Source: Granulicella aggregans
GTDB lineage: Bacteria > Acidobacteriota > Terriglobia > Terriglobales > Acidobacteriaceae
Assembly (NCBI RefSeq): GCF_014203275.1
Contig: NZ_JACHIP010000001.1
Span: 806,001 to 870,000, forward strand
Direction: 5' to 3'
DNA length: 64,000 bases
Shown one piece after another: positions 1 to 64,000 of the stretch. The first letter of the stretch is position 1. The number at the start of each line of letters is the position of its first letter. The translations under genes and the position numbers were made by a program. The notes under the pieces were generated by a model, which saw nothing but the letters and a program-made list of their open reading frames with translations, was not told the DNA's origin and made no database searches.

Positions 1-29
1 TTCGCGGTGAGTTACCCTCTCCGCACGGG

Positions 30-275
30 GTGAAAAGCATGACGATTGAGAGTGCCTTCCACAACAAATACAGCCTGGTCAAAGGTGTTGCACGCCGCGC
101 CCGTCAACTGCAGTCTGGGGCGCCCGCGCTCGGCGTCTCAAAGTCGATGAAGGCTTGTCGCGTCGCGCAGGACGAGATCCGCTCCGGTGCCGTCTCCTAC
201 GTTGTGACCCAGAAGGGCAGCCACATCCCGGCCGCGCCCGGAGATCACATCTCCGAACCAGACGACCACGTCTAA
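30..275 (+). CDS. rpoZ: RNA polymerase omega subunit
   Basis: Predicted omega subunit, a small subunit that helps fold and hold the beta-prime subunit of RNA polymerase. The segment NKYSLVKGVARRARQLQ near residues 12-28 matches the family core (N-R/K-F/Y-x-L-V-x-x-A-R-R-A-R-Q), followed by the usual acidic helix AQDEIRSGAV. At 81 residues it is within the normal size range. Translation may begin at GTG 30 or at ATG 39. The frame stays open to the left edge of the window, so a start farther upstream cannot be excluded. The C-terminal tail (PGDHISEPDDHV) is short and not diagnostic. The assignment rests on the conserved core only. Confidence 0.72.
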   Translation: MKSMTIESAFHNKYSLVKGVARRARQLQSGAPALGVSKSMKACRVAQDEIRSGAVSYVVTQKGSHIPAAPGDHISEPDDHV

Positions 276-288
276 CAAATAGCAACGG

Positions 289-1116
289 CTAAGCCTGCAA
301 CAGTGTTTTGATCTCGAATCGAAACATGTCTTCGAAGGTGCAGAACTCGGGCACTCCGAGTTCTAGGACCGGGGCCGTTGCGATGATGGCTGGAATGTGA
401 TGCTCCAGGACAGCTTGGTACTGCCTCTGTTCCTTTTGGGTGAAAGGGGCAACCTGGTAGGCCAGGGTCATGTGGAAGGCATAGTTCGCGTGGTCTTTCA
501 GCCTGAACCGATACACCTCTGAGAGTCGATCGCGCAGGGTCCGCAGCTTGTGGTTCTCCACCTCGTCGGCCGGCGAGAGCCGAAGCGTGCAGGCGCGGCC
601 ATAGCCGAACGTATGCGGACCATTCACTCTCACGCGAATCGGAAGCTGGCACTCTGTATCAAAGCTCTTCATACGCTCGCCAATAATGCGATTACATTCG
701 GCGATCGGAGCATCACGCGGAATATCCGACGGCCAGTTCTCAGCCGTGCGGCCCTGGTCGTTCGTCCCTGGGAACACGGTCATGTGGTAACTCTCGCTGG
801 GAAGCATGCCGAGCTTGTGGATGAAGGGACTTTTGCGAAGCGCGTCACCCAGCGCCGTGATCGCATCGCGGGTGTGGCTCTGCTGTGGCAGATGGCAGAT
901 TACGGTGTTGCCCGCAAACCCCCGGCGGCGGCCATCGGGATAGAACTTGAGCACCGTATCCCGCGTGGGAATGGCGCTGTCCGAGTCATGATCCTCAGTC
1001 GCCTGCGGCCGGGCAGGCTCCGCAATCAGCGAAACGGGGAGCGCCCCAGCCAGCGAGGCGGCTGCGGAGCTGAGCAGAAAGTTGCGACGGCTTTGGAGTT
1101 GTGTGTCACGAGGCAT
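289..1116 (-). CDS. exported DUF1868 / 2H phosphoesterase-like protein
   Basis: About 275 residues. The N-terminus MPRDTQLQSRRNFLLSSAAASLAG is a twin-arginine signal, so the protein is probably exported folded. The mature part carries two H-x-T motifs, SYHMTVF and FHMTLAY, which are the catalytic signature of the 2H phosphoesterase superfamily (2'-5' RNA ligase-like folds). The overall pattern fits DUF1868. Substrate unknown; family relatives act on cyclic phosphates or 2'-5' linkages, but that is not shown here. The start at 1116 is chosen because an AGGA box lies six bases before the ATG; an upstream ATG (at 1179) would bury the Tat motif. It is downstream of, and on the same strand as, the TonB receptor gene. 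Confidence 0.78.
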   Translation of the reverse strand: MPRDTQLQSRRNFLLSSAAASLAGALPVSLIAEPARPQATEDHDSDSAIPTRDTVLKFYPDGRRRGFAGNTVICHLPQQSHTRDAITALGDALRKSPFIHKLGMLPSESYHMTVFPGTNDQGRTAENWPSDIPRDAPIAECNRIIGERMKSFDTECQLPIRVRVNGPHTFGYGRACTLRLSPADEVENHKLRTLRDRLSEVYRFRLKDHANYAFHMTLAYQVAPFTQKEQRQYQAVLEHHIPAIIATAPVLELGVPEFCTFEDMFRFEIKTLLQA

Positions 1117-1210
1117 GAGAGGTCCTTTATTCATGAGGCTTTGAAACAGGACGACCCGCGTCACTAAAGACAGGGCCACGGTCGTCCCGTTTGCGAGGTT
1201 TCGGTTTGAG

Positions 1211-4200
1211 TTAGAAAGCGAGACGAAGAGCCAGTTGCACCTGCCGCGACGGGAAGACGCTGGTGCTTCCGCTGAAGGTGCCGAAGCTGGCGTTCGGGCT
1301 CAGCACTCCCGCAGCGCTCTCCGTACCGATGTTGGCGCTTGGGCTGATGTAGTTCGTCGAGTTCAACACATTGAAAGCCTCAATACGGAACTCCAGCGTC
1401 TGGCGGTCGGTCAGCAGAGTGAACTTCTTGTGCGCCGCCAGGTCGAACTGCGCGAATGCAGGCCCGCGCAGATTATTGCGGCCAGCGTTGCCGAAGAGCT
1501 GCGCTCCCGTCGGTCCAGAGACCGCCGTAGAATTGAGATAGCCGCCAAGAGCGCTCTTCGACTTCGTCAGCGTACCCCCGTAGACCGCGCCCGCAGTCGT
1601 GACGAGATTGGGTCGCAGCGCATACACCGAGCTCGTTGTAGATACGACTTGATTCGTGTTCGCCGTGTACGTCAGGTCGATCGGCACACCGCTGGTGACG
1701 ATGTTGATGCCCGTCAGTTGCCAGCCGCCCAGCAACTCCTGCTGCCATGCCGGCGCGCTCGATCCATACCTGCGTCCATGTCCGAAGGGAAGGTCAGCGA
1801 TCACCGAGGTCGTATCGTTCAGCGGCTGGTCATAGCCCGAAGGCCCGCGATCCCCGGCTGGGTTGGCGATGTTCGTCACAGCGCCATCACCGTTGTTCGC
1901 CTCCAGATCTGCAGAGGAGTTATTGATGCCCCGCGACCAGGTGAACGAGTTGATCAGGAACAGTCCGTTCTTGAAGCGCCGCTCCAGCTTCGTCTGCAGC
2001 GAGTTGTAGACCAGGAACCCCGCGTTGGTCTCGGTAAGAATATCCGTGAAGTTCTGGATTGGACGCCGGTTGAGCAGCGATGCCGTTCCCGTCGAGACAC
2101 ACGCTCCACCGGAGATCTCCGCCGCCGTGCACAACCGTGCCTGGTTCGTATCTTCGAGAGTGGCAATATGCACCGCATGGTTGCCAACGTATGAGACCTC
2201 AAGCGTGGCGTCCTTCGGCAACTGCTGCTGCACCGAAACATGATAAGCCTGCACGTAGCCGTTCTTGAAGTCCTTCGGCGTGTACCGCGTCTGCGCGCGC
2301 GTCGTCGTGAAGTTGCTCGGCCCGGCGAAGTTAGTCTGGTACCCATCCTGGGTGCGACGGAAGCAGGTAGTAGGGTCCTGAGTAAGCGCAGTGCAGATTC
2401 TCTGGCTCGGCGTCTGATTCACCGGCAGCGTTGCGGAGTAGTTGTCCGGCCCGTTGTACGCAAGCAGACCTTCGCCGCCGAAGCGGAAGAGATACGCATA
2501 GCTGATGCCATAGCCGCCGCGAACCACGGTCCCGGGGAGAGCCTGATAAGCAAGTCCGAGGCGCGGTCCGAAATCCTTATAGTCCGGATTCACCAGTGCC
2601 CGGTCCGCCAAGGAGCTGCCGCCCTCGTAGTGCAGCTTAAAGACATGGCCGACCGCATCGCTGCTTACGTCCGTGCCTGTACCGGCGTGCAGCAACTGCT
2701 GATTTACAGGATCGAAGTTGAGCAGCTTGTTGTCCTGCTCGAAGTTCGGCGACATGAACTCATACCGCAGTCCCGCGTTGACCGTGAGCTTGGGTAGCAC
2801 CTTCCAGTCGTCCTGCACATAGCCCATGTGCCAGAAGCGCTTGTAGTTCACCTCATTCACAGCGTTGAGCGAATAGTTGTTACGCGCACCGAAGAGGAAG
2901 TCGGCAAGATTAGCCGCCTGCGGCGTCGTCGTCTTACCGGCCGAACTGAACTGACCGGAGTACACGTCCGACCCGAACTTCGGATGGAAGTCCGAGATAG
3001 CCTGCGCGAGCCATCCATACTCATAACCCACCTTCAAGCTGTGGTGGCCTTTGATCCAGGTGTAGTTCACCTTCGGATTCGCCTGCGTGGGGTTCGTGAA
3101 CTGCGGACTGGTCGCCTGCTCTCCAAAGGCGGTAAAGCCCGTCACCGTTTGCGTGTTCAGGCCGCCCGTATAGCTGGGGTCTTGCGGAACGTTTGGAACG
3201 CCCACAAGGAAGTTGGTCTGCCCAAGATACGCTGGACTCTTGCCGCTCTCCGTCCAGGTCTGTCCAAACCGAAGTTCAAGGATCGAGCTCGGCGTCACGG
3301 TCCAGTTATATCCCGCGGCAATCTGTCGCGTCCGCGCAAAAAGCGTCCCGTTGTTGTTGCCGCCGGCCGGACCGGCAAAGTTCGGCGGCTGGAAGAACTG
3401 CACCGCACGCTGGCTATAACGGAAGAAGCCGTTCTGCGCTGCATTCAGATTGAAGTCGACACGGGCGTCTCCCTTGTCGTCCTTCGTCGTGCTGGCGGGT
3501 AGGTACTGGTAGTTATTGGCGGTAAGCGCGGCACCCGGAATGTTTGGCGTGGGTAGCACCTTGAACACGGCAAGCGCAACCGGGTCGATGTTCGGATCGC
3601 TCAACGGAACCTGGCCGTTTGCATAAACAGTCCCCGTATAGGGATTCTTCACCGGCACGGGAGCGCCTGCCGCTGTGCCATCGGCTGTGAAGAGGCCAGT
3701 CAACTCCGTGGCTGTCGGCAGAATCGCGGTCGTCAGAAGATGTGCAATCGAACGAAGACCTTCATAGTCGACGAAGAAGAACGCCTTGTCTCGCAGGATC
3801 GGCCCGCCAAAGGTTCCGCCGAACTGGTTCTGCACCAGCGTCGGCTTCACACCTGTGCCGACGAAGGGGCCAAAGGCATTCAGGTCCGTGTTGCGAAGGT
3901 AGTCATACGCACCGCCGTGAAATGCGTTGCTTCCGCTTCGAGTCGTCGCATTGATGATCGCGCCACCCGCTCGTCCGTACTCCGCCGAATAGTTATCGGT
4001 CTGGACCTTGAACTCCTGGATCGCGTCCGGCGACGGAATCACAGCCTCGTTCGAGTAACCCTGGTTCGCCTCCTGGTAAGCATTGTTGTCGATGCCGTCC
4101 AGCTCGAAGTTATTCGACTGCGAGGTGAGGCCGTTGGCGTTGTACGAGGCATCGCGCGGCGGGTTCGACGCCACCGTACCCAGAAGCGACTTACGTACTC

Positions 4201-4729
4201 CGGGCACCAGCACCGACAGATCAGCATACGATCGCCCGTTGAGTGGCAACGTAACCGCCTCCGCCGTCTGCACCGTCTCGCCGCGGTCGCTGGTCTCGGT
4301 CTCAAGCTGGCTCGCCGCGTCCGACACCGTCACGCTCTCGCTGTTGGAGCCCAACTTCAGCGTCAGTCCCACGCGTTGTCGCGACCCCACCGTCACCGTG
4401 AACGGATCGGTGGTCGACGTCGAAAACCCCGGGGCCGATACCGTCAGGGTGTACTCGCCCGCCTGCACACTATCGAACTCGTAGTCGCCATTCCCATCCG
4501 TCTGGCGAACCACCTTCAAGCCCTTCGACAGGTTCAGCAGTTGCACCGTCGCCGCCACGATATTCGACCCCGAAGGGTCTTTGATCGTGCCCAGCACCGC
4601 GCCTGCGTCAAACTGCGCGTGCAGACCCGTCACCCCTGCAATCAGGAACAGGGCCAGCAGCAACAACCTTGCAGGCAATCGCAGAAAGAACGTGGAAGAG
4701 GACGAAGGATTTGTGCAGCAAGGGTTCAT
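1211..4729 (-). CDS. Oar-like TonB-dependent receptor with carboxypeptidase-regulatory N-terminal domain
   Basis: A 1172-residue outer-membrane protein. After a signal peptide (hydrophobic stretch ending LHAQ near residue 39) comes a beta-sandwich carboxypeptidase-regulatory-like domain (GTIKDPSGSNIVAATVQLLN ... DGNGDYEFDSVQAGEYTLTVSAPGF). Next is a plug domain (QSNNFELDGIDNNAYQEANQGYSNEAVIPSPDAIQEFKVQT) and a long barrel ending in RQVQLALRLAF, with the terminal Phe typical of outer-membrane barrels. This architecture is greatly expanded in Acidobacteria and is thought to import polymers, siderophores or other large ligands; the ligand here is unknown. A membrane-anchored regulator-like protein is divergently encoded 111 bp away, suggesting a paired sensor-transporter unit. 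Confidence 0.93.
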   Translation of the reverse strand: MNPCCTNPSSSSTFFLRLPARLLLLALFLIAGVTGLHAQFDAGAVLGTIKDPSGSNIVAATVQLLNLSKGLKVVRQTDGNGDYEFDSVQAGEYTLTVSAPGFSTSTTDPFTVTVGSRQRVGLTLKLGSNSESVTVSDAASQLETETSDRGETVQTAEAVTLPLNGRSYADLSVLVPGVRKSLLGTVASNPPRDASYNANGLTSQSNNFELDGIDNNAYQEANQGYSNEAVIPSPDAIQEFKVQTDNYSAEYGRAGGAIINATTRSGSNAFHGGAYDYLRNTDLNAFGPFVGTGVKPTLVQNQFGGTFGGPILRDKAFFFVDYEGLRSIAHLLTTAILPTATELTGLFTADGTAAGAPVPVKNPYTGTVYANGQVPLSDPNIDPVALAVFKVLPTPNIPGAALTANNYQYLPASTTKDDKGDARVDFNLNAAQNGFFRYSQRAVQFFQPPNFAGPAGGNNNGTLFARTRQIAAGYNWTVTPSSILELRFGQTWTESGKSPAYLGQTNFLVGVPNVPQDPSYTGGLNTQTVTGFTAFGEQATSPQFTNPTQANPKVNYTWIKGHHSLKVGYEYGWLAQAISDFHPKFGSDVYSGQFSSAGKTTTPQAANLADFLFGARNNYSLNAVNEVNYKRFWHMGYVQDDWKVLPKLTVNAGLRYEFMSPNFEQDNKLLNFDPVNQQLLHAGTGTDVSSDAVGHVFKLHYEGGSSLADRALVNPDYKDFGPRLGLAYQALPGTVVRGGYGISYAYLFRFGGEGLLAYNGPDNYSATLPVNQTPSQRICTALTQDPTTCFRRTQDGYQTNFAGPSNFTTTRAQTRYTPKDFKNGYVQAYHVSVQQQLPKDATLEVSYVGNHAVHIATLEDTNQARLCTAAEISGGACVSTGTASLLNRRPIQNFTDILTETNAGFLVYNSLQTKLERRFKNGLFLINSFTWSRGINNSSADLEANNGDGAVTNIANPAGDRGPSGYDQPLNDTTSVIADLPFGHGRRYGSSAPAWQQELLGGWQLTGINIVTSGVPIDLTYTANTNQVVSTTSSVYALRPNLVTTAGAVYGGTLTKSKSALGGYLNSTAVSGPTGAQLFGNAGRNNLRGPAFAQFDLAAHKKFTLLTDRQTLEFRIEAFNVLNSTNYISPSANIGTESAAGVLSPNASFGTFSGSTSVFPSRQVQLALRLAF

Positions 4730-4840
4730 GGCGAGGTGGTCTCCAGATTTGGCTGTGATGACTCGAACTCTAGCCAGCAGCTGGAGATAGACCTAAGCAA
4801 TTCGCAGCGACTTCGCTGTTAAACGATATAAGCGTCGCGG

Positions 4841-6343
4841 ATGCAACGATTTACCGTCCTTTCACGACGTGCGTTTAACCTCAAGTCACCCTCGCATAAC
4901 CCTCTCGACAGCGCTGCGAACAGGACCCTCTTGGCAAACTTGATAGCAACTCCGACCAAACCGAACCGCCGCACCCAGTCGCCCGAGATCGATGACGACC
5001 CGCGCTGGCAGTTGGTGGAACGCATCGTCGCCTCCCCGTCCTTCGCCAAGTCAGAGCGCCTTTCGAGCTTCCTCACCTGTGTCTGCCAGCTCGCCCAAAC
5101 CGGCCAGACCCACAACATCAACGAACAGTACATCGGCTCCGTCGTCTTCGGTCGCAACCCCGACTACGACCCCGGCATCGACAGCATCGTTCGATCCCAC
5201 GCCAGCAGACTCCGCCATCGCCTCGGGCAATACTTCACCGAAGAGGGTGCCGAAGAAGAGCTTCTTCTGACTATTCCGAAGGGCGGATACATCCCGGTCT
5301 TCGAGACCCGCCAGGCCCCTCGCCCGACACAGATTGCGCCCTCCCAACCAGCAACGCCAAGACCCTTTCCCGACCCCGCAATCGTCATCGACCCCGAAAT
5401 CTTCCCTTCGCAGAGCGTTCCGGCGCACGTATCCGCAGCCGAGACGTCAGGCGCGACTCCACGCGAAAACAAGATCCTCGTCAGGGCTCTCACTATCGCC
5501 CTGATCGTGACCACCCTCGTCGCGACGGCCAGCATCGGCGCTTTTCTGATGGAGCGCCGCCACGCCAGACCTTTCGTCGCTGTCAGCGAGAGCGTACCTC
5601 TCTTCTGGTCGAGTCTCTTCAATGCGAGCGACAGGACAAATGTCATCCTTGCCGATAGCGGCCTCGTCATCCTGCAAAACCTGACCAGGCGCCGCATTAC
5701 CCTCGACACCTACCTCAACGGCGACTATCTTAAGAATCTTCCGCCATCCCCTTATCCCGCCGCCCAGACCGTCAACATCGGCATCCGGCGCTACACCTCC
5801 ATCGTCGATGCCGGTATCGAGAACCACCTCTTCCACATCCCCGGCCTCAACATGGACCGCACCCAGTTCCGCTATGCTCGCGATCTACGCATGGACGATA
5901 TCAAGCAGGGCAACCTCGTCCTTCTCGGCACCTATGAGTCAACCCCATGGGTCCAGCTCTTCGAGCCCTCGATGAACTTCTACTTCGAGAATGACCTTAC
6001 TGCGGGGGTCTTCTCCATCGTCAACCGTTCTCCTCATCCGGGCGAGCAACGGAAGTACGACGCCACCGCCAGCGATCCAGACCACACCGTCTACGGTCTC
6101 GTCGCGTATCGCCCTACTCTGAGCGGTTCGGGCAAGGTTCTCATTCTCGAAGGCCAGTCCATGGCCGGCACCGAGACCGCTGCGGACTTCGTCTTCGACG
6201 ACGGCTACCTGCTGCCCTTTCTACGCTCCATCCGCAAACCCGACGGTTCCATTCCCTACTTCGAGTTGCTTCTGCGTTCCCGGAGCATCGGGGTCGAGGC
6301 CTCTCGGCTGGAAGTAATCGCATCGCGGATTGAAGACCGCTAA
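4841..6343 (+). CDS. single-pass membrane protein with N-terminal regulator-like domain
   Basis: 500 residues. The cytoplasmic part (about 50-150) contains RIVASPSFAKSERLSSFLTCVC ... YIGSVVFGRN..YDPGIDSIVRSHASRLRHRLGQYF ... LLTIPKGGYIPVFE. This pattern is recurrent in acidobacterial proteins and resembles a winged-helix DNA-binding domain ending in the IPKGGY-type wing. A Pro-rich linker leads to one membrane helix near residues 212-233 and a roughly 265-residue outer domain of unknown fold. The layout recalls ToxR/CadC-like membrane-bound transcription factors: sense outside, bind DNA inside. It is divergent from the TonB receptor, which is its most likely target. DNA binding is inference; such proteins are often annotated only as hypothetical or, doubtfully, adenylate cyclase-like. 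Confidence 0.6.
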   Translation: MQRFTVLSRRAFNLKSPSHNPLDSAANRTLLANLIATPTKPNRRTQSPEIDDDPRWQLVERIVASPSFAKSERLSSFLTCVCQLAQTGQTHNINEQYIGSVVFGRNPDYDPGIDSIVRSHASRLRHRLGQYFTEEGAEEELLLTIPKGGYIPVFETRQAPRPTQIAPSQPATPRPFPDPAIVIDPEIFPSQSVPAHVSAAETSGATPRENKILVRALTIALIVTTLVATASIGAFLMERRHARPFVAVSESVPLFWSSLFNASDRTNVILADSGLVILQNLTRRRITLDTYLNGDYLKNLPPSPYPAAQTVNIGIRRYTSIVDAGIENHLFHIPGLNMDRTQFRYARDLRMDDIKQGNLVLLGTYESTPWVQLFEPSMNFYFENDLTAGVFSIVNRSPHPGEQRKYDATASDPDHTVYGLVAYRPTLSGSGKVLILEGQSMAGTETAADFVFDDGYLLPFLRSIRKPDGSIPYFELLLRSRSIGVEASRLEVIASRIEDR

Positions 6344-7290
6344 GCCCGGCGGCGATGTGCGGCATACAGACCATGAATGCGATAGAACTCGGGAGCGCTG
6401 GCCTGGACCTGGGTGCTCATGATTTGGGCCACGAAGAAATCATGGCTTCCAAGATGGAGAACCTTTTCCACTTGAAGTTCAAGGACGGCGAGGCTGAATT
6501 CAGGGACAGGGATACCGAGAGTTCTGGAGGCAAATGTGCCAAAGGGCAAACGTGCAAAGTCAATTGAATTCTGGCTATGATTCGGTCCAAGCCCGCGCGC
6601 CAGTTCGGCATGCTCGAAGGGAATGGTGCTGATGGCAAGTTCTGCAGCTGCTGCCACCGCACCGGCGGACTTTTTGCTGCGGTTCAGGGCGAAGACGAAG
6701 TACCCTTCCTCAAACATGCCCATCAGGTTCATGGGAAAGATGTTGCCACTGCTGCCATGAAACAGGCTGACGAGGACGATGGGGCGCGGGCAGAAGAAGA
6801 CGATCTCGTTGCATCGACTGTCGAGCGATGAAATTTGAGAACGTCCGGACCGGAGGGCCTTCCAACGCTCGCGCGCCAGGTAGAGAGATCGCATCCACCG
6901 CCGGTAGCTCGGAAGGCAGGTCTCGATACAGGCCGTTGCGCGATAAAGCCGCAACTCCGGGCCAGTAGTTGTGATGGTGTCCTGATAGTCCAGGTCGATC
7001 TGGCCGAGTAGTCGGCTGCTAGCAGTGCGCTCAACGAAATGAAGGGATACGCGCTGATGATCGGCGGCCTGTTCGAGTCCATCCGTCTCAAAGGCGATGC
7101 AGAAGATGCATGGCATCGGGCACGCCACGGAATGGCAGAAGGTAACGTCACGTGGTTCACCAAGGCCATGTAGCCACACTGCGACCTCCGTCTGCGGAGA
7201 TTGAAGCGGAAGGTCGAAGGCGGTTGAGAATCCCGACTGCCCCAACAGGAAGGACCGAACAGCTGAACGCAGCTTGGCAACAAATCTCAT
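6340..7290 (-). CDS. flavin reductase-like (FMN split-barrel) protein with long N-terminal extension
   Basis: 316 residues from the ATG at 7290. The C-terminal half (from about residue 168, RPIVLVSLFHGSSGNIFPMNLMG ... SKKSAGAVAAAAELAISTIP ... LPFGTFASRTLGIPVPEFSLAVLELQVEKVLHLGSHDFFVAQI) follows the flavin reductase-like FMN-binding split-barrel pattern. The first 160 or so residues, with several cysteines (CHSVACPMPCIFC), match nothing I recognise. The start ATG overlaps the TGA of the upstream methyltransferase (ATGA), so the two are probably translationally coupled; a longer reading frame would overlap the methyltransferase by 49 bp and is less likely. It could supply or use reduced flavin for the oxygenases nearby, but this is inference. 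Its 3' end overlaps the convergent regulator gene by 4 bp. Confidence 0.7.
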   Translation of the reverse strand: MRFVAKLRSAVRSFLLGQSGFSTAFDLPLQSPQTEVAVWLHGLGEPRDVTFCHSVACPMPCIFCIAFETDGLEQAADHQRVSLHFVERTASSRLLGQIDLDYQDTITTTGPELRLYRATACIETCLPSYRRWMRSLYLARERWKALRSGRSQISSLDSRCNEIVFFCPRPIVLVSLFHGSSGNIFPMNLMGMFEEGYFVFALNRSKKSAGAVAAAAELAISTIPFEHAELARGLGPNHSQNSIDFARLPFGTFASRTLGIPVPEFSLAVLELQVEKVLHLGSHDFFVAQIMSTQVQASAPEFYRIHGLYAAHRRRA

Positions 7291-8117
7291 TTGCGCGGAG
7301 CCACCAGCGTACGTTCGAGTTCGAGAAGCACACAATCGGCCATGTTGCGGAAGAGTGGAAGAGAGCCGATGCGGCGGTCGACCGCTGCAAGGAAATGGAG
7401 GAACCTCGGAAAGCGAGTTGCGAACGGCTCAGCATAAGACGGCGGAACAACAATGCCGATGCCTTTCCATCCGACCAGCCGGAATGCCGGCTGTATCTGG
7501 CGTTCGATCTGTTTGACCGTGGGCCTCTTGATGACGATGCCAGTGGTGCCTGCATAGTGAGTTCTCGGACTACGGAGACGATAAAAGGCCCGCCTCAGTC
7601 TGCCGTGCGCAAGAAACCACAGTATCTCGAGGGGCACGAAGCGCCCCATCATGCAGAGGATCAGGCGTGCATTCGGCTCCAGCAAACGTCCGAGGTCGTC
7701 GGCTACTTGATGCAGGTCTTCGACGCAGTTGAGTCCAGAGAAGTTGGAGAAAGCTCCGTCAAACGCGGCTTCTGCAACGAGCGTCGAGACGTGTTCCGTA
7801 GCCAGAACACGGAAGTCAGGAGACGGCGATACGTCTTCTTTCGCGGCGAGCGCTCTGGCGAGCTCAATCATGCGTGGAGAGAGGTCGCAGGCCACGACGT
7901 GGACGCCGCGGCGCGCGAGAAAGACTGCGTCAATACCGGTGCCGCAGTTAATCTCAAGTACGCGCCGCCCCGGCTGGAAGGATCGCGCGAGCGCCTGCTG
8001 AACGACGCTGCGGCGTATCTTTCCCACGATCGTTCCGCTGAAGTCCTCTTCGTACGTCTCGGCTGCGACGTTCCAGTAGATCTCAGCCGAGCTAAGCGGA
8101 TTGGAAGGCGTCGCCAC
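7287..8117 (-). CDS. class I SAM-dependent methyltransferase
   Basis: 276 residues with a Rossmann-type methyltransferase core. Motif I is VLEINCGTGIDAVFLA near residue 54, the acidic strand is VVACDLSPRMIELA, and the following strand is FDGAFSNFSGLNCVED. The C-terminal third is basic and hydrophobic and may bind a lipophilic acceptor. Substrate unknown. The gene begins with GTG. It is the first gene of a two-gene unit with the flavin-reductase-like protein and is divergent from a cytochrome P450; the shared promoter contains phased TTGTCA repeats. The context suggests tailoring of a small lipophilic molecule. Confidence 0.82.
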   Translation of the reverse strand: MATPSNPLSSAEIYWNVAAETYEEDFSGTIVGKIRRSVVQQALARSFQPGRRVLEINCGTGIDAVFLARRGVHVVACDLSPRMIELARALAAKEDVSPSPDFRVLATEHVSTLVAEAAFDGAFSNFSGLNCVEDLHQVADDLGRLLEPNARLILCMMGRFVPLEILWFLAHGRLRRAFYRLRSPRTHYAGTTGIVIKRPTVKQIERQIQPAFRLVGWKGIGIVVPPSYAEPFATRFPRFLHFLAAVDRRIGSLPLFRNMADCVLLELERTLVAPRK

Positions 8118-8149
8118 GCTCTCCAGCCTAGTAAGTCCTAAAGCCTAGG

Positions 8150-8227
8150 TTGTCACGCGATTGTCAGACCATTGTCATTTGCTTGAATGGGGATGGAAGT
8201 GACGGAATGCTGACAAATGCCTGACAA
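8150..8227. promoter_or_regulatory. divergent operator with 11-bp-phased TTGTCA/TGACAA arrays
   Basis: TTGTCA occurs at 8150-8155, 8161-8166 and 8172-8177, exactly 11 bp apart. The inverted form TGACAA occurs at 8211-8216 and 8222-8227, again 11 bp apart. The arrays face opposite directions between the divergent methyltransferase and P450 genes and resemble -35 elements (TTGACA-like). Reading away from the methyltransferase, GTGACA followed by a 17-bp spacer and TACTAG is a possible promoter. One-helical-turn direct repeats of a short half-site are known for CarH/LitR-type MerR regulators; no such regulator gene is in the window, so the binding protein is unknown. Confidence 0.6.
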
Positions 8228-8267
8228 GCATTCACTCGAGCCTTGGCACACTAAAGGCGGAGTCGAT

Positions 8268-9329
8268 ATGCGCTCAGCAGAGAAAAAATCGGTGCCGCTC
8301 TGGAAGAGCGATGAACTCGACTCTCCCATTCCGCCTGTCGTCGAGCCTGCTTACTTCGATCAAGAGCTCAATGCGTGGGTGCTGAGCAGGCACGCCGATG
8401 TGCTGGCCGCGCTGCGATCTAGAAGCCTCGTGATGTATAGCTCTCAACTGCAGACAGAAGAAGACGAACGCGCTATGGCAAGGATGCGCGCACAGACGAT
8501 CGAGGCACTGTCTCACGTGCAGCTTCGCACGTGGGCGGATGCGATCAGTCTCACGATCGACGAGACACTCGCATCCCTCCCAGAGGATCAGGTCGTAGAC
8601 CTGCTGGAGGCCTATCTGCGTCCCGCCTGTCTCGCGCTCGCCGCAATGGTTACTGAGATAGAGGAGAAGGATGCGGCATCCCTAAGGGAACTCGCTCACT
8701 CCGTCTCGGCTTCCGCGGCAGAGCCCGCTGACCCCGTTCTGCGTGAGAACGCGCGAGCGGTCACACCAGAGCTTCAAGCATGCTTTCATGCGAAGGCGGA
8801 AAGTTTGCGCGATTCCGGATTTGTTGCCTTGTCGCACACTCTACCTTGCCTGCTCGCGAACGGATGCTATGCCCTTTTAGAGCACCCGGAGCAATGGACC
8901 ATTCTGCACAAACAGCCCGCGTCAGTTGATCAAGCCATTGAGGAGCTTATGCGCTACGCCGGCTTGAGTCGGTATCTGCGGCGAAGAGCCACTGAGGACA
9001 TCGTCCTTGCAGGGGCTTCTATTTCCAAGAATGATCAATTGATCCTGCGCATCGTTGCAGCGAACCACGACCCCGAGCGGTTTGCATGCCCCAACAGTCT
9101 GGAAGTCCTTCGCCGAGAAGCGGGACAGTTGACCCTAGGTGCCGGCCCGCATGCCTGTGTAGGAGCGAGTCTGCTACGCATGGCTTCGGCGGCGATACTG
9201 CGCCCACTATTGACGCGCTTCGCATCAGCCACGCTCAGCGGTTCTGTCGATTGGCACGGAGGATCCGGCTTTCGCGCCCCCACACAGCTGCCCGTAGTAC
9301 TAAGAGAGACGCATCACGAGAAGGCGTGA
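8268..9329 (+). CDS. cytochrome P450
   Basis: About 353 residues from ATG 8268, somewhat shorter than typical bacterial P450s (about 400). The heme-ligand loop LGAGPHACVGASL with its Cys, the ExxR motif (EELMRYAG) and the segment ANHDPERFACPNSLEVLRRE are all in the expected order. The oxygen-activating I-helix Thr/Gly motif is not clear: the corresponding stretch (LPCLLANGCYALLEHPEQW) lacks the usual A-G-x-D/E-T, so activity may be atypical. A GGAG box lies five bases before ATG 8268; an in-frame ATG at 8217 has no such box and overlaps the operator arrays. The 3' end overlaps the convergent DUF2306 gene by 30 bp. Its redox partner is not encoded nearby. Confidence 0.85.
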   Translation: MRSAEKKSVPLWKSDELDSPIPPVVEPAYFDQELNAWVLSRHADVLAALRSRSLVMYSSQLQTEEDERAMARMRAQTIEALSHVQLRTWADAISLTIDETLASLPEDQVVDLLEAYLRPACLALAAMVTEIEEKDAASLRELAHSVSASAAEPADPVLRENARAVTPELQACFHAKAESLRDSGFVALSHTLPCLLANGCYALLEHPEQWTILHKQPASVDQAIEELMRYAGLSRYLRRRATEDIVLAGASISKNDQLILRIVAANHDPERFACPNSLEVLRREAGQLTLGAGPHACVGASLLRMASAAILRPLLTRFASATLSGSVDWHGGSGFRAPTQLPVVLRETHHEKA

Positions 9330-9944
9330 TGACCGGCCAATCTGCGGAACCAACAAAGCGAGGCAGGTTATGCAGATGATGGCGGCTGCAAACCAGAATC
9401 GTCCAAGATGATTCCACGCCGGAATCGGCTGTAGAACACGAGTTGCGACGAACGTGAAGGTGACCGCATACGATCGGACCATCCACACCCGATGCACAGC
9501 GAAGCGACGCCTCATCGCTGCATAGATGCCGCAGCCCGTTGTGATCACCCATGCTGCGGCCTGAAAGACGATCGCTACTTTAAAGTAGATCGCTTTAGGG
9601 TAGTGACTGTAAGCGGTCGACAATACCGCCAGTGGGGCAGCGAGGCCGACCGATGCAGCGTAAAGACGCCCTGCTATGCGATGAAGTTCTCTATGATGTT
9701 GGCGAAGACGGCGGGAGAATTGGAAAGGGCCGCCGATCAACGCAAAAGTTCCTGCGATAGCGTGTGGGATGAGTATCCACCGAAGGGCATGGAGCTGAAT
9801 CTTCTCTTGTGGCTGCCTGAAGAGTGGTATCTCGCTGTAGAAGAGCACCGAGAGTGTCGCCAGGAGCATTGCTATCCAAACTATGTACTTCAGTCGTCGA
9901 TCCGTCGCTCCTGGTGAATCCGGAATTTTATGAGCAGATGGCAT
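9300..9944 (-). CDS. DUF2306-type membrane protein
   Basis: 214 residues with four or more hydrophobic helices (YIVWIAMLLATLSVLFYSEI, ALRWILIPHAIAGTFALIGGPFQF, FKVAIVFQAAAWVITTGCGIYAAM, FWFAAAIICITCLALLVPQI). Conserved-looking H and R residues sit between helices (HRELHRIAGRLY, HRVWMVRSYAVTF). This pattern fits DUF2306, predicted integral membrane proteins with possible cytochrome/quinone-like character; function is unknown. It lies between the convergent P450 and the PhyH oxygenase gene and shares the strand of the latter, with a 20-bp gap, so the two may be co-transcribed. Confidence 0.72.
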   Translation of the reverse strand: MPSAHKIPDSPGATDRRLKYIVWIAMLLATLSVLFYSEIPLFRQPQEKIQLHALRWILIPHAIAGTFALIGGPFQFSRRLRQHHRELHRIAGRLYAASVGLAAPLAVLSTAYSHYPKAIYFKVAIVFQAAAWVITTGCGIYAAMRRRFAVHRVWMVRSYAVTFTFVATRVLQPIPAWNHLGRFWFAAAIICITCLALLVPQIGRSSRLLVMRLS

Positions 9945-9964
9945 ATTTTGATGGAAACAAGTCG

Positions 9965-10963
9965 CTAAGACGTGAGGAGGGGTAACTCAGCGTCAAGCCT
10001 CTCCAGTATCCGGGCATATCGCTCGCGCGTTTCCAACGAGTGGGACGTCCGGGCAAGTTCCGATAACTCAATTTTTGAAGGCTTGAGTTGTAGCGGTAAA
10101 GCCTTCCAGTAATATTTGAGTTTGTCCTTAGGCCAATGGGCATAGACCTTCTCCCATGACCGCCTGCCCGAGCCAGTAAAGACAAGAGTTCCAGGATTGA
10201 CAGGCTTGAGATAGCTTTGAAAGCGGCAGTCGAGCGAAATTCGTAGTTGGCTTGACCGATTAGGCGCAGCCTTATGCACCGTCAAACTATGAAAGAGTAG
10301 CAAGTCTCCGCTGTTGATAGTGCCGCCCACCCAGTCGTCACCGTGTTCAGTCCCTGCCGCAATGTACCCTGTTTGGCCGACGGTGGATTGGAGGCCATAA
10401 CGGTGCGAGCCCTGCAGGATACAGAGAGGGCCAAGTTCTTCGGGGCAATTATGTAGCGGCATCCACGCGGTAAAGGTTTCGGCATCGCCGGCCACAGCAG
10501 TATGGTCTTGATGTGCGTGAATAACACCTGGTCCGAAGTTCGGAAAGATAAGCCGGGCGGCCGATTTGGGATGAATCAGCAGTTGCTCGCCGACAAGCAT
10601 TTTCATCACGCGCTGCGCTTCACAGCTATGGGGCATCGCGTGAAAGCTGCGGAGGCCGAAGATGTAGTCGTACACTTTTTTATAGACCGGATCTCCATCA
10701 GAACAGGCGGCGTCTACATTTGCAATTCTGTCTATGGGATTGCTGTCAGGCAGAAGCCAGCCCGACACATAAAGAACGTCAGTGATCTCCTTCAGTAGAG
10801 GACCAAGAATCTCACGTGGGAGCAGATTACGTACTAAGACATAGCCGTGAAGATCCATCTCTTCTTTAAGGGAGACGGAGTCAAGACTGGCAGGGTCGAT
10901 CTCGCGAAAAGCTTTCATCTGGGATTTGCCGAAGGTGATTCCCTGAGTCGAACCACATTGCAA
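9965..10963 (-). CDS. phytanoyl-CoA dioxygenase (PhyH) family Fe(II)/2OG oxygenase
   Basis: 332 residues. Motifs fit a 2-oxoglutarate dioxygenase: the iron-binding H-x-D in HAHQDHTAVAGDAETFTAWMPL, the phrase GPLCILQGSHRYG typical of PhyH proteins, and the distal metal His and 2OG-binding Arg in LLFHSLTVHKAAPNRSSQLRISLDCRF. It begins with a short region EEMDLHGYVLVRNLLP that is the usual PhyH N-terminus. Substrate unknown; relatives hydroxylate acyl-CoAs, natural products or lipids. The start could be ATG 10963, preceded by an AGG, or the internal ATG 10918, which lacks a clear ribosome site. It lies upstream of the DUF2306 gene on the same strand. Confidence 0.85.
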   Translation of the reverse strand: MQCGSTQGITFGKSQMKAFREIDPASLDSVSLKEEMDLHGYVLVRNLLPREILGPLLKEITDVLYVSGWLLPDSNPIDRIANVDAACSDGDPVYKKVYDYIFGLRSFHAMPHSCEAQRVMKMLVGEQLLIHPKSAARLIFPNFGPGVIHAHQDHTAVAGDAETFTAWMPLHNCPEELGPLCILQGSHRYGLQSTVGQTGYIAAGTEHGDDWVGGTINSGDLLLFHSLTVHKAAPNRSSQLRISLDCRFQSYLKPVNPGTLVFTGSGRRSWEKVYAHWPKDKLKYYWKALPLQLKPSKIELSELARTSHSLETRERYARILERLDAELPLLTS

Positions 10964-11184
10964 GCCTATCCGCAGAAATCTTCAGAAATGTCATCAAAAG
11001 GTCACCGGATTGTCTTCTTTGTGCCCGCGCGAACTATTTCTTCAGACGACCCGCAGACTTCGTTCTTCGACTGAAGACTGGGCCATACTTAGCATCGGGC
11101 CGGCGAATCTCCCCAGCTTGAGACCGACCTCAAGCTGTAAACAGAGCGCATATTTTGAGAGGAGTCTGTTCGCCGTTGATTCAC

Positions 11185-11259
11185 TGGAGCGGGAGACGGG
11201 GATCGAACCCGCAACCAACGGCTTGGGAAGCCGCTACTCTACCATTGAGCTACTCCCGC
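11185..11259 (-). tRNA. tRNA-Gly (anticodon CCC)
   Basis: Reading the minus strand, a complete cloverleaf can be drawn. The acceptor stem is GCGGGAG/CTCCCGC, the D arm is GCTC...GAGT, and the anticodon stem GCGGC/GCCGT carries loop TTCCCAA (anticodon CCC, reading GGG). The T arm is GCGGG-TTCGATC-CCCGT, followed by discriminator T and an encoded CCA at 11185-11187. A TATAAT box lies upstream at 11270-11275. Confidence 0.95.
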
Positions 11260-11269
11260 TTCTATCGAA

Positions 11270-11275
11270 ATTATA
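11270..11275 (-). promoter_or_regulatory. -10 box of tRNA-Gly promoter
   Basis: A perfect TATAAT on the minus strand ends 11 bases before the first base of the mature tRNA. No good -35 hexamer is visible at 16-18 bp spacing. The remaining 11260-11420 interval shows no gene. Confidence 0.5.
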
Positions 11276-11420
11276 ACCGCTGTCACCGTTCGGCCTTATT
11301 GCAATCGAGACTGGCGTCCCAAACCGTGCCAAGGGCGAGGGCGCCGATTCGGCCGTTAACCACCCAACGCGAGCTATCGATCCCCCTTAGCACGTCTCGA
11401 AATTCTCTTTTGAGACGAGG

Positions 11421-13532
11421 CTATTCTTGATTCGAAGATACGAGCACCTTGGAGTAGGCGCTTGCGGGGATCACCTGACGGTCAATGCCAGGGCCCTCCC
11501 AGAGTAAAAGAGGTTGGTCGGAGATGGGGCCAGGCGGCGTCTGCGCGTTCTCAATGCCGCGCTTGCGTTCGATGCGGAGGGAATGATCTCCCGCAGTCAA
11601 CGCGGCGCTGAGCCGCATCGGTTGAACGGAGTCGCCCTCCGAACCACATACCTGCGGACGCGCTTTCGGTGAGTGTACGGCTCGTCCATCAATGCTCATC
11701 GTCGACTCCAGGCTGGTGAGCAGAGTGAAGGTATATCCACCATCGGCGGGGACATGCAGGATGCGGTCGAAGATCTCTGCTCCATCCGGTGAAGCGGCTA
11801 AACCGCCGGAAGCCGACAAAGGTCTAGCCTGAGCGATCACGACCGGCTGGCTGCTCCATCCTTGCTGCGATTGCGAGCCATGGCCATCGATCACATGCAA
11901 GAGGACGCGAAAGCGGCCAGATCCATCAAGGAGCGTTCCTTCGGCGTCTGGAAAGCTGTGACGAATGGTATGGCCTTTGCCTCGTGTTCCATCGCCGAAG
12001 AACCATTCGAAGTGGCGGGTCTCGGTCGCCGAATCATCGGCGGTAAAGGTGACAAGCTGCTTCGGTCTGATCAGACCAGCAGTGTAGATGAAGTGGGCTT
12101 TGATGCTTGCCGATTCAATCACAGGCCTGCTAGCGCCTCCTGCAACGTCGATCGTTGCACCGTCGAAACCTTGCCCGGTTGCGCCAGAGAGCGTTACTCC
12201 GGATACATCGCCTTTCAGAATTGGGGCAACCATTGCCGGACCATCCATCGCCCAGATGTCTTTGAACGCAACATCGCGGACGCCGGGATTGGGCTGATCG
12301 ATGTTGAAGAGCGAATACCAATCTTCCAGACGAATGTCGCGAAAGCGATAGTCGGTGTGGGAGCCTGCGCCTTCGGGATCCGCCCAAAGCTCAAAGAACG
12401 CGAAAGGCACCTTGCAGCCACCGTAGCCGGTGTGGATCACGTCCACGTTGCTCATGTGAAAATGGGCACTGTTGAAGGTCTTCTGTGGCCATGCCACACG
12501 GATCGTATTGGAGATGCTCGTCGAGGCGATCGTGTCTTCGATGGTGATGTTGGTCACATCATTTCCGGGATGGCGCATGAGCGCCAGGTCGTAGCCGTCC
12601 CAGTTGCCTTGCAGGGCAAATACATCGTCCGAGGCGCGGAAGAAGCCATGGCTGATCGTGGTGTCGCCGCCGCCGAGCCAGTCAATTCCATCCTGATTGG
12701 CATCGTTCGGATTGCCTCCAATGGCCTTGATGTTGAAGATGCCGATGTGCCGCGAGTCCTTCATCTGGATCTGCCAACTCCGGCTGCGCGTGATGCATGT
12801 GATCCCGTCAACCTCGATGTTGTGCGCTTCGTCCATGACGATGCAATGCCAGTTTTTCTTGTGTATCCATCCGGTATCCGAGTGCGGGTCCTGCGGGCCG
12901 TCATAGATGATCGTGCCGGTGCCCAGAACACGCACGTCATCCACCTGCCAGATGTTGAGCGAGCCGAAGACAACCGCGCCACCGGCAAGATAGATCGTAT
13001 CCCCGGCACTGGCATCGATATCTTCGTGATGGACTCCGGGACCGTAGTACCGGACGTGCGGAGTTGCACTGGTGATACCGGAGTGGTCGATAGGGTTGGC
13101 GAAGAGGAAGAGGATCTCTGCGTCGGCGAAGTGGTCGCCCGGACGTGTGATCGTCAGCTTCGAAGAACCGGTCATGGTGAAGCTGATCGTCGCTCCGTGC
13201 CGAACTGGACGGATGCCAAGCCGCATCGGCTGAATCTCGACTCCTCCGTCCCAGAAATGCGGATCGTCTGCAGTGACCGAGACCTTGACTGCTCCAGAGG
13301 CATCGAAGTTCAGCAGGTAGTATCCCGTCGCTGCATGCAGAACGTTCGTGCTGCGTCCATTCAGGCTCACGCGAAAGTGCGAACAGCTTACTTCATCAGG
13401 GACCGGATACATGACCAGTTGCGGTGGCACACGGCTCGCGCGCAATGTTTGACCGAAAACAGTCGTGGAAATCCAGAGGATTGATAGGACAACAAAGACT
13501 GGGCACTTGCGTGAAGCGAAAAAGCAGGGCAT
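11421..13532 (-). CDS. secreted GH28-like right-handed beta-helix protein with PKD-like domain
   Basis: About 703 residues. A signal peptide (CPVFVVLSILWISTTVFGQ) is followed by an N-terminal beta domain. A parallel beta-helix follows, announced by RYYGPGVHHEDIDASAGDTIYLAGGAVVFGSLN. Its core has NDANQDGIDWLGG, which resembles the N-x-D-G motif, and RASDDVFALQG, which resembles the DD motif of GH28/GH49 pectinase- and dextranase-like enzymes. A PKD-like module follows (FTADDS..RHFEWFFGDGTRGKGHTIRHSFPDAEG), then a C-terminal beta-sandwich that may bind carbohydrate (VPADGGYTFTLLTSLESTMSIDGR). It is probably a polysaccharide hydrolase acting outside the cell; the substrate is not predictable here. 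ATG 13532 gives the cleanest signal peptide; the frame opens at 13595. Confidence 0.72.
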   Translation of the reverse strand: MPCFFASRKCPVFVVLSILWISTTVFGQTLRASRVPPQLVMYPVPDEVSCSHFRVSLNGRSTNVLHAATGYYLLNFDASGAVKVSVTADDPHFWDGGVEIQPMRLGIRPVRHGATISFTMTGSSKLTITRPGDHFADAEILFLFANPIDHSGITSATPHVRYYGPGVHHEDIDASAGDTIYLAGGAVVFGSLNIWQVDDVRVLGTGTIIYDGPQDPHSDTGWIHKKNWHCIVMDEAHNIEVDGITCITRSRSWQIQMKDSRHIGIFNIKAIGGNPNDANQDGIDWLGGGDTTISHGFFRASDDVFALQGNWDGYDLALMRHPGNDVTNITIEDTIASTSISNTIRVAWPQKTFNSAHFHMSNVDVIHTGYGGCKVPFAFFELWADPEGAGSHTDYRFRDIRLEDWYSLFNIDQPNPGVRDVAFKDIWAMDGPAMVAPILKGDVSGVTLSGATGQGFDGATIDVAGGASRPVIESASIKAHFIYTAGLIRPKQLVTFTADDSATETRHFEWFFGDGTRGKGHTIRHSFPDAEGTLLDGSGRFRVLLHVIDGHGSQSQQGWSSQPVVIAQARPLSASGGLAASPDGAEIFDRILHVPADGGYTFTLLTSLESTMSIDGRAVHSPKARPQVCGSEGDSVQPMRLSAALTAGDHSLRIERKRGIENAQTPPGPISDQPLLLWEGPGIDRQVIPASAYSKVLVSSNQE

Positions 13533-13595
13533 TTGTTCAGATGACTCCGGGACAGAACTTGCGCTGAAGATGGGCCTACTTGTGGCACGTCCCAA

Positions 13596-13980
13596 CGTAC
13601 TACGCTTTGCGGCATGTCGGTCAGGATAGCCCTTGGCGCGGGCAGCGGCATGATCGTGACCCCGTTGCTACTGTAGATGCGTTTCGACTCCTTCTCACTA
13701 TTCTTCCTTGACCTTCCTTTACTCAGATCGCATGGCCCTCCATCTCCACTTCCGTGCTATGGAGTGATTCGGAACGGGGTGGGATCATCTCGAAATGTGA
13801 TTCGCCCTCATCTCCTGATCTTCCTCTTCCAGACCGCCGGTTTAGGAAGTCATTCCACTATCCACGACATCCGAGCAGCTTGCGGCGTGATGGGGAAGAA
13901 CGGCATGGGGTAAACAATTTGTCTTCATAACCCCGCCATCGAGTCATGCTGCATCGCGCTCGAAAGCCCTGGAGTTCCTA
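13596..13980. other. intergenic region without clear gene
   Basis: 385 bp between the beta-helix gene and the small unknown gene at 13981. A short plus-strand open frame (13677-13913) has no recognisable domain and no ribosome site, and looks like chance. The right end carries GGAG six bases before the next start codon. I see no RNA structure or terminator here. Confidence 0.4.
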
Positions 13981-14436
13981 ATGCCGCATCAAAAAAAGGA
14001 TTGCGATTACTGTCCGCCCCCTCATCACCCCAAGCCTCCGGTTCCCTGTCATCCGCGCGATTGGGAGATGCATCCCTCATGGATTGCTGGAATGGAAGCC
14101 TTAAACGCCTACGGCGACTGGGTGAGCTCATTCGTCTTGCACATCGCCTTCCAGTGGATTGAAGAACACAAGCCGGAGGTCTACGCTTCCGTGCCCGAGG
14201 AGCTTAAGGATGACGTCGGGGTGGCCATTGCCGCCGCATTCAAGCTGGTCAAAGAGCTTCCGGCCTACCAAAGAGGGATGGAGAAGAGGGCAGCTTACGA
14301 GGCCGAGATGGCCAGTGGGACTTACGATTCTTCGAAGACCAACCCGGTGTGGACGGGTCTTGTAAAGAAGGTCCGGACCAGTACAGAGGAAGCGTTCACG
14401 GAGCAGGCATCGCTGCTTGGGGACACAGAAAAATAA
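13981..14436 (+). CDS. hypothetical protein, His/Pro/Cys-rich N-terminus
   Basis: 151 residues, not recognised. The start is good: GGAG lies six bases before the ATG. The N-terminus (MPHQKKDCDYCPPPHHPKPPVPCHPRDWEMHPSW) has three Cys and several His and could bind metal. The rest is amphipathic helical and acidic/basic mixed (EEHKPEVYASVPEELKDDVGVAIAAAFKLVKELP), with no signal peptide or membrane helix. It stands alone between two minus-strand genes. Confidence 0.55.
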   Translation: MPHQKKDCDYCPPPHHPKPPVPCHPRDWEMHPSWIAGMEALNAYGDWVSSFVLHIAFQWIEEHKPEVYASVPEELKDDVGVAIAAAFKLVKELPAYQRGMEKRAAYEAEMASGTYDSSKTNPVWTGLVKKVRTSTEEAFTEQASLLGDTEK

Positions 14437-14633
14437 GACCGGCCACTAACTCGCTATCACAATGCCAGAGATGCTGTACCACGACCATGACCTTGCCGGT
14501 CAAGGATAGGTACAGCCGCTCTGGCTTTGTCGTCGTTGTCCGGCTGAGTCCCACAACAAATGCGGTGCTGGACGGCGCGGAGGCCATAAAGATTCCAACT
14601 CGACACGACCAGGCACGGCGAATTCTCGCTGCT

Positions 14634-16577
14634 CTAACGAGGCGTCGCTAGTCCGCTCTCGTTTTGATCCTCGCTAAACGAGGTCTCCATCTCAGCGTGC
14701 ACGACGCAGTTACGTCCACTGTTCTTGGCCCTGTAGAGGGCTGCATCGACAGCACGAATTACCGTCTCGGCATCGTCATGGGATGAAAGAACCGAGGCCA
14801 CGCCAAAGCTCGCGGTTACCTGCAGCAACGTGTCGCCATCCCAAATGTGCGCCGATTGCACGGCCGCCCGCAGTTGTTCGCCACGGACGAGCGCACTTTC
14901 TATCTCGCAATTTGGCAGGATAAGTAGAAACTCTTCGCCGCCGTACCGTCCCACGCAGTCATAGGGACGAAGAGTGCGCATAAAGACTGTGCCGATCTCC
15001 TTCAGAACCAGGTCGCCTGCCAGGTGGCCAAAGGTATCGTTGACCTTCTTGAAATGATCGACATCGGCGATTATCACGCTCAGCGGGGTCCCATCGCGAA
15101 GAGAGCGGACCATCTCTTCACCCAACCGTTCGACAATGACGCGGTGATTCAACAGACCGGTCAAACCATCGTGCTCCGCGTGATGACGCATGCGGTTGCT
15201 TTCGTGCAGAAGTTCCAACTTCTCCCGTTCCAGAACGTCCTGGCGGAGTTGGTCCTCGCGAACGCTGTTATAGGCCGCGTAAACAATTGCGATAAGCAGA
15301 AGTGTTCCAGCGAGCGTGCCCAGCGATATACCATTGCCATCGACATAAAAGAGCGGCAAATCAATCTTGTCCGCGATGGGCCAACCCGTGAACTGACGGC
15401 CTTGCTTCACTGTGTCGGTGAAGAAGAGCATCATCTCGTCGAGAAATGCGAGGACGGCCACCAGCCAGCGCGCCGAATCAAACCGCTTGCGCCGCAAAAG
15501 CGCATAGCCCACCAGTGCCAGCGGAAAAGCTTCAAACGGGATAGTGAAAAACGTCAATAACGCATCGGATGCCTGGGCAAGCGCGGTCCATTGCGGATTT
15601 AAACTGAGCGCAACCATCGCTCCATCCGCCACTTCAAAGACGGTGTAGATGCAAGCAAGAGTCTGCGTGACGCGGCAAATGACACGGTTCTCATGGAGGG
15701 AGAGAAGCCAGAGAAGAAGAAACCAGAGCGATATGTCCTGCAATGCATGCAGGGGTTGTGCAGCTCCCATGGCGAGAGGATAAGGTAATCCGAGGTGAGC
15801 ATTCAGCAGCATCAGAATCGCAGGTTGAACAATGGCAAAGCCTGCCGTCCAGAACAAGACCCATCGTCTACGTGCTTGCAACCAGATAAGAAAGCTTAGC
15901 AACGCGATTACGGCGCAAAGCAGATTAGCGCCGAAATGGAGTTGCCGGCTTCGCAGCCACCGATACTCATACGCGGCCTTGGCAGTCGCAATGGCATCGG
16001 GGCTTCCGATCAGTGGTGCACCATCAAACCCGCCACGCTCGCCGGAATCATCGGAGAGCAAGGGGCGTCTCCATACACGCACAGCCAAGACGCCCTGCTG
16101 CACGCGGCCAAGTTCAAAGGTCTGCATCGGCTGCGAGATGTACCAAAGGGGGCGGGGTGGCAGCCTGCCATTGCGCCCGACGAGCGAACCGTTCCAATAG
16201 ATCTCGTACGAATCGTGCATCTTCGGCACTAGAAGTGAAATCTCCTGAGCCATGCCGGGAGCCTGGACGAGAGCGATAGAACACCGGTACCAGGCCATGC
16301 CTGTGAGCCGCGCATGCCCCTGATTGCCCCACGGCCGGTCTGCGCTCAGCTGCTCCCACGCAGAGCTATCGAATGCGGGGCTCGCCCACGCTGTATCGTC
16401 TCCAGGGTGAAATTGCCATGTGCCGTTAAGCGTGAACGTTCCCTCTCCGAGCTCTTTGATCACGATAGGAGAGGTCGCCGTACTCTTGATGCTTGCGGGC
16501 GTCGCATGTGCCGAGCAGGAGAAGGCAAGCAGAACTATTGCAACGATGCGGTGCAGGGCAAAATGGCCGGAGGGCAT
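14634..16577 (-). CDS. 7TM-type diguanylate cyclase (GGDEF)
   Basis: 647 residues. A signal peptide precedes an extracytoplasmic jelly-roll-like sensor (about 40-190; TFTLNGTWQFHPGD ... SYEIYWNGSLVGRNG) related to the 7TMR-DISMED2 / beta-galactosidase-like fold. Seven membrane helices follow, then a coiled linker (EDQLRQDVLEREKLELLHESNRMRHHAEHD) and a GGDEF domain. The catalytic site is intact: RYGGEEFLLIL. The product-inhibition I-site R-x-x-D is present as RPYD five residues before GGEEF. It should make cyclic di-GMP in response to an extracellular, possibly sugar-like, signal. With flagellar genes elsewhere in the window, control of motility versus attachment is plausible but unproven. Confidence 0.9.
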   Translation of the reverse strand: MPSGHFALHRIVAIVLLAFSCSAHATPASIKSTATSPIVIKELGEGTFTLNGTWQFHPGDDTAWASPAFDSSAWEQLSADRPWGNQGHARLTGMAWYRCSIALVQAPGMAQEISLLVPKMHDSYEIYWNGSLVGRNGRLPPRPLWYISQPMQTFELGRVQQGVLAVRVWRRPLLSDDSGERGGFDGAPLIGSPDAIATAKAAYEYRWLRSRQLHFGANLLCAVIALLSFLIWLQARRRWVLFWTAGFAIVQPAILMLLNAHLGLPYPLAMGAAQPLHALQDISLWFLLLWLLSLHENRVICRVTQTLACIYTVFEVADGAMVALSLNPQWTALAQASDALLTFFTIPFEAFPLALVGYALLRRKRFDSARWLVAVLAFLDEMMLFFTDTVKQGRQFTGWPIADKIDLPLFYVDGNGISLGTLAGTLLLIAIVYAAYNSVREDQLRQDVLEREKLELLHESNRMRHHAEHDGLTGLLNHRVIVERLGEEMVRSLRDGTPLSVIIADVDHFKKVNDTFGHLAGDLVLKEIGTVFMRTLRPYDCVGRYGGEEFLLILPNCEIESALVRGEQLRAAVQSAHIWDGDTLLQVTASFGVASVLSSHDDAETVIRAVDAALYRAKNSGRNCVVHAEMETSFSEDQNESGLATPR

Positions 16578-16741
16578 ATTCGCCTAGCATACAAAGTTAT
16601 ATTTAGGTTTGCGCAGAAATTTGGGCATGGTCCCCACCACCGCCAAGACATGAGTCCAATACCCCCGCAGGCCATCTAACAATTTGACTTTCAGTTGTGT
16701 CCGCCGGTCGTTACAGCCGACCGAAACCGTAAGGAAGTTCC

Positions 16742-17971
16742 ATGAAAATTCCCGCTCTTGTCCTATTCGTTCTCTCCTCCGGAAGCCTGATTCTGCCCTC
16801 ACTCTCGTCCGCCCAGAACGTTCCTGCCCACTGGAGCGGCACGGCCCTCGTCCACGGCCAGCAGGTGCCCGTGAATCTCGACCTGTCGCCTGCAACCAAG
16901 GACGGACACATCAGCGGAAGCCTCATCAACGCTGGCGAATCTTCCATCTCCAGCAGCGGAGAGCTCACCGGCACACATCTTCTCCTGCACTTCGACTACT
17001 TCGCCCGCAAGCTCGAAGGTACTCTGACTCCTCAGTCCTTCAACGGCACATTCGGCACGGCAACTGGAACGCCGATTCCCATCGAGCTGCAACCGGGCGC
17101 GCTCGACCAACCAACCACCGCAGTAGTAAGTGATTTCGCCATCACTGGCGACTGGGAGATCGCCGTCAAATCCCCTAAAGGGGAGTCGGCATGGACGCTT
17201 CGTGTCTCTCCCTCCGGTAGCCGGCCTCCGGTCAAGGCCGTGATCCTGCGTATCGATGGCGACACCGGCGGCCTCTACGGCTCCTTCGACGCCGCAGCGA
17301 ACGAGTACCGAGTAAGCCACTTGTCCGCCGCTGGCGCTGCGCTCTACTCTTTGAAGCCGCAACAGGATGGAACCCTGCTGGTCACGAATCTCCTTCGCGA
17401 CAATCAGCAGTGGACCGCTCGACGTCCCGCGGAGGCCCGAAAAGAAAATCTTGCGCCGCCGACGAAGACGACCGACCAGACTGGCGTTATCGATCCCTCA
17501 AAGCCGCTTCAGTTCTCTGCGACAAGTCTTGCCGGCGAGACCGTCACCGAAGCCGATCCGCGCTTCAAAGGCAAGGTCGTCATCGTGGCGATCGGTGGAA
17601 GCTGGTGCCCCAACTGCCACGATGAAGCCCCTTTTCTCGTCGAGCTTTACAACCGCTATCACGCGAAGGGCCTCGAGATCGTCGATCTCTCCTTTGAAGA
17701 AGAAGACGAATTGAAGGATCCGCAGCGCCTCCGCGCGTTCATCGCGAAGTACCATATCCCATACACGGTGCTGCTTGCCGGAACGCCCGAACAGCTCAAT
17801 TCAAAGCTGCCTCAGGGCAGGAACCTCAACTGCTGGCCAACGGCCTTCTTCGTCGGTCGCGATGGCTTGGTGAAGGAGACGCATACGGGGTTCTCGGGCC
17901 CTGCGACCGAAGCGGCCTACACTCAGCTCCGACAGGAGACAGAGAAGCTTGTGCAGGGGCTTCTAAACTAG
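16742..17971 (+). CDS. exported TlpA-like thioredoxin-fold protein
   Basis: 409 residues. A signal peptide (MKIPALVLFVLSSGSLILPSLSSAQ) is followed by about 230 residues of beta-rich sequence with no known domain. A C-terminal TlpA/AhpC-type thioredoxin domain follows from GKVVIVAIGGSWCPNCHDEAPFLVELY. The redox pair is C-P-N-C and the cis-Pro is in NCWPTAFFVGRDG. It probably acts in the periplasm as a thiol reductase or oxidoreductase. AAGGAAG lies four bases before the ATG. It is divergent from the diguanylate cyclase. Confidence 0.85.
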   Translation: MKIPALVLFVLSSGSLILPSLSSAQNVPAHWSGTALVHGQQVPVNLDLSPATKDGHISGSLINAGESSISSSGELTGTHLLLHFDYFARKLEGTLTPQSFNGTFGTATGTPIPIELQPGALDQPTTAVVSDFAITGDWEIAVKSPKGESAWTLRVSPSGSRPPVKAVILRIDGDTGGLYGSFDAAANEYRVSHLSAAGAALYSLKPQQDGTLLVTNLLRDNQQWTARRPAEARKENLAPPTKTTDQTGVIDPSKPLQFSATSLAGETVTEADPRFKGKVVIVAIGGSWCPNCHDEAPFLVELYNRYHAKGLEIVDLSFEEEDELKDPQRLRAFIAKYHIPYTVLLAGTPEQLNSKLPQGRNLNCWPTAFFVGRDGLVKETHTGFSGPATEAAYTQLRQETEKLVQGLLN

Positions 17972-17990
17972 CCTGTGGAACGAACGGGCC

Positions 17991-19115
17991 CTAATCGCCC
18001 GCCATCAGCAGGTCGCCACTCTCCTGCTCCACCTTCGCAGGCCACCACAACTGAAAACTAGTCCCTCTCCCGACAGCCGAATCCACCTTCACCTCACCAT
18101 GATGCTTGTCCATGAGGTGCTTCACCGTCCACAATCCAATCCCGTTGCCCTTGTTCCCTTTGGTCGACATACCGAAGCTGAATAGGTTCCGCATTATCTC
18201 CGGGTCGATCCCCGGACCGGTATCGCTCACTGTCACCTGCACGCCGTCTTCTTCGCCAGCTACTTGCACCAATACCCTCGACCCACGCCCACCCGCCGCC
18301 TCACACGCGTTACGAATGATGTTGAGAAGGATCTGGCGAATCTCCCCCGGAAAAGCCTCAACCACGCAGTTGCCGGAGATCTCCACTTGGAAGTCCAGGC
18401 CTTTTTCGCGAATCAGCGGGTTCAACAGGAAGCGGACCGATTCGAGCGCCAGTGCCATATCGATCTCTTCTCTTCTCTTTGTCTCGCGCATGAAGGAAAG
18501 TGTCGAATCAGAGATCGCTAGTACCCTCGCCGCCTCTTCAGTCGTAGTGAGCGCGAGCGCTGCAATATCTGGCGAGATCCCTTCGGTATGTTGAATCAAA
18601 AATTGCAGGTTCTGGATGGCCTCAAGCGGCCCGCGTATCTCGTGGCTCACCGCTGCGGAGATACGGCTCCACTCCTCAAGCTTCTGTGCCGAGATCAGGC
18701 TCTCCTGCAACTGGAGCCGCTCTGCCTCTACGTTCTGAAGCCGGGCACTGTAGTCGTTGACACCGAAGCCGATTTGGCCCGCACGCCGGATTAGCATGAT
18801 CGCCACATACGCCGAAAGAACGGCAGTTAGTACGTTCGTCCACGCATCCACCCAGAATATCGGCGTCCAGGTCGTAATCACCTCCAGCAGGTGCGTAGAC
18901 CCGCAGGCCACGATGAATAGCGCGAAGCCTACAAGGAAGTATGCCCAGTCGCGCGCAATCACTTTCCCGGTTCGCCTGACCAGGAATAACAAGGTGAGAC
19001 ATATGCTCAGGTAGCTCAGGAAGGTGATCGCGTTCGTCACGACCATCGTCCATATCAGTCGTGGCGCGGCAGCCCAGCAAACGGCGTGAGGCATCAAGGC
19101 AACGGGATCCAGCAT
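17991..19115 (-). CDS. sensor histidine kinase with ethylene-receptor-like membrane domain
   Basis: 374 residues. Three membrane helices (about 20-46, 57-79, 88-112) match the ethylene-binding domain of plant ETR1 and cyanobacterial homologues. FIVACGSTHLLEV keeps the Cu(I)-ligating Cys (C71) and His (H75), and a Tyr corresponding to ETR1 Y32 is Y35. The position of ETR1 Asp25 is Asn28. A coiled segment leads to a histidine kinase: H-box SAAVSHEIRGPLEAI, N-box NIIRNACEAA, G-boxes DTGPGID and GNGIGLW. No GAF or receiver domain is present and no response regulator is adjacent. The neighbour upstream is a CopA-type Cu ATPase, so copper sensing is as likely as ethylene sensing. Confidence 0.85.
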   Translation of the reverse strand: MLDPVALMPHAVCWAAAPRLIWTMVVTNAITFLSYLSICLTLLFLVRRTGKVIARDWAYFLVGFALFIVACGSTHLLEVITTWTPIFWVDAWTNVLTAVLSAYVAIMLIRRAGQIGFGVNDYSARLQNVEAERLQLQESLISAQKLEEWSRISAAVSHEIRGPLEAIQNLQFLIQHTEGISPDIAALALTTTEEAARVLAISDSTLSFMRETKRREEIDMALALESVRFLLNPLIREKGLDFQVEISGNCVVEAFPGEIRQILLNIIRNACEAAGGRGSRVLVQVAGEEDGVQVTVSDTGPGIDPEIMRNLFSFGMSTKGNKGNGIGLWTVKHLMDKHHGEVKVDSAVGRGTSFQLWWPAKVEQESGDLLMAGD

Positions 19116-19308
19116 GGCTACATTCCAGTCTTTGGTTAGCTACAGAGAGCAGCAAGCCTGCGAATATCCGCGCTCAGTCATGCTCTCTCAGTCAACTCCC
19201 CAAAACAGTTTCGAGCAACTTCAGCCGTATTTCAGCTTACTCGTTCATACTTCCTAAGACAAAGCATCTGCTGCGGTACACATCGGTCGCAACGTCGTCC
19301 GACCGCCG

Positions 19309-21627
19309 TCAGATCCGAGTCGAGCGCAGCCGCAGCGAGTTGGCAATCACCGAGACCGAACTGAAGCTCATCGCCGCCGCTGAGATCATCGGACTAAGGA
19401 GAACGCCGAAGAAAGGAAACAACACCCCACCAGCAATCGGCACACCTATCGCGTTGTAAAAAAAGGCGAAGAAAAGATTCTGCCGGATATTCCGCATCGT
19501 CGCCTGGCTGAGTTCATGCGCCTTCGCGACCCCGCGCAGGTCGCCACGCACCAGCGTGATTCCGCCCGCCTCCATCGCAACGTCCGTGCCTGTGCCCATC
19601 GCAACGCCTACGTTCGCCTGCGCCAGCGCCGGAGCATCATTCACTCCGTCGCCCGCCATCGCAACGATCCGACCCTCCGCCTGAAGACGCTTCACCAAGT
19701 CAGCCTTCTGCTGCGGTAGAACGTCAGCCTCGAAGTCGATTCCCAGCCTGCCTGCGACCGCAGCGGCCGTAATGCGGTTGTCGCCGGTCACCATGATGAC
19801 CTTAATCCCCTTGCTCAAGAGTTGCGCCAGAGCCTCTTCTGTCGTCGCCTTGATCGGGTCGGCAACTGCTATCAGTCCGGCCAAAGTGCTATCAACTGCG
19901 ACATACATCACCGTCTGCCCTTCACGCTGCAGAGCCTCGGCCCGATCGCGCAATCCTTCAACGGATGTGCCCGATTTCACAATGCCCGCAGCATTCGCCA
20001 CGGTCACGCCTCTTCCCTGCACCATACCGGAGATGCCTGTCCCGGTCGCAGACTGAAAGGCCTCAACCGCTGCCATCTCCAACCCGCGATCACGAGCCGC
20101 CGCGATCACTGCCGCAGCTAGCGGATGTTCGCTAGCCTTCTCCAGGCTCGCCGCCAACCGAAGAACCTCGGTCTCCTCGAATCCCTCCGCCGCCACAACC
20201 ACAGTGACCTTCGGCTTGCCCTCGGTCAGCGTGCCAGTCTTGTCGACCACCAGCGTGTCGACCTTCTCCATCGTCTCGAGCGCCTCGGCGTTGCGAAACA
20301 GGATGCCCTCGTGCGCTCCCCGGCCCGTGCCCACCATAATCGCCATCGGCGTCGCGAGTCCCAGCGCACAGGGACAAGCAATGATCAGCACAGCAACAGC
20401 ATTCACCAGCGCATGCGCATACTGCGGCGCAGGCCCATAGAACGCCCATGCAACGAACGTCGCAACAGCGGCCAGCAGCACCGCCGGCACAAAGTACCCA
20501 GCCACTCGGTCCGCCAGCCGCTGGATCGGCGCGCGCGTCCGCTGCGCCTCGCTCACCATCTTCACAATCTGCGCCAACAGCGTGTCGGAGCCAACGCGCT
20601 CCGTTCGCATCGTGAACGTGCCTGTCCCGTTGATCGTGCCGCCTATTACCTTCGCATCTTTCTCCTTCTCGACAGAGATCGGCTCGCCGCTGACCATCGA
20701 CTCATCGACCGAACTTGCCCCATCGACCACGACGCCGTCCGTGGGCACTCGCTCGCCCGGTCTGACGCGCAAGCGGTCACCCACATGCACCTCGGCGAGA
20801 TCGACATCGTGCTCGCTTCCATCAGTTGCAACCCGCCGTGCCGTCTTGGGAGTGAGGCCGAGCAGCGCCTTGATCGCCGATCCTGTCTGGCTCCGCGCCC
20901 TCAACTCCAGCACCTGCCCCAGCAACACCAGCACGGTGATCACCGCCGCCGCCTCGAAGTACAGCCCCACCTTTCCATCCGGCATGCGGAACGATGCGGG
21001 AACGGCACCCGGCGCGGCCACAGCCACAACGCTGTATAGATACGCCGCGCCTGAGCCAATCGCGATGAGCGTGAACATGTTTAGACTGCGGTTGACGATC
21101 GAAGCCCATCCCCGTTGAAAGAACGGCCACCCACCCCACAGAACAACTGGAGTCGCAATGGCAAACTCGAACCATCCCAACCCGCCACCCAGAAGATGCT
21201 GCAATGGCTGCCCCGGCATCAGTTCCGACACCATGATCGCGAGCAGCGGCAGCGTAAGCGCCACGCCTGTCCAGAACCTCCGCGTCATGCTCTCCAACTC
21301 CGGATTCGCCTCATCGAGCGTGACGGTCATCGGCTCCAGCGCCATCCCGCACTTCGGACACGCCCCCGGCTGGTCGCGAACGATCTCCGGATCCATCGGG
21401 CACGTGTACTTCATCCCCGGTGCAGCCTGAATGGGAGCCTCGGGCGCGGGCTTCGGCTGCAGGTACTTCATCGGATCGGCACTGAACTTAGCCGCGCAGC
21501 CTTTCCCGCAGAAGTAGAAGCTCTCGCCCTCAAACTCGATCGTGGCTGCCGCCTTAGCCGGGTCAACCTTCATGCCACAAACGGGATCGATCGCAACCAC
21601 AGCCGGATCTATCAAACTGGTCGTCAT
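19309..21627 (-). CDS. copA: Cu(+)-exporting P1B-type ATPase
   Basis: 772 residues. The N-terminus has a YHS domain ([11 protein letters not shown], then [12 protein letters not shown]) and a heavy-metal-binding CxxM/CxxC segment ([10 protein letters not shown] ... [10 protein letters not shown]) instead of classic HMA domains. The catalytic core is intact: membrane CPC motif (IIACPCALG), phosphorylation site [19 protein letters not shown], and [13 protein letters not shown] with this N-terminus points to Cu(I)/Ag(I) export. An AAGG box precedes the ATG by five bases. The 193 bp after its stop contain no recognised gene. No CsoR or CueR regulator is visible nearby; the adjacent kinase with a Cu-type site could be the sensor. 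Confidence 0.93.
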
Positions 21628-21706
21628 CTGTACCTTCTATCTGATCAGATGCTAGCGCCATCCGGTTGAATCAACGTTGCCCTCCCGCGTGTGTTATACC
21701 CATCCC

Positions 21707-22771
21707 ATGCCGTTCAAACTGTCCGCTGTGCCGCTGGTGGCTCTGGCTGCCTCGCTCTCCGCAACCACGCTCTCCGCTCAGCAGACACTGCTGGCCACGC
21801 CGACAACCGTGGCGTGGGGCTACTACTCAGCCAAGGCGAAGCCCGTGCTCACCGTGGTCCCCGGCGACACCGTCACTATCCAGACGCTTTCTACCTGCGG
21901 CCCCGCCGAGCGCCTTGAATCCCTCGGCGTAAACCCCTCCGACATTCCGGACTATGTCCGTAAGATCTACTCCGAGGTCCCCTTGGCAGACCGCGGCCCA
22001 GGCGGCCACATCTTGACTGGTCCAATCGCTGTCACCGGCGCGGAACCCGGTGACGTCCTCGAAGTCCGCATCCAGAAGATCCAGATCGATGTCCCCTGGG
22101 CCTGCAACGGCTTCGGCCCGGGTCGCGGCTTCCTTCCTGACGACTTCCCATACGGACGCACAAAGATCATCCCGCTCGACCGCCAGAAGATGACCGCCGC
22201 CTTCGCTCCCGGCGTAACAATTCCTCTGCACCCATTCTTCGGCAGCATGGGCCTCGCTCCACCAGAAGGCGCGGGCAAGTACAACTCCGCCCCGCCCTGG
22301 ATGCACGCCGGCAACATCGACAACAAGGAGATGGTCGCCGGCACGACGCTCTTCATCCCGGTCAACGCCAAAGGCGGCCTCTTCGAGGTCGGCGACGGCC
22401 ACGCAGGACAAGGCAACGGCGAGGTCGACATCACCGCCTTAGAGACCCAGCTCACCGGCACCTTCCAGTTCATCCTGCATAAGGCCAAGCCGGACGATGC
22501 CACTCCGCTTCGCTGGCCCCGCGCCGAGACGCCTACCGCCTACATCTCCATGGGCTTCCACGAAGACCTGAAGCAGGCCACCGAGATGGCCGTCCGCAAT
22601 ATGATCACTTTCCTTTCGCAGCAGACCCTTGACCATCCTCTGCTCACGCGCGAGGACGCCTACGCTCTCATCTCGACCGCCTGCGATGTGGACATCACTC
22701 AACTTGTTGATACCAAAAGCGGAGTTCACGTGATATGTCCGAAAGCCCTGTTCAGCACGAATCCGCGCTAA
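21707..22771 (+). CDS. exported acetamidase/formamidase family protein
   Basis: 354 residues. A signal peptide (MPFKLSAVPLVALAASLSATTLSAQ) precedes an acetamidase/formamidase domain. It includes VVPGDTVTIQTLSTCGP, GGHILTGPIAVTGAEPGDVLEVRI, PLHPFFGSMGLAPP, VPVNAKGGLFEVGDGHAGQGNGEV and a C-terminal MAVRNMITFLSQQTLDHPLLTREDAYAL. The family hydrolyses short amides to acid plus ammonia using a Zn or Ca site. Most characterised members are cytoplasmic, so the signal peptide is notable and suggests an extracytoplasmic amidase with a different substrate. The ATG at 21707 is chosen over 21677 because it begins the signal peptide. Confidence 0.88.
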   Translation: MPFKLSAVPLVALAASLSATTLSAQQTLLATPTTVAWGYYSAKAKPVLTVVPGDTVTIQTLSTCGPAERLESLGVNPSDIPDYVRKIYSEVPLADRGPGGHILTGPIAVTGAEPGDVLEVRIQKIQIDVPWACNGFGPGRGFLPDDFPYGRTKIIPLDRQKMTAAFAPGVTIPLHPFFGSMGLAPPEGAGKYNSAPPWMHAGNIDNKEMVAGTTLFIPVNAKGGLFEVGDGHAGQGNGEVDITALETQLTGTFQFILHKAKPDDATPLRWPRAETPTAYISMGFHEDLKQATEMAVRNMITFLSQQTLDHPLLTREDAYALISTACDVDITQLVDTKSGVHVICPKALFSTNPR

Positions 22772-22929
22772 AGTAGACGCAACAACTGATCAGTTTTTGT
22801 GTCTAAATAGCTGTGAGACCGGACCTAGAAGTCTTTTAGGCCGGGACTTGAAGGCTCTACCCTCCGCGCAACCCGCAGCAGCAAAGCGGTACCGGGCAAG
22901 CGAAGGAGAGGCAGGCCAGGGCAGAAGCC

Positions 22930-24033
22930 ATGAAGTTCACGCGCATCATCACAAACACTCTCGGAACGGCGATGCTGGCCGGTGCCCTTATGCTCGCGCC
23001 CCAGGCTGCTCAGGCGCGCGTCTTTATCTCTGTCGGCTTCGCTCCACCGGCCATCCCCGTCTACGAACAACCCATCTGCCCCGGTGACGGCTTTATCTGG
23101 ACCCCCGGATACTGGGAGTACACCGATGACGGCTACGAATGGGTTGACGGAGCGTGGGTCGCCGCTCCCTACACCGGTGCCCTCTGGACGCCTGGATACT
23201 GGGGTTACGGCGGCAGCGGCTACTTCTGGAACGCCGGATACTGGGGCCCTTCTGTCGGCTATTACGGCGGCATCAACTACGGCTTCGGCTACTTCGGTAC
23301 GGGTTTCTACGGCGGCTACTGGGATCGCGGTTCGTTCTTCTATAACCGCGAGTACAACCACTTCGATCGCGGCCGCAACTACGGCCACGTCTATGACCGC
23401 CACATCGACGGCTTCGATGGCCATCCCGGAGGCTCCAGCTTCGCTCGCGGCATCAGCAACGATCGCCGTGGCGGCACCTTCAACAACGTCTCCCGCGGCG
23501 GCTTTGGCCAAGGCGACGGTCGCTCAAACTATGCTGGCACCAGCAACGGAGTCCGTGTAGCCAACGGAAGCAACGTCCGCGGGGCTTACGGCGGTGTGAA
23601 CGATCGCAACGGAAGCTTCTCCAACAACAACCGTCAGTCGTTCAATCAGCCGGGAAACCAGCCCGGAGGTCAACGTGGCTTCCAGTCCGGCAATCAACCC
23701 GGCCAGGTTCGCCCCGGCGGCACCTACGGCAATGGCTTTGGAAGCAACGCCCGCCCCGCGCAGCCGGTCAACGGCTTCAACAACGGCGGACGAACTCAGA
23801 CCGTAAACCCCGGTTCCAGCTTCCACCCCAGCCAGGGTGGCAACCCCGGCGGCTTCGGCGGAGCGCAACCCCGCAGCAACTTCGGTGGCGGCCAATCGGC
23901 TCCACCTCCCCGTGCGAACTTCGGCGGAGGCGGCAACCCCGGCGGGGGTGGCCATGCAGCCCCGAGCGGTGGCGGCGGTGCTCCCCACGGCGGTGGCGGT
24001 GGTGGCGGAAACCATGGTGGCCCGCATCACTAA
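22930..24033 (+). CDS. exported YXWGXW-repeat, Gly/Asn-rich protein
   Basis: 367 residues. A signal peptide ending AAQAR is followed by three aromatic repeats of the WTPGYW type (FIWTPGYWEYTDDGYEWVDGAWV, ALWTPGYWGYGGSGYFWNAGYW) typical of YXWGXW/BcpO-like proteins. About 220 residues of low-complexity Gly, Asn, Arg, Phe and Pro sequence follow. It is probably cell-surface or periplasmic; function unknown. GGAGAGG lies upstream of the ATG, and a strong palindromic terminator follows the stop. The low-complexity tail is probably unstructured. Confidence 0.78.
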   Translation: MKFTRIITNTLGTAMLAGALMLAPQAAQARVFISVGFAPPAIPVYEQPICPGDGFIWTPGYWEYTDDGYEWVDGAWVAAPYTGALWTPGYWGYGGSGYFWNAGYWGPSVGYYGGINYGFGYFGTGFYGGYWDRGSFFYNREYNHFDRGRNYGHVYDRHIDGFDGHPGGSSFARGISNDRRGGTFNNVSRGGFGQGDGRSNYAGTSNGVRVANGSNVRGAYGGVNDRNGSFSNNNRQSFNQPGNQPGGQRGFQSGNQPGQVRPGGTYGNGFGSNARPAQPVNGFNNGGRTQTVNPGSSFHPSQGGNPGGFGGAQPRSNFGGGQSAPPPRANFGGGGNPGGGGHAAPSGGGGAPHGGGGGGGNHGGPHH

Positions 24034-24052
24034 CAATAAAGCTTTAGAAAAC

Positions 24053-24088
24053 ACAAAAGGCTGGGATCACGCGATCCCAGCCTTTTGT
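24053..24088. terminator. bidirectional rho-independent terminator
   Basis: A perfect 16-bp inverted repeat (ACAAAAGGCTGGGATC and its complement) with a four-base loop sits between convergent genes. A-rich and T-rich flanks on both sides allow it to end transcription of the YXWGXW gene and of murG. Confidence 0.92.
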
Positions 24089-24122
24089 CTTTAGAGAGCC
24101 AGATAGATCACTTCGAACCCCT

Positions 24123-25232
24123 TCACCCCGCCAACTCCCGCACCATCTTCCCAATCTCCTTCACCGCATCGCGATGCGCCAGAGTCCTCGCCTTCTCCCC
24201 CATCGCCTTCAACTCAGCGTCATCACGTAGCATCTCCATCAACGTATCGATCAGTGCCTGCGAGTTCAGCTCCGACTCCAGCAGCATCCGCCCTGCGTCA
24301 GCACCGACGAACACCTCCGCATTCTTCTTCTGATGGTCATCGGTAGCCGCCGCAAACGGCACCAGCAGCGAAGCTTTCCCAGCCGCAGCAAGCTCTGCCA
24401 TCGTGCTCGCCCCTGAACGGCACAGGATCAAGTCAGCCTCCGCAAATCTCGCAGGCATGTCATCGAGATACGCGCTTACCTGCCACCGCGACTCATCCGC
24501 TCCTGTCTCGAGATAAGCCTGCCGCGTCTCCGCCTCAGTCCTCGGTCCCGACTGATGCAGGACAGTAAGCCCCGCCAAATCACGTAGCAGCGGAAACAGT
24601 ATCGTCGGCATGATCTGGTTCAAGATCCGAGCCCCTTGGCTCCCACCAAACACCAGCAGTCTCTTCGAAGCACCCCCAGCCTTCGGCGCAATCGAGAAAA
24701 AATCCTCCCGCACCGGAATCCCCGTCACCCGAGCTCCGTGAAAGTACCGCCTGGTCTCCTCGAAGTTCACCGCGGCAGCCGTCACAAACCGCCCAGCCAG
24801 CCGGTTCGCCAGTCCCGGAGCCGCGTTCGGCTCAAACGCCAGCGTCGGCACCCGCAGCAGGATCGCCGCCAGCATCGCCGGCCCCGAAGCGTACCCACCC
24901 ACCCCCACAACCACCTGCGGCCGATAACTCCGCAGCAGGGTGACACACTTCAATATCCCCATCGGCAGGTCGAGCAACGTCCGTACTCGCGTCGCCAGGC
25001 TCACATTCTTCAACTGCCCAACATGGATCAGCTCCAACGGGAACCCCGCCTCCGGCACCAACCGCGTCTCCAGCCCGCGCGCAGTCCCCACGAACCGCAC
25101 CTCTGCCCCATAAGCATCGCGAACCTCCCGCGCAATCGCCAGCGCCGGAATCACATGCCCGCCGGTTCCGCCCCCGGCAATCAACACGCGAAGCAAACCT
25201 ACACCCTGAACCCTGTCCCCTACACCCTGCAC
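24123..25232 (-). CDS. murG: UDP-GlcNAc:undecaprenyl-PP-MurNAc-pentapeptide GlcNAc transferase
   Basis: Transfers GlcNAc to lipid I to make lipid II on the inner face of the membrane. The N-terminal glycine loop VLIAGGGTGGHVIPALAIAREV, the GGYASGP and FEPNAAPGLANRL segments and the acceptor/donor domain LVFGGSQGARILNQ ... LCRSGASTMAEL are all present, and the length is normal. The start is uncertain: the frame opens with GTG 25232 immediately after the ftsW stop, but conserved sequence begins near a TTG at 25196. The stretch between them consists of CTACACCCTG-type repeats rather than conserved protein, so TTG 25196 may be the true start. Confidence 0.93.
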   Translation of the reverse strand: MQGVGDRVQGVGLLRVLIAGGGTGGHVIPALAIAREVRDAYGAEVRFVGTARGLETRLVPEAGFPLELIHVGQLKNVSLATRVRTLLDLPMGILKCVTLLRSYRPQVVVGVGGYASGPAMLAAILLRVPTLAFEPNAAPGLANRLAGRFVTAAAVNFEETRRYFHGARVTGIPVREDFFSIAPKAGGASKRLLVFGGSQGARILNQIMPTILFPLLRDLAGLTVLHQSGPRTEAETRQAYLETGADESRWQVSAYLDDMPARFAEADLILCRSGASTMAELAAAGKASLLVPFAAATDDHQKKNAEVFVGADAGRMLLESELNSQALIDTLMEMLRDDAELKAMGEKARTLAHRDAVKEIGKMVRELAG

Positions 25233-26327
25233 TTAATCAATCTCGCGCGTAATGTTCAGCAGCACGCCCATACAAGCCAGCGTCACGAACAGCGATGTCC
25301 CACCGTAGGAGATAAACGGCAGCGTAATCCCCTTGGTCGGCACCAGAGCCACCGCAACGCTCATATTGAAGAACGCCTGAATGATGATCGCCGAGGTAAT
25401 TCCAAACGCCATGAACCGCGCAAACGGATCGGTCGAAAGGTACGCTGCTCGCATCCCGCGATACGCCAACGCGACGAACAGCGCGATCAGGCCAATAGCT
25501 CCAATCAGTCCCAGTTCCTCGCAAACATTCGCAAAGATAAAGTCCGTATGTGGCTCCGGCAGATAGAACAGCTTCTGCCGCCCTTCCATCAACCCCAGCC
25601 CGCGAATCCCACCAGTCCCGACAGCAATCAACGACTGCAGAATGTGGAACCCGGCTCCGCGTGGATCGGCCTCGGGATCGAGAAAGACCTTCATCCGCGC
25701 CAGTCGCCACGGCACGAAGAACAGCATGTATCCCAGCACCGGAACCGCGGCCAGCCCGCCGATCCAGATGTACCGCATCTGCATCCCAGCCAGATACAGC
25801 ATGAACAACATGACCCCAGCACAGACCAGCGCTGTCCCCAGGTCCGGCTCTTTCAAGATCAACGCGATCATCAGCAGCGGCGGAGCAACTGCCTTAAGAA
25901 TCGTCCCTTTGTAGTCATCCATCTGGTGCAGGCGAGTCTGCAAGAAGTAGGCGAGAAACAGAATCATCACCGGCGTAGCCAGCTCCGAAGGCTGAAACGT
26001 CGACAGCCCGCCAAAGCGGAACCAGCGGTGCGTATGGTGCGATCCCGGCGCGGCAAACACTGCCACCAGCAATTGGATCGTCACCCCAACCGCTCCGATC
26101 ACCACCTTGCGATTGTTATAGCGCCGGTAGTCGATCTTCATCAGCGCAACCAGCGCTAGCAGGCCCATTCCCGCCCAGAACGCCTGTTTCAGCATGTAAG
26201 GATACGGCGAGCCGTATTGATCTTTCGCCATCACCGCAGATGCGGAAAACACAGTCACTAGCCCAAAGAGCACCAGCAGCAGGACTGTCCCGAAGAGCCA
26301 TTTATCAACGCCAACGCGCTTCGCCAT
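25233..26327 (-). CDS. ftsW: FtsW/RodA-family septal peptidoglycan polymerase
   Basis: 364 residues with about ten membrane helices, of the SEDS family that polymerises lipid II into glycan strands with a partner PBP. Recognisable motifs are FSASAVMAKDQYG, GSHHTHRWFRFGGLSTFQPSELATPV, LVCAGVMLFML and the C-terminal LPFISYGGTSLFVTLACMGVLLNI. Its place between murD and murG is the usual one for ftsW. It abuts murG with no gap. Confidence 0.94.
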   Translation of the reverse strand: MAKRVGVDKWLFGTVLLLVLFGLVTVFSASAVMAKDQYGSPYPYMLKQAFWAGMGLLALVALMKIDYRRYNNRKVVIGAVGVTIQLLVAVFAAPGSHHTHRWFRFGGLSTFQPSELATPVMILFLAYFLQTRLHQMDDYKGTILKAVAPPLLMIALILKEPDLGTALVCAGVMLFMLYLAGMQMRYIWIGGLAAVPVLGYMLFFVPWRLARMKVFLDPEADPRGAGFHILQSLIAVGTGGIRGLGLMEGRQKLFYLPEPHTDFIFANVCEELGLIGAIGLIALFVALAYRGMRAAYLSTDPFARFMAFGITSAIIIQAFFNMSVAVALVPTKGITLPFISYGGTSLFVTLACMGVLLNITREID

Positions 26328-26361
26328 ACCGCCTGCTTCCCTGCTCCATCGCCGGGAAGAG

Positions 26362-27720
26362 TTACCCCGGAAGATCCATCACCAACTGCCGAAAGACCCG
26401 GCCGCGGTGTTCGTAGTTGTCAAACTGATCGAAGCTCGAACAGGCTGGCGCCAGCAGTACCACATCGCCCGCCAACGCTCCTGCAGATGCCTTCGCCACC
26501 GCCGTTGCTAGCGTACCGGCACTTACTATCTTTACGACTCCCAACAGCTGCCGCTCAATCTTTTCCGCCGCCGAACCAACCGTATAAACAGTTTTAACCC
26601 TTTCGCCCAGTAGTTGGTGCATCTGCGTGTAGTCCGAGTCCTTGTCTTTGCCTCCGAGTATCAAATGCACGCACCCGGCAAACGACTCCACCGCCTTCAT
26701 CGCCGCATCCACGTTCGTCGCCTTCGAGTCATTGAAGTACTCAACGCCCTTCACCGTCCGCACATACTCTAGCCTATGCTCGACCGCCTTGAAACCCGCC
26801 ACCGCCTTACGAATCTGCTCCGCCGGAGTACCCGCCAACCGTGCCGCGCACACCGCCGCCAGCACATTCTCGACGTTATGCGTCCCTTTCAGGTGAATCT
26901 CCGCCACAGGAAGAATCGGCTTCGACTTGCCGCCCTCCTTCTCCACCCAGCAGACGACACCGTCGCGCAGGAACGCTCCCTGCCGCACAATTTTCGTCGC
27001 GCTGAACCAGTACACCCGAGACTTCGCCTTACCAGCGCACATTTGCGTCGTGGGATCGTCCGCGTTCAGTATCAGAGCATCTTCCGCAGTCTGGTTCGCG
27101 AAGATCTTCTCCTTGGCATCGACATACTTCTCAAAACTGTGATGCCGGTCCAGGTGGTCTGGAGTGATGTTCAGGATCACGGCAGTCTTGGGATGAAAAT
27201 CCTCCGTGGTCTCTAACTGGAAGCTCGACACCTCGAGCACATTCATCGTCTCGTCCGTGCTTCCAGCAATCAGCTCAATTACAGGCAGCCCGATGTTCCC
27301 GCCGACCTGCGTCGCCCTCCCAGCATCGGCAAAGATCTTCCCAATCAAACTCGTCGTCGTCGTCTTCCCATTCGACCCGGTCACCGCAACGATCTGTCCC
27401 TTCAAAAACCGCGTCGCCAGCTCCAACTCCCCGATCACCGGCAACCCGTAGCCGATCACCTGCTTCACCTCCGGCGTATCCAGCGGCACCCCCGGCGAGA
27501 CCACGATCAGATCCTGCCGCCGAAACGTCAGCAACCCATGCCCACCCGACTCCACCATCACACCCGCATCCAGCAGCGCCGGAATCTGCTCCGCCAGCGC
27601 AATCGCCGACCGCGTATCCGACACCGTCACCCGCGCCCCCAACCCACGCAGAAACATCGCCGCCGAGATACCGGACTTGCCGAGACCAACTACCAAAACA
27701 CGCTTATTCTTTAGTTCCAT
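26362..27720 (-). CDS. murD: UDP-N-acetylmuramoylalanine-D-glutamate ligase
   Basis: 452 residues. MurD adds D-glutamate to UDP-MurNAc-L-Ala in the cytoplasm. The N-terminal Rossmann motif RVLVVGLGKSGISAA, ATP-binding GSNGKTTTTSLIGKIF, HLDRHHSFEKYVDAKEKIF and the C-terminal FNDSKATNVDAA, ILGGKDKDSDY and LLAPACSSFDQF are all typical. GGGGAG lies four bases upstream of ATG 27720; an in-frame start at 27744 is less likely. It is followed by ftsW after 34 bp. Confidence 0.95.
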   Translation of the reverse strand: MELKNKRVLVVGLGKSGISAAMFLRGLGARVTVSDTRSAIALAEQIPALLDAGVMVESGGHGLLTFRRQDLIVVSPGVPLDTPEVKQVIGYGLPVIGELELATRFLKGQIVAVTGSNGKTTTTSLIGKIFADAGRATQVGGNIGLPVIELIAGSTDETMNVLEVSSFQLETTEDFHPKTAVILNITPDHLDRHHSFEKYVDAKEKIFANQTAEDALILNADDPTTQMCAGKAKSRVYWFSATKIVRQGAFLRDGVVCWVEKEGGKSKPILPVAEIHLKGTHNVENVLAAVCAARLAGTPAEQIRKAVAGFKAVEHRLEYVRTVKGVEYFNDSKATNVDAAMKAVESFAGCVHLILGGKDKDSDYTQMHQLLGERVKTVYTVGSAAEKIERQLLGVVKIVSAGTLATAVAKASAGALAGDVVLLAPACSSFDQFDNYEHRGRVFRQLVMDLPG

Positions 27721-27947
27721 TACACTCCCCGAGCAATTACCCACTCAAAAGCTACATAGATAACCGGTGGAAGGGCAAACCACCATCGGGAACCTCTAAT
27801 ACCGGCGTAGATGAGGAGCACAACCGTAACCCTGCAAGGACGAGGCCGGTAGCGAAAATAGCATTCGTTTACGGCTTGGACAAAGTCCGATATCAAGCGA
27901 TACCGCGAGCAACATGAGCGCCGTGAGGTCGACTTTGTTTCCGGTCT

Positions 27948-29084
27948 TCATCTCAATTTCAAAGTCGTCAAAGCCAGCAACGCAAAGATCAGCGCCAGAA
28001 TCCAGAACCTTGCAATCACCTTCGACTCCGACCACCCCAACAACTCAAAGTGATGATGGAGGGGGGCCATCTTGAAGATACGCTTGCCGTTCCTCAGCTT
28101 GTAGCTCCCCACCTGCAGGATCACGCTGAACAGCTCCATGATGAAGACGCCGCCAATCAACGGCAGCAGCAGCTCCTGCTTGATGATGACCGCGACCGTC
28201 CCAATCGCCCCACCCAGCGCCAGCGATCCCACATCACCCATAAAGACCTCTGCCGGATGCGCGTTGTACCAAAGAAAACCGATGCTCCCCCCCACCATAG
28301 CCCCACAGAAGATCGTCAATTCACTGACCATAGGCATGCGCTGCAGCTCAAGATAGTCAGAAAAAACGACATGCCCGCTGACATAGGTCAGCACCGTCAG
28401 CGCACCCGCCGCGATGATCGTGCATCCAATCGCCAGCCCGTCAAGCCCATCGGTAAGATTTACGGCGTTGCTCGCCCCGGCCAGCACCAGAACGACCCAG
28501 GCGATAAACGGCACAAACGCCAGCCACCAGAAGTGTGGCTGATGCAGCAGGCTGCCGATGATCAGATCGGGTCGAAAGCGCTTGAGGAATGGAAACGCCA
28601 GCCGGGCAGAATATACGCCGCGCTGGTTCAGCACGGACAGCGCCACAGCCACGCACGCTCCCACCAGAAACTGCAGTCCCAGCTTGCCCTTCGCCGAGAG
28701 TCCCTTGTTCGTCCGCTTGGTCACCTTGGCGTAGTCGTCGATGAAGCCAATCCCGGCAAACGCCAACATCGAAAGCACCACGATCCACACAAACGGATTA
28801 GACAGATCGCTCCACAACAGCGTCGGTACCAGGATCGAGATCACGATCAGCAGCCCACCCATGGTCGGCGTACCACCCTTCTTCTGGTGCGACTGCGGTC
28901 CCTCCTCACGGATGTACTGCCCAATCTGAAACTCGCGCAGCCTCGCGATCAGAAACGGCCCGATCAGCAGCCCCGTCAGCAGCGCCGTCAGGCTCGCGAA
29001 CACCGTCCGAAACGTCAGGTAGTGGAAGATACGGAACAGCCGAAAGTAGGGGAACAGCTTCTGGTAAAGCAGCCAATAGAGCAA
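27948..29084 (-). CDS. mraY: phospho-MurNAc-pentapeptide transferase
   Basis: 378-residue integral membrane enzyme that makes lipid I from UDP-MurNAc-pentapeptide and undecaprenyl phosphate. Conserved loops are KKGGTPTMGGLLI, the catalytic Asp pair in GFIDDYAK, NLTDGLDGLAIG and the C-terminal MAPLHHHFELLGWSE. The reading frame starts with TTG at 29084. A 227-bp stretch separates it from murD, with no gene that I can support; a short minus-strand frame there (27796-28035) overlaps the end of mraY and looks spurious. Confidence 0.95.
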   Translation of the reverse strand: MLYWLLYQKLFPYFRLFRIFHYLTFRTVFASLTALLTGLLIGPFLIARLREFQIGQYIREEGPQSHQKKGGTPTMGGLLIVISILVPTLLWSDLSNPFVWIVVLSMLAFAGIGFIDDYAKVTKRTNKGLSAKGKLGLQFLVGACVAVALSVLNQRGVYSARLAFPFLKRFRPDLIIGSLLHQPHFWWLAFVPFIAWVVLVLAGASNAVNLTDGLDGLAIGCTIIAAGALTVLTYVSGHVVFSDYLELQRMPMVSELTIFCGAMVGGSIGFLWYNAHPAEVFMGDVGSLALGGAIGTVAVIIKQELLLPLIGGVFIMELFSVILQVGSYKLRNGKRIFKMAPLHHHFELLGWSESKVIARFWILALIFALLALTTLKLR

Positions 29085-29189
29085 AGTCGATTCCGCCCCT
29101 CAAGATGGAGCGCCCCGATCAAACAGTGGATTCAGGGCACATCTTTATCATCTTATACAGGCGCGGGACCACGGACAGGTTCGCCACGG

Positions 29190-29846
29190 CTACTCGATCC
29201 CCGCCTCCAGCGCCACACAGACCCCGTCCGCCCCATTCACCAGCTCCCAAGCCAGGTGCGGATCGTGTTCAGACCCCTCAGCGCGCTTCACCAGTTCAAA
29301 CACCATGGCGTGCAGCCTCAACCCGTACTCCGTCGCCGGATCAACCTCGGCCAGCCTCTGCCCGATAGACCAACCAAGCTCCTCGATATCGTCCATGGCC
29401 GGCTCTTTGACGTGCAACGGATGCACCCCACGCGCCGCGTATAAACCGGCCATCGCCAGATGCTCCGTCGCCCGCAACAGCCCAGCCGCTGCCCGCGCCT
29501 TCCTGACCTTCCCCTCCGAAGCCTCGCGGTAGAGCTCGATCCCGTAGTGCAGCATCACCTTCAAGTCCCCGCCCGACTCCGCTTCAATCAGCGAGATCAC
29601 AGCAGAGGCCCGCTGGAGGTGATGAAATGCCCGTCGCAACTCTTGCTCGGCTGAACCACCGCTCTTGGTCGAATTCTCTTCCAGCCCATGATCGCCCGCA
29701 TGTTTCGCCGCCTTCTTCGCGTGCTTCTTGGCGGCATGTTTCTTCGCAGCGTGCTTCTTGGCCGCCTTCTTCGCATGCTTCTTGATCGCGCTCGCCCCTT
29801 TTACCGCGATCGCTTGTCCTGCACCTCGAACCAGTTCCTTAGCCAT
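29190..29846 (-). CDS. hypothetical protein with histone-like KKHA repeats, inside the dcw cluster
   Basis: 218 residues. The first 60 carry a strongly basic repeat, AIKKHAKKAAKKHAAKKHAAKKH and so on, reminiscent of histone H1-like tails. The remaining 160 are an acidic, helical domain (SAEQELRRAFHHLQRASAVISLIEAESGG ... GIELYREASEGKVRKARAAAGLLRATEHLAMAGLYAA ... MDDIEELGWSIGQRLAEVDPATEYGLRLHAMVFELVKRAEG). That domain is not recognised. It sits between murF and mraY on the same strand, 38 bp from murF, so it is probably expressed with cell-wall genes. A DNA- or polyanion-binding tail is an inference from composition only. Confidence 0.7.
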   Translation of the reverse strand: MAKELVRGAGQAIAVKGASAIKKHAKKAAKKHAAKKHAAKKHAKKAAKHAGDHGLEENSTKSGGSAEQELRRAFHHLQRASAVISLIEAESGGDLKVMLHYGIELYREASEGKVRKARAAAGLLRATEHLAMAGLYAARGVHPLHVKEPAMDDIEELGWSIGQRLAEVDPATEYGLRLHAMVFELVKRAEGSEHDPHLAWELVNGADGVCVALEAGIE

Positions 29847-29884
29847 AACCCTAAGATGCTGCCCTCCTGAACCATGGCTACACC

Positions 29885-31264
29885 CTATACCCTGCTTTCA
29901 AGCGCCCGCTCCAGCTTCACTCCCCGCGAGGCCTTCATCAGCACCACATCCCCCTCGCGCAGATTCTCGCGCATCCATACCCCCGCAGCCTCCGCCGACT
30001 CCACAAAAACCACCGTCCCTCCACATTCCCTCATTCCATCCACCAAAGCCCGAGCTTGCCCTCGAACCCCCAGCACCACCGATACCCCGCGCTCCGCCAT
30101 CCGCCGTCCGCAAGCCGCATGAAGCTCAGCCGCCTCCGGTCCGAGCTCCAGCATCTCGCCCGCCACCACAATATGCCGCTTTGCGACCACCGACATCAGC
30201 GCATCCACCATCGCATCCAATGCCTTCGGGTTCGAGTTATACGAGTCATTGATGATCGTCGCTCCGTTCCAGATCAGCACTTCGCCACGCCGGTCCCCGG
30301 CCCGCAGCTCCCCAACCGCCGCCACGCACTCTGCCAGCGATATCCCCGACTTCAGTCCCACCGCGATCGCCGCCAATGCATTCGACACATTGTGACGTCC
30401 CAGCACGCCTAGCCTTGCCTCCGCCTGCTCCTCGCCCGCGACGACGGTAAACCGTACGCCATCCAACCCGGCGTCGACGACATCCTGCGCCCTTACCCCA
30501 GCGTTCTGCGAGATCCCATACAAAACCGCCCGCTCCCCCAGTCCCCGCGCAAACGCAGCTACATAGCCATCGTCCGCATTCAGCACCGCGATCCCTTCCC
30601 CGGGCAGCGCCTCCACCAGCTCGTACTTCGCCGCCGCGATCCCGGCAATCCCCTCAGGGAAAAACTCCAGATGGACTGCCGCCACATTCGAGACAACCGC
30701 CCAGTCCGGCTCCGCGATCTTCGCCAGCGCCCGAATCTCCCCCGCGTGGTTCATCCCCATCTCAATCACCGCAACCTCGTGCTCCAGCTCCAGCTTGAGC
30801 AACTGCAGCGGCAGGCCAAAATGATTGTTCAGATTCCCCGCCGACTTCAAGACATGGAAGCGACTCCCCAGCACCGTCGCGACTGCCTCTTTGGTCGTCG
30901 TCTTTCCCGCCGACCCGGTTACGCCAATCAGTCTCTTTCCCCACAGGCGCCGAACTGCGTTCGCAAGCTGCTGCATCGCTCGCAGCACGCAGTCCTCGCA
31001 ATCATCAGGCACGCGCAGCAGGAGGCATGGATCAAGCTCATCCGACGGCATCCAACTCATCGAGACCACCGCCGCGACAGCCCCATTCGCCAAAGCGGTT
31101 TCAACGTAGTCGTGCCCGTCGACGCGCTCGCCCTTCACCGCAAAGAACAACTCCCCCGCACCGATCGTCCGTGAGTCGATCGAGTATCCAACCGCTTCAT
31201 CCCCTGAACGGAACTCGCCCTCAGCATGGATAAAATCCGCAACCTGCCCCAGCGTCAACTTCAA
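29885..31264 (-). CDS. murF: UDP-MurNAc-tripeptide-D-alanyl-D-alanine ligase
   Basis: 459 residues. MurF adds D-Ala-D-Ala to the UDP-MurNAc-tripeptide. Motifs are YSIDSRTIGAGELFFAVKGERVDGHDYV, ATP loop GVTGSAGKTTTKEAVA, FGLPLQLLKLELEHEVAVIEMGMNHAGEI and NDSYNSNPKALDAMVDAL. The start is TTG 31264, supported by GGGAG seven bases upstream. It is the first of the mur genes in this minus-strand block; no murE is upstream, where an SDR gene lies 20 bp away. Confidence 0.95.
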   Translation of the reverse strand: MKLTLGQVADFIHAEGEFRSGDEAVGYSIDSRTIGAGELFFAVKGERVDGHDYVETALANGAVAAVVSMSWMPSDELDPCLLLRVPDDCEDCVLRAMQQLANAVRRLWGKRLIGVTGSAGKTTTKEAVATVLGSRFHVLKSAGNLNNHFGLPLQLLKLELEHEVAVIEMGMNHAGEIRALAKIAEPDWAVVSNVAAVHLEFFPEGIAGIAAAKYELVEALPGEGIAVLNADDGYVAAFARGLGERAVLYGISQNAGVRAQDVVDAGLDGVRFTVVAGEEQAEARLGVLGRHNVSNALAAIAVGLKSGISLAECVAAVGELRAGDRRGEVLIWNGATIINDSYNSNPKALDAMVDALMSVVAKRHIVVAGEMLELGPEAAELHAACGRRMAERGVSVVLGVRGQARALVDGMRECGGTVVFVESAEAAGVWMRENLREGDVVLMKASRGVKLERALESRV

Positions 31265-31284
31265 TCCGCAACTCCCATCAAAAC

Positions 31285-32061
31285 CTACTGCTCATGATAG
31301 TTGCGCATCAGCCCACCATCCACCACGAAGGTAGATCCCGTCACGTAGGCTGCCTCGTCCGAGGCAAGATAAACCGCCAGCCCCGCGACATCCTCAACCG
31401 AGCCCGAGCGACCCAGCGGAATGTTCTTGAGCAGTGCGTCAAGCTTCGGCTTATCCTCCAGCAGCGACTTGTTAATCGGCGTCGAAATCGCTCCCGGAGC
31501 GATGTTGTTCACTCGAATTCCCATCGGCCCAAGCTCCACCGCGAGATCCCGCATCAGCATCCGCACTCCGCCCTTCGACGCACAGTAAGTCGCAAAGTTC
31601 GGAAACACCATATCCTCGTGCACAGAACTCATATTGATCACGCAGCCCCGCATCTTCTCATCGCGCAGCCGCTTTACAAAGGCCTGCGTCAGAAAGAATG
31701 CGCCCTTCAGATTCGTGTCGAGGACCAGGTCGTAGTCATCTTCGGTCACATCAAGGAAAGCCGCGTTCTTCTCTACTCCGGCGTTATTCACCAATACATC
31801 GCAACCGCCAAGCTGGCTCCATGCCTGCTCCACCAGATTCGCCGTATCAGCGATCTTTGAGACATCCGACTTCACCAGAATCGCTTTCACGCCAGATGCT
31901 TCAGCCTTCGCACGCGTCTCTTCGCCCGCCTCGGGATGACCGTGGAAGTCGATCACGACGTTGGCACCCTCGCTCGCAAACCTCAGAGCGATTCCCTGTC
32001 CAATCCCTGAAGACGATCCCGTTACGATCGCAGTCTTTCCCGCCAGCCGACCTGAAGGCAT
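31285..32061 (-). CDS. short-chain dehydrogenase/reductase, glucose 1-dehydrogenase-like
   Basis: 258 residues, classical SDR. The cofactor loop TGSSSGIGQGIA, NNAGVEK and catalytic Ser...Tyr-x-x-x-Lys (NMSSVHEDM ... YCASKGG) are all present, along with VNNIAPGAISTPIN and the C-terminal SDEAAYVTGSTFVVDGGLM. The closest pattern is glucose 1-dehydrogenase-type enzymes, but the true substrate is unknown. GGAGAG lies upstream of ATG 32061. It lies upstream of murF and may be in the same transcript. Confidence 0.88.
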   Translation of the reverse strand: MPSGRLAGKTAIVTGSSSGIGQGIALRFASEGANVVIDFHGHPEAGEETRAKAEASGVKAILVKSDVSKIADTANLVEQAWSQLGGCDVLVNNAGVEKNAAFLDVTEDDYDLVLDTNLKGAFFLTQAFVKRLRDEKMRGCVINMSSVHEDMVFPNFATYCASKGGVRMLMRDLAVELGPMGIRVNNIAPGAISTPINKSLLEDKPKLDALLKNIPLGRSGSVEDVAGLAVYLASDEAAYVTGSTFVVDGGLMRNYHEQ

Positions 32062-32147
32062 CTTAATCTCTCCTCGCGCAGCCAACTAGGCTGGTTCCTT
32101 CAGATAGATGCAGAGCGGCCTCCGAACCTCTCCAGCCGAGCCAAAAA

Positions 32148-32627
32148 TTATTCCGGAATCTGTCCCACCGACGATCGCCCCCGCCGAGCCCGAAAGAAAT
32201 CCGACAACATGACCCCGCACTCCTCAGCCAGCAGACCCGAAGCTACCTCAACCTTGTGGTTCAACTGCGGATGATTCATCACTCCGAGCACCGACCCGCA
32301 AGCGCCCGCCTTGGGATCGCTCGCCGCATACACCAGCCTCGCAATACGCGCATGAAGAATCGCCCCCGCGCACATCGCACAAGGCTCCAGCGTCGCATAG
32401 AGTGAACATCCTTCCAATCTGTAGTTTCCGAGCAACTTACCCGCTGCCCGCATCGCGATAATCTCCGCATGGGCAGTAGGATCGCTATCGCGCAGGACGC
32501 GATTATTGCCCCGAGCAATGATCTCACCGTCATGCACGATCACCGCGCCCACGGGGACTTCGCCGTCGCGCTCAGCGGCTTCTGCCTCAGCAATTGCGGC
32601 GCGCATAAAGTCGAGATCGTCCCCCAT
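32148..32627 (-). CDS. tadA: tRNA adenosine(34) deaminase
   Basis: 159 residues. It converts A34 to inosine in tRNA-Arg(ACG). The zinc/catalytic motifs HAE (PTAHAEIIAMR) and PCxxC (LEPCAMCAGAILHARI) are intact, and the C-terminal helix region is of normal length. Its ATG directly abuts the stop codon of the agmatine deiminase gene, so translation is probably coupled. Confidence 0.93.
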   Translation of the reverse strand: MGDDLDFMRAAIAEAEAAERDGEVPVGAVIVHDGEIIARGNNRVLRDSDPTAHAEIIAMRAAGKLLGNYRLEGCSLYATLEPCAMCAGAILHARIARLVYAASDPKAGACGSVLGVMNHPQLNHKVEVASGLLAEECGVMLSDFFRARRGRSSVGQIPE

Positions 32628-33677
32628 CTACGCCGGTTCCTGCTGCGTCATGCAATGCAGCGTCCCAAGCCCCCACACCAGGTCCACAGCATGAACTCCG
32701 ATCACCTCGCGCTCCGGAAAACACTCCGCGATGATGTTCAGCGCCAGCCGGTCGTGGCAGTCGTTGAAGGTCGGCACAAGCACCAGATCGTTCGCGATGT
32801 AGAAGTTCGCATAGCTCGCCGGCAGCCGCTGCCCATCGAAGATCACAGGGTTCGGCATGGGCAACTCGCGCACATCGAACGTGTCGCCGCTCAGGTTCCG
32901 CGCACTCTTCAACCGGTCGAGATTCTCCGCCAGCGGCAGATGGTTCTCGTCCGCTGTGTTCTTCTCAACCGCCGTCAAAATGGTGTTCTCGCCAACAAAT
33001 CGCGTCACGTCGTCGATATGCCCATGCGTGTCGTCACCCGCGCATCCGCGGTGCATCCATAGCACCTTCTCAATGCCAAGGTACTCGGCGAAAGCAGCCT
33101 CAAGCTGCTCCCGGCTCACACCCGGATTGCGCTGTTGCACCTCGCTCAACAAGCACTCTTCTGTCGTCAGCAGAACGCCCGCGCCGTTCGTGTCGATGCT
33201 CCCGCCCTCGAGCACCAGGCGGTGATCGTTCACTTCCGGCCGGAACTCCGGCATCGCATACAGCTTCGCCACATGCTGCGGAATCTGGTCGTCGCGCCGC
33301 CAGTTGTCGTACTTCGCCCACGCATTGAACTTCCAGTTCGTAATCGCGGTCGCCCCTTCGGTATTCTTCACAAAGATCGGCCCCGAGTCCCGCAGCCAAA
33401 CCCGGTCCGTCGCCCAATGATGGAAGTGCAACCGGGCCATATTTGCCCCGGCACGACGCAGCAACTGTGTCGCCCGCTTCTCCGCCGGAAGATCGTTTAC
33501 GAGGATATTCACGTCCTCCACCCGCGAAAGATGCCGCACAATCTCCGAGTACACCCACGGAATCGGCTGAAACTTCCCTGGCCAGTCCTCGGCGTTATGT
33601 GGCCACGCAATCCACGTCGCTTCGTGCGGAGCCCACTCTGCGGGCATTCGGTAGTCCTTGGGGCGGGGTGTCGTCAT
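32628..33677 (-). CDS. aguA: agmatine deiminase
   Basis: 349 residues, Porphyromonas-type peptidyl-arginine deiminase fold. Converts agmatine to N-carbamoylputrescine plus ammonia. Active-site segments are WPHNAEDWPGKF, RDSGPIFV, LVLEGGSIDTNGAGVLLTTEECLL, GDDTHGHIDDVTRFV and the nucleophilic Cys in GLGTLHCMTQQ near the C-terminus. It is followed by tadA with no gap and preceded by aguB, which performs the next step; together they give putrescine. Confidence 0.94.
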   Translation of the reverse strand: MTTPRPKDYRMPAEWAPHEATWIAWPHNAEDWPGKFQPIPWVYSEIVRHLSRVEDVNILVNDLPAEKRATQLLRRAGANMARLHFHHWATDRVWLRDSGPIFVKNTEGATAITNWKFNAWAKYDNWRRDDQIPQHVAKLYAMPEFRPEVNDHRLVLEGGSIDTNGAGVLLTTEECLLSEVQQRNPGVSREQLEAAFAEYLGIEKVLWMHRGCAGDDTHGHIDDVTRFVGENTILTAVEKNTADENHLPLAENLDRLKSARNLSGDTFDVRELPMPNPVIFDGQRLPASYANFYIANDLVLVPTFNDCHDRLALNIIAECFPEREVIGVHAVDLVWGLGTLHCMTQQEPA

Positions 33678-33718
33678 CGATCAGGCTTTCTTATTCGTTT
33701 GTTGCAGTATGTTCCAAC

Positions 33719-34642
33719 TCAATCCAAGAACCGGCTCGTTATCCCGCCATACGCATCGATCCGCCGGTCCCGCAGAAATGGCCAGTTTCGCCGCGTATCC
33801 TCGAGCAGCTTCAGATCGATCTCTGCGATCAGAATGTCCTCGCGGTCATGCGGAGCCTTCGCGATGATCCTGCCAAACGGATCGGCAATAAAGCTGCCAC
33901 CCCAGAACTCCAGCCCCGCGCCTTCAGGCCCCTTGATTGTGACGCCATCGTGCACCACGTCGCCAGGCTCAAAGCCAACACGGTTCACCGACGCCACAAA
34001 CACACCATTCGCAATCGCATGGGCTCGCTGAATCGTCTGCCACGCCGAGTACTGCGCCTCACCAAACTCTTCCTTCTCGCTCGGATGCCAGCCAATCGCC
34101 GTCGGGAAGAAGAGCGTGTTCGCGCCCTGCAGCGCCGTTACCCGCGCGCCCTCCGGATACCACTGGTCCCAGCACACCAGCGTTCCAATATGTCCCTGCG
34201 AGGTCTTGATCGCCTTGAAGCCGAGATCGCCCGGCGTAAAGTAAAACTTCTCGTAGTAGAGCGGGTCATCCGGAATATGCATCTTGCGGTAGATCCCCGC
34301 CAAAGACCCGTCCGTCTCAAGAATCGCCGCCGTATTGTGATACAGCCCCGGCGCCCGCCGCTCGAACAGCGACGCAATCACCACCACGCCTTCTTCCTTC
34401 GCCACAGCCGCAAGCCGCTCGGAGCTCGGCCCGGGAATCGACTCCGCCAGATCGAACAGCGCATGCTCCTCGCGCTGGCAGAAGTACTGCGCCCGGAACA
34501 GCTCCGGCAGACACACAATGTTCGCTCCCGCACGCGCTGCCTCGCGCACCCGGTCAGCCGCCTTGTCCAGATTTGCGGCCGTATCCGGTTCGCACGACAT
34601 CTGGATCAACGCGATCTTCTTGTTCTTCACCGAACCTGCCAC
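33719..34642 (-). CDS. aguB: N-carbamoylputrescine amidase
   Basis: 307 residues, nitrilase superfamily. Hydrolyses N-carbamoylputrescine to putrescine, CO2 and ammonia. The catalytic triad is visible as Glu (LPELFRAQYF), Lys (YRKMHIPDD) and Cys (TLVCWDQWYPEGAR). The start is GTG 34642: GGAGG lies six bases upstream, and the conserved sequence KKIALIQMSCEPD follows at once. The longer open frame to 34768 has no family support. It is upstream of aguA. Confidence 0.93.
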   Translation of the reverse strand: MAGSVKNKKIALIQMSCEPDTAANLDKAADRVREAARAGANIVCLPELFRAQYFCQREEHALFDLAESIPGPSSERLAAVAKEEGVVVIASLFERRAPGLYHNTAAILETDGSLAGIYRKMHIPDDPLYYEKFYFTPGDLGFKAIKTSQGHIGTLVCWDQWYPEGARVTALQGANTLFFPTAIGWHPSEKEEFGEAQYSAWQTIQRAHAIANGVFVASVNRVGFEPGDVVHDGVTIKGPEGAGLEFWGGSFIADPFGRIIAKAPHDREDILIAEIDLKLLEDTRRNWPFLRDRRIDAYGGITSRFLD

Positions 34643-34968
34643 TTCAAACCTCCACAATGGCTCGCACAGAGCCTGACTTCCTAATTCTATTCGCAGCAAT
34701 TCCCCGCCGCGCACGCACGAGCGCGCGCGACTCGCCCTCAGGAATGAAAGGCAAGGACCGCTCCACAAAGTTATAAAGGCGACGTAAAGGCTGCGTGAAC
34801 TTCTTCGCGCTCATCCACCGGAATCTGATAACTTTAGATTCAAACATTGAGCAAAAGATGCGCCGCCACGCCCGTCTCCACGGCGCTCTGATGCCTGAAC
34901 GTACCCACGTTGTCTAAAAACCAGTCGTCTAAAACCCATCAGAAAGCCGAGCGTCAGCGAATACTCCT
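34643..34968. other. intergenic region, probable glnII leader
   Basis: 326 bp between the divergent aguB and glnII genes. It must hold both promoters, but I cannot place clear hexamers. GTCTAAAA occurs twice, at 34912-34919 and 34927-34934 (15 bp apart), shortly before glnII. No gene or strong hairpin is seen. Confidence 0.35.
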
Positions 34969-35982
34969 ATGACCAAGTACAAACTCGAATACATCTGGCT
35001 CGACGGCTACAAGCCGGTTCCCAACCTGCGCGGCAAGACCAAGCTTGAGTCCTTCGAAAATGAGCCCACGCTCGCCGACCTTCCGCTCTGGGGATTCGAC
35101 GGCTCCTCCACCCAGCAGGCCGAAGGCAAGAGCTCGGACTGTATCCTGAAGCCCGTCGCCCTCTACCCCGACTCCAGCCGCATCGATGGATACATCGTCC
35201 TCTGCGAAGTCATGCTCCCCGACGGCACCGCGCACCCCACCAACCACCGCGCCACCATCGAAGACGACGCCGACTTCTGGGTAGGCCTCGAGCAGGAGTA
35301 CTTCCTCTACCAGGATGGCCGCCCGCTCGGCTTCCCCGAGACCGGATATCCCGGCCCGCAGGGCCCTTACTACTGCGGCGTCGGCTACAAGAACGTCGGC
35401 AGCATCGCCCGCCAGATCGTAGAAGAGCACCTCGACCTCTGCCTCGACGCCGGCATCAACCACGAAGGCATCAACGCCGAGGTCGCCAAGGGTCAGTGGG
35501 AGTTCCAGATCTTCGCCAAGGGTTCCAAGAAGGCTGCTGACGACACCTGGGTCGCCCGCTACCTCATGATGCGTCTCTGCGAGCAGTACGAAGTTGACGT
35601 CGAGCTCCACTGCAAGCCCATCAAGGGCGACTGGAACGGCTCCGGCATGCACACCAACTTCTCCACTAAGCACATCCGCGAGACCGGCGGACAGCCCTAC
35701 TTCGAGTCGCTCATGAAGGGCTTTGAGAAGAACGTCGCCGAGCACATTGCCGTCTACGGCCCGGACAACCACCTTCGCCTGACAGGCCTACACGAGACTG
35801 CGGCGATCGACCAGTTCAGCTACGGCCTCTCCGACCGCGGCGCGTCCATCCGCATGCCCGTGAACTTCATCAAGAACGGCTACAAGGGCTACCTCGAAGA
35901 CCGCCGCCCCAACTCTCAGGGCGACCCCTACCAGATCGTCTCGCAGATCCTCAAGACGATCAACGAAGTCCCCAAGCCCTAA
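34969..35982 (+). CDS. glnII: glutamine synthetase type II
   Basis: 337 residues, the short eukaryote-like GSII form rather than the usual 470-residue bacterial GSI. Makes glutamine from glutamate and ammonia. Conserved pieces are LPLWGFDGSSTQQAEGKSSD, FWVGLEQEYFLY, GINHEGINAEVAKGQWEFQI, GDWNGSGMHTNFSTK and YGLSDRGASIRMP. GSII lacks the adenylylation control of GSI. No clear ribosome site precedes the ATG. A strong hairpin follows about 100 bp after the stop. It is next to two ammonia-releasing enzymes (aguA, aguB). Confidence 0.94.
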   Translation: MTKYKLEYIWLDGYKPVPNLRGKTKLESFENEPTLADLPLWGFDGSSTQQAEGKSSDCILKPVALYPDSSRIDGYIVLCEVMLPDGTAHPTNHRATIEDDADFWVGLEQEYFLYQDGRPLGFPETGYPGPQGPYYCGVGYKNVGSIARQIVEEHLDLCLDAGINHEGINAEVAKGQWEFQIFAKGSKKAADDTWVARYLMMRLCEQYEVDVELHCKPIKGDWNGSGMHTNFSTKHIRETGGQPYFESLMKGFEKNVAEHIAVYGPDNHLRLTGLHETAAIDQFSYGLSDRGASIRMPVNFIKNGYKGYLEDRRPNSQGDPYQIVSQILKTINEVPKP

Positions 35983-36010
35983 CCAGCGCCGACTGGCAAA
36001 CCGCAATACC

Positions 36011-36056
36011 GCCGTCATTCTGAGCGAAGCGAAAAATCCCGCATTCTTCGCTTCGC
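36011..36056. repeat. interspersed TGAGCGAAG-type repeat, copy 1
   Basis: GCCGTCATTCTGAGCGAAG at 36011-36029 is nearly identical to 53641-53659 (GCCGTCATCCTGAGCGAAG), and a degraded copy lies near 47873. This copy contains a perfect 10-bp inverted repeat (GCGAAGCGAA at 36024-36033 and its complement at 36047-36056). It sits just after glnII. Confidence 0.6.
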
Positions 36057-36078
36057 CAAAGAGTTCCGGCAAAACTGA

Positions 36079-36109
36079 AAACGCCCCAGGCCAACGGTCT
36101 GGGGCGTTT
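36079..36109. terminator. rho-independent terminator between glnII and GlcG-like gene
   Basis: An 11-bp stem AAACGCCCCAG / CTGGGGCGTTT with a nine-base loop, flanked by A-rich and T-rich ends, lies between convergent genes and can act on both. Confidence 0.9.
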
Positions 36110-36136
36110 CTCTTTCCACTCGATGGCCGTTCTAAT

Positions 36137-36535
36137 TTACAGCGCAGCCGCCCCAGCCTCAGCCACAGCATGGTCCTGCTCACCCGAGCCACCACTCACA
36201 CCAATCGCACCCACAACCTTGCCATCGACTTTCAGTGGAATGCCGCCAGCGAAGATCATCACCTTGCCATCATTCGAAGCATGAATCCCGAAGAATTGAT
36301 CGCCCGACTGCGAATGCGTGCCAAGATCCTTCGTCGTGATGTCGAACGCCCTTGAAGTCCACGCCTTCTTCTGCGAGATGTCGATCGACCCTAGCCAAGC
36401 ATTCGCCATCCGCTCGAACGCCACCAGGTTGCCGCCGGCGTCCACAACCGCAACGTTCATCGGCTGCCCAAGCTCATCTGCCTTCTTCTCCGCTGCCGCG
36501 ATAATGCGTCGCGCCTCTGCAAGTCCAATGCTCAT
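36137..36535 (-). CDS. GlcG/HbpS-like heme-binding family protein
   Basis: 132 residues, whole length matching the GlcG/HbpS (DUF336) family. Diagnostic segments are AEARRIIAAAEKKADELGQPMNVAVVDAGGNLVAFERM, ISQKKAWTSRAF, IFAGGIPLKVDGKVVGAIGVSGGSGEQDHAVAEAGAAAL. Members bind heme or small aromatic or cobalamin-like ligands; the exact role here is unknown. AGGAG lies seven bases before the ATG. It is downstream of the sdh operon (54 bp after sdhB). Confidence 0.9.
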   Translation of the reverse strand: MSIGLAEARRIIAAAEKKADELGQPMNVAVVDAGGNLVAFERMANAWLGSIDISQKKAWTSRAFDITTKDLGTHSQSGDQFFGIHASNDGKVMIFAGGIPLKVDGKVVGAIGVSGGSGEQDHAVAEAGAAAL

Positions 36536-36588
36536 TTCAAATCTCCTGACTTCCGCTCACGACCCTACCATGTTGCGCGAGAAAATCG

Positions 36589-37350
36589 CTACCGCACGAA
36601 GAAGTCCTTCACCTGCTGGAACATCACGTCGCGGCTTACATCGGAGATCGCCTCGGTCAACGGCAACTGCTTCGGACACGCCTCCACGCAGTTCTGCGCG
36701 AAGCCGCACTCCTGCACCCCGCCATCACCGGCCAGCGCCCGCAGTCGCTCCGCCTTCAGCACGGCTCCGGTCGGATTGTTGTTGAACAGCTTAACTTGGG
36801 CGATGGTGGCCGCGCCGACGAAGTTCGTCGAGTCATTGAACTGCGGGCAAACCTCCATGCAGATCGTGCAGGAGATGCAGTTCGACAGCGGGTACAGCTC
36901 TTCCTGAAGCTGCGGAAACTGCCGTGGTCCCGAACCGAGATCGTAAGTCCCATCAATCGGCACCCACGCCTTCACCGCCTTCAGATTCTGAAAGAGCACA
37001 CTGCGGTCGACGGAAAGATCGCGCACCACGGGAAACTTCGACAATGGTGCCAGCGTGATCGTCCCGCTCCCATCCCCATTCAACTTATCCACCAGCGCCG
37101 AGCACGCCATCTTCGCCTTGCCATTGATCAGCATCGCGCACGAGCCGCAGATCTCCTCAAGACAGTTCGAGTCATACGTAATCGGCGTCGTCGCCTTACC
37201 CTCAACCGTCACCGGGTCGCAAGCAATCTCGCCTAACAACGACGTGATGTTCATATTCGGCCGATACGGTATCTCGAACTTCTCCACCGTTGCCGCGCCA
37301 TCCGGCCCGCTCTGTCTCTTGATCTCAACCTTGATCGTCTTTGCCGCCAT
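36589..37350 (-). CDS. sdhB: succinate dehydrogenase / fumarate reductase iron-sulfur subunit
   Basis: 253 residues. The [2Fe-2S] ligands are in YDSNCLEEICGSCAMLINGKAKMAC. The two C-terminal clusters are in NCISCTICMEVCPQF and GFAQNCVEACPKQLPLTEAI. It passes electrons from SdhA to the membrane subunit. GGAG lies six bases before ATG 37350. Last gene of the operon sdhC-(2TM)-sdhA-sdhB. Confidence 0.95.
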   Translation of the reverse strand: MAAKTIKVEIKRQSGPDGAATVEKFEIPYRPNMNITSLLGEIACDPVTVEGKATTPITYDSNCLEEICGSCAMLINGKAKMACSALVDKLNGDGSGTITLAPLSKFPVVRDLSVDRSVLFQNLKAVKAWVPIDGTYDLGSGPRQFPQLQEELYPLSNCISCTICMEVCPQFNDSTNFVGAATIAQVKLFNNNPTGAVLKAERLRALAGDGGVQECGFAQNCVEACPKQLPLTEAISDVSRDVMFQQVKDFFVR

Positions 37351-37408
37351 ATAAATCTCCGTCGAAACTCTGTGCCCCATTCATCGCGATGAGTGGGCAG
37401 CCCGTACC

Positions 37409-39178
37409 CTAAGCACTAGCCGCATAATTCCTAGCCCGCGGCACGATCAAACTCGTATCCACTTCCTCGAACTCAAACTTCGGAGCCTTATCCGCAAAGC
37501 TTGCCTTCGTCGTCTTCAAAAACTTCTCATCATTCCGCTCCGGAAAGTCGGGCTTGAAGTGTGCTCCGCGAGACTCATCCCTAAGCCGCGCTCCCTGCAC
37601 GATCACGCGCCCCAGTTCGAGCATGTTCTCAAGCTGCCGAGTAAACGCGAAGCTCGTATTGGCCCATTGGCTCTTGTCCGAAAGGTTGATGTGCTTGTAG
37701 CGCCCCAGCAGTTCGACGATCTTCGCGTCCGCCTCATCCAGCCCGCTGTTATAGCGAATGATGGTGGCATGCTTCGTCATCGTCTCGCCCAACTCGCGCC
37801 ATAGCTTGAACGGGTTCTCCGTGCCGGTGGAAGCGAGCAGCCCGTTGTTCTTCTCCTTCTGCCGCTGCAGCTCGGCTGCGTGACCGCCATCGCCCGGCTG
37901 CGCTGCCAGGCTCTTCGCATAGGCAAGCGAATTCGGCCCCGCCACGAAGCCGCCATAGATGCACGAGAGCAGCGAGTTCGCGCCCAGCCGGTTCGCTCCA
38001 TGGATGCTGTAGTCCGCCTCGCCGGCCGCAAACACGCCCGGGATGTTGGTCTGCTGTTCGAAGTCCACCCACAAGCCGCCCATCGTGTAGTGCATGCCGG
38101 GAAAGATCTTCATCGGCACTTCGCGCGGATCGTCCCCAACAAACTTCTCGTAGATCTCAAGAATGCCTTCGAGCTTGTGCAGCCGCTCCTTGGGAAGATG
38201 CGTCAGGTCGAGGTACACCATCGGCTGCCCATCGATGCCCATGCCATGCTCGTAGACAACCTTGAAGATCGCGCGCGTTGCCACATCGCGCGGTACGAGA
38301 TTGCCATACTTCGGATACCACTCCTCAAGGAAGTACCAGCGGTCGGCCTCTGGGATGGAACGCGCCAGGCGCTTGTCGTTCTTGTCGCGCGGCACCCACA
38401 CCCGGCCGCCCTCGCCTCGCGCCGACTCGCTCATCAGCCGCAGCTTATCTTCTCCTGGTATCGCGGTAGGATGCACCTGGATGAATTCGCCGTTCGCGTA
38501 GTACGCCCCTTGCTGATACAGCGCGGACTGCGCCGAGCCAGTACACACCACCGAATTCGTGCTCTTCCCGAAGATCGCTCCGTTGCCGCCCGTGCAGATA
38601 ATAATCGCGTCCGCTGGAAACGTCCGCGTCTCCATCGTCCGCAGGTCCATCGCACAGATACCGCGGCACGCGCCATTGGCATCCAGCACCGCGGACAGGA
38701 ACTCCCAGCCTTCGTACTTGGTCACCTTGCCTTCAGACTCATGACGCCGCACTTGCTCATCCAGCGCATAGAGTAGCTGCTGCCCCGTGGTCGCGCCCGC
38801 AAACGCCGTCCGCTGATAGAGCGTTCCTCCAAAGCGTCGAAAGTCCAGCAGGCCTTCCGGCGTGCGATTGAACGGCACTCCCATGCGGTCGAGCAGGTCG
38901 ACGATCGCCGGCCCCTGCGCCGTCATGTTCTTCACCGGCGTCTGGTTGGCGAGGAAGTCGCCGCCATACACCGTGTCGTCGAAGTGCTTCAGGACGGAGT
39001 CGCCTTCGCCCTTCAGGTCCTTCGCCGCATTGATGCCGCCCTGCGCGCAGACCGAGTGCGAACGCTTCACTGGCACAATCGAGAACAGGTCAACCGTCCC
39101 GCCCGCCTCCGCGATCTTGATGACCGCCGAAAGCCCAGCCAGTCCGCCGCCTACAACGATGATTCTTGGAGCTGCCAT
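37409..39178 (-). CDS. sdhA: succinate dehydrogenase / fumarate reductase flavoprotein subunit
   Basis: 589 residues. The FAD-binding Rossmann start IIVVGGGLAGLSAVIKIAEAGG, HSVCAQGGINAA with the His for covalent FAD, catalytic region HPTAIPGEDKLRLMSESARGEGGRVWVP, HYTMGGLWVDFEQQTNIPGVFAAGE and GANRLGANSLLSCIYGG are all present. Length and features fit the Bacteroides/epsilonproteobacterial-type (b558) enzymes that pair with a single large cytochrome subunit. A strong AGGTAAGGA precedes the ATG. Confidence 0.96.
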   Translation of the reverse strand: MAAPRIIVVGGGLAGLSAVIKIAEAGGTVDLFSIVPVKRSHSVCAQGGINAAKDLKGEGDSVLKHFDDTVYGGDFLANQTPVKNMTAQGPAIVDLLDRMGVPFNRTPEGLLDFRRFGGTLYQRTAFAGATTGQQLLYALDEQVRRHESEGKVTKYEGWEFLSAVLDANGACRGICAMDLRTMETRTFPADAIIICTGGNGAIFGKSTNSVVCTGSAQSALYQQGAYYANGEFIQVHPTAIPGEDKLRLMSESARGEGGRVWVPRDKNDKRLARSIPEADRWYFLEEWYPKYGNLVPRDVATRAIFKVVYEHGMGIDGQPMVYLDLTHLPKERLHKLEGILEIYEKFVGDDPREVPMKIFPGMHYTMGGLWVDFEQQTNIPGVFAAGEADYSIHGANRLGANSLLSCIYGGFVAGPNSLAYAKSLAAQPGDGGHAAELQRQKEKNNGLLASTGTENPFKLWRELGETMTKHATIIRYNSGLDEADAKIVELLGRYKHINLSDKSQWANTSFAFTRQLENMLELGRVIVQGARLRDESRGAHFKPDFPERNDEKFLKTTKASFADKAPKFEFEEVDTSLIVPRARNYAASA

Positions 39179-39186
39179 TCCTTACC

Positions 39187-39489
39187 TCAAGCTGTTGCTT
39201 TGTGGATCAACCCCGGTAAAAGCATCAATGCTATCCCGGCAGCGATAAACGCGTAACCACGCCGTAAATGTTGTTTCTCAGGCCCGACACCATACTCTCT
39301 AATAACGCCTGACGATCCGGCGCCGAGGGCGGAATACCAGCGGTAAGTTCTGCGCTGATAGCGCGCATTCAGGTCGTCTGCCATTCTCAGAACCGCTCTA
39401 TTTGCAATAACGAGACCTACAAAAAGCAGACACGCGCCAATACCTAGAAGACTGAAGCTGAGATAAGGAACCGAAGGAGCAGCGTTCAC
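39187..39489 (-). CDS. small two-helix membrane protein inside the sdh operon
   Basis: 100 residues, not recognised. Two membrane helices (about 9-30 and 78-95) flank a basic loop NRAVLRMADDLNARYQRRTYRWYSALGAGSSGVIREYG. The GTG start overlaps the TGA of sdhC (GTGA), and sdhA follows 8 bp after the stop, so it is co-translated with the complex. It has no heme-ligand His pattern of SdhD. It may be an accessory or assembly protein, or simply an unrelated insertion; no direct evidence. Confidence 0.65.
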   Translation of the reverse strand: MNAAPSVPYLSFSLLGIGACLLFVGLVIANRAVLRMADDLNARYQRRTYRWYSALGAGSSGVIREYGVGPEKQHLRRGYAFIAAGIALMLLPGLIHKATA

Positions 39490-40292
39490 TTCGCGTTCCC
39501 CGTGCGCTCAGAAGCCATCGCACGTTGCATTAGGTCCGTCGGCGCAGGCAACACGAGCCTCGATGACTGCGCCGGCAGCACATCCGCCGGCGCATTCTGA
39601 TACTGCGGACCCACAAACGCCCACATCCCCCAAAGCCCCATCACACAAAGCGCAATCCCAATCGCCGCGCACACATATCCAAACTTCTTCCGCGCCTGCT
39701 CGCCCGGCGTGATCCCCCACTTGGCTGCAAATAACCAGATGCCGTATGCGAAGTGCCACGTCGTGGCCACCATCGCGATCACATAGATCGCCAGCATCCA
39801 GGGATTCGCCAGCTCATGCTGTACCTTCGCAAACGCTGCTCCAGGATGGTCCGGTAGACTCACGCCGGCGAACCGCTGCCGCCACACATGCTGAATGATG
39901 TACACAAACGCGATCAGCCCGGTCACGCGCTGCGAGATGTACATCCAGTTCCCTGCCCACGGATACACATTCACATTGCTGCGTCCGCGGAACGCGATGA
40001 ACACTCCGTACCCCGCATGAAACGCCAGCGGAATGAAGATGAACGCCCACTCCAGCACTCGAACCAACGGCAGGCTGTTCAGGAACTTCACCTGCTGCGC
40101 ATAAGCCAGCGGCCCATGGATCGCTTCAAAATTGGAAAGGATGTGCTCCACCAGGAACGCGCCAATCGGCACAATCCCCGAGAGCGAATGCAGCTTGCGC
40201 CACAAAAACGAGTTCCCCTGCCCGGCGCGCAACGGCTGCACACCACGAATTGTCGAAGAGGAAGAAGGTACAGGCGGAGCGACAGTTGCCAT
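39486..40292 (-). CDS. sdhC: succinate dehydrogenase cytochrome b558-type subunit
   Basis: 268 residues with five membrane helices. Histidines suited to two b hemes are in WRKLHSLSGIVPIGAFLVEHILSN, PLAFHAGYGVFIAF, FVYIIQHVWRQRF and TTWHFAYGIWLFAAKWG. This is the single large membrane anchor of type B/b558 enzymes; it links the complex to quinone. AGGAG lies eight bases before the ATG. First gene of the operon. Confidence 0.93.
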   Translation of the reverse strand: MATVAPPVPSSSSTIRGVQPLRAGQGNSFLWRKLHSLSGIVPIGAFLVEHILSNFEAIHGPLAYAQQVKFLNSLPLVRVLEWAFIFIPLAFHAGYGVFIAFRGRSNVNVYPWAGNWMYISQRVTGLIAFVYIIQHVWRQRFAGVSLPDHPGAAFAKVQHELANPWMLAIYVIAMVATTWHFAYGIWLFAAKWGITPGEQARKKFGYVCAAIGIALCVMGLWGMWAFVGPQYQNAPADVLPAQSSRLVLPAPTDLMQRAMASERTGNAK

Positions 40293-40432
40293 CGGAAGAG
40301 CTCCTTGCGGTGCCGCATCCTCGTACAGACGGGCAATTCGGATTATTCCGCCCTCGCTCAGCCAGCGTCAAGAAACCCGAGTCTTGGAGTCCGATTATCG
40401 AAGTCTTTGTGCGAAATCCATGCATTGGGTGC

Positions 40433-40465
40433 CCCATCCATGGCTCGCCTTTGGCCATGGGTGGG
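40433..40465. repeat. 12-bp near-perfect inverted repeat downstream of rdgB
   Basis: CCCATCCATGGC at 40433-40444 and GCCATGGGTGGG at 40454-40465 pair with one mismatch. No T-run follows, so it does not look like a simple terminator. The rest of the 174-bp gap holds the sdhC promoter region. Confidence 0.5.
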
Positions 40466-40466
40466 A

Positions 40467-41069
40467 TTAGAGCATCAGCTTCGGCAACAAATCCCGCAAC
40501 GCCCGCCCGCGATGGCTCAACAATAATCGTTCCGTCGAATCAATCTCCGCCATCGACCCGGTCGCACCCTCCGGCAAGAAGTACGGGTCATAGCCAAAGC
40601 CGCCATAGCCCTGCGCTGCCACAAGAATCCGTCCCTCAACCGTACCGTCTCCTACAGCCAGCACCACGCCATCCCGAGCCGCCACCAGCGCACAACGATA
40701 CCGCCCTGCGCGCGCCTCAACACCAACAAGCGCTGCCATCAGGCACGCATTGTTCCGCACATCCGCAGAACCCTCACCTACGAACTTTATGTCATCCGCA
40801 TACCGCGCAGACCGCACTCCCGGCGCGCCATCAAGAGCATCGACCTCCAGCCCCGAGTCATCCGCGATCACAATCTCCCCCGGCGCAAACCGCGAGTAGT
40901 ACGTCGCCTTGATCCGGGCGTTTCCCACGAACGTGTCTTCATCCTCATCCGGCGCGGCGATTCCCTCCAGCCCCGGCAGCGGAACCAGGTTCACATCAGC
41001 TCCAGCCGCAATAGCAAAGTCCCGCAGCTTCCCTTTATTCGTACTCGCAACCAGCAATCTTCTTGTCAT
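40467..41069 (-). CDS. rdgB: XTP/dITP diphosphatase (RdgB/HAM1)
   Basis: 200 residues. Hydrolyses non-canonical purine triphosphates to keep them out of DNA. The start MTRRLLVASTNKGKLRDF carries the family motif (T/S-x-N-x-x-K), and IVIADDSGLEVDALDGAPGVRSARYA and GGFGYDPYFLPEGATGSMAEI are conserved. The start ATG 41069 overlaps the TGA of the upstream TPR gene (ATGA). Confidence 0.93.
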   Translation of the reverse strand: MTRRLLVASTNKGKLRDFAIAAGADVNLVPLPGLEGIAAPDEDEDTFVGNARIKATYYSRFAPGEIVIADDSGLEVDALDGAPGVRSARYADDIKFVGEGSADVRNNACLMAALVGVEARAGRYRCALVAARDGVVLAVGDGTVEGRILVAAQGYGGFGYDPYFLPEGATGSMAEIDSTERLLLSHRGRALRDLLPKLML

Positions 41070-41482
41070 AAGTCCGTCTTCGCCACAGGTCCGCCTCGCA
41101 GCTCCATCTTCCACCCGAGTATCTTCGCCCGCGCAGCCGCAGCCTCTGCCTCTGTGATCATCCCCTTCTGCTGGTAGATCATCGAGAGCCGCGTGACTGC
41201 CAGCACATCATCCGGTTCGCGCTCAATCAACTGCTGCGTTCTCGCCAGCGCCTCATCCACTCGTCCCGAATCTACCAGCGCCCGAATCAGGCCATGTGCA
41301 GCCTCTACATCGCCGGGCCTCGCGGCCAACACCTGCTCGAACAACTCCGCCGCCCGCGAGGCGTTCCCCTCAGCCATGCACTCCAATCCTGCATCAAATA
41401 TTTCAGTGATGTTTGAATGCATACTGGAAATATCGACAGCATCGGTCTCACGGCTCATCCCCTCACTATAAATCTCTCCCAT
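41066..41482 (-). CDS. small TPR-repeat protein
   Basis: 138 residues. At least two tetratricopeptide-like repeats are visible: IFDAGLECMAEGNASRAAELFEQVLAARPGDVEAAHGLIRALVDSGRVDEALARTQQLIEREPDDVLAV. No signal peptide, so probably cytoplasmic. Target unknown. It overlaps rdgB by four bases, suggesting co-translation. The start may be ATG 41482 or ATG 41458; neither has a convincing ribosome site. Confidence 0.75.
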   Translation of the reverse strand: MGEIYSEGMSRETDAVDISSMHSNITEIFDAGLECMAEGNASRAAELFEQVLAARPGDVEAAHGLIRALVDSGRVDEALARTQQLIEREPDDVLAVTRLSMIYQQKGMITEAEAAAARAKILGWKMELRGGPVAKTDL

Positions 41483-41528
41483 TCGACCCGTTTCTTAACT
41501 GCAACACTGCGATCTTTAGAGGAGATTC

Positions 41529-41957
41529 ATGGCCACAATGAAGTCCCACACCGCCTACCTGACGCTCAACACGAAGGAACGTTACGAGATGGTGCACCTT
41601 ACGCCCGAGATAGAGGATATCGTCCATCAAAGCGGCATCGACGACGGCCTCTGCTTCGTCAGCCCCATGCACATCACCGCCGCCATCTACGTCAACGACC
41701 ATGAAGACGGTCTGATCGAAGACATCTCGCAGTGGCTCGAAAACATTGCCCCGCGCTGGCCCGGATACAAGCACCACCACACTGGCGAAGACAATGGCGA
41801 CGCCCACCTGAAGTCACTCCTGCTGCATCACGAGACAACGCTACCCATCACCAAAGGCCGCCTCGACCTTGGGACGTGGCAGCGAATCTTTTATGCGGAG
41901 TTCGACGGCCAGCGCAGCAAGCGCGTGATCGTCAAGATACTTGGCCTAGCAAAATAA
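41529..41957 (+). CDS. yjbQ: YjbQ family protein (UPF0047)
   Basis: 142 residues, full-length match to the YjbQ/UPF0047 family, for which weak thiamin-phosphate synthase activity has been reported. The His-rich signature [51 protein letters not shown] is intact. GAGGAG lies upstream of the ATG. It is divergent from the TPR gene. Confidence 0.92.
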
Positions 41958-41993
41958 CCCGTTGTCCTGCCGGACGAGTCCGCTACGCGCGGA

Positions 41994-42103
41994 GCGGTCA
42001 CTTCGTAATGTGTATACCGCTTCGCGTCGGCCGGCATAAATCCATGTTCTTCCGACAAACCGGAGCACCACGCGAAGGCCAACACATGTCACGAAGTGAC
42101 CGC
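41994..42103. repeat. long-armed inverted repeat between yjbQ and motB
   Basis: The left arm 41994-42013 starts GCGGTCACTTCGT and the right arm 42082-42103 is its near complement (ACGAAGTGACCGC), with AATGTGT/ACACATG extending the match. A second, inner pair (CTTCGCGT near 42020, ACGCGAAG near 42070) extends the potential cruciform. No reading frame is apparent in it. Confidence 0.6.
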
Positions 42104-42148
42104 CGCCCGCGCAGGGCGCTTCTATCAAGGCATTTATTAACTAAATAG

Positions 42149-42880
42149 TTATGAAACCTGACCCGACAAAACAATGATGTCAACACGCCGGTTCTGCGTG
42201 CGCCCGTCTTCCGTGTCGTTGCTCGCCACGGGATGGAACTCCGCATATCCAGCAGCCGAAAGGTTATTAGCTTCAATCGTATGCCGCTCAATGATGAACC
42301 GTGCAATCGCCGAAGCCCGCGCCGTCGACAACTCCCAGTTCGTCGCGTACTGCTGGGTGTGAATCGGCACGTTATCCGTGTGCCCTTCCACGCGCAATCT
42401 ACGGTTGGGCAGCGCTTCGATGATCGTAGTAAGAATATGTAGCGATACCGGGTTCACCTCCGCCGAGCCCGAAGCGAAGAATCCAGCATCATGCAACGAG
42501 ATCACCAGTCCATCCGGAGTGATGCGCGTGGTCACGCTGCCCGCCGCGAGCTTGCCTTGGCTCACCTGAGTCGCCACTACCTGGTCGATCGCCTTCTTCA
42601 ACTCCTCAGGACTCTGCTCGACCATCGGCATCGGGACCGGCTTGCCCGCAGAAGTCGCCCCGCCCGCATTCATCAACGAGATCGTCTTCGAGCTCGGATC
42701 GAAGACCCCCATCTCCGTGAACGCAGACTTCATCGCGTCCGACACCTGCACCTGCTTGCGCTTGTCTCCTCGGCTCGAAGCAAACAGCACCACGAAAAAC
42801 GCGAAGAGCAGAGTAATGAAGTCCGCGTAAGAGACCAGCCATCGCTCATGGCTCACATGCGATACAGCTTTCTTCCTCAT
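42149..42880 (-). CDS. motB: flagellar motor stator protein MotB
   Basis: 243 residues. One membrane helix near the N-terminus carries the proton-binding Asp (SYADFITLLFAFFVVLFA). An OmpA-like peptidoglycan-binding domain follows (FFASGSAEVNPVSLHILTTII ... RVEGHTDNVPIHT...TNWELSTARASAIARFIIE ... RTQNRRVDIIVL). It anchors the stator to the cell wall. Its ATG overlaps the motA stop by one base (TAATG). Confidence 0.94.
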   Translation of the reverse strand: MRKKAVSHVSHERWLVSYADFITLLFAFFVVLFASSRGDKRKQVQVSDAMKSAFTEMGVFDPSSKTISLMNAGGATSAGKPVPMPMVEQSPEELKKAIDQVVATQVSQGKLAAGSVTTRITPDGLVISLHDAGFFASGSAEVNPVSLHILTTIIEALPNRRLRVEGHTDNVPIHTQQYATNWELSTARASAIARFIIERHTIEANNLSAAGYAEFHPVASNDTEDGRTQNRRVDIIVLSGQVS

Positions 42881-43665
42881 TATTTGATCCTGCGATCTTC
42901 TGCCCGCTGTTCTTCGGCGCGCGCTTCCAGCAGATAAGTGTTCAGTTTCAACTCGAGCATGCGCGGATTCATTCCTTCCAGGATCGACACAATCCCTTCC
43001 AGCACCATCTCTTTCACCACCTGCTCCTCGCGATGCTTGATCTTCAGCTTCCCCGCGATCGGGAGATAGACAAGGTTCGCCAGTCCCACTCCGTAGATCG
43101 TCGCGACAAAGGCCACGGCGATGCCCTTCCCGACTTCATTGATGTTGTCCAGATGCTGCATCACCTGGATAAGTCCCAGCACCGCGCCAAGAATTCCGAC
43201 CGTGGGCGAATACCCGCCCGCGGCCTCAAATACTGACGCGATCTTCTCTTCAATCTCCGCGCCATTCTCCAACTCCAGGTGCATGATCTGCCGGATCGCA
43301 CTCGGATCGATACCATCGACCGCAAGCATCAACGCCTGCTTCATAAACGGCTCCGCGATCCTCGGCAGGTCCTCATCCAGCGACACGACGCCGCTCTTCC
43401 GAGCCTTGTTGGCGAACTCTACGATCTGGCTCAGGGTCATCTGCGCGTTCGATGTCTCCACCGTAAACACCTTCGCCACCTGCCTTATCGCAGCCATGAA
43501 GATGCCTATCGGGAACTGCAGCAACACCGCGCCGCCAGTGCCGCAAAGTACGATGATCGCGGCGGTCGGCTGTGTGATCTGGGCGATGCTTCCGCCCTCC
43601 ATCAACATGCCGCCCAGGATGCCCAGCAGGGCCAGGGTTATGCCCATCACACTGGCGATGTCCAC
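42880..43665 (-). CDS. motA: flagellar motor stator protein MotA
   Basis: 261 residues with four membrane helices and a cytoplasmic loop, forming the proton channel with MotB. Conserved regions are MLMEGGSIAQITQPTAAIIVLCGTGGAVLLQFP, the loop containing RKSGVVSLDED, and GYSPTVGILGAVLGLIQVMQHL...VAFVATIYGVGLANLVYLPIAGKLK. The start is GTG 43665 with AAGGA seven bases upstream; the longer frame to 43692 lacks family similarity. Confidence 0.94.
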   Translation of the reverse strand: MDIASVMGITLALLGILGGMLMEGGSIAQITQPTAAIIVLCGTGGAVLLQFPIGIFMAAIRQVAKVFTVETSNAQMTLSQIVEFANKARKSGVVSLDEDLPRIAEPFMKQALMLAVDGIDPSAIRQIMHLELENGAEIEEKIASVFEAAGGYSPTVGILGAVLGLIQVMQHLDNINEVGKGIAVAFVATIYGVGLANLVYLPIAGKLKIKHREEQVVKEMVLEGIVSILEGMNPRMLELKLNTYLLEARAEEQRAEDRRIK

Positions 43666-43712
43666 AGAAAATTCCTTTCTGACAGCAATCACTATCCGCT
43701 ACAAGTCGCCGC

Positions 43713-43994
43713 CTAGGAGTTCGAGGAACTCGCAAGCGCAGTCCTGACCGCGTCTCCGCCCGCGCTCTCCGCCGTTTTGCCGCTCAAAAACCTCCCCGCG
43801 TCCGGCCACGCCAAGCGCAAGACCTTTGCCCGATGCTCGATGGAGCGATTGACCACCGTCTCGCACGTCTCGGCGACCAGTATCTTCTCCCCGGTGGTCA
43901 GCGAAATCGTCGTGTCTGGTGTCGCCTCGATGTACTTGATCGTGTCGCTATTAATGGAGAATTTATTGCCGTTCAACCGTGTCAGTTCGATCAT
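43713..43994 (-). CDS. flbD: FlbD family flagellar protein
   Basis: 93 residues from ATG 43994. The start MIELTRLNGNKFSINSDTIKYIEATPDTTISLTTGEKILVAET is the FlbD signature; these small proteins are found with motA in many flagellar clusters and their role is unclear. The tail of about 40 residues after the core is longer than usual. The frame is open to 44102, but the extra N-terminus has no similarity. First gene of flbD-motA-motB. Confidence 0.88.
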   Translation of the reverse strand: MIELTRLNGNKFSINSDTIKYIEATPDTTISLTTGEKILVAETCETVVNRSIEHRAKVLRLAWPDAGRFLSGKTAESAGGDAVRTALASSSNS

Positions 43995-44112
43995 CGGATG
44001 CCCCGCCTCGAGTGCTTCATCGGCAGACACTCTCACGCCACGAGCCGACTTTCCGGTAACCCCTCCGCTCCTTCCCGCCATCGAACATTCCCTTTCTCGC
44101 ATTCAGACACCC

Positions 44113-44139
44113 TAATGCGAAAAGTCTCATCGCCGATGA
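44113..44139 (+). promoter_or_regulatory. sigma-28-like promoter of fliC
   Basis: TAAT at 44113-44116, a 15-bp spacer and GCCGATGA at 44132-44139 match the flagellar sigma-28 consensus (TAAA-N15-GCCGATAA) with two mismatches. It lies about 145 bp before the flagellin ATG, so it would give a long 5' leader. Oriented toward fliC. Confidence 0.5.
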
Positions 44140-44284
44140 AGTCTGGGAACGCGGAGCCTTCCGCATGATGATCGAATCCTGCACAAGCGCGTGGGCAACA
44201 GGATCCGGTCGGCACTCGGGGCAGACTCGGCGCTGATACCAAAACCTCGATACCACCAAATCGTCAATACAGGAGCGGAACACA

Positions 44285-45823
44285 ATGTCCTTGAGTGTCC
44301 TCAACAATATCTCGGCAATCTATGCGCAGAACTATCTGAACCAGACGCAGGCGAGTCTGCAGACGGTACTGCAACAACTCTCTTCCGGTTCACGTATCAA
44401 CAGCGGCGCGGATGACGCGGCCGGCCTCGCGGTGGTCAATGGCTTGCAGGCCAATGAAGCCGCCCTGCAGCAGTCCTCTCAGAACGCAACCAACGGTACC
44501 GGCCTTCTGCAGACTGCGGATGGTGCCCTCTCTCAAGTGACCAGCCTGCTGACCCGCGCTATCACCCTGGCAACAGAATCGGCGAACTCCACCCTCAACT
44601 CACAGCAGGTCAGCTCCGCAAACCAGGAGTATCAGACCATTCTTTCGGAGATCGGCGCCATCGGTTCCACGACCAACTTCTCCGGTAACCAGGTCTTTAC
44701 GACCAATGCCACGAACCTCTTTGTATCCGATGGTTCCGTGACCGGTGCCAGCAGCTATAACGACACGGTCGGAGTTCTCACCACGGGTAGCGTCGGCCAG
44801 AGCCCCTCTTCCGTCGCAATCACTACCGCCGCTCTTACCGTCGCAGCTGCTGGCACCACCTCGGCCGCAAGCGTGCAGTCGACGGGCACCATAACCCCAA
44901 CCAACGCAACCGATCTCCTCAGCGGTACCATCTCCGTCGGCCTCGCGAACGGCGCAGCGTCGAACTTCTCAGTTACCGGTGTCACGGCTAGCCAGTTCGT
45001 TGCCGCCTTCAACGCAAATGCGGCGTTCTCTTCCCAAGGAATCACCGCGAGCGTCGTCGTCGCAACCGGCGTCATCACCATCAAGGGACCCTCGAACGGC
45101 ATCGGGGGCTCCGTCACCTTCACCAACAACGCCCTGACGTCGACCACCTCGGCCAGTGTTGCGGATGCGGCTCCTGTCGCCGCTGCCGGTACCGCCGCCG
45201 TAGATGGTCGGTCATTGGAGGCCATCACTCTCGGCACTTCGACCAACACCCTCGCCGGTACGCTTACCATTGCGGTCGGTGGCGGCACGGCAAACTCCAT
45301 CACCGTCAACTCCGGAACCAGCGGCACCACGCTGGCAACGCAGATCAACTCCAATGCGACGTTTCAGGCTGCTAATGTCGTCGCCTCGTTCAACTCCTCC
45401 ACCGGCGTTCTAAGCATCTACGGACCTTCGGGCACAGGGCAGACCCTCAACCTGACCGGAAGCACGCTGACGCAGACCACCAAGCAGACGCCCGGTGCCG
45501 GCGTGAACTTCAACGACGCGAGCATCAACACGCTCACTGCTACCTCCGCGCCCACGATTCTGACCAGCCTCACGGCAGCGATCGCGGACGTCGCCTACCA
45601 GCGCGGCATCCTTGGGGCCAACATCAACCAGCTCACCGCTGCGGCTGCTGTCGCCGACACGGCGAACGTCAACCTCACCTCCGCCTCGAACGCAATTCAG
45701 GCGACCAACTACGGCAAGGCGACCAGCGACCTCGCAAAGTACGAGGTACTGAGCCAGACGGGCATCAGCGCTCTTGCCCAGGCCAACACCGTGCAGCAGG
45801 AGATCCTCAAGCTGCTGCAGTAA
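44285..45823 (+). CDS. fliC: flagellin
   Basis: 512 residues. The conserved N-terminal D0/D1 (SVLNNISAIYAQNYLNQTQASLQTVLQQLSSGSRINSGADDAAGLAVVNGLQAN) and C-terminal D1/D0 (LTAAIADVAYQRGILGANINQL...NLTSASNAIQATNYGKATSDLAKYEVLSQTGISALAQANTVQQEILKLLQ) form the filament core. The central variable region holds two similar units of about 75 residues, each with a GT(I/L)-beta start and a G(V)ITIKGPS/GVLSIYGPS end, suggesting internal duplication of a surface-exposed domain. A terminator follows, and fliD lies downstream. Confidence 0.95.
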   Translation: MSLSVLNNISAIYAQNYLNQTQASLQTVLQQLSSGSRINSGADDAAGLAVVNGLQANEAALQQSSQNATNGTGLLQTADGALSQVTSLLTRAITLATESANSTLNSQQVSSANQEYQTILSEIGAIGSTTNFSGNQVFTTNATNLFVSDGSVTGASSYNDTVGVLTTGSVGQSPSSVAITTAALTVAAAGTTSAASVQSTGTITPTNATDLLSGTISVGLANGAASNFSVTGVTASQFVAAFNANAAFSSQGITASVVVATGVITIKGPSNGIGGSVTFTNNALTSTTSASVADAAPVAAAGTAAVDGRSLEAITLGTSTNTLAGTLTIAVGGGTANSITVNSGTSGTTLATQINSNATFQAANVVASFNSSTGVLSIYGPSGTGQTLNLTGSTLTQTTKQTPGAGVNFNDASINTLTATSAPTILTSLTAAIADVAYQRGILGANINQLTAAAAVADTANVNLTSASNAIQATNYGKATSDLAKYEVLSQTGISALAQANTVQQEILKLLQ

Positions 45824-45841
45824 ACCGCAGTAACACTCAAA

Positions 45842-45870
45842 GCGGGTGAGGCCTCATGGGTCTCACCCGC
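45842..45870 (+). terminator. rho-independent terminator after fliC
   Basis: The stem GCGGGTGAGGCC pairs with GGTCTCACCCGC (one G-T pair) around a five-base loop, followed by ACTTTTCC. It lies 18 bp after the fliC stop and would uncouple fliC from fliD. Confidence 0.85.
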
Positions 45871-46034
45871 ACTTTTCCGTTAGAAAGAAAAGTCGCTTCT
45901 CACCAGATGCGATGCGACTTGGCAACAAAACTGCACGAATAAAGCAAGATCTTCGGCGGGCCGGATCAGCCGGTTCCCTTCTCAACCGCCGCCGCAATTT
46001 GTGAATGCGCGGAGCAACACACGGAGTGCCCAAG

Positions 46035-47381
46035 ATGGGAACTGTTGGAATCAATTTTGGATCAGCCACAAGCGGCGCCGGCTTCGATGTAGCCAGCACC
46101 GTAACCTCCATTCTTGCTGTACAGCAGGCCATTGAAACCCCTTGGAAGACGCAGCTAGCCGCTCTCCAGGCGCAGGATACCGTCTTCAGCACCCTCGGCA
46201 CGGACCTGTCAACCCTCAGCACCTCTCTCTCCTCGCTCACCTCCTTCGATGGAGTCCTTGCAGAGAAACAGGGTTCCAGCTCCAATACGAATGTCCTCGC
46301 ACTGACCAGTGCTGACACCACAGCGGTCGCCGGCAGTCATAGCGTGGTCGTCACCTCACTCGCGACTACCGCCTCGAACTATTCAGACTCCATCACCAAC
46401 GCCAGCGACACACTCAGCGGCAGCGTCACCATCAACGGCCATCAGATCAGTGTCGTCAGCGGCACCAGCGACACACTCAAGACATTCGCCACCGCGATCA
46501 ACAATGCTGCCATCGGGGTCACCGCCAGCATCGTCTCAGACGCCAATGGATCGCGCCTCTCCATCACCAGCAACACCAGCGGAGCCTCCGGGGCCATCAC
46601 CCTCTCAAGCAACTCCCTCGCCGACTCCAGCACAAGCACCGCCATCGCCTTCCACACCGCGCAAGCCGGGGTCAACGCCGCCCTCACTGTGGACGGCCTT
46701 GCCGTATCCAGCGCCTCGAACACCGTCACCGGGGCCATACCGGGAGTCACCTTTCAGCTCCTGTCCTCTCCGCTGAACACCACTGTCCAGATCCAGGTCA
46801 CCAACGACAATAACGCGATTGAGACATCGCTTAGCTCCCTCGTTACCGCCTACAACGCGGTCATCAAGGACATCTCGGGCCAGGAGAAGACTGCGCAGCC
46901 GCTCTTCGGCAGCCCTACTCTCGCACTCATCCAGACACAGCTCCAGACCGCCATCTTCGGTGGCTCCGCCAGCGGCAGCATCAACAGCCTCTCTCAGCTC
47001 GGCCTTACGACCAACCAAGACGGCACGCTCTCAATCGACACCAGCGCGCTCGACAACGCCCTCAATGCCAACTTCTCCGATATTGTGGGCTTCTTTCAAA
47101 ACACCGGCAGCTTCGGTCAAAGCTTCTCCAAAACACTCAGCAATCTCGGAAATTCCTCGGTCAACGGAGCAGTCTCTCTCGCCCAGCAACAGAACTCTAC
47201 CCAGGAGACCGGTCTCAACGACAACATTTCGAAGCAGGATGCCTCGATCGCGAACCAGAAGACCGCACTCACCGCTGAACTGAACGCCGCCAATCAAGTG
47301 CTCCAGGCAATCCCGCTGCAACTGAGCGAGATCAGCCAGATCTACAGCGCCATTAGCGGTTACAACCAGAAGAACTTCTGA
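46035..47381 (+). CDS. fliD: flagellar filament cap protein FliD
   Basis: 448 residues. The N-terminal FliD domain (GINFGSATSGAGFDVASTVTSILAVQQAIETPWKTQLAALQAQDTVFSTL), a flagellin hook-IN motif (GSVTINGHQISVVSGTSDTLKTFATAINNA) and the C-terminal domain (LSSLVTAYNAVIKDISGQEK ... LSQLGLTTNQDGTLSIDTSALDNALNANFSDIVGFF) are in order. It caps the growing filament. ATG 46035, with GGAG upstream, is preferred to ATG 46005. Confidence 0.93.
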   Translation: MGTVGINFGSATSGAGFDVASTVTSILAVQQAIETPWKTQLAALQAQDTVFSTLGTDLSTLSTSLSSLTSFDGVLAEKQGSSSNTNVLALTSADTTAVAGSHSVVVTSLATTASNYSDSITNASDTLSGSVTINGHQISVVSGTSDTLKTFATAINNAAIGVTASIVSDANGSRLSITSNTSGASGAITLSSNSLADSSTSTAIAFHTAQAGVNAALTVDGLAVSSASNTVTGAIPGVTFQLLSSPLNTTVQIQVTNDNNAIETSLSSLVTAYNAVIKDISGQEKTAQPLFGSPTLALIQTQLQTAIFGGSASGSINSLSQLGLTTNQDGTLSIDTSALDNALNANFSDIVGFFQNTGSFGQSFSKTLSNLGNSSVNGAVSLAQQQNSTQETGLNDNISKQDASIANQKTALTAELNAANQVLQAIPLQLSEISQIYSAISGYNQKNF

Positions 47382-47436
47382 GGCACGCACGGACAGCTCA
47401 ACGTACCGGCAAAGAGTACTCGAAGGCGCAACGGGC

Positions 47437-47865
47437 GTGGAACTCGTCCTCGCCCTCTACGACGGTGTGATTCGCTTCCTTCATCGCGCCGTCCAATGCG
47501 TCGAGGAAGACGATGTACAAGGCCGCAGAACGGCGATAAAAAAAGCGATCGACGTCTTCATGTATCTACAGGCACGTCTCCGTCCCGATCTTGCCGCCGG
47601 CCCTTCCGCCGCTCTCTCGGATTTTTACACCGCCATGTTCACCATGACGCTTGAGGCCTCGCACAACGCCTCGAGGGAACAACTCCTGGAGGTCGTCGCC
47701 TGCGTGCGCAATGTTCGCGAGGCCTGGGCCGTAGCCGCAAAAGATCCCATCGCCGGGAGAGTCCTCCCCCGCGAACTCCGCACCCAGGAAGAGACCTTCA
47801 TTCCCACGACATCTCGCCTCGAAATCTCCAGCGGAGAAGCAAAACGCTCGAGTTGGAGCGCCTAA
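47437..47865 (+). CDS. fliS: flagellin export chaperone FliS
   Basis: 142 residues from GTG 47437: ELVLALYDGVIRFLHRAVQCVEEDD ... IKKAIDVFMYLQARLRPDLAAGPSAALSDFYTAMFTMTLEASHNASREQLLEVVACVRNVREAW. It binds flagellin in the cytosol. The family normally begins about 15 residues earlier (Y-R-Q-x-x-V-x-T-A-x-P/G-x-E-L). That sequence is present in frame (TYRQRVLEGATG, from 47401), but there is no ATG, GTG or TTG before it; an ACG at 47401 could serve, or a start codon has been lost. If GTG 47437 is used, the conserved N-terminus is missing. Confidence 0.85.
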   Translation: MELVLALYDGVIRFLHRAVQCVEEDDVQGRRTAIKKAIDVFMYLQARLRPDLAAGPSAALSDFYTAMFTMTLEASHNASREQLLEVVACVRNVREAWAVAAKDPIAGRVLPRELRTQEETFIPTTSRLEISSGEAKRSSWSA

Positions 47866-47872
47866 AAACCCA

Positions 47873-47912
47873 GCTGTCGTTATGAGGCGGAGCCGAAGAA
47901 CCCGCATTTCGC
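47873..47912. repeat. degraded interspersed repeat, copy 2
   Basis: The sequence aligns base-for-base, with about one mismatch in four, to the glnII-side repeat at 36011-36046 (both end CCCGCATT). It sits between the convergent fliS and ABC transporter genes. The hairpin of the other copies is lost. Confidence 0.4.
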
Positions 47913-47944
47913 TCATGCTGCGCGCAGACTTCGACGGCCAGCCA

Positions 47945-49693
47945 CTAGCTCGTCACAGCGATTTCTTCTTCCAACTGCTGTTTCTCGTAAAGCTCGTTGT
48001 AATACCCACCCTCGCCAATCAGCTCCTCGTGTGTCCCCAGCTCCACGATCCTTCCCTCAACCAGCACCGCAATCCTGTCCGCGTTTCTAGCCGTCGACAC
48101 CCGGTGCGCAATCAAAATCGTCGTCCTTCCCTGCATTACCTCACGTAGACCGCCAAGGATCCGCTCCTCCGTGTAGGTATCGACGCTGGCCAGAGCATCA
48201 TCCAGCACCAGGATCTTTGGGTCGCGCAGCACCGCACGCGCAATCGCCGTCCGCTGCTTCTGACCGCCTGAAAGGGTCACGCCGCGCTCCCCAACCATCG
48301 TCGCGAATCCCTTGGGAAACTCCAATATCTCCGTCTTGATGTGGGCAGTCGAAGCAGCCGCTTCCACCTCAGCATCGGTCGCGCTCGCAACTCCAAACGC
48401 CACGTTTTCGCGAATCGAATCCGAGAACAGAAACGTCTCCTGCGGCACAAATCCAACGCTCCGGCGAAGGTCTTCCAACCGGTACTCTCGAATGGGACGG
48501 CCATCGATCAGCACGCTTCCTACAGGCGCGTCATAAAGCCGCGGAATCAGGTTCACCAGCGTCGTCTTGCCCGACCCCGTCGGCCCCACGATCGCCAGGC
48601 TCGACCCCGCCGGAATCTCCAGATCGATATCCGACAGCACCGGCGAGCCTTCGTTGTAAGCGAAGTTCAAGTTGCGGAAGCTGATCGCACCGTTGATCTC
48701 TTCCGCCGTATGCGAAGCACCCTCCGCATCGCGGATCGTCGGGACTTCCTTGAGCAGTTCATCAATACGCACGACAGAAGCGGTTCCGCGCTGAAACAGG
48801 TTCACCACCCAGCCCACCGCGATCATTGGCCAGGTCAACTGCACCATGTACACGTTGAACGAAGTGAACTCGCCCACCGAAATGAAATGCGACACCACCT
48901 CGTGTCCGCCCACCAGTAGCGTAATCATCAGCGACAGACCCAGCACGAACTCCAGCGTCGGCCACAACATCGCCATTAGCCTTACCAGCAGCAGGCTCCT
49001 TCGGATGTACTCCTGGTTCGCCTTCTCGAACGACGCGATCTCCGCATCCTCCTGTGCGAACGCCCGGATCAGCCGCGCTCCGGAGAAGTTCTCCTGCGCT
49101 TTCGCCGAGATGTCCGAGAACATCGCCTGAATGCGCTCGAACCGAGTATGAATCCGGTTGCCGAAGTACTGCACGAGTACAGACGCAAGAGGAAGCGGGA
49201 CAAACGCAAAGAACGTCAGCTTCGGGCTGATCCTGTACATGAACGGCAGAGCCGCCGCCGTGAACACAATCGTGTTCGCGCTGTACATGATCGCCGGCCC
49301 CAGCAACTGTCGCACCGCGTTCAGATCGTTCGTCGTGCGGGCCATGATGTCGCCCGTCCGATGTGTCTGGTAGTAGCTCGCCGACTGCCGCTCCAGGTTC
49401 GCGAACATATCATTCCGCAGGTCGAACTCGATCTTGCGCGAGACCCCGATCACCACCTGCCGCGTCAGGTACAGAAATAGCCCCGAAAGCACCGCCAGCC
49501 CCACCAGTCGCAGCGCGTGATACATCACCTTTTGCTCGGTGATACCGGAGTGCATATCGTCGATCGCGTGCCCGATCACCAGCGGGATCAGCACCTTCAC
49601 CACGTTATAGAAAACCGTCGACACACCGCCCAGGGCAAGGCTCGGCCAGTAACGCTTCAGATAAGGTGCCAGTGGCGCGAGTCTCTTGAACAT
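47945..49693 (-). CDS. ABC exporter, fused permease-ATPase (MsbA/MDR-like)
   Basis: 582 residues. Six membrane helices of the ABC type-1 exporter fold are followed by one ATPase domain: Walker A GPTGSGKTTLV, signature LSGGQKQRTAIARAVL, Walker B ILVLDDALASVD, H-loop LIAHR. It works as a homo- or heterodimer and may export lipids or drugs; the substrate cannot be predicted. The 78 bp after its gene contains no terminator. It may be co-transcribed with the upstream FKBP and lptFG genes on the same strand. Confidence 0.9.
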   Translation of the reverse strand: MFKRLAPLAPYLKRYWPSLALGGVSTVFYNVVKVLIPLVIGHAIDDMHSGITEQKVMYHALRLVGLAVLSGLFLYLTRQVVIGVSRKIEFDLRNDMFANLERQSASYYQTHRTGDIMARTTNDLNAVRQLLGPAIMYSANTIVFTAAALPFMYRISPKLTFFAFVPLPLASVLVQYFGNRIHTRFERIQAMFSDISAKAQENFSGARLIRAFAQEDAEIASFEKANQEYIRRSLLLVRLMAMLWPTLEFVLGLSLMITLLVGGHEVVSHFISVGEFTSFNVYMVQLTWPMIAVGWVVNLFQRGTASVVRIDELLKEVPTIRDAEGASHTAEEINGAISFRNLNFAYNEGSPVLSDIDLEIPAGSSLAIVGPTGSGKTTLVNLIPRLYDAPVGSVLIDGRPIREYRLEDLRRSVGFVPQETFLFSDSIRENVAFGVASATDAEVEAAASTAHIKTEILEFPKGFATMVGERGVTLSGGQKQRTAIARAVLRDPKILVLDDALASVDTYTEERILGGLREVMQGRTTILIAHRVSTARNADRIAVLVEGRIVELGTHEELIGEGGYYNELYEKQQLEEEIAVTS

Positions 49694-49770
49694 GTATCTC
49701 TGGATCTCCTTACGTTAGAGACGGCAAAGGCGGCTGAAGATTCTCAGCCGCCCTCATTCCTGGAATTGAG

Positions 49771-50466
49771 TTAGTTCGAAGGCGGAGTTGCCGGCTTCTC
49801 TGGAGCAGGAGGAGGTGTAGTCGGGGCCGAAGCAGGCGGAGGCGTCGCAGGAGCCGTGGCTGGAGGGGTTGTCGCCGGAGCACCCGCAGGCGGAGTCGCA
49901 GGCGCGTCCGCAGGCTTAGCCGGGTCAGCCTTCGGAGCTGGGGGCGGAGTCGGAGGCGTGGGTGGCGCAGGAGGCGTATCCGAGAAGCTAATCAGCTCCA
50001 CATCGAAGATCAAGTTCGCCTTCGCCGGCATCCGCGGAGGATTGCCGAGCGGCCCATAAGCAAGCTGGTAGGGCACGAACAACCGGCGCTTGCCACCAAC
50101 GTGCATTCCCTCAAATCCCGTGTCCCAGCCAATAATCACGCGATGCGCGCCATACGGGAAAACAAACGGCTCCTTGCGGTCCACCGATGAGTCAAACTTC
50201 GTGCCATCCGGGAAGTATCCGGTGTAGTGTACCGTGTAGTACTTCCGCGGTTCAGCCAGCGGGCCGGTGCCAATCTTCGTGTCGATGTACTTCAACGAGT
50301 ACATCGTATGCGGCACGCCAACGACCTTCGGCGGCCCCGCAGCTGCCGTTTTGGCGGTCGCCGTCGTAGCGGCATGGTGAGTGACAGGCTTCGCGGCAGT
50401 TGCCGGAGCGGGTGTCTGAGCTAGGGCGGCGGAAGAGAGCGCGAATACTGCGAGAGCAAGCTTCAT
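49771..50466 (-). CDS. exported FKBP-type peptidyl-prolyl isomerase with Pro-rich tail
   Basis: 231 residues. A signal peptide (MKLALAVFALSSAALAQ) and an Ala/Thr-rich linker precede one FKBP domain (KYYTVHYTGYFPDGTKFDSSVDRKEPFVFPYGAHRVIIGWDTGFEGMHVGGKRRLFVPYQLAYG ... FDVELISF). A C-terminal tail of about 65 residues is nearly all Pro/Ala/Thr. It folds proteins in the periplasm. The tail could span the cell wall or attach to the envelope. ATG 50466 begins the signal peptide; the upstream frame to 50562 lacks any signal. Confidence 0.88.
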   Translation of the reverse strand: MKLALAVFALSSAALAQTPAPATAAKPVTHHAATTATAKTAAAGPPKVVGVPHTMYSLKYIDTKIGTGPLAEPRKYYTVHYTGYFPDGTKFDSSVDRKEPFVFPYGAHRVIIGWDTGFEGMHVGGKRRLFVPYQLAYGPLGNPPRMPAKANLIFDVELISFSDTPPAPPTPPTPPPAPKADPAKPADAPATPPAGAPATTPPATAPATPPPASAPTTPPPAPEKPATPPSN

Positions 50467-50509
50467 AGATGCCTCTATCCTACCGTCTCCGGCCGCTACT
50501 TTGTATGAA

Positions 50510-52975
50510 CTACGTCGGTGTCCGCAGCAGAAGATATGCCCCAACGATCCCGAACAGCACATCCGGCGACCACGCCGCCAGCACCGGCGGCAGCGTATTC
50601 ACATTTCCCATCGCCTCAAACAGACCCGCCACCACCCAGTAAGAGATCGCCAGCCCAATCGCCGTCGAGATGCCCACCAGGGACCCGCGCTTGCCCATCG
50701 AAAGCGCAAACGGCACCGCCAGGATCGCCATCACCAGCGTCACCACCGGGTACGCGATCTTCTTCATCAGTTGCACCCGCAGCCTCATCGTGTCGAAACC
50801 GCTCTGCTTCAGGTCGCCAATGTAGTCCGACAGCTCCGCAAAAGACATCTCCTGCGACTGCAGATCTTCCTTCTTGAAGTAAGAGGGCTGCTCCTTGATC
50901 TCCGGAAACTCGGCCACCGCGAATGGCTGGTAAGTCCCCACCGTCTCGCCCGCAAACGTCCTCTGCCATCCTTGGTCGAAGATCCAGTTATGCCCATCCC
51001 ACCGCACCGACGACGCAAAGATTCGCCGTCGCAGCACAAACGTATCCGGCTCCAACTCAAACACAGTAAGGTTCGCGAAGACATCCTTGTTGCTGTCGAA
51101 GAACTGATAGTAGAAGATCCGGGCCGGCTCGCCAGGAGCTCCCGGCTGCACTATTTTTCCGGACTTCCCCGTCGTCGCAGCAGCCTGAACCAGTGCCGTC
51201 CCCGTCTGCCCGGAGATCCACTTCCGATCCGGCCTTAGAAACGTCTGTGCCGGCTTGTTCTTGATCACAGCCCGCAGCGCCTCCTGCCGGCGGTTCGCTC
51301 CGGGCAGGTAGTACTCATCGAACGCGAACAGCGAAGCCGCCAGCACCGCCGCAATGACAAGAACCGGGGCAACGACGCGATACAAGCTGATCCCCGTAGC
51401 CTTCATCGCCGTCAGCTCCGACGATCGGTTCAACGCCCCAAATGTCACCAGCACCGCCACCAGAGCGCACAGAGGAGTCACAGCGGAGATGATGTAGGGA
51501 ATCAGATTCACCAGGTACTCGCCCACCGTCACCAGCGCGGTGCGGTTGCGAATGATGTCCCCGATCAACTCAAAGAACGTGAATACAACGAACAGCACTG
51601 CAAAGCTCGAAAGCACAAACAGGAAGTTCGTCACGAACTCCCGCATCACGTAGTCGTCCAGCAGCAGCGGGAACCGTATATGCAGCGTGGCGCGGAAGTT
51701 CGCAAGTCGCTGCGCCATAGTGACTTTCTCTGCGGTGCCGGGCCCGTCCTCATCGCGGCTCATCATCCGCTCGAGCATCCGTCCCAGCCACTGCCCCACG
51801 GACGCGAAGATGTTCAGTGCGATGCCTCCGCGCGACAACTGCTGCAGCAACAGCACGCCCGCGACCAGAAAAATGAGATTCGCCGACCACACGCCTACAA
51901 ACGGCGACACCTTCCCCGACTTCGCAAACGCGACGCCCACCAGCGACGTCAGGTAGTAGACAAATACCAGCGCGATTGCCAGCACTATTCCCGTACTCCG
52001 CCCGCTGCGCTTCGACGACAACCCCAGCGGCACACCCACCAGCATCAACACGATGCATGCAAACGGGTATGAGAACCTCGAGTTCAGTTCAATGAGAAAC
52101 GGTCGAGAGCTGAAGTCTTTCCCATCCTTCGGTGTCACCCGGCTCAACCGCCACACCTCCGACAGACTCAGCGCGTGAATCGGCGTGTCCGAACGGCTCA
52201 CCCGTGTGCCGTTCTGTACTCCCGTCTGCAGCGGAATATCGGTCGTAGAAAACGTCGAGATGTCGTACTGCCCGGGGCTACTCGCGGAGACCTGATGCTG
52301 CGTCCCATCCAGCAGATGCAGCCGAATCGTCGCACTATCCGCGCCACCCGGAAGCGCGTTTGCAGATCCCGGTTCGTTCAACACGACAGCCTTGTCCGCC
52401 GTCGTAATATGCGGAGACTCCGGATCGCTCAAGTCCGCCAGAAACACATGCTTCCAAATCGAAGCTCCGCCCAACGCCGGCTTCACTTCCTGCACATAGA
52501 GCACGTAGTTCTTCAGGTCCTCATAGAAGACCCGTGGCTGCACTTCGAACGAAGCCTGGCTCGACTTCAACGAGTTCTCGAGCCCCAGCAGCGCCGCCGC
52601 CGACCTGGGTGCAAGCCAGATCGAGTTCACCAGCCCCGCTGCCATGCCCAGCGCCGCCAGGATAGAAACGATCCGTACGAACCCCAGCACGCCCATCCCA
52701 CTCGCGCGCATCGCAGTGATTTCGCTATCGGCCGCCAGCCGGCTCAATCCCAGCAGAATCCCCACGAGGATCGCCATCGGGATCGTCACAGTCAGCGTAT
52801 TCGGCAGCATGTACAGGATGATCCGGCAGACATCAGCGAGACTCGCCGAGTTTCGCACCGCCAGCCCCAGAATGTCCGAGAGATGCTGCATGAACAGCAC
52901 AAAGGTGAACAGCACCCCGCCCAGCACCGCATGGGACGAAACTTCGCGAAGGATATACCGGGTCAGCAGGCGCAT
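50510..52975 (-). CDS. LptF-LptG fused LPS export permease
   Basis: 821 residues from ATG 52975. Two LptF/LptG-type permease units are joined. Unit 1 begins RYILREVSSHAVLGGVLFTFVLFMQHLSDI, with RLAADSEITAMRASGMG and six membrane helices around a periplasmic beta-jellyroll. Unit 2 begins about residue 445 (LLLDDYVMREFVTNFLFVLSSFAVLFVVFTFF), with GALNRSSELTAMKATGIS. In most Gram-negatives the two are separate genes that form the transporter pulling LPS from the inner membrane with the ATPase LptB. The fusion gives a fixed 1:1 pair. A start at 53008 is less likely. Confidence 0.88.
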   Translation of the reverse strand: MRLLTRYILREVSSHAVLGGVLFTFVLFMQHLSDILGLAVRNSASLADVCRIILYMLPNTLTVTIPMAILVGILLGLSRLAADSEITAMRASGMGVLGFVRIVSILAALGMAAGLVNSIWLAPRSAAALLGLENSLKSSQASFEVQPRVFYEDLKNYVLYVQEVKPALGGASIWKHVFLADLSDPESPHITTADKAVVLNEPGSANALPGGADSATIRLHLLDGTQHQVSASSPGQYDISTFSTTDIPLQTGVQNGTRVSRSDTPIHALSLSEVWRLSRVTPKDGKDFSSRPFLIELNSRFSYPFACIVLMLVGVPLGLSSKRSGRSTGIVLAIALVFVYYLTSLVGVAFAKSGKVSPFVGVWSANLIFLVAGVLLLQQLSRGGIALNIFASVGQWLGRMLERMMSRDEDGPGTAEKVTMAQRLANFRATLHIRFPLLLDDYVMREFVTNFLFVLSSFAVLFVVFTFFELIGDIIRNRTALVTVGEYLVNLIPYIISAVTPLCALVAVLVTFGALNRSSELTAMKATGISLYRVVAPVLVIAAVLAASLFAFDEYYLPGANRRQEALRAVIKNKPAQTFLRPDRKWISGQTGTALVQAAATTGKSGKIVQPGAPGEPARIFYYQFFDSNKDVFANLTVFELEPDTFVLRRRIFASSVRWDGHNWIFDQGWQRTFAGETVGTYQPFAVAEFPEIKEQPSYFKKEDLQSQEMSFAELSDYIGDLKQSGFDTMRLRVQLMKKIAYPVVTLVMAILAVPFALSMGKRGSLVGISTAIGLAISYWVVAGLFEAMGNVNTLPPVLAAWSPDVLFGIVGAYLLLRTPT

Positions 52976-53081
52976 CAGGGTCTTAGATCCAGTGTAGCGC
53001 CTGCCCACAAATAGCAGACCCGCCCACGGCGCATATCGCCACGGACGGGTCTTGGCCGTCTACTCCCTATTCCCAACTCCC

Positions 53082-53579
53082 TTACTTAGACCGCACCGCG
53101 ATCACTTCAATCTCCAGCAGCGCCCACGGTGCCGCCAGAGCCGCAACCTGCATCGCCGACCGCGCCGGCTTGTTCGGCTGTTCCTTGGTCCCGAAGAACT
53201 TCGTGTACGAAGCCATCATCCCAGCGAAGTCCAGCTTGTTGCCTTTTGCAGGATCGCCTGCCATGAACACGGTCATCTTCACCACGTCCTTCATGTCCAG
53301 CCCCTGCTCCTTCAGCAGCGCCTGAATCTTGTTCAGCTCCGACATCGCCTGCTGTTCGGTATCGCCATAGACTGCCGGAGTTCCCTTCGCCTTGTCTTCA
53401 GGCGTGACCGGATCTGCCAACTGTCCGCTCAAATAAAGTGTGTCGCCCGCCCACACCCCACTCGCAATCGCAGCCTTGGGGTTTGGTTGCAAATGCTTCA
53501 CCTCGACACCCTGTGCCTGCGCCGCATACGAAACGCCAACCATTGCCACCGCAATCGCGGCAGAACGCAACTTGAACAT
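53082..53579 (-). CDS. exported RidA/YjgF-family protein
   Basis: 165 residues. A signal peptide (MFKLRSAAIAVAMVGVSYAAQAQ) precedes a RidA-like domain (GDTLYLSGQLADPVTPEDKAKGTP...YGDTEQQAMSELNKIQALLKEQGLDMKDVVKMTVFMAGDPAKGNKLDFAGMMASYTKFF ... ARSAMQVAALAAPWALLEIEVIAVRS). The deaminase Arg of true RidA (in the R-S/T-x-V pattern) is present as ARSAMQV. Cytosolic RidA deaminates reactive enamines; this exported form probably has another role. A long repeat hairpin precedes it at 53641. Confidence 0.85.
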   Translation of the reverse strand: MFKLRSAAIAVAMVGVSYAAQAQGVEVKHLQPNPKAAIASGVWAGDTLYLSGQLADPVTPEDKAKGTPAVYGDTEQQAMSELNKIQALLKEQGLDMKDVVKMTVFMAGDPAKGNKLDFAGMMASYTKFFGTKEQPNKPARSAMQVAALAAPWALLEIEVIAVRSK

Positions 53580-53640
53580 GAAGAACTCCTATGGATGTGA
53601 TTTGCTGTTACTGCCTAAGATACCCCACCAGCCAGCAAAC

Positions 53641-53682
53641 GCCGTCATCCTGAGCGAAGTTTGGCGCGCACTTGCGCCAAAC
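53641..53682. repeat. interspersed TGAGCGAAG-type repeat, copy 3
   Basis: GCCGTCATCCTGAGCGAAG (53641-53659) matches the copy at 36011 at 18 of 19 bases. It adjoins a perfect 9-bp inverted repeat GTTTGGCGC (53659-53667) / GCGCCAAAC (53674-53682). It occupies the interval between fcl and the RidA-like gene. Confidence 0.6.
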
Positions 53683-53770
53683 GCAGGCGAAGGATCTCAG
53701 GATTGGAAGCGAGGATCGCTTACGTCACCCAGACCGCTCGAATCTTTAAAAGAATCCGCAGACGGATTCG

Positions 53771-54727
53771 TTACAACTGCTCCCGCACCAGTTCCCACGT
53801 CCGACGAATCCCATCCTCAAGCTCCGTCCGATGCCGCCACCCCAGCCCATGCAGCCGAGTCACGTCCATCAACTTCCGCGGTGTCCCATCGGGCTTGTTG
53901 CTATCGAAGACCAGCTCCCCGGCAAACCCCAGCACCCGGGCTACGGTCTCCGCTAGTTCGCGAATCGTCACATCCTCGCCCGTCCCGATATTGATCAGCG
54001 GCGGTACGTCTTCAACCAATAGCGTCCCGAACTTCTCGTCATCGAGGTTCATCAGGAACAAACAGGCCTCGGCCACATCATCAGAGTAAAGCAACTCTCG
54101 CCGCGGCGTTCCGCTCCCCCAAACCGTTACGGTCGAAGCGCTTGACTTCACCGCGTCCGCCGTCTTCCGCATCAATGCCGGTAGCACATGCGATGTATTC
54201 AGGTCGAAGTTGTCCCCCGGCCCATAGAGATTCGTCGGCATCGCCGCAAGGTACCGCGTCCCATACTGCCGGTTGTAGGCCCAGCACATCTCGATGCCCG
54301 CGATCTTCGCCAGCGCATACGCCCGGTTCGTCGGCTCCAGCGGCCCCGTCAGCAGGCAAGACTCCGGCATCGGCTGCGGCGCAAGCTTCGGATAGATACA
54401 CGATGATCCAAGGAACAGCAGCCGCTTCACATCAGCCTGCCGGCTCGCCTCGATGACGTTCGTCTCCATCACCAGGTTCTCGCGGATAAAGTCCGCCGGA
54501 TACGTATCGTTCGCGAGTATACCGCCCACCTTCGCCGCTGCCAGAAACACAAACTCCGGCTTCTCCGCCGCGAAGAACTCCGCCACCGCACCCTGGTCCG
54601 TCAGGTCGAGCTCCGCGCGCGTTCGCAGCAGCAGGCTCGAATACCCCGCCGTCTCCAGCCCCCGCACGATCGCCGACCCCACCAGCCCGCGATGCCCGGC
54701 GATATAGATCCTGCTGCCCTTGTCCAT
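53771..54727 (-). CDS. fcl: GDP-L-fucose synthase
   Basis: 318 residues, extended SDR. Converts GDP-4-keto-6-deoxymannose to GDP-fucose by epimerisation and reduction. The NADP loop [27 protein letters not shown], catalytic GSSCIYPK and [22 protein letters not shown] (Y-x-x-x-K), and [10 protein letters not shown] are present. ATG 54727 is preferred; a TTG at 54748 would overlap the gmd stop. It follows gmd in the same operon, giving the two-step route to GDP-fucose. Confidence 0.94.
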
Positions 54728-54744
54728 AAAACGCTCGGCCAAGA

Positions 54745-55839
<1,095 letters not shown>

Positions 55840-55920
55840 CTATCGCGAGCGCAGGTTTTCCGCGCGAAAGAAAATTATCTCATCCGCGCGGATGCCGACC
55901 ACTCTCGGACACAGGCAGGC

Positions 55921-56934
55921 CTAGTTCTCGGAAGGAAAGGTTCCGTTGAGACAGATCGAGTACTGCATTCCTTTTGGCGCGAACGCACGGAGATCCGGCA
56001 ACGCGTAGTTCGAGGTTCCGTTGCCGCCAAAGTTGATTCCGATCAGCGAGAACAGGGCCGTGTTGTTTTGGATTGGGACCAATCTACCGTCGGCCGGTAA
56101 GGCATTGCCGGACCCGTATCCGTTCACCGAGAGAAAGACATCTCCAATCACGCAGCTACCCGGAAAGACGAAACGGTCAGAGCCCAGATAAGCGACACCG
56201 TTCGTCGTGCTCAACTGTCCTGAGATCGCGGTTAGATTTGCGGGCACGCTACCAGTGGGGCCTGCGGGCCCAGTCGGACCTTGCGGCCCCGCAGGACCGG
56301 CCGGCCCCTTAGGTCCAGCGGGACCAGTCGCTCCGGTCGTGATCGGGAAGGTCTGTCCGGCAGCGAAATGGATCGTCCCATTGCCGTTGAAATATAGCCC
56401 GCTCTCGCTCGGCGCGGCACCTACGCCGCTGTAATAGAGAAAGTTCAGCGTTGCCCCCGCGTTCGCCGTGTTGTTGGCCGCCGCCTCGGTCTCAAGCTGA
56501 AAGTAAGGAAGTACATTCTTGCCAAGCGTGGTGTTGTAGACCGACGACTGCATCAGGATCGGGAAAGAGTTCGCCCCGGCCGAAGTTGTCGCATCGCCAG
56601 CTCGCGAGACTCCCATCGACCCGCGAAAAGTCGATGTCCCGCCAATGTCGAGCGTGGCGTTGGGGAAGCGTCCAATCCCGATCCCGTTCGCCGTCTGGTA
56701 GACGATCGAATTTCCGATCGTCGACGTGCCCGTCCATACCGGCATCAGGCCAGCCGTGCCTCCAGGGGTTGTTACAGGAATGGCAGTCGTCGCTGCGGGA
56801 GTGGCTGCGGCAGCACTTTGGGTGACGGTTGACCGCTCTGAAACAGCAGGCTTCTGTTGCGAACTAGCCGTTATACAAACAGTGAGTAAAACCCCCAATC
56901 CGAAACCTGAACCTGCTCTCAATAGCCTCTTCAT
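55921..56934 (-). CDS. exported protein with short collagen-like stretch and tail-collagen-type C-terminus
   Basis: 337 residues. A signal peptide leads into a Thr/Ala-rich linker and a region like phage tail-fibre or surface proteins (GTSTFRGSMGVSRAGDA). A run of about nine G-P/A-x triplets (GATGPAGPKGPAGPAGPQGP...) then precedes a C-terminal fold like the phage tail collagen domain (LFSLIGINFGGNGTSNYALPDLRAFAPKGMQYSICLNG). GGGAG lies five bases upstream of the ATG. Probably a surface trimer; partner unknown. The stop codon comes before the usual pattern end, so the last fold may be short. Confidence 0.72.
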   Translation of the reverse strand: MKRLLRAGSGFGLGVLLTVCITASSQQKPAVSERSTVTQSAAAATPAATTAIPVTTPGGTAGLMPVWTGTSTIGNSIVYQTANGIGIGRFPNATLDIGGTSTFRGSMGVSRAGDATTSAGANSFPILMQSSVYNTTLGKNVLPYFQLETEAAANNTANAGATLNFLYYSGVGAAPSESGLYFNGNGTIHFAAGQTFPITTGATGPAGPKGPAGPAGPQGPTGPAGPTGSVPANLTAISGQLSTTNGVAYLGSDRFVFPGSCVIGDVFLSVNGYGSGNALPADGRLVPIQNNTALFSLIGINFGGNGTSNYALPDLRAFAPKGMQYSICLNGTFPSEN

Positions 56935-57070
56935 ACATTCTCCCTTTGCGATAACCCAATCAACAGTGAGTCCAAGTTACGCCGCGCTTCAAGAAAGCTG
57001 TGCAATAAAACAGCAAATGCCTTCAGTCGGCAACACTTCGGGTTGTTACCTCGCGCCATCACCCGGTGGA

Positions 57071-57098
57071 TTGCGCAGCCGATCGCACACAGTACAAT
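57071..57098 (+). promoter_or_regulatory. promoter of tRNA-Leu
   Basis: TTGCGC (57071-57076), a 16-bp spacer and TACAAT (57093-57098) lie about 20 bp before the first base of the tRNA. A good sigma-70-type promoter reading into the island junction. Confidence 0.6.
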
Positions 57099-57117
57099 AG
57101 AGAGGTCCCATGGAAGT

Positions 57118-57156
57118 GCGAAAGTGGCGAAATTGGCAGACGCACCAGACTTAGGA
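57118..57156 (+). pseudogene. tRNA-Leu(UAG), 5' half only, at island junction
   Basis: GCGAAAG-TG-GCGAAATTGGCAGACGC and the anticodon arm CCAGA with loop CTTAGGA (anticodon TAG, 57152-57154) match bacterial tRNA-Leu(UAG) closely. The 3' anticodon stem (expected TCTGG), variable arm, T arm and acceptor strand are missing; the sequence switches after 57156 to unrelated DNA. The break in the anticodon loop is the classic target of tyrosine integrases. Either this is attL of an element whose other end carries the restored gene, or the tRNA is dead. No 3' half is seen in the rest of the window. A group I intron at this site would be an alternative. Confidence 0.75.
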
Positions 57157-57445
57157 ACCGTTTCAGCCTGTTTCAGCCCACTGCATTAGGTCGCAGCAAA
57201 TCGCAAAGTGCATGATTCTATTGGTTTATGAGAATCCGGCCTTGCAGGAATTCGCAATCGATGGCAGCAAAGCCAGAAGCAAAAGGACACCAAAGCGGAC
57301 ACCAAAATTTGGGCCAACTGACCCACGCTGATGTCGGGCTCGAAAAGACGATCAAAGTTGCTAAAGGCAGCCACGGTGTGTTCTGTTGACACCACCCAGC
57401 CACAATAGCAAAATGGGCATGTAGGCAAATTGCTATCACGCGCCC

Positions 57446-57472
57446 CGGAGGCGGTTTTGGAGACCGCCTCCG
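57446..57472. repeat. perfect 10-bp inverted repeat
   Basis: CGGAGGCGGT (57446-57455) and ACCGCCTCCG (57463-57472) with a seven-base loop. No T-run follows, so a terminator role is uncertain; it lies between the tRNA junction and the integrase remnant. Confidence 0.5.
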
Positions 57473-57608
57473 GTCCGAGGACGAGTGAGGCAAGGAACAG
57501 CAGGTGAGGTTTGGAGGCTATCCATCCTCGCCAGCTTCCATTATAGGAAGCACCAACTTCGGTGCAACGCAATTCTTTGTGCAAATCCCATACGATTACT
57601 GTGGATAA

Positions 57609-57767
57609 CGCGTCCTGAATGCTGAAAATACAGCTTCTGTGCCTTCGCTCATGCTTCGCCTATACGAGACGGGTCACAAGACGATTGCAACGGCTGCCCG
57701 GTATGCTCACATGGATCACTCCAGTCTGAGGAATGCGATGGCCGTGCTCAACCGAGGTGCAGCATAG
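57609..57767 (+). pseudogene. C-terminal remnant of a tyrosine recombinase (integrase)
   Basis: This frame encodes about 52 residues ending LYETGHKTIATAARYAHMDHSSLRNAMAVLNRGAA and a TAG stop. G-H-K-x-I-x-T-x-x-R-Y-A-H is the conserved end of tyrosine integrases and includes the catalytic His and Tyr. A TAA at 57606-57608 closes the frame upstream, and the N-terminal and catalytic Arg portions are absent. So the element has lost its integrase, or the rest lies elsewhere. Confidence 0.75.
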
Positions 57768-57823
57768 GCTTTAGCCGACCGAAGCCTGTTCTCAGATTCA
57801 TCTCTCTTTCCTATACTTTCGGT

Positions 57824-58105
57824 ATGAATGTCCGCTTGCTCATCACCCAGACTCACGAAGGTTACAAAGTGTGTGTACTCGCCCCAGAATCGCCGTCTCG
57901 CAGTTGGTTCAAGGTTTATGAATCGAAGGCACACTGCCTTACCGAACTGGCTTATGTTGAAATCGCTTCTCCCGGCGAGATAGCCGAGGCGCTTAACACC
58001 GATTTGGACGGCAACATTGCCATGCTGGTTTTACATTCGGATGTAGAACCCTCCGTGTTGAGAGCGGCAGGATTCACCGAGCAAATCCTGGAATACGTCA
58101 ACTGA
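57824..58105 (+). CDS. hypothetical protein
   Basis: 93 residues, not recognised: MNVRLLITQTHEGYKVCVLAPESPSRSWFKVYESKAHCLTELAYVEIASPGEIAEALN... It looks like a small soluble alpha/beta protein. No clear ribosome site precedes the ATG, but a TATACT box lies close upstream. It is located 56 bp after the integrase remnant. Confidence 0.45.
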   Translation: MNVRLLITQTHEGYKVCVLAPESPSRSWFKVYESKAHCLTELAYVEIASPGEIAEALNTDLDGNIAMLVLHSDVEPSVLRAAGFTEQILEYVN

Positions 58106-58153
58106 ATGCGCGGCAGTCGGACGTAGTTTCCGCAAACGCCGTTTTCCGCGCAC

Positions 58154-58684
58154 TCAGCGCTTTCGATCTGCACCGTAACACTTCTCGATCCCTTCGAAGC
58201 CTGAAAATGCGCCCCATGAAGCATCGCCAGAGCGTACGAGCCTATACAAGTCTTCGCTTGATTTGAACTCCGCATCGTTCAGATGTTGCATGATCGCGGT
58301 ATAGGGCATTGCCCTGCATTCTGAATGCTTGTAGAAACCGTCGATGATCGCCACATATGGGTCAGCGTAGTTGTAGGTGGCCAGGGCATCCGTCTTTCCG
58401 TGGGTGAATTGGGGTCGGAAATGAATGCATGGGTGATCCGAAGGAGCTACGGTGTCCTTCATTTTGAGGATGACCACGTTGTTTTCCAAATCCTTGCAAA
58501 GATCAGATGTTCCAGCTCCAGTTCCGTCGAGATAGGCAGAGACAAAAATCTGTCTCTCATGCTGAGTCATCATGAGCCATTCACCACCTCGTCCGGGAAG
58601 TGGCCCTGACCGATGGCATCCAAAATTGAATGCGGCAAGGAAGAGAACGACGAAAGAGGTGATGCGAAGTGTCATTCGCTGCAT
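58154..58684 (-). CDS. predicted lipoprotein, hypothetical
   Basis: 176 residues. The N-terminus MQRMTLRITSFVVLFLAAFNFGC has a lipobox-like end at Cys23, so it is likely attached to a membrane. The rest (YLDGTGAGTSDLCKDLENN ... AMPYTAIMQHLNDAEFKSSEDLYRLVRSGDASWGAFSGF) is not recognised. It lacks an obvious partner; the genes beside it are also unknown. It could be a surface exclusion or immunity-type protein carried by the element, but nothing proves this. Confidence 0.55.
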   Translation of the reverse strand: MQRMTLRITSFVVLFLAAFNFGCHRSGPLPGRGGEWLMMTQHERQIFVSAYLDGTGAGTSDLCKDLENNVVILKMKDTVAPSDHPCIHFRPQFTHGKTDALATYNYADPYVAIIDGFYKHSECRAMPYTAIMQHLNDAEFKSSEDLYRLVRSGDASWGAFSGFEGIEKCYGADRKR

Positions 58685-58766
58685 GGAGACAATTTATCTC
58701 GTCGTGATCGCTTGATGACTATCCCTGTGCTTCATAGCTCCTCGAAAGTCGGTGTTATGGGAAACT

Positions 58767-59087
58767 TCAGACGCCTTGAGCGGATGTCCTGACCGAGCCG
58801 AGCCGAAAGCCGCAGTTGGCACATCGCAGCCGGAAGGGCATAGATACCGTTGACTTGTCACTGCGAAGAAAGCTTCGCTCGCAACGGGGGCATGTCCATT
58901 TCCCAAGCAGACGGCCTTGATTGAGCCATAGCGCCCCGTACACAAAGGTGACAGGCAAGAACCAGCGATCACCCAGCAACTTGGTGGTCGCCTCCCCGAC
59001 GACGAAGGGGAATGCCAGGAACATCAACACTACGGTCCCCTGAAGAAGATAGAGACCCAGCCAGCCGCGCTTTTTCATGTGCGTCAT
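58767..59087 (-). CDS. membrane protein with C-terminal zinc ribbon
   Basis: 106 residues. Two hydrophobic helices (WLGLYLLQGTVVLMFLAFPFVV and WFLPVTFVYGALWLN) are followed by CPRCERSFLR ... RLRCANCGFRLG, a four-Cys zinc-ribbon pattern. Function unknown. Its ATG region also overlaps no other gene. Confidence 0.55.
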   Translation of the reverse strand: MTHMKKRGWLGLYLLQGTVVLMFLAFPFVVGEATTKLLGDRWFLPVTFVYGALWLNQGRLLGKWTCPRCERSFLRSDKSTVSMPFRLRCANCGFRLGSVRTSAQGV

Positions 59088-59183
59088 TGCTCTGGAAGAG
59101 TGTACCTGCTCGAAAGTCGAGGTTATCGGAAATTACGATGACCCGTGGATGACTTTCGCCTTGTCTTCGCCTACACTCTGCAC

Positions 59184-59585
59184 ATGGGCGGGGAGCGGTC
59201 ATCGACAACCCGGCAACGGTTGGCAGGTAAGATCTGCTGCAACTGCAGGACTCCCATTGACGCGGGACAGTGGCCGGGCGGTGAACGGTACTGCGGACGC
59301 TGCGAGCCCAGACGCAGGGTCTATATGCACTTCATGTTGATGCCCAATGGCTGGAGGGTCACGTTCCTTGAAGAGGACCTGAAGACACCTCTGCCCCGTC
59401 AGATGATCTTCCAGGACTCCATAAAAGTGATCGAGATGGCGTTGCGTGGTGGGGCTGGCAAGGTTTTGGCTGACCGACAGGCGATTGAGCATGGGATTAG
59501 CCTCGGGAGGGGTTCAGCTTGGCTCAACCTGACCACGGAACAGTATGTGAAGCTAAAGACAGGTGCCCGCAATGTTCGATCCTGA
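59184..59585 (+). CDS. zinc-ribbon hypothetical protein
   Basis: 133 residues from ATG 59184. C-x-x-C pairs (KICCNCRTPIDAGQW ... YCGRCEP) suggest a zinc ribbon. The rest (MPNGWRVTFLEEDLKTPLPRQMIFQDSIKVIEMALRGGAGK) is not recognised. An upstream ATG at 59145 is possible. It overlaps the following gene by 14 bp, and three plus-strand genes follow closely, suggesting an operon. Confidence 0.5.
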   Translation: MGGERSSTTRQRLAGKICCNCRTPIDAGQWPGGERYCGRCEPRRRVYMHFMLMPNGWRVTFLEEDLKTPLPRQMIFQDSIKVIEMALRGGAGKVLADRQAIEHGISLGRGSAWLNLTTEQYVKLKTGARNVRS

Positions 59586-59784
59586 TGCCAACATGCCTCG
59601 CCTCAACCGAAGCATGGTCTACCTCGGTGCGTGCCTCATTGCGGGGATTCGGTTGGCACGCGAGAAGCACGTCAACGTCCGCGTGATTCCCACCAGTGCC
59701 GCAATAGACGAATCAGTAGAGTTGGCGCATGAGATTTACAATCGGGTGTTTCGGAGGGTTCGGGCTAAAGTGTTAGAGAAATGA
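59572..59784 (+). CDS. small hypothetical protein
   Basis: 70 residues from ATG 59572, with AGGTG eight bases upstream. Sequence MFDPDANMPRLNRSMVYLGACLIAGIRLAREKHVNVRVIPTSAAIDESVELAHEIYNRVF is not recognised. Its stop overlaps an in-frame ATG of the next gene (ATGA at 59781). Confidence 0.45.
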   Translation: MFDPDANMPRLNRSMVYLGACLIAGIRLAREKHVNVRVIPTSAAIDESVELAHEIYNRVFRRVRAKVLEK

Positions 59785-59798
59785 CAGGAGAGGGCCTT

Positions 59799-60059
59799 AT
59801 GGAAGACGACAAATACCTGCGCAACGAAAAAGGCGAGATATCGATGATGCCGCTTATAACGTGGAACATCGACAAGTTTGATGTGGGTATCTTTGCGCAA
59901 TTGCTCTTCGCCGCAACGCCCGATTCCCTAGCAAAGGGCGAATTGGACTGCGTTCAGTTGGCGATATCGCCTGAGCAAGCCCTAAAACTTGCGGATCGAC
60001 TGGAGACCCTGGCTAACAGAGTTCTCCGCAGCCAGGGCAAGACACCTTCGCCGATTTAG
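59799..60059 (+). CDS. small hypothetical protein
   Basis: 86 residues, not recognised: EDDKYLRNEKGEISMMPLITWNIDKFDVGIFAQLLFAATPDSLAKGELDCVQLAISPEQALKLADRLETLANRVL. ATG 59799 is preferred because AGGAGAGG lies before it; ATG 59781, overlapping the previous stop, is the alternative. Probably part of the same small operon. Confidence 0.45.
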   Translation: MEDDKYLRNEKGEISMMPLITWNIDKFDVGIFAQLLFAATPDSLAKGELDCVQLAISPEQALKLADRLETLANRVLRSQGKTPSPI

Positions 60060-60118
60060 GGCTTGTTCTGCTCCTACGGACATACTGCTAGACTGGCATC
60101 TCAACACTCAGGACTCCT

Positions 60119-61111
60119 ATGGAAAACAAACGCTATCAGGTGTTCGTCAGTTCGACTTATGCGGACCTCATGGATGAGCGACGGGCGGTCATACAAGCTC
60201 TTTTGGAGATGAACTGCATCCCTTCCGTCATGGAACTCTTTCCGGCCTCAAATGAGGAACAGTTTACTTTTATCAAAGGTGTGATCGACGATTGCGATTA
60301 TTACGTGCTTATCGTTGGCGGTCGGTATGGCTCTACTACACCTGAAGGCTTGAGTTATACCGAAAAAGAATATGACTACGCCTTGAATAAAGGGCTGCCC
60401 GTTATGTCTTTTATTCACGAGGCTCCGGGTTCTATCCCCTTTGACAAGTCCGAAGCAGATCCCGCGCTGAGAGAGAAGCTTGATCGATTCAGGGATAGAG
60501 CCAAAACAGGCAAAATGGTTAAGATGTGGAAAGACCCTAAAGATCTGCCGGGTGCCGTCACAATAAGTCTCGTCCACGCGATGAAGACCCAGCCGGCTGT
60601 GGGTTGGGTCAGGGCGGATCAAATTGCTGCCTCCGACATCCTTTCGGACCTCGTAAATCTTCAGCGACGTAATGGTGAACTCGAAGAACAACTCAGGCAA
60701 GCCATGCCGGTCGTCGCCGATCTAGCCTCCTTAGAGGATCCGGTTGAGTTCACAGGAACTCATCGTAGTAGCAACTACCAGGCTTCCATGCAATGGAGAT
60801 TCACGGTGACTTGGGGGCAACTTTTTGAGAGGCTCGGTCCCCATATATTGGGATGTCCCAACGATCATCACATGTATAGCCAGTTTGAATTAGCCCTAAA
60901 GGAGCTGTATCGAGAGACAGGCAAAACTTTGCTGACAAGTTGGACACCCCACCCCCATTCTTTTCAACGGGTAAAGCTTCAATTTATTGCGTTGAATCTT
61001 GCGAAGGTCGAAATGCAACCAACAACGAATGGGGGGCAGTCACTCTTCTGGGCTCCCACGGACCTAGGAAAAAGAACATTACTGGCATTGGCTACGGCTA
61101 AAGCACGATAA
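60119..61111 (+). CDS. DUF4062-domain protein
   Basis: 330 residues. The N-terminal domain RYQVFVSSTYADLMDERRAVIQALLEMNCIPSVMELFPASNEEQFTFIKGVIDDCDYYVLIVGGRYGSTTPEGLSYTEKEYDYALNKGLPVMSF is DUF4062, a TIR-like alpha/beta fold often at the head of NLR-like or defence proteins. The C-terminal third (WRFTVTWGQLFERLGPHIL...FELALKELYRETGKTLL) is not recognised; it could be winged-helix. An AGGA box precedes the ATG by five bases. Lower GC than the chromosome. It is a plausible anti-phage or phage-exclusion cargo gene, by family association only. Confidence 0.75.
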   Translation: MENKRYQVFVSSTYADLMDERRAVIQALLEMNCIPSVMELFPASNEEQFTFIKGVIDDCDYYVLIVGGRYGSTTPEGLSYTEKEYDYALNKGLPVMSFIHEAPGSIPFDKSEADPALREKLDRFRDRAKTGKMVKMWKDPKDLPGAVTISLVHAMKTQPAVGWVRADQIAASDILSDLVNLQRRNGELEEQLRQAMPVVADLASLEDPVEFTGTHRSSNYQASMQWRFTVTWGQLFERLGPHILGCPNDHHMYSQFELALKELYRETGKTLLTSWTPHPHSFQRVKLQFIALNLAKVEMQPTTNGGQSLFWAPTDLGKRTLLALATAKAR

Positions 61112-61198
61112 CGGAGATGCCAGGTTTACGGGATCTACGTGCAGACGTTACCATCGCAGATCAACGAACCTGCGCGTGGCCAAAACCTTCCTCCCTAG

Positions 61199-61260
61199 CA
61201 TTCTGAGGCAAAGTGCCTGAGTAACGATGCATTCTGAGGCAAAGTGCCTGAGTAACGATG
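61199..61260. repeat. perfect tandem repeat, two units of 31 bp
   Basis: Two identical 31-bp units (61199-61229, 61230-61260), each containing the small inverted repeat AGGCA-AAG-TGCCT. They lie just beyond the stop of the SRAP gene, on its 3' side, and after the DUF4062 gene. Confidence 0.9.
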
Positions 61261-61264
61261 AATG

Positions 61265-61972
61265 TCATGCTGAATTCGGCGGACACTCAAACGCCTCGCA
61301 TAAGCCGGGCTCGTTGTTCCTCACATTGCCTACACGCGGGTCCACTGCGTGCGCCGACATCAGGTCGGCATCGTAGGGGCGTAGGAGATCGACCGGGGGA
61401 CGTTCCAGGTCCGTTGTGTCCAGCCAGCGTTCATAGTCCGACGGCTTCAGGATGACCGGCATTCGATTGTGGACGCTTGCCGTGAGTTCGTTCGGCTCCG
61501 TGGTGATGATGGAGAACGTATCCCACTCCAGAGAGCCGTCCAGAGCCTTCCAGTGCTCCCACACGCCGCCGAAGGCTAATGGCTGGTTATCCTTGAGCCG
61601 GAAGGCGTAAGGCTGCTTTGTCTTCGCGTCGAGCTTCTTCCACTCATAGAAGCCGTCAGCCGGCACTAGGCACCGACGCTTCTTGAAAGGCGTGCGCCAC
61701 ATAGGTTTTTCCATAAGCCCTTCTGCCTTCGCGTTGATCGTGCTAAGCCCCATTGCCTTCGGATCTTTGGCCCAGACCGGAATCAAACCCCAACGCATGA
61801 CGCGCATGGTGCGTTCCCCGGTGTCACGGTCGGCGACTATGACGGGCTGCATGGTTGTCGGCGCGATGTTGAAGGATGGCGCAACCTCAAGGGGCAACTC
61901 TGCCAGCTTGCCGAGGCGGAAAGCTTCGGCGATACGTTGTTTATCAGAACGGCGATAGTAGCGTCCACACAT
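61265..61972 (-). CDS. SRAP/YedK (HMCES-like) abasic-site protein
   Basis: 235 residues. The N-terminal MCGRYY supplies the catalytic Cys2 that crosslinks to abasic sites in single-stranded DNA. NAKAEGL, CLVPADGFYEWKK and SVHNRMPVIL are the other conserved motifs of the SRAP domain. In cells it shields abasic sites. Phage islands often carry such repair genes. It is preceded by a small gene with a two-base gap, which suggests co-transcription. Confidence 0.92.
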   Translation of the reverse strand: MCGRYYRRSDKQRIAEAFRLGKLAELPLEVAPSFNIAPTTMQPVIVADRDTGERTMRVMRWGLIPVWAKDPKAMGLSTINAKAEGLMEKPMWRTPFKKRRCLVPADGFYEWKKLDAKTKQPYAFRLKDNQPLAFGGVWEHWKALDGSLEWDTFSIITTEPNELTASVHNRMPVILKPSDYERWLDTTDLERPPVDLLRPYDADLMSAHAVDPRVGNVRNNEPGLCEAFECPPNSA

Positions 61973-61974
61973 GG

Positions 61975-62205
61975 CTATACCTCGTTACAGTCATCACAAG
62001 AGTTCGCGTGCGCCCAATACTCAACAGCATCGGGCAGGCTTTCAGGAAGGGCAGGCGGTTCGGCTTGTGCATCTGGATGCCCTGCCCGGTACTGCTCCCA
62101 CAGAGCCACACCGATGGGACAGGCGTAGAAGTCGTCTGCCGTTGGAGCACCTGGATCGTAACCCGATGGGTCTTCATTCAAGAGTTCTTCCTCGTGATTG
62201 GCCAT
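61975..62205 (-). CDS. small hypothetical protein upstream of SRAP gene
   Basis: 76 residues, acidic: MANHEEELLNEDPSGYDPGAPTADDFYACPIGVALWEQY ... YWAHANSCDDCNEV. Three to four Cys could bind metal. The gap to the SRAP gene is two bases, so the two are probably one operon. Family unknown. Confidence 0.5.
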   Translation of the reverse strand: MANHEEELLNEDPSGYDPGAPTADDFYACPIGVALWEQYRAGHPDAQAEPPALPESLPDAVEYWAHANSCDDCNEV

Positions 62206-62410
62206 ACATGAGTTTATCCCCTCGTCTGAGAATTATTTTCTGCTCATGCTTGCACAACTATCTCTCTGATTCTGTAGTTTTTAAATCCTATACAGCAACA
62301 AATTTATTGACATAAGTGACTTATTTTCAGCGGCTTACACCTTGACATCATGAATTCGTCGGGATACTGTCAATTTTAGACCGAACCCATCCTGCCCAAG
62401 AGGCCACACA

Positions 62411-62623
62411 ATGCGAGACATGAGCCGTGATCCTTATATTCAGTTGTCCACCCGCGTCATGACCGAAGCAATGCTTATCCAGCAGGAGGCTGATCGCCTA
62501 CGTCCGTTCCTGGCATTGAAGGCTGTGAAGACACTGACACCAACCGATAAGCGCGATATGGAACGGATCTACAAAAGGATGGATAGGAGAGAGAAAAGCC
62601 TGTCGGCTTACCTCTGCCAATAG
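62411..62623 (+). CDS. small hypothetical protein
   Basis: 70 residues, not recognised and mostly helical with charged residues (MRDMSRDPYIQLSTRVMTEAMLIQQEADRLRPFLALKAVKTLTPTDKRDMERIYKRMDRREKSLSAYLC). AGAGG lies seven bases before the ATG. The 205 bp before it is A+T-rich and without a gene. Confidence 0.45.
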   Translation: MRDMSRDPYIQLSTRVMTEAMLIQQEADRLRPFLALKAVKTLTPTDKRDMERIYKRMDRREKSLSAYLCQ

Positions 62624-62688
62624 ACACGCTGATTCTCGCTTCGGCGTAGCATCTGTAAAGCAAAATGAACTGACTTATCAGGAGAATT

Positions 62689-63078
62689 ATGGAAATACCT
62701 TTACTCAGATCCGAACGTTATGAATTACCACCCGAGTTTTTGAACGAGACCGAACGGAAAGAACGAGACTTTAAGCTCTTACATTTCAGAAACCTCAAAG
62801 AGGAGCTTGTCGGAACACTGCGAGCTAATTGCGATAGACAGGTATTCTTACTACGTAGCTGGAATGCGAACAAAGATGACGGCATAGGAGTGATGCTGCC
62901 CCCGGGGCGACATCTTGAAGAGGATCCTGTCGACTTGCTGAAACAGATAGAACGTCTAGAGGCATTGATTCGTCTTATCAATCATTCTAGATATTGCCCG
63001 CAGTGTGTGACCTTTCCCGTGGAAGTCCCCTACTACAACCCCGCGGTGAGTGCTGAGCCGACATCAATTGGAACGTAA
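62689..63078 (+). CDS. hypothetical protein
   Basis: 129 residues, not recognised. Charged helical sequence (ETERKERDFKLLHFRNLKEELVGTLRANCDRQVF ... DLLKQIERLEALIRLINHS) ends in a possible Cys pair (YCPQC). AGGAG precedes the ATG. Convergent with the capsid gene across a terminator. Confidence 0.5.
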   Translation: MEIPLLRSERYELPPEFLNETERKERDFKLLHFRNLKEELVGTLRANCDRQVFLLRSWNANKDDGIGVMLPPGRHLEEDPVDLLKQIERLEALIRLINHSRYCPQCVTFPVEVPYYNPAVSAEPTSIGT

Positions 63079-63088
63079 CGAAGAAAAA

Positions 63089-63115
63089 CCCCACCATCCT
63101 CTAGGGATGGTGGGG
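63089..63115 (-). terminator. rho-independent terminator of capsid operon
   Basis: An 11-bp stem (CCCCACCATCC / GGATGGTGGGG, five-base loop) is followed, on the minus strand, by TTTTTCTTCG. It ends transcription coming from the capsid gene; on the plus strand there is no T-run. Confidence 0.88.
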
Positions 63116-63137
63116 ACTGGGTATCGTACGATCCAGT

Positions 63138-64000
63138 TTACGAATGCATCTTGAGGCTGACAATCGAAGGCGATGCAGCCTGCGAGGTGTTGTATCCACC
63201 TGCACGGGTATAACCAATAAATCCAGTCTCATTTAATTCCGCGTACCGTTCCGTGAGCCTGACAACCTGCAAGCCGCCTGCGACCGTGCGAAGCGTATAG
63301 CTGGTGAGATCACCGAACAGGATCGGCACTGTCGTAGCAGCAACCGATGGCATGAAGGGGCTCAGAACGATTGGACGACCGAACAGGGCATTGAACGGCT
63401 GCCCAGTTAGATCGGCTTGCAGAATCGGATGACCATAATTGTCGGTCAGACCCATGAGTCCTGACCTCACCGTGGAACTCATCAACCAGCTCGCATTTTC
63501 CAAATAAGCCGCGTCCAACGCGCCGTAGATTGCAATCAGAGAGGGCAGGTCCAATACTGTGGGAGCAGTCGAAGTTGCTCCGAGGGTTGCACCTGCCGTA
63601 ATGGCCGCGATGTTCGAACCGTTGCCAATCGAGATCATCTTCGACAGACCCTTGTAATAGCGGGCTGCGAAGGTGTTCTGGATGAAGTCATCGACATCAA
63701 AGGCTGAGTCCTGTAACAACGAATTGCTGACCTTCACGAGTCCAGTGGTGAGCTCGTCGACGTTGCTGGTGAAGCCAGAGAGGTTCGGATCGTTCTCGGT
63801 CACTGCAATGGCTTCACCGATCACCGTGAGACCTTGCGCCGTATCGTCGGCAAGACTGACCTTAAGGCTACGTCCGTCGTCCGTTTTGAACTGCCTCACT
63901 GCCCCAACTAGCGCACCGTAGGACTTCTGTGATATGTGAAGCTGAGGATCGAAGCCAGACGGCACCAGTACAGCGCCAGCGGTGATCGGAGCAGTCGTGC
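63138..64000 (-). CDS. HK97-type phage major capsid protein (5' end beyond window)
   Basis: At least 286 residues; the frame continues past 64000, so the N-terminal part (scaffold and N-arm) is missing. Segments are APITAGAVLVPSGFDPQL..., FDVDDFIQNTFAARYYKGLSKMISIGNGSNIAAITAGA, ALDAAYLENASWLMSSTVRSGLMGLTDNYGHPIL, LFGRPIVLSPFMPSVAATTVPILFGDLTSYTLRTVAGGLQVVRLTERYAELNETGFIGYTRAGG. These match the E-loop, P-domain and A-domain order of HK97-fold capsids (gp5-like). Other phage genes must lie to the right. Confidence 0.87.
   Translation of the reverse strand, partial: TTAPITAGAVLVPSGFDPQLHISQKSYGALVGAVRQFKTDDGRSLKVSLADDTAQGLTVIGEAIAVTENDPNLSGFTSNVDELTTGLVKVSNSLLQDSAFDVDDFIQNTFAARYYKGLSKMISIGNGSNIAAITAGATLGATSTAPTVLDLPSLIAIYGALDAAYLENASWLMSSTVRSGLMGLTDNYGHPILQADLTGQPFNALFGRPIVLSPFMPSVAATTVPILFGDLTSYTLRTVAGGLQVVRLTERYAELNETGFIGYTRAGGYNTSQAASPSIVSLKMHS

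Follow-up and report, generated by a model that had tools for sequence, protein, structure and literature searches.

Acidobacteriaceae sensor kinases with a possible second state of the ETR1-type copper site

The window (the whole 64,000-nucleotide stretch of DNA analysed) carries a gene for a sensor histidine kinase and, upstream of it, a gene for a copper-transporting ATPase, copA (Table 1). The kinase sequence matched the Pfam family ETR1_N (PF25487) over residues 20 to 112 (78.6 bits; cut-off, 27; E value, 4.5e-22), which makes its sensor a member of that domain family, and matched HATPase_c over residues 258 to 360. Its layout is thus an N-terminal ETR1-type membrane domain, a histidine-bearing helix region, and an ATPase domain; no Pfam match to a PAS, GAF, HAMP, or receiver domain was found in it. 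The same family search gave no PF25487 match in any of 14 control genomes. The kinase is apparently intact, and no response regulator gene adjoins it. Two genes past the kinase lies a gene for a GGDEF diguanylate cyclase (profile match; window positions 14634-16577, minus strand), the long N-terminal region of which looked membrane spanning by eye.

The CopA sequence passed the Cu-ATPase model TIGR01511 with 597.6 bits (cut-off, 397) and was also over the cut-off of TIGR01525. Its CPC motif (IACPCALG), taken together with the Cu-ATPase profile, assigns it to the Cu(I) P1B ATPases, and it turned out to be the sole match over the Cu-ATPase cut-off in its genome. A simple scan of the gap between the two genes, limited to the sigma-70 type, found neither a sigma-70-like promoter nor a minus-strand terminator; compared by eye with a congener, the gap was poorly conserved except right before the kinase start. 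The first-pass annotation had described this locus as an ethylene-receptor-like histidine kinase next to a Cu(I) exporter, and the profile matches agree with both identifications.

Table 1. Position and basis of the features at the kinase-copA locus
Feature	Position in window	Strand	Basis or remark
Cu(I)-type P1B ATPase (CopA), 772 aa, with N-terminal YHS and heavy-metal-binding domains	19309..21627	(-)	Profile matches
copA-kinase gap, 193 bases	19116..19308	(-)	copA upstream of kinase, same strand
Sensor histidine kinase, 374 aa	17991..19115	(-)	ORF; PF25487 and HATPase_c profile matches
ETR1-type sensor domain, residues 1-119	18759..19115	(-)	Alignment, AlphaFold2 helices, codon positions
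HxxC, kinase residues H10 to C13 (PHAVC in window kinase)	19077-19088		
Sensor-domain marks			H10 and C13, N-terminal segment; N28, Y35, and C39, helix 1; C71 and H75, helix 2; N94, helix 3

Ethylene binding in ETR1 requires seven residues: D25, Y32, I35, P36, I62, C65, and H69. The accessible text of PMC6586836 names I35, P36, I62, C65, and H69 as binding residues, and that of PMC11819568 names D25 and C65. In the window kinase, the Cu(I) ligands C65 and H69 of ETR1 correspond to C71 and H75, and Y32, I35, and I62 correspond to Y35, I38, and I68, so that five of the seven residues are kept. The D25 position is occupied by N28 and the P36 position by C39; in addition, K91, the partner of D25, is replaced by N94. 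C71, H75, Y35, and N28 had been pointed out before, and we found them where they had been placed, both at the codon level and by alignment with C75, H79, Y42, and D35, respectively, of AzoEtr1 from Azospirillum brasilense; the departures at the P36 and K91 positions had not been mentioned. As far as the excerpts of PMC13012798 and PMC11819568 go, D25 and K91 are held to be the residues through which Cu-bound ethylene acts on the output of ETR1. An ETR1 variant with D25N is reported to be a working receptor with an about 100-fold lower affinity for ethylene (Aman 2025, as cited in part of PMC13012798), and natural variants are reported to exist (same excerpt of PMC13012798).

We call the subfamily with N28 the N-type, a class defined by this asparagine plus both Cu ligands. 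Pooling all loci gave 22 distinct N-type sequences. In a domain tree of 150 rows, all 22 fell on one branch (support, 100/100), with N at ETR1 position 25 in every member on the tree, and the state at this position changed once, against a mean of 21.0 changes after shuffling; the tree was built from only 102 columns, and its bootstrap was called unsettled by the program. In a scan of genome contigs, which leans towards the query and covered the best 80 of 375 matches, 14 loci were 66 to 82% identical to the query and the other 66 at most 45%, with nothing between. All 22 N-type sequences have both Cu ligands by definition of the class, and it is this identity gap that gives independent evidence of discreteness. 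Across an alignment of 14 relatives, N28, Y35, C71, H75, H10, and C13 were invariant and C39 and N94 were present in at least 90% of the sequences; the kinase motifs H158, N269, D298, and GNGxGLW were conserved as well.

The N-type sequences come either from genomes that belong to the same family as the window or from records that carry the names Acidobacteriaceae, Acidobacteria, Granulicella, Occallatibacter, or Bryocella. The N-type is therefore placed as a discrete Acidobacteriaceae subfamily of ETR1-type sensor kinases. PF25487 was matched in 18 of 396 genomes of a phylum sample and in 79 of 300 of a family sample, and an N-type kinase was present in 5 of the 62 genomes of the window's genus. 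Plasmid matches (18 records) were all below 60% identity. Horizontal transfer to Rhodanobacteraceae, which the titles of two records (L078 and L084) could suggest, was unsupported, their counterparts (G691:C43 and G678:C46) being placed in the window's genus. The two records, contigs of metagenome-assembled genomes with 40,502 and 8,747 bases, are probably mislabelled.

The window genome itself encodes four ETR1_N proteins, two of which, the window kinase and L002/L060, are of the N-type, with 77% identity in the sensor domain. The other two have lost one Cu ligand (L003, with PAS-like repeats by eye) or both (L004, with a GGDEF motif by eye). Proteins with ETR1_N that lack one or both ligands in the window's genus are L003, L004, L025, L028, L165, L166, L168, and L177, and in these the receptor fold has been reused without the full Cu site. 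Close to the second N-type kinase of the genome lie a receiver gene and a gene for a hybrid kinase; the other N-type loci that were searched yielded no relative of this receiver. The receiver-domain protein has 281 residues (L060:11552-12394, on G000:C18) and lies near transposase-like frames, as seen by eye. Several full or partial copies of it, about 65 to 96% identical and some of them broken, occur on contigs C10, C3, C27, C42, C9, and C18.

We then counted the residues at the altered positions in 149 distinct domain sequences, 3 of 152 distinct segments having been dropped because they were shorter than 75 residues. Both Cu ligands were kept in 132 sequences, while 17 lacked one or both. 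Among the 132, ETR1 positions 25 and 91 were D-K in 109, N-N in 21, N-S in 1, and D-S in 1, the N-type sequences accounting for the N-N (21 of 22) and N-S (1 of 22) combinations. The pair thus appears, from these residue patterns, to have been exchanged as a unit and once; since the N-type is one clade, the exchange is a single event and offers no statistical test of covariation. Position 36 is looser: in the D-K set (n = 109) it was P in 88 sequences, S in 10, F in 6, T in 2, A in 2, and G in 1, so that proline was absent from 21. In the N-type it was C in 20 of 22, S in 1, and A in 1, and the idea of Cys39 as a fixed third ligand is weakened by the last two members.

The N-terminal HxxC occurred in all 22 N-type sequences and in 108 of 109 D-K sequences with both ligands, and it was absent from 16 of the 17 sequences without one or both Cu ligands. 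It was also absent from L017, the sole D-S sequence with both ligands. By its distribution, HxxC behaves like a part of the copper apparatus, perhaps in loading or in dimer bonding. We know of no report of HxxC tracking the Cu ligands.

The sensor was predicted by AlphaFold2, when modelled alone, to form three helices (residues 18-48, 55-81, and 87-121) with a mean pLDDT of 74.3; the full-length kinase gave 67.8, which is too weak for the geometry of the site. Neither the sensor alone nor a 32-row profile matched a solved structure at an E value of 1. Comparison of the window with the congener G359 by our own Nei-Gojobori script gave dN/dS values of 0.030 for the sensor, 0.10 for the kinase part, and 0.11 for copA, at a synonymous divergence of 0.6 to 0.9. 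Purifying selection is thus strong, and the sensor is more constrained than the kinase part, which indicates that the domain is probably functional. Decay of the site was rejected on the strength of the sensor value together with the invariance of N28, C71, and H75 in the 14-row alignment; the residue changes, being clade-wide, resemble a functional variant.

The first-pass annotation had proposed, as one of two readings, that the ATPase supplies the kinase with copper as RAN1 supplies ETR1, and had named a lack of conserved linkage to copA in related genomes as grounds for refutation. We searched the ORFs of each locus with CopA by phmmer and repeated the search by tblastn over the 22 N-type and 66 other loci (E value, 1e-5). 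By either method, copA was found near 2 of the 22 N-type kinases, that of the window and that of G359, a single congeneric pair, and in both species it was directly upstream of the kinase. Among the 16 N-type loci flanked by 9.6 kb or more on each side, the figure was again two; the other six have at least one flank below 9.6 kb, and three of them (L068, L069, and L084) have less than 2 kb upstream and so count for little among the 20 loci without copA. None of the 66 other ETR1_N loci, drawn from the best 80 of 375 matches and including 25 with a flank below 8 kb, had copA nearby, and the phmmer search gave no Cu ATPase at any of these 80 contig-scan loci.

A Cu ATPase over the cut-off was present in 56 of the 62 genomes of the window's genus, compared with 5 of 62 for the kinase, and in the other three N-type genomes of the genus it was on a different contig. 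With the linkage not conserved and Cu ATPases nearly universal in the genus without the kinase, a RAN1-like pairing is unsupported, and a dedicated Cu supply as a general rule was rejected, no Cu ATPase having been found near 20 of the 22 clade members. No other conserved neighbour of the clade emerged either: kinases aside, the clustered gene families were common to at most four loci, reflecting local synteny of subgroups. Two loci (L065 and L066), in which a longer spurious ORF masked the kinase, were left out of the clustering and read by eye, as were eight loci added later.

The adjacency in the window and G359 is probably shared by descent. By our own arithmetic, 20 kb of a 5-Mb genome amounts to 0.4% per copA copy, or about 0.1 linkages expected among some 20 independent loci, so one ancestral event is weak evidence of a link, though direct adjacency is rarer. 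Its survival in two species at the synonymous divergence given above leaves room for some selection or a local functional link. In 10 further Cu-ATPase regions of the genus, no ETR1-type kinase was seen by eye within three genes on each side. One of them, in G370 (L197:6488-9289), has a CsoR-like gene directly after the Cu ATPase (by eye), so that a conventional repressor can be what regulates copper genes in this genus.

The reading that we favour, at what we judge close to an even chance, is that of a receptor-type kinase loaded with Cu(I), whose sensing of ethylene or another olefin as a putative ligand is weaker or differently tuned and which has no dedicated Cu pump. Cu(I) would be held by C71 and H75 within the core of the membrane and would bind a small pi-ligand, which could be ethylene at a soil-level instead of a hormone-level concentration, or another small olefin, an alkyne, or CO. 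Ligand binding would shift helix 3, which runs into the helix with the phospho-acceptor H158, and the shift could alter autophosphorylation and the passing of the phosphate to an unlinked response regulator. The copper would come from general Cu handling, the adjoining copA being a neighbour peculiar to this lineage and no partner dedicated to the family. What counts against this reading is that P36 and D25 are both among the seven residues required in ETR1, so the protein may have ceased to bind ethylene at all.

Somewhat more doubtfully, we suggest that in the Acidobacteriaceae the receptor site acquired a second state, in which the D-K salt-bridge pair became N-N as a unit and a cysteine took the place of the helix-1 proline beside the Cu ligands. 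Such a site would serve a Cu(I) membrane sensor that responds, instead of to hormone-level ethylene, to some other small molecule or to Cu(I) as such.

The first-pass annotation had also considered a copper sensor built on the receptor fold, which we now think rather unlikely. Occupancy by Cu(I) would itself be the signal, the loss of the D-K pair would remove the coupling to a ligand, Cys39 would add a ligand, and filling with metal would switch the kinase, in this lineage beside its target copA. C71 and H75 in all 22 N-type sequences suit this idea, as do C39 in 20 of them, at a spacing (7 and 11 residues) that may put N28, Y35, and C39 on one face of helix 1, and copA directly upstream in two species. 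Even so, no Cu ATPase was found near the other 20 loci, 14 of which are flanked by 9.6 kb or more on each side, position 39 is not always cysteine, and none of the 10 further regions around Cu ATPases in the genus has such a kinase, one having the CsoR-like gene instead (by eye). The copper two-component sensors CusS and CopS sit with copper genes. Copper sensing is a possible reading that gains little from gene context, since the two genes adjoin in no more than two species.

About as unlikely in our estimate is a domain that has given up sensing a Cu-bound gas and either anchors the protein in the membrane or responds to something else, such as redox or membrane state, its residues being kept for folding or dimerisation. 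The persistence of several ETR1_N proteins of the window's genus after loss of one or both Cu ligands is consistent with such a role; the N-type, however, keeps both ligands together with the HxxC that nearly all sequences short of one or both Cu ligands lack, and its sensor is more constrained than its kinase part.

A true high-affinity ethylene receptor fed by its own CopA, as a bacterial parallel to RAN1 and ETR1, is very improbable: five of the seven ETR1 binding residues are kept and CopA, by known topologies, should pump towards the expected side of the receptor N terminus, but D25N and P36C fall on required positions with K91N in addition, D25N alone is reported to cost about 100-fold in affinity (PMC13012798, in part), and the copA linkage is not conserved. 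Of the earlier proposal of a bacterial ethylene receptor, the Cu(I) site thus stands, both ligands being kept, whereas a receptor in the strict sense is weakened by these three changes.

Returning to the favoured Cu(I)-loaded kinase, a natural clade in which the Cu ligands are kept, exactly the D-K pair is exchanged, and constraint is strong is a ready experiment on the role of that pair. It also cautions that not every bacterial ETR1_N kinase is an ethylene receptor and that a single neighbouring gene should not be read as a pathway. We found no report of an ethylene receptor in Acidobacteria or of D25N paired with an ethylene receptor, which leaves its absence from print unproven. Among the matches listed, the literature on Granulicella and ethylene held no receptor work by title, and that pairing ethylene receptors with Cu-ATPase gene clusters held nothing on point.

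Compared with known systems, the window CopA is like the CopA-type P1B-1 ATPases in exceeding the cut-offs of TIGR01511 and TIGR01525 and in having CPC, and unlike them in that its N terminus consists of YHS and heavy-metal-binding domains, with no HMA domain matched. The kinase resembles the CusS/CopS-type sensors as a membrane histidine kinase adjoining a copper gene in two species, but its sensor is ETR1_N, and the cztS_silS_copS model matched the kinase half only (residues 149-356; 68 bits against a cut-off of 292.55). With Arabidopsis ETR1 and RAN1 the locus shares the Cu(I) ligand pair, the domain family, and a Cu ATPase in the same genome; unlike ETR1, the kinase is changed at D25, P36, and K91 and has no GAF or receiver domain matched, and copA is not a conserved neighbour. 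The kinase can also be compared with AzoEtr1 of A. brasilense, a proven bacterial receptor with roles for D35, C75, H79, and K98 (PMC11819568, accessible part). AzoEtr1 has a PAS domain and a nearby response regulator gene (same part of PMC11819568), whereas in the window kinase no PAS domain was matched and no regulator gene adjoins. The two proteins have in common an ETR1-type membrane domain with Cys-x3-His, the N-terminal PHxxC, and the tyrosine, followed by a histidine kinase; they differ in that AzoEtr1 has D35, P46, and K98 where the window kinase has N28, C39, and N94.
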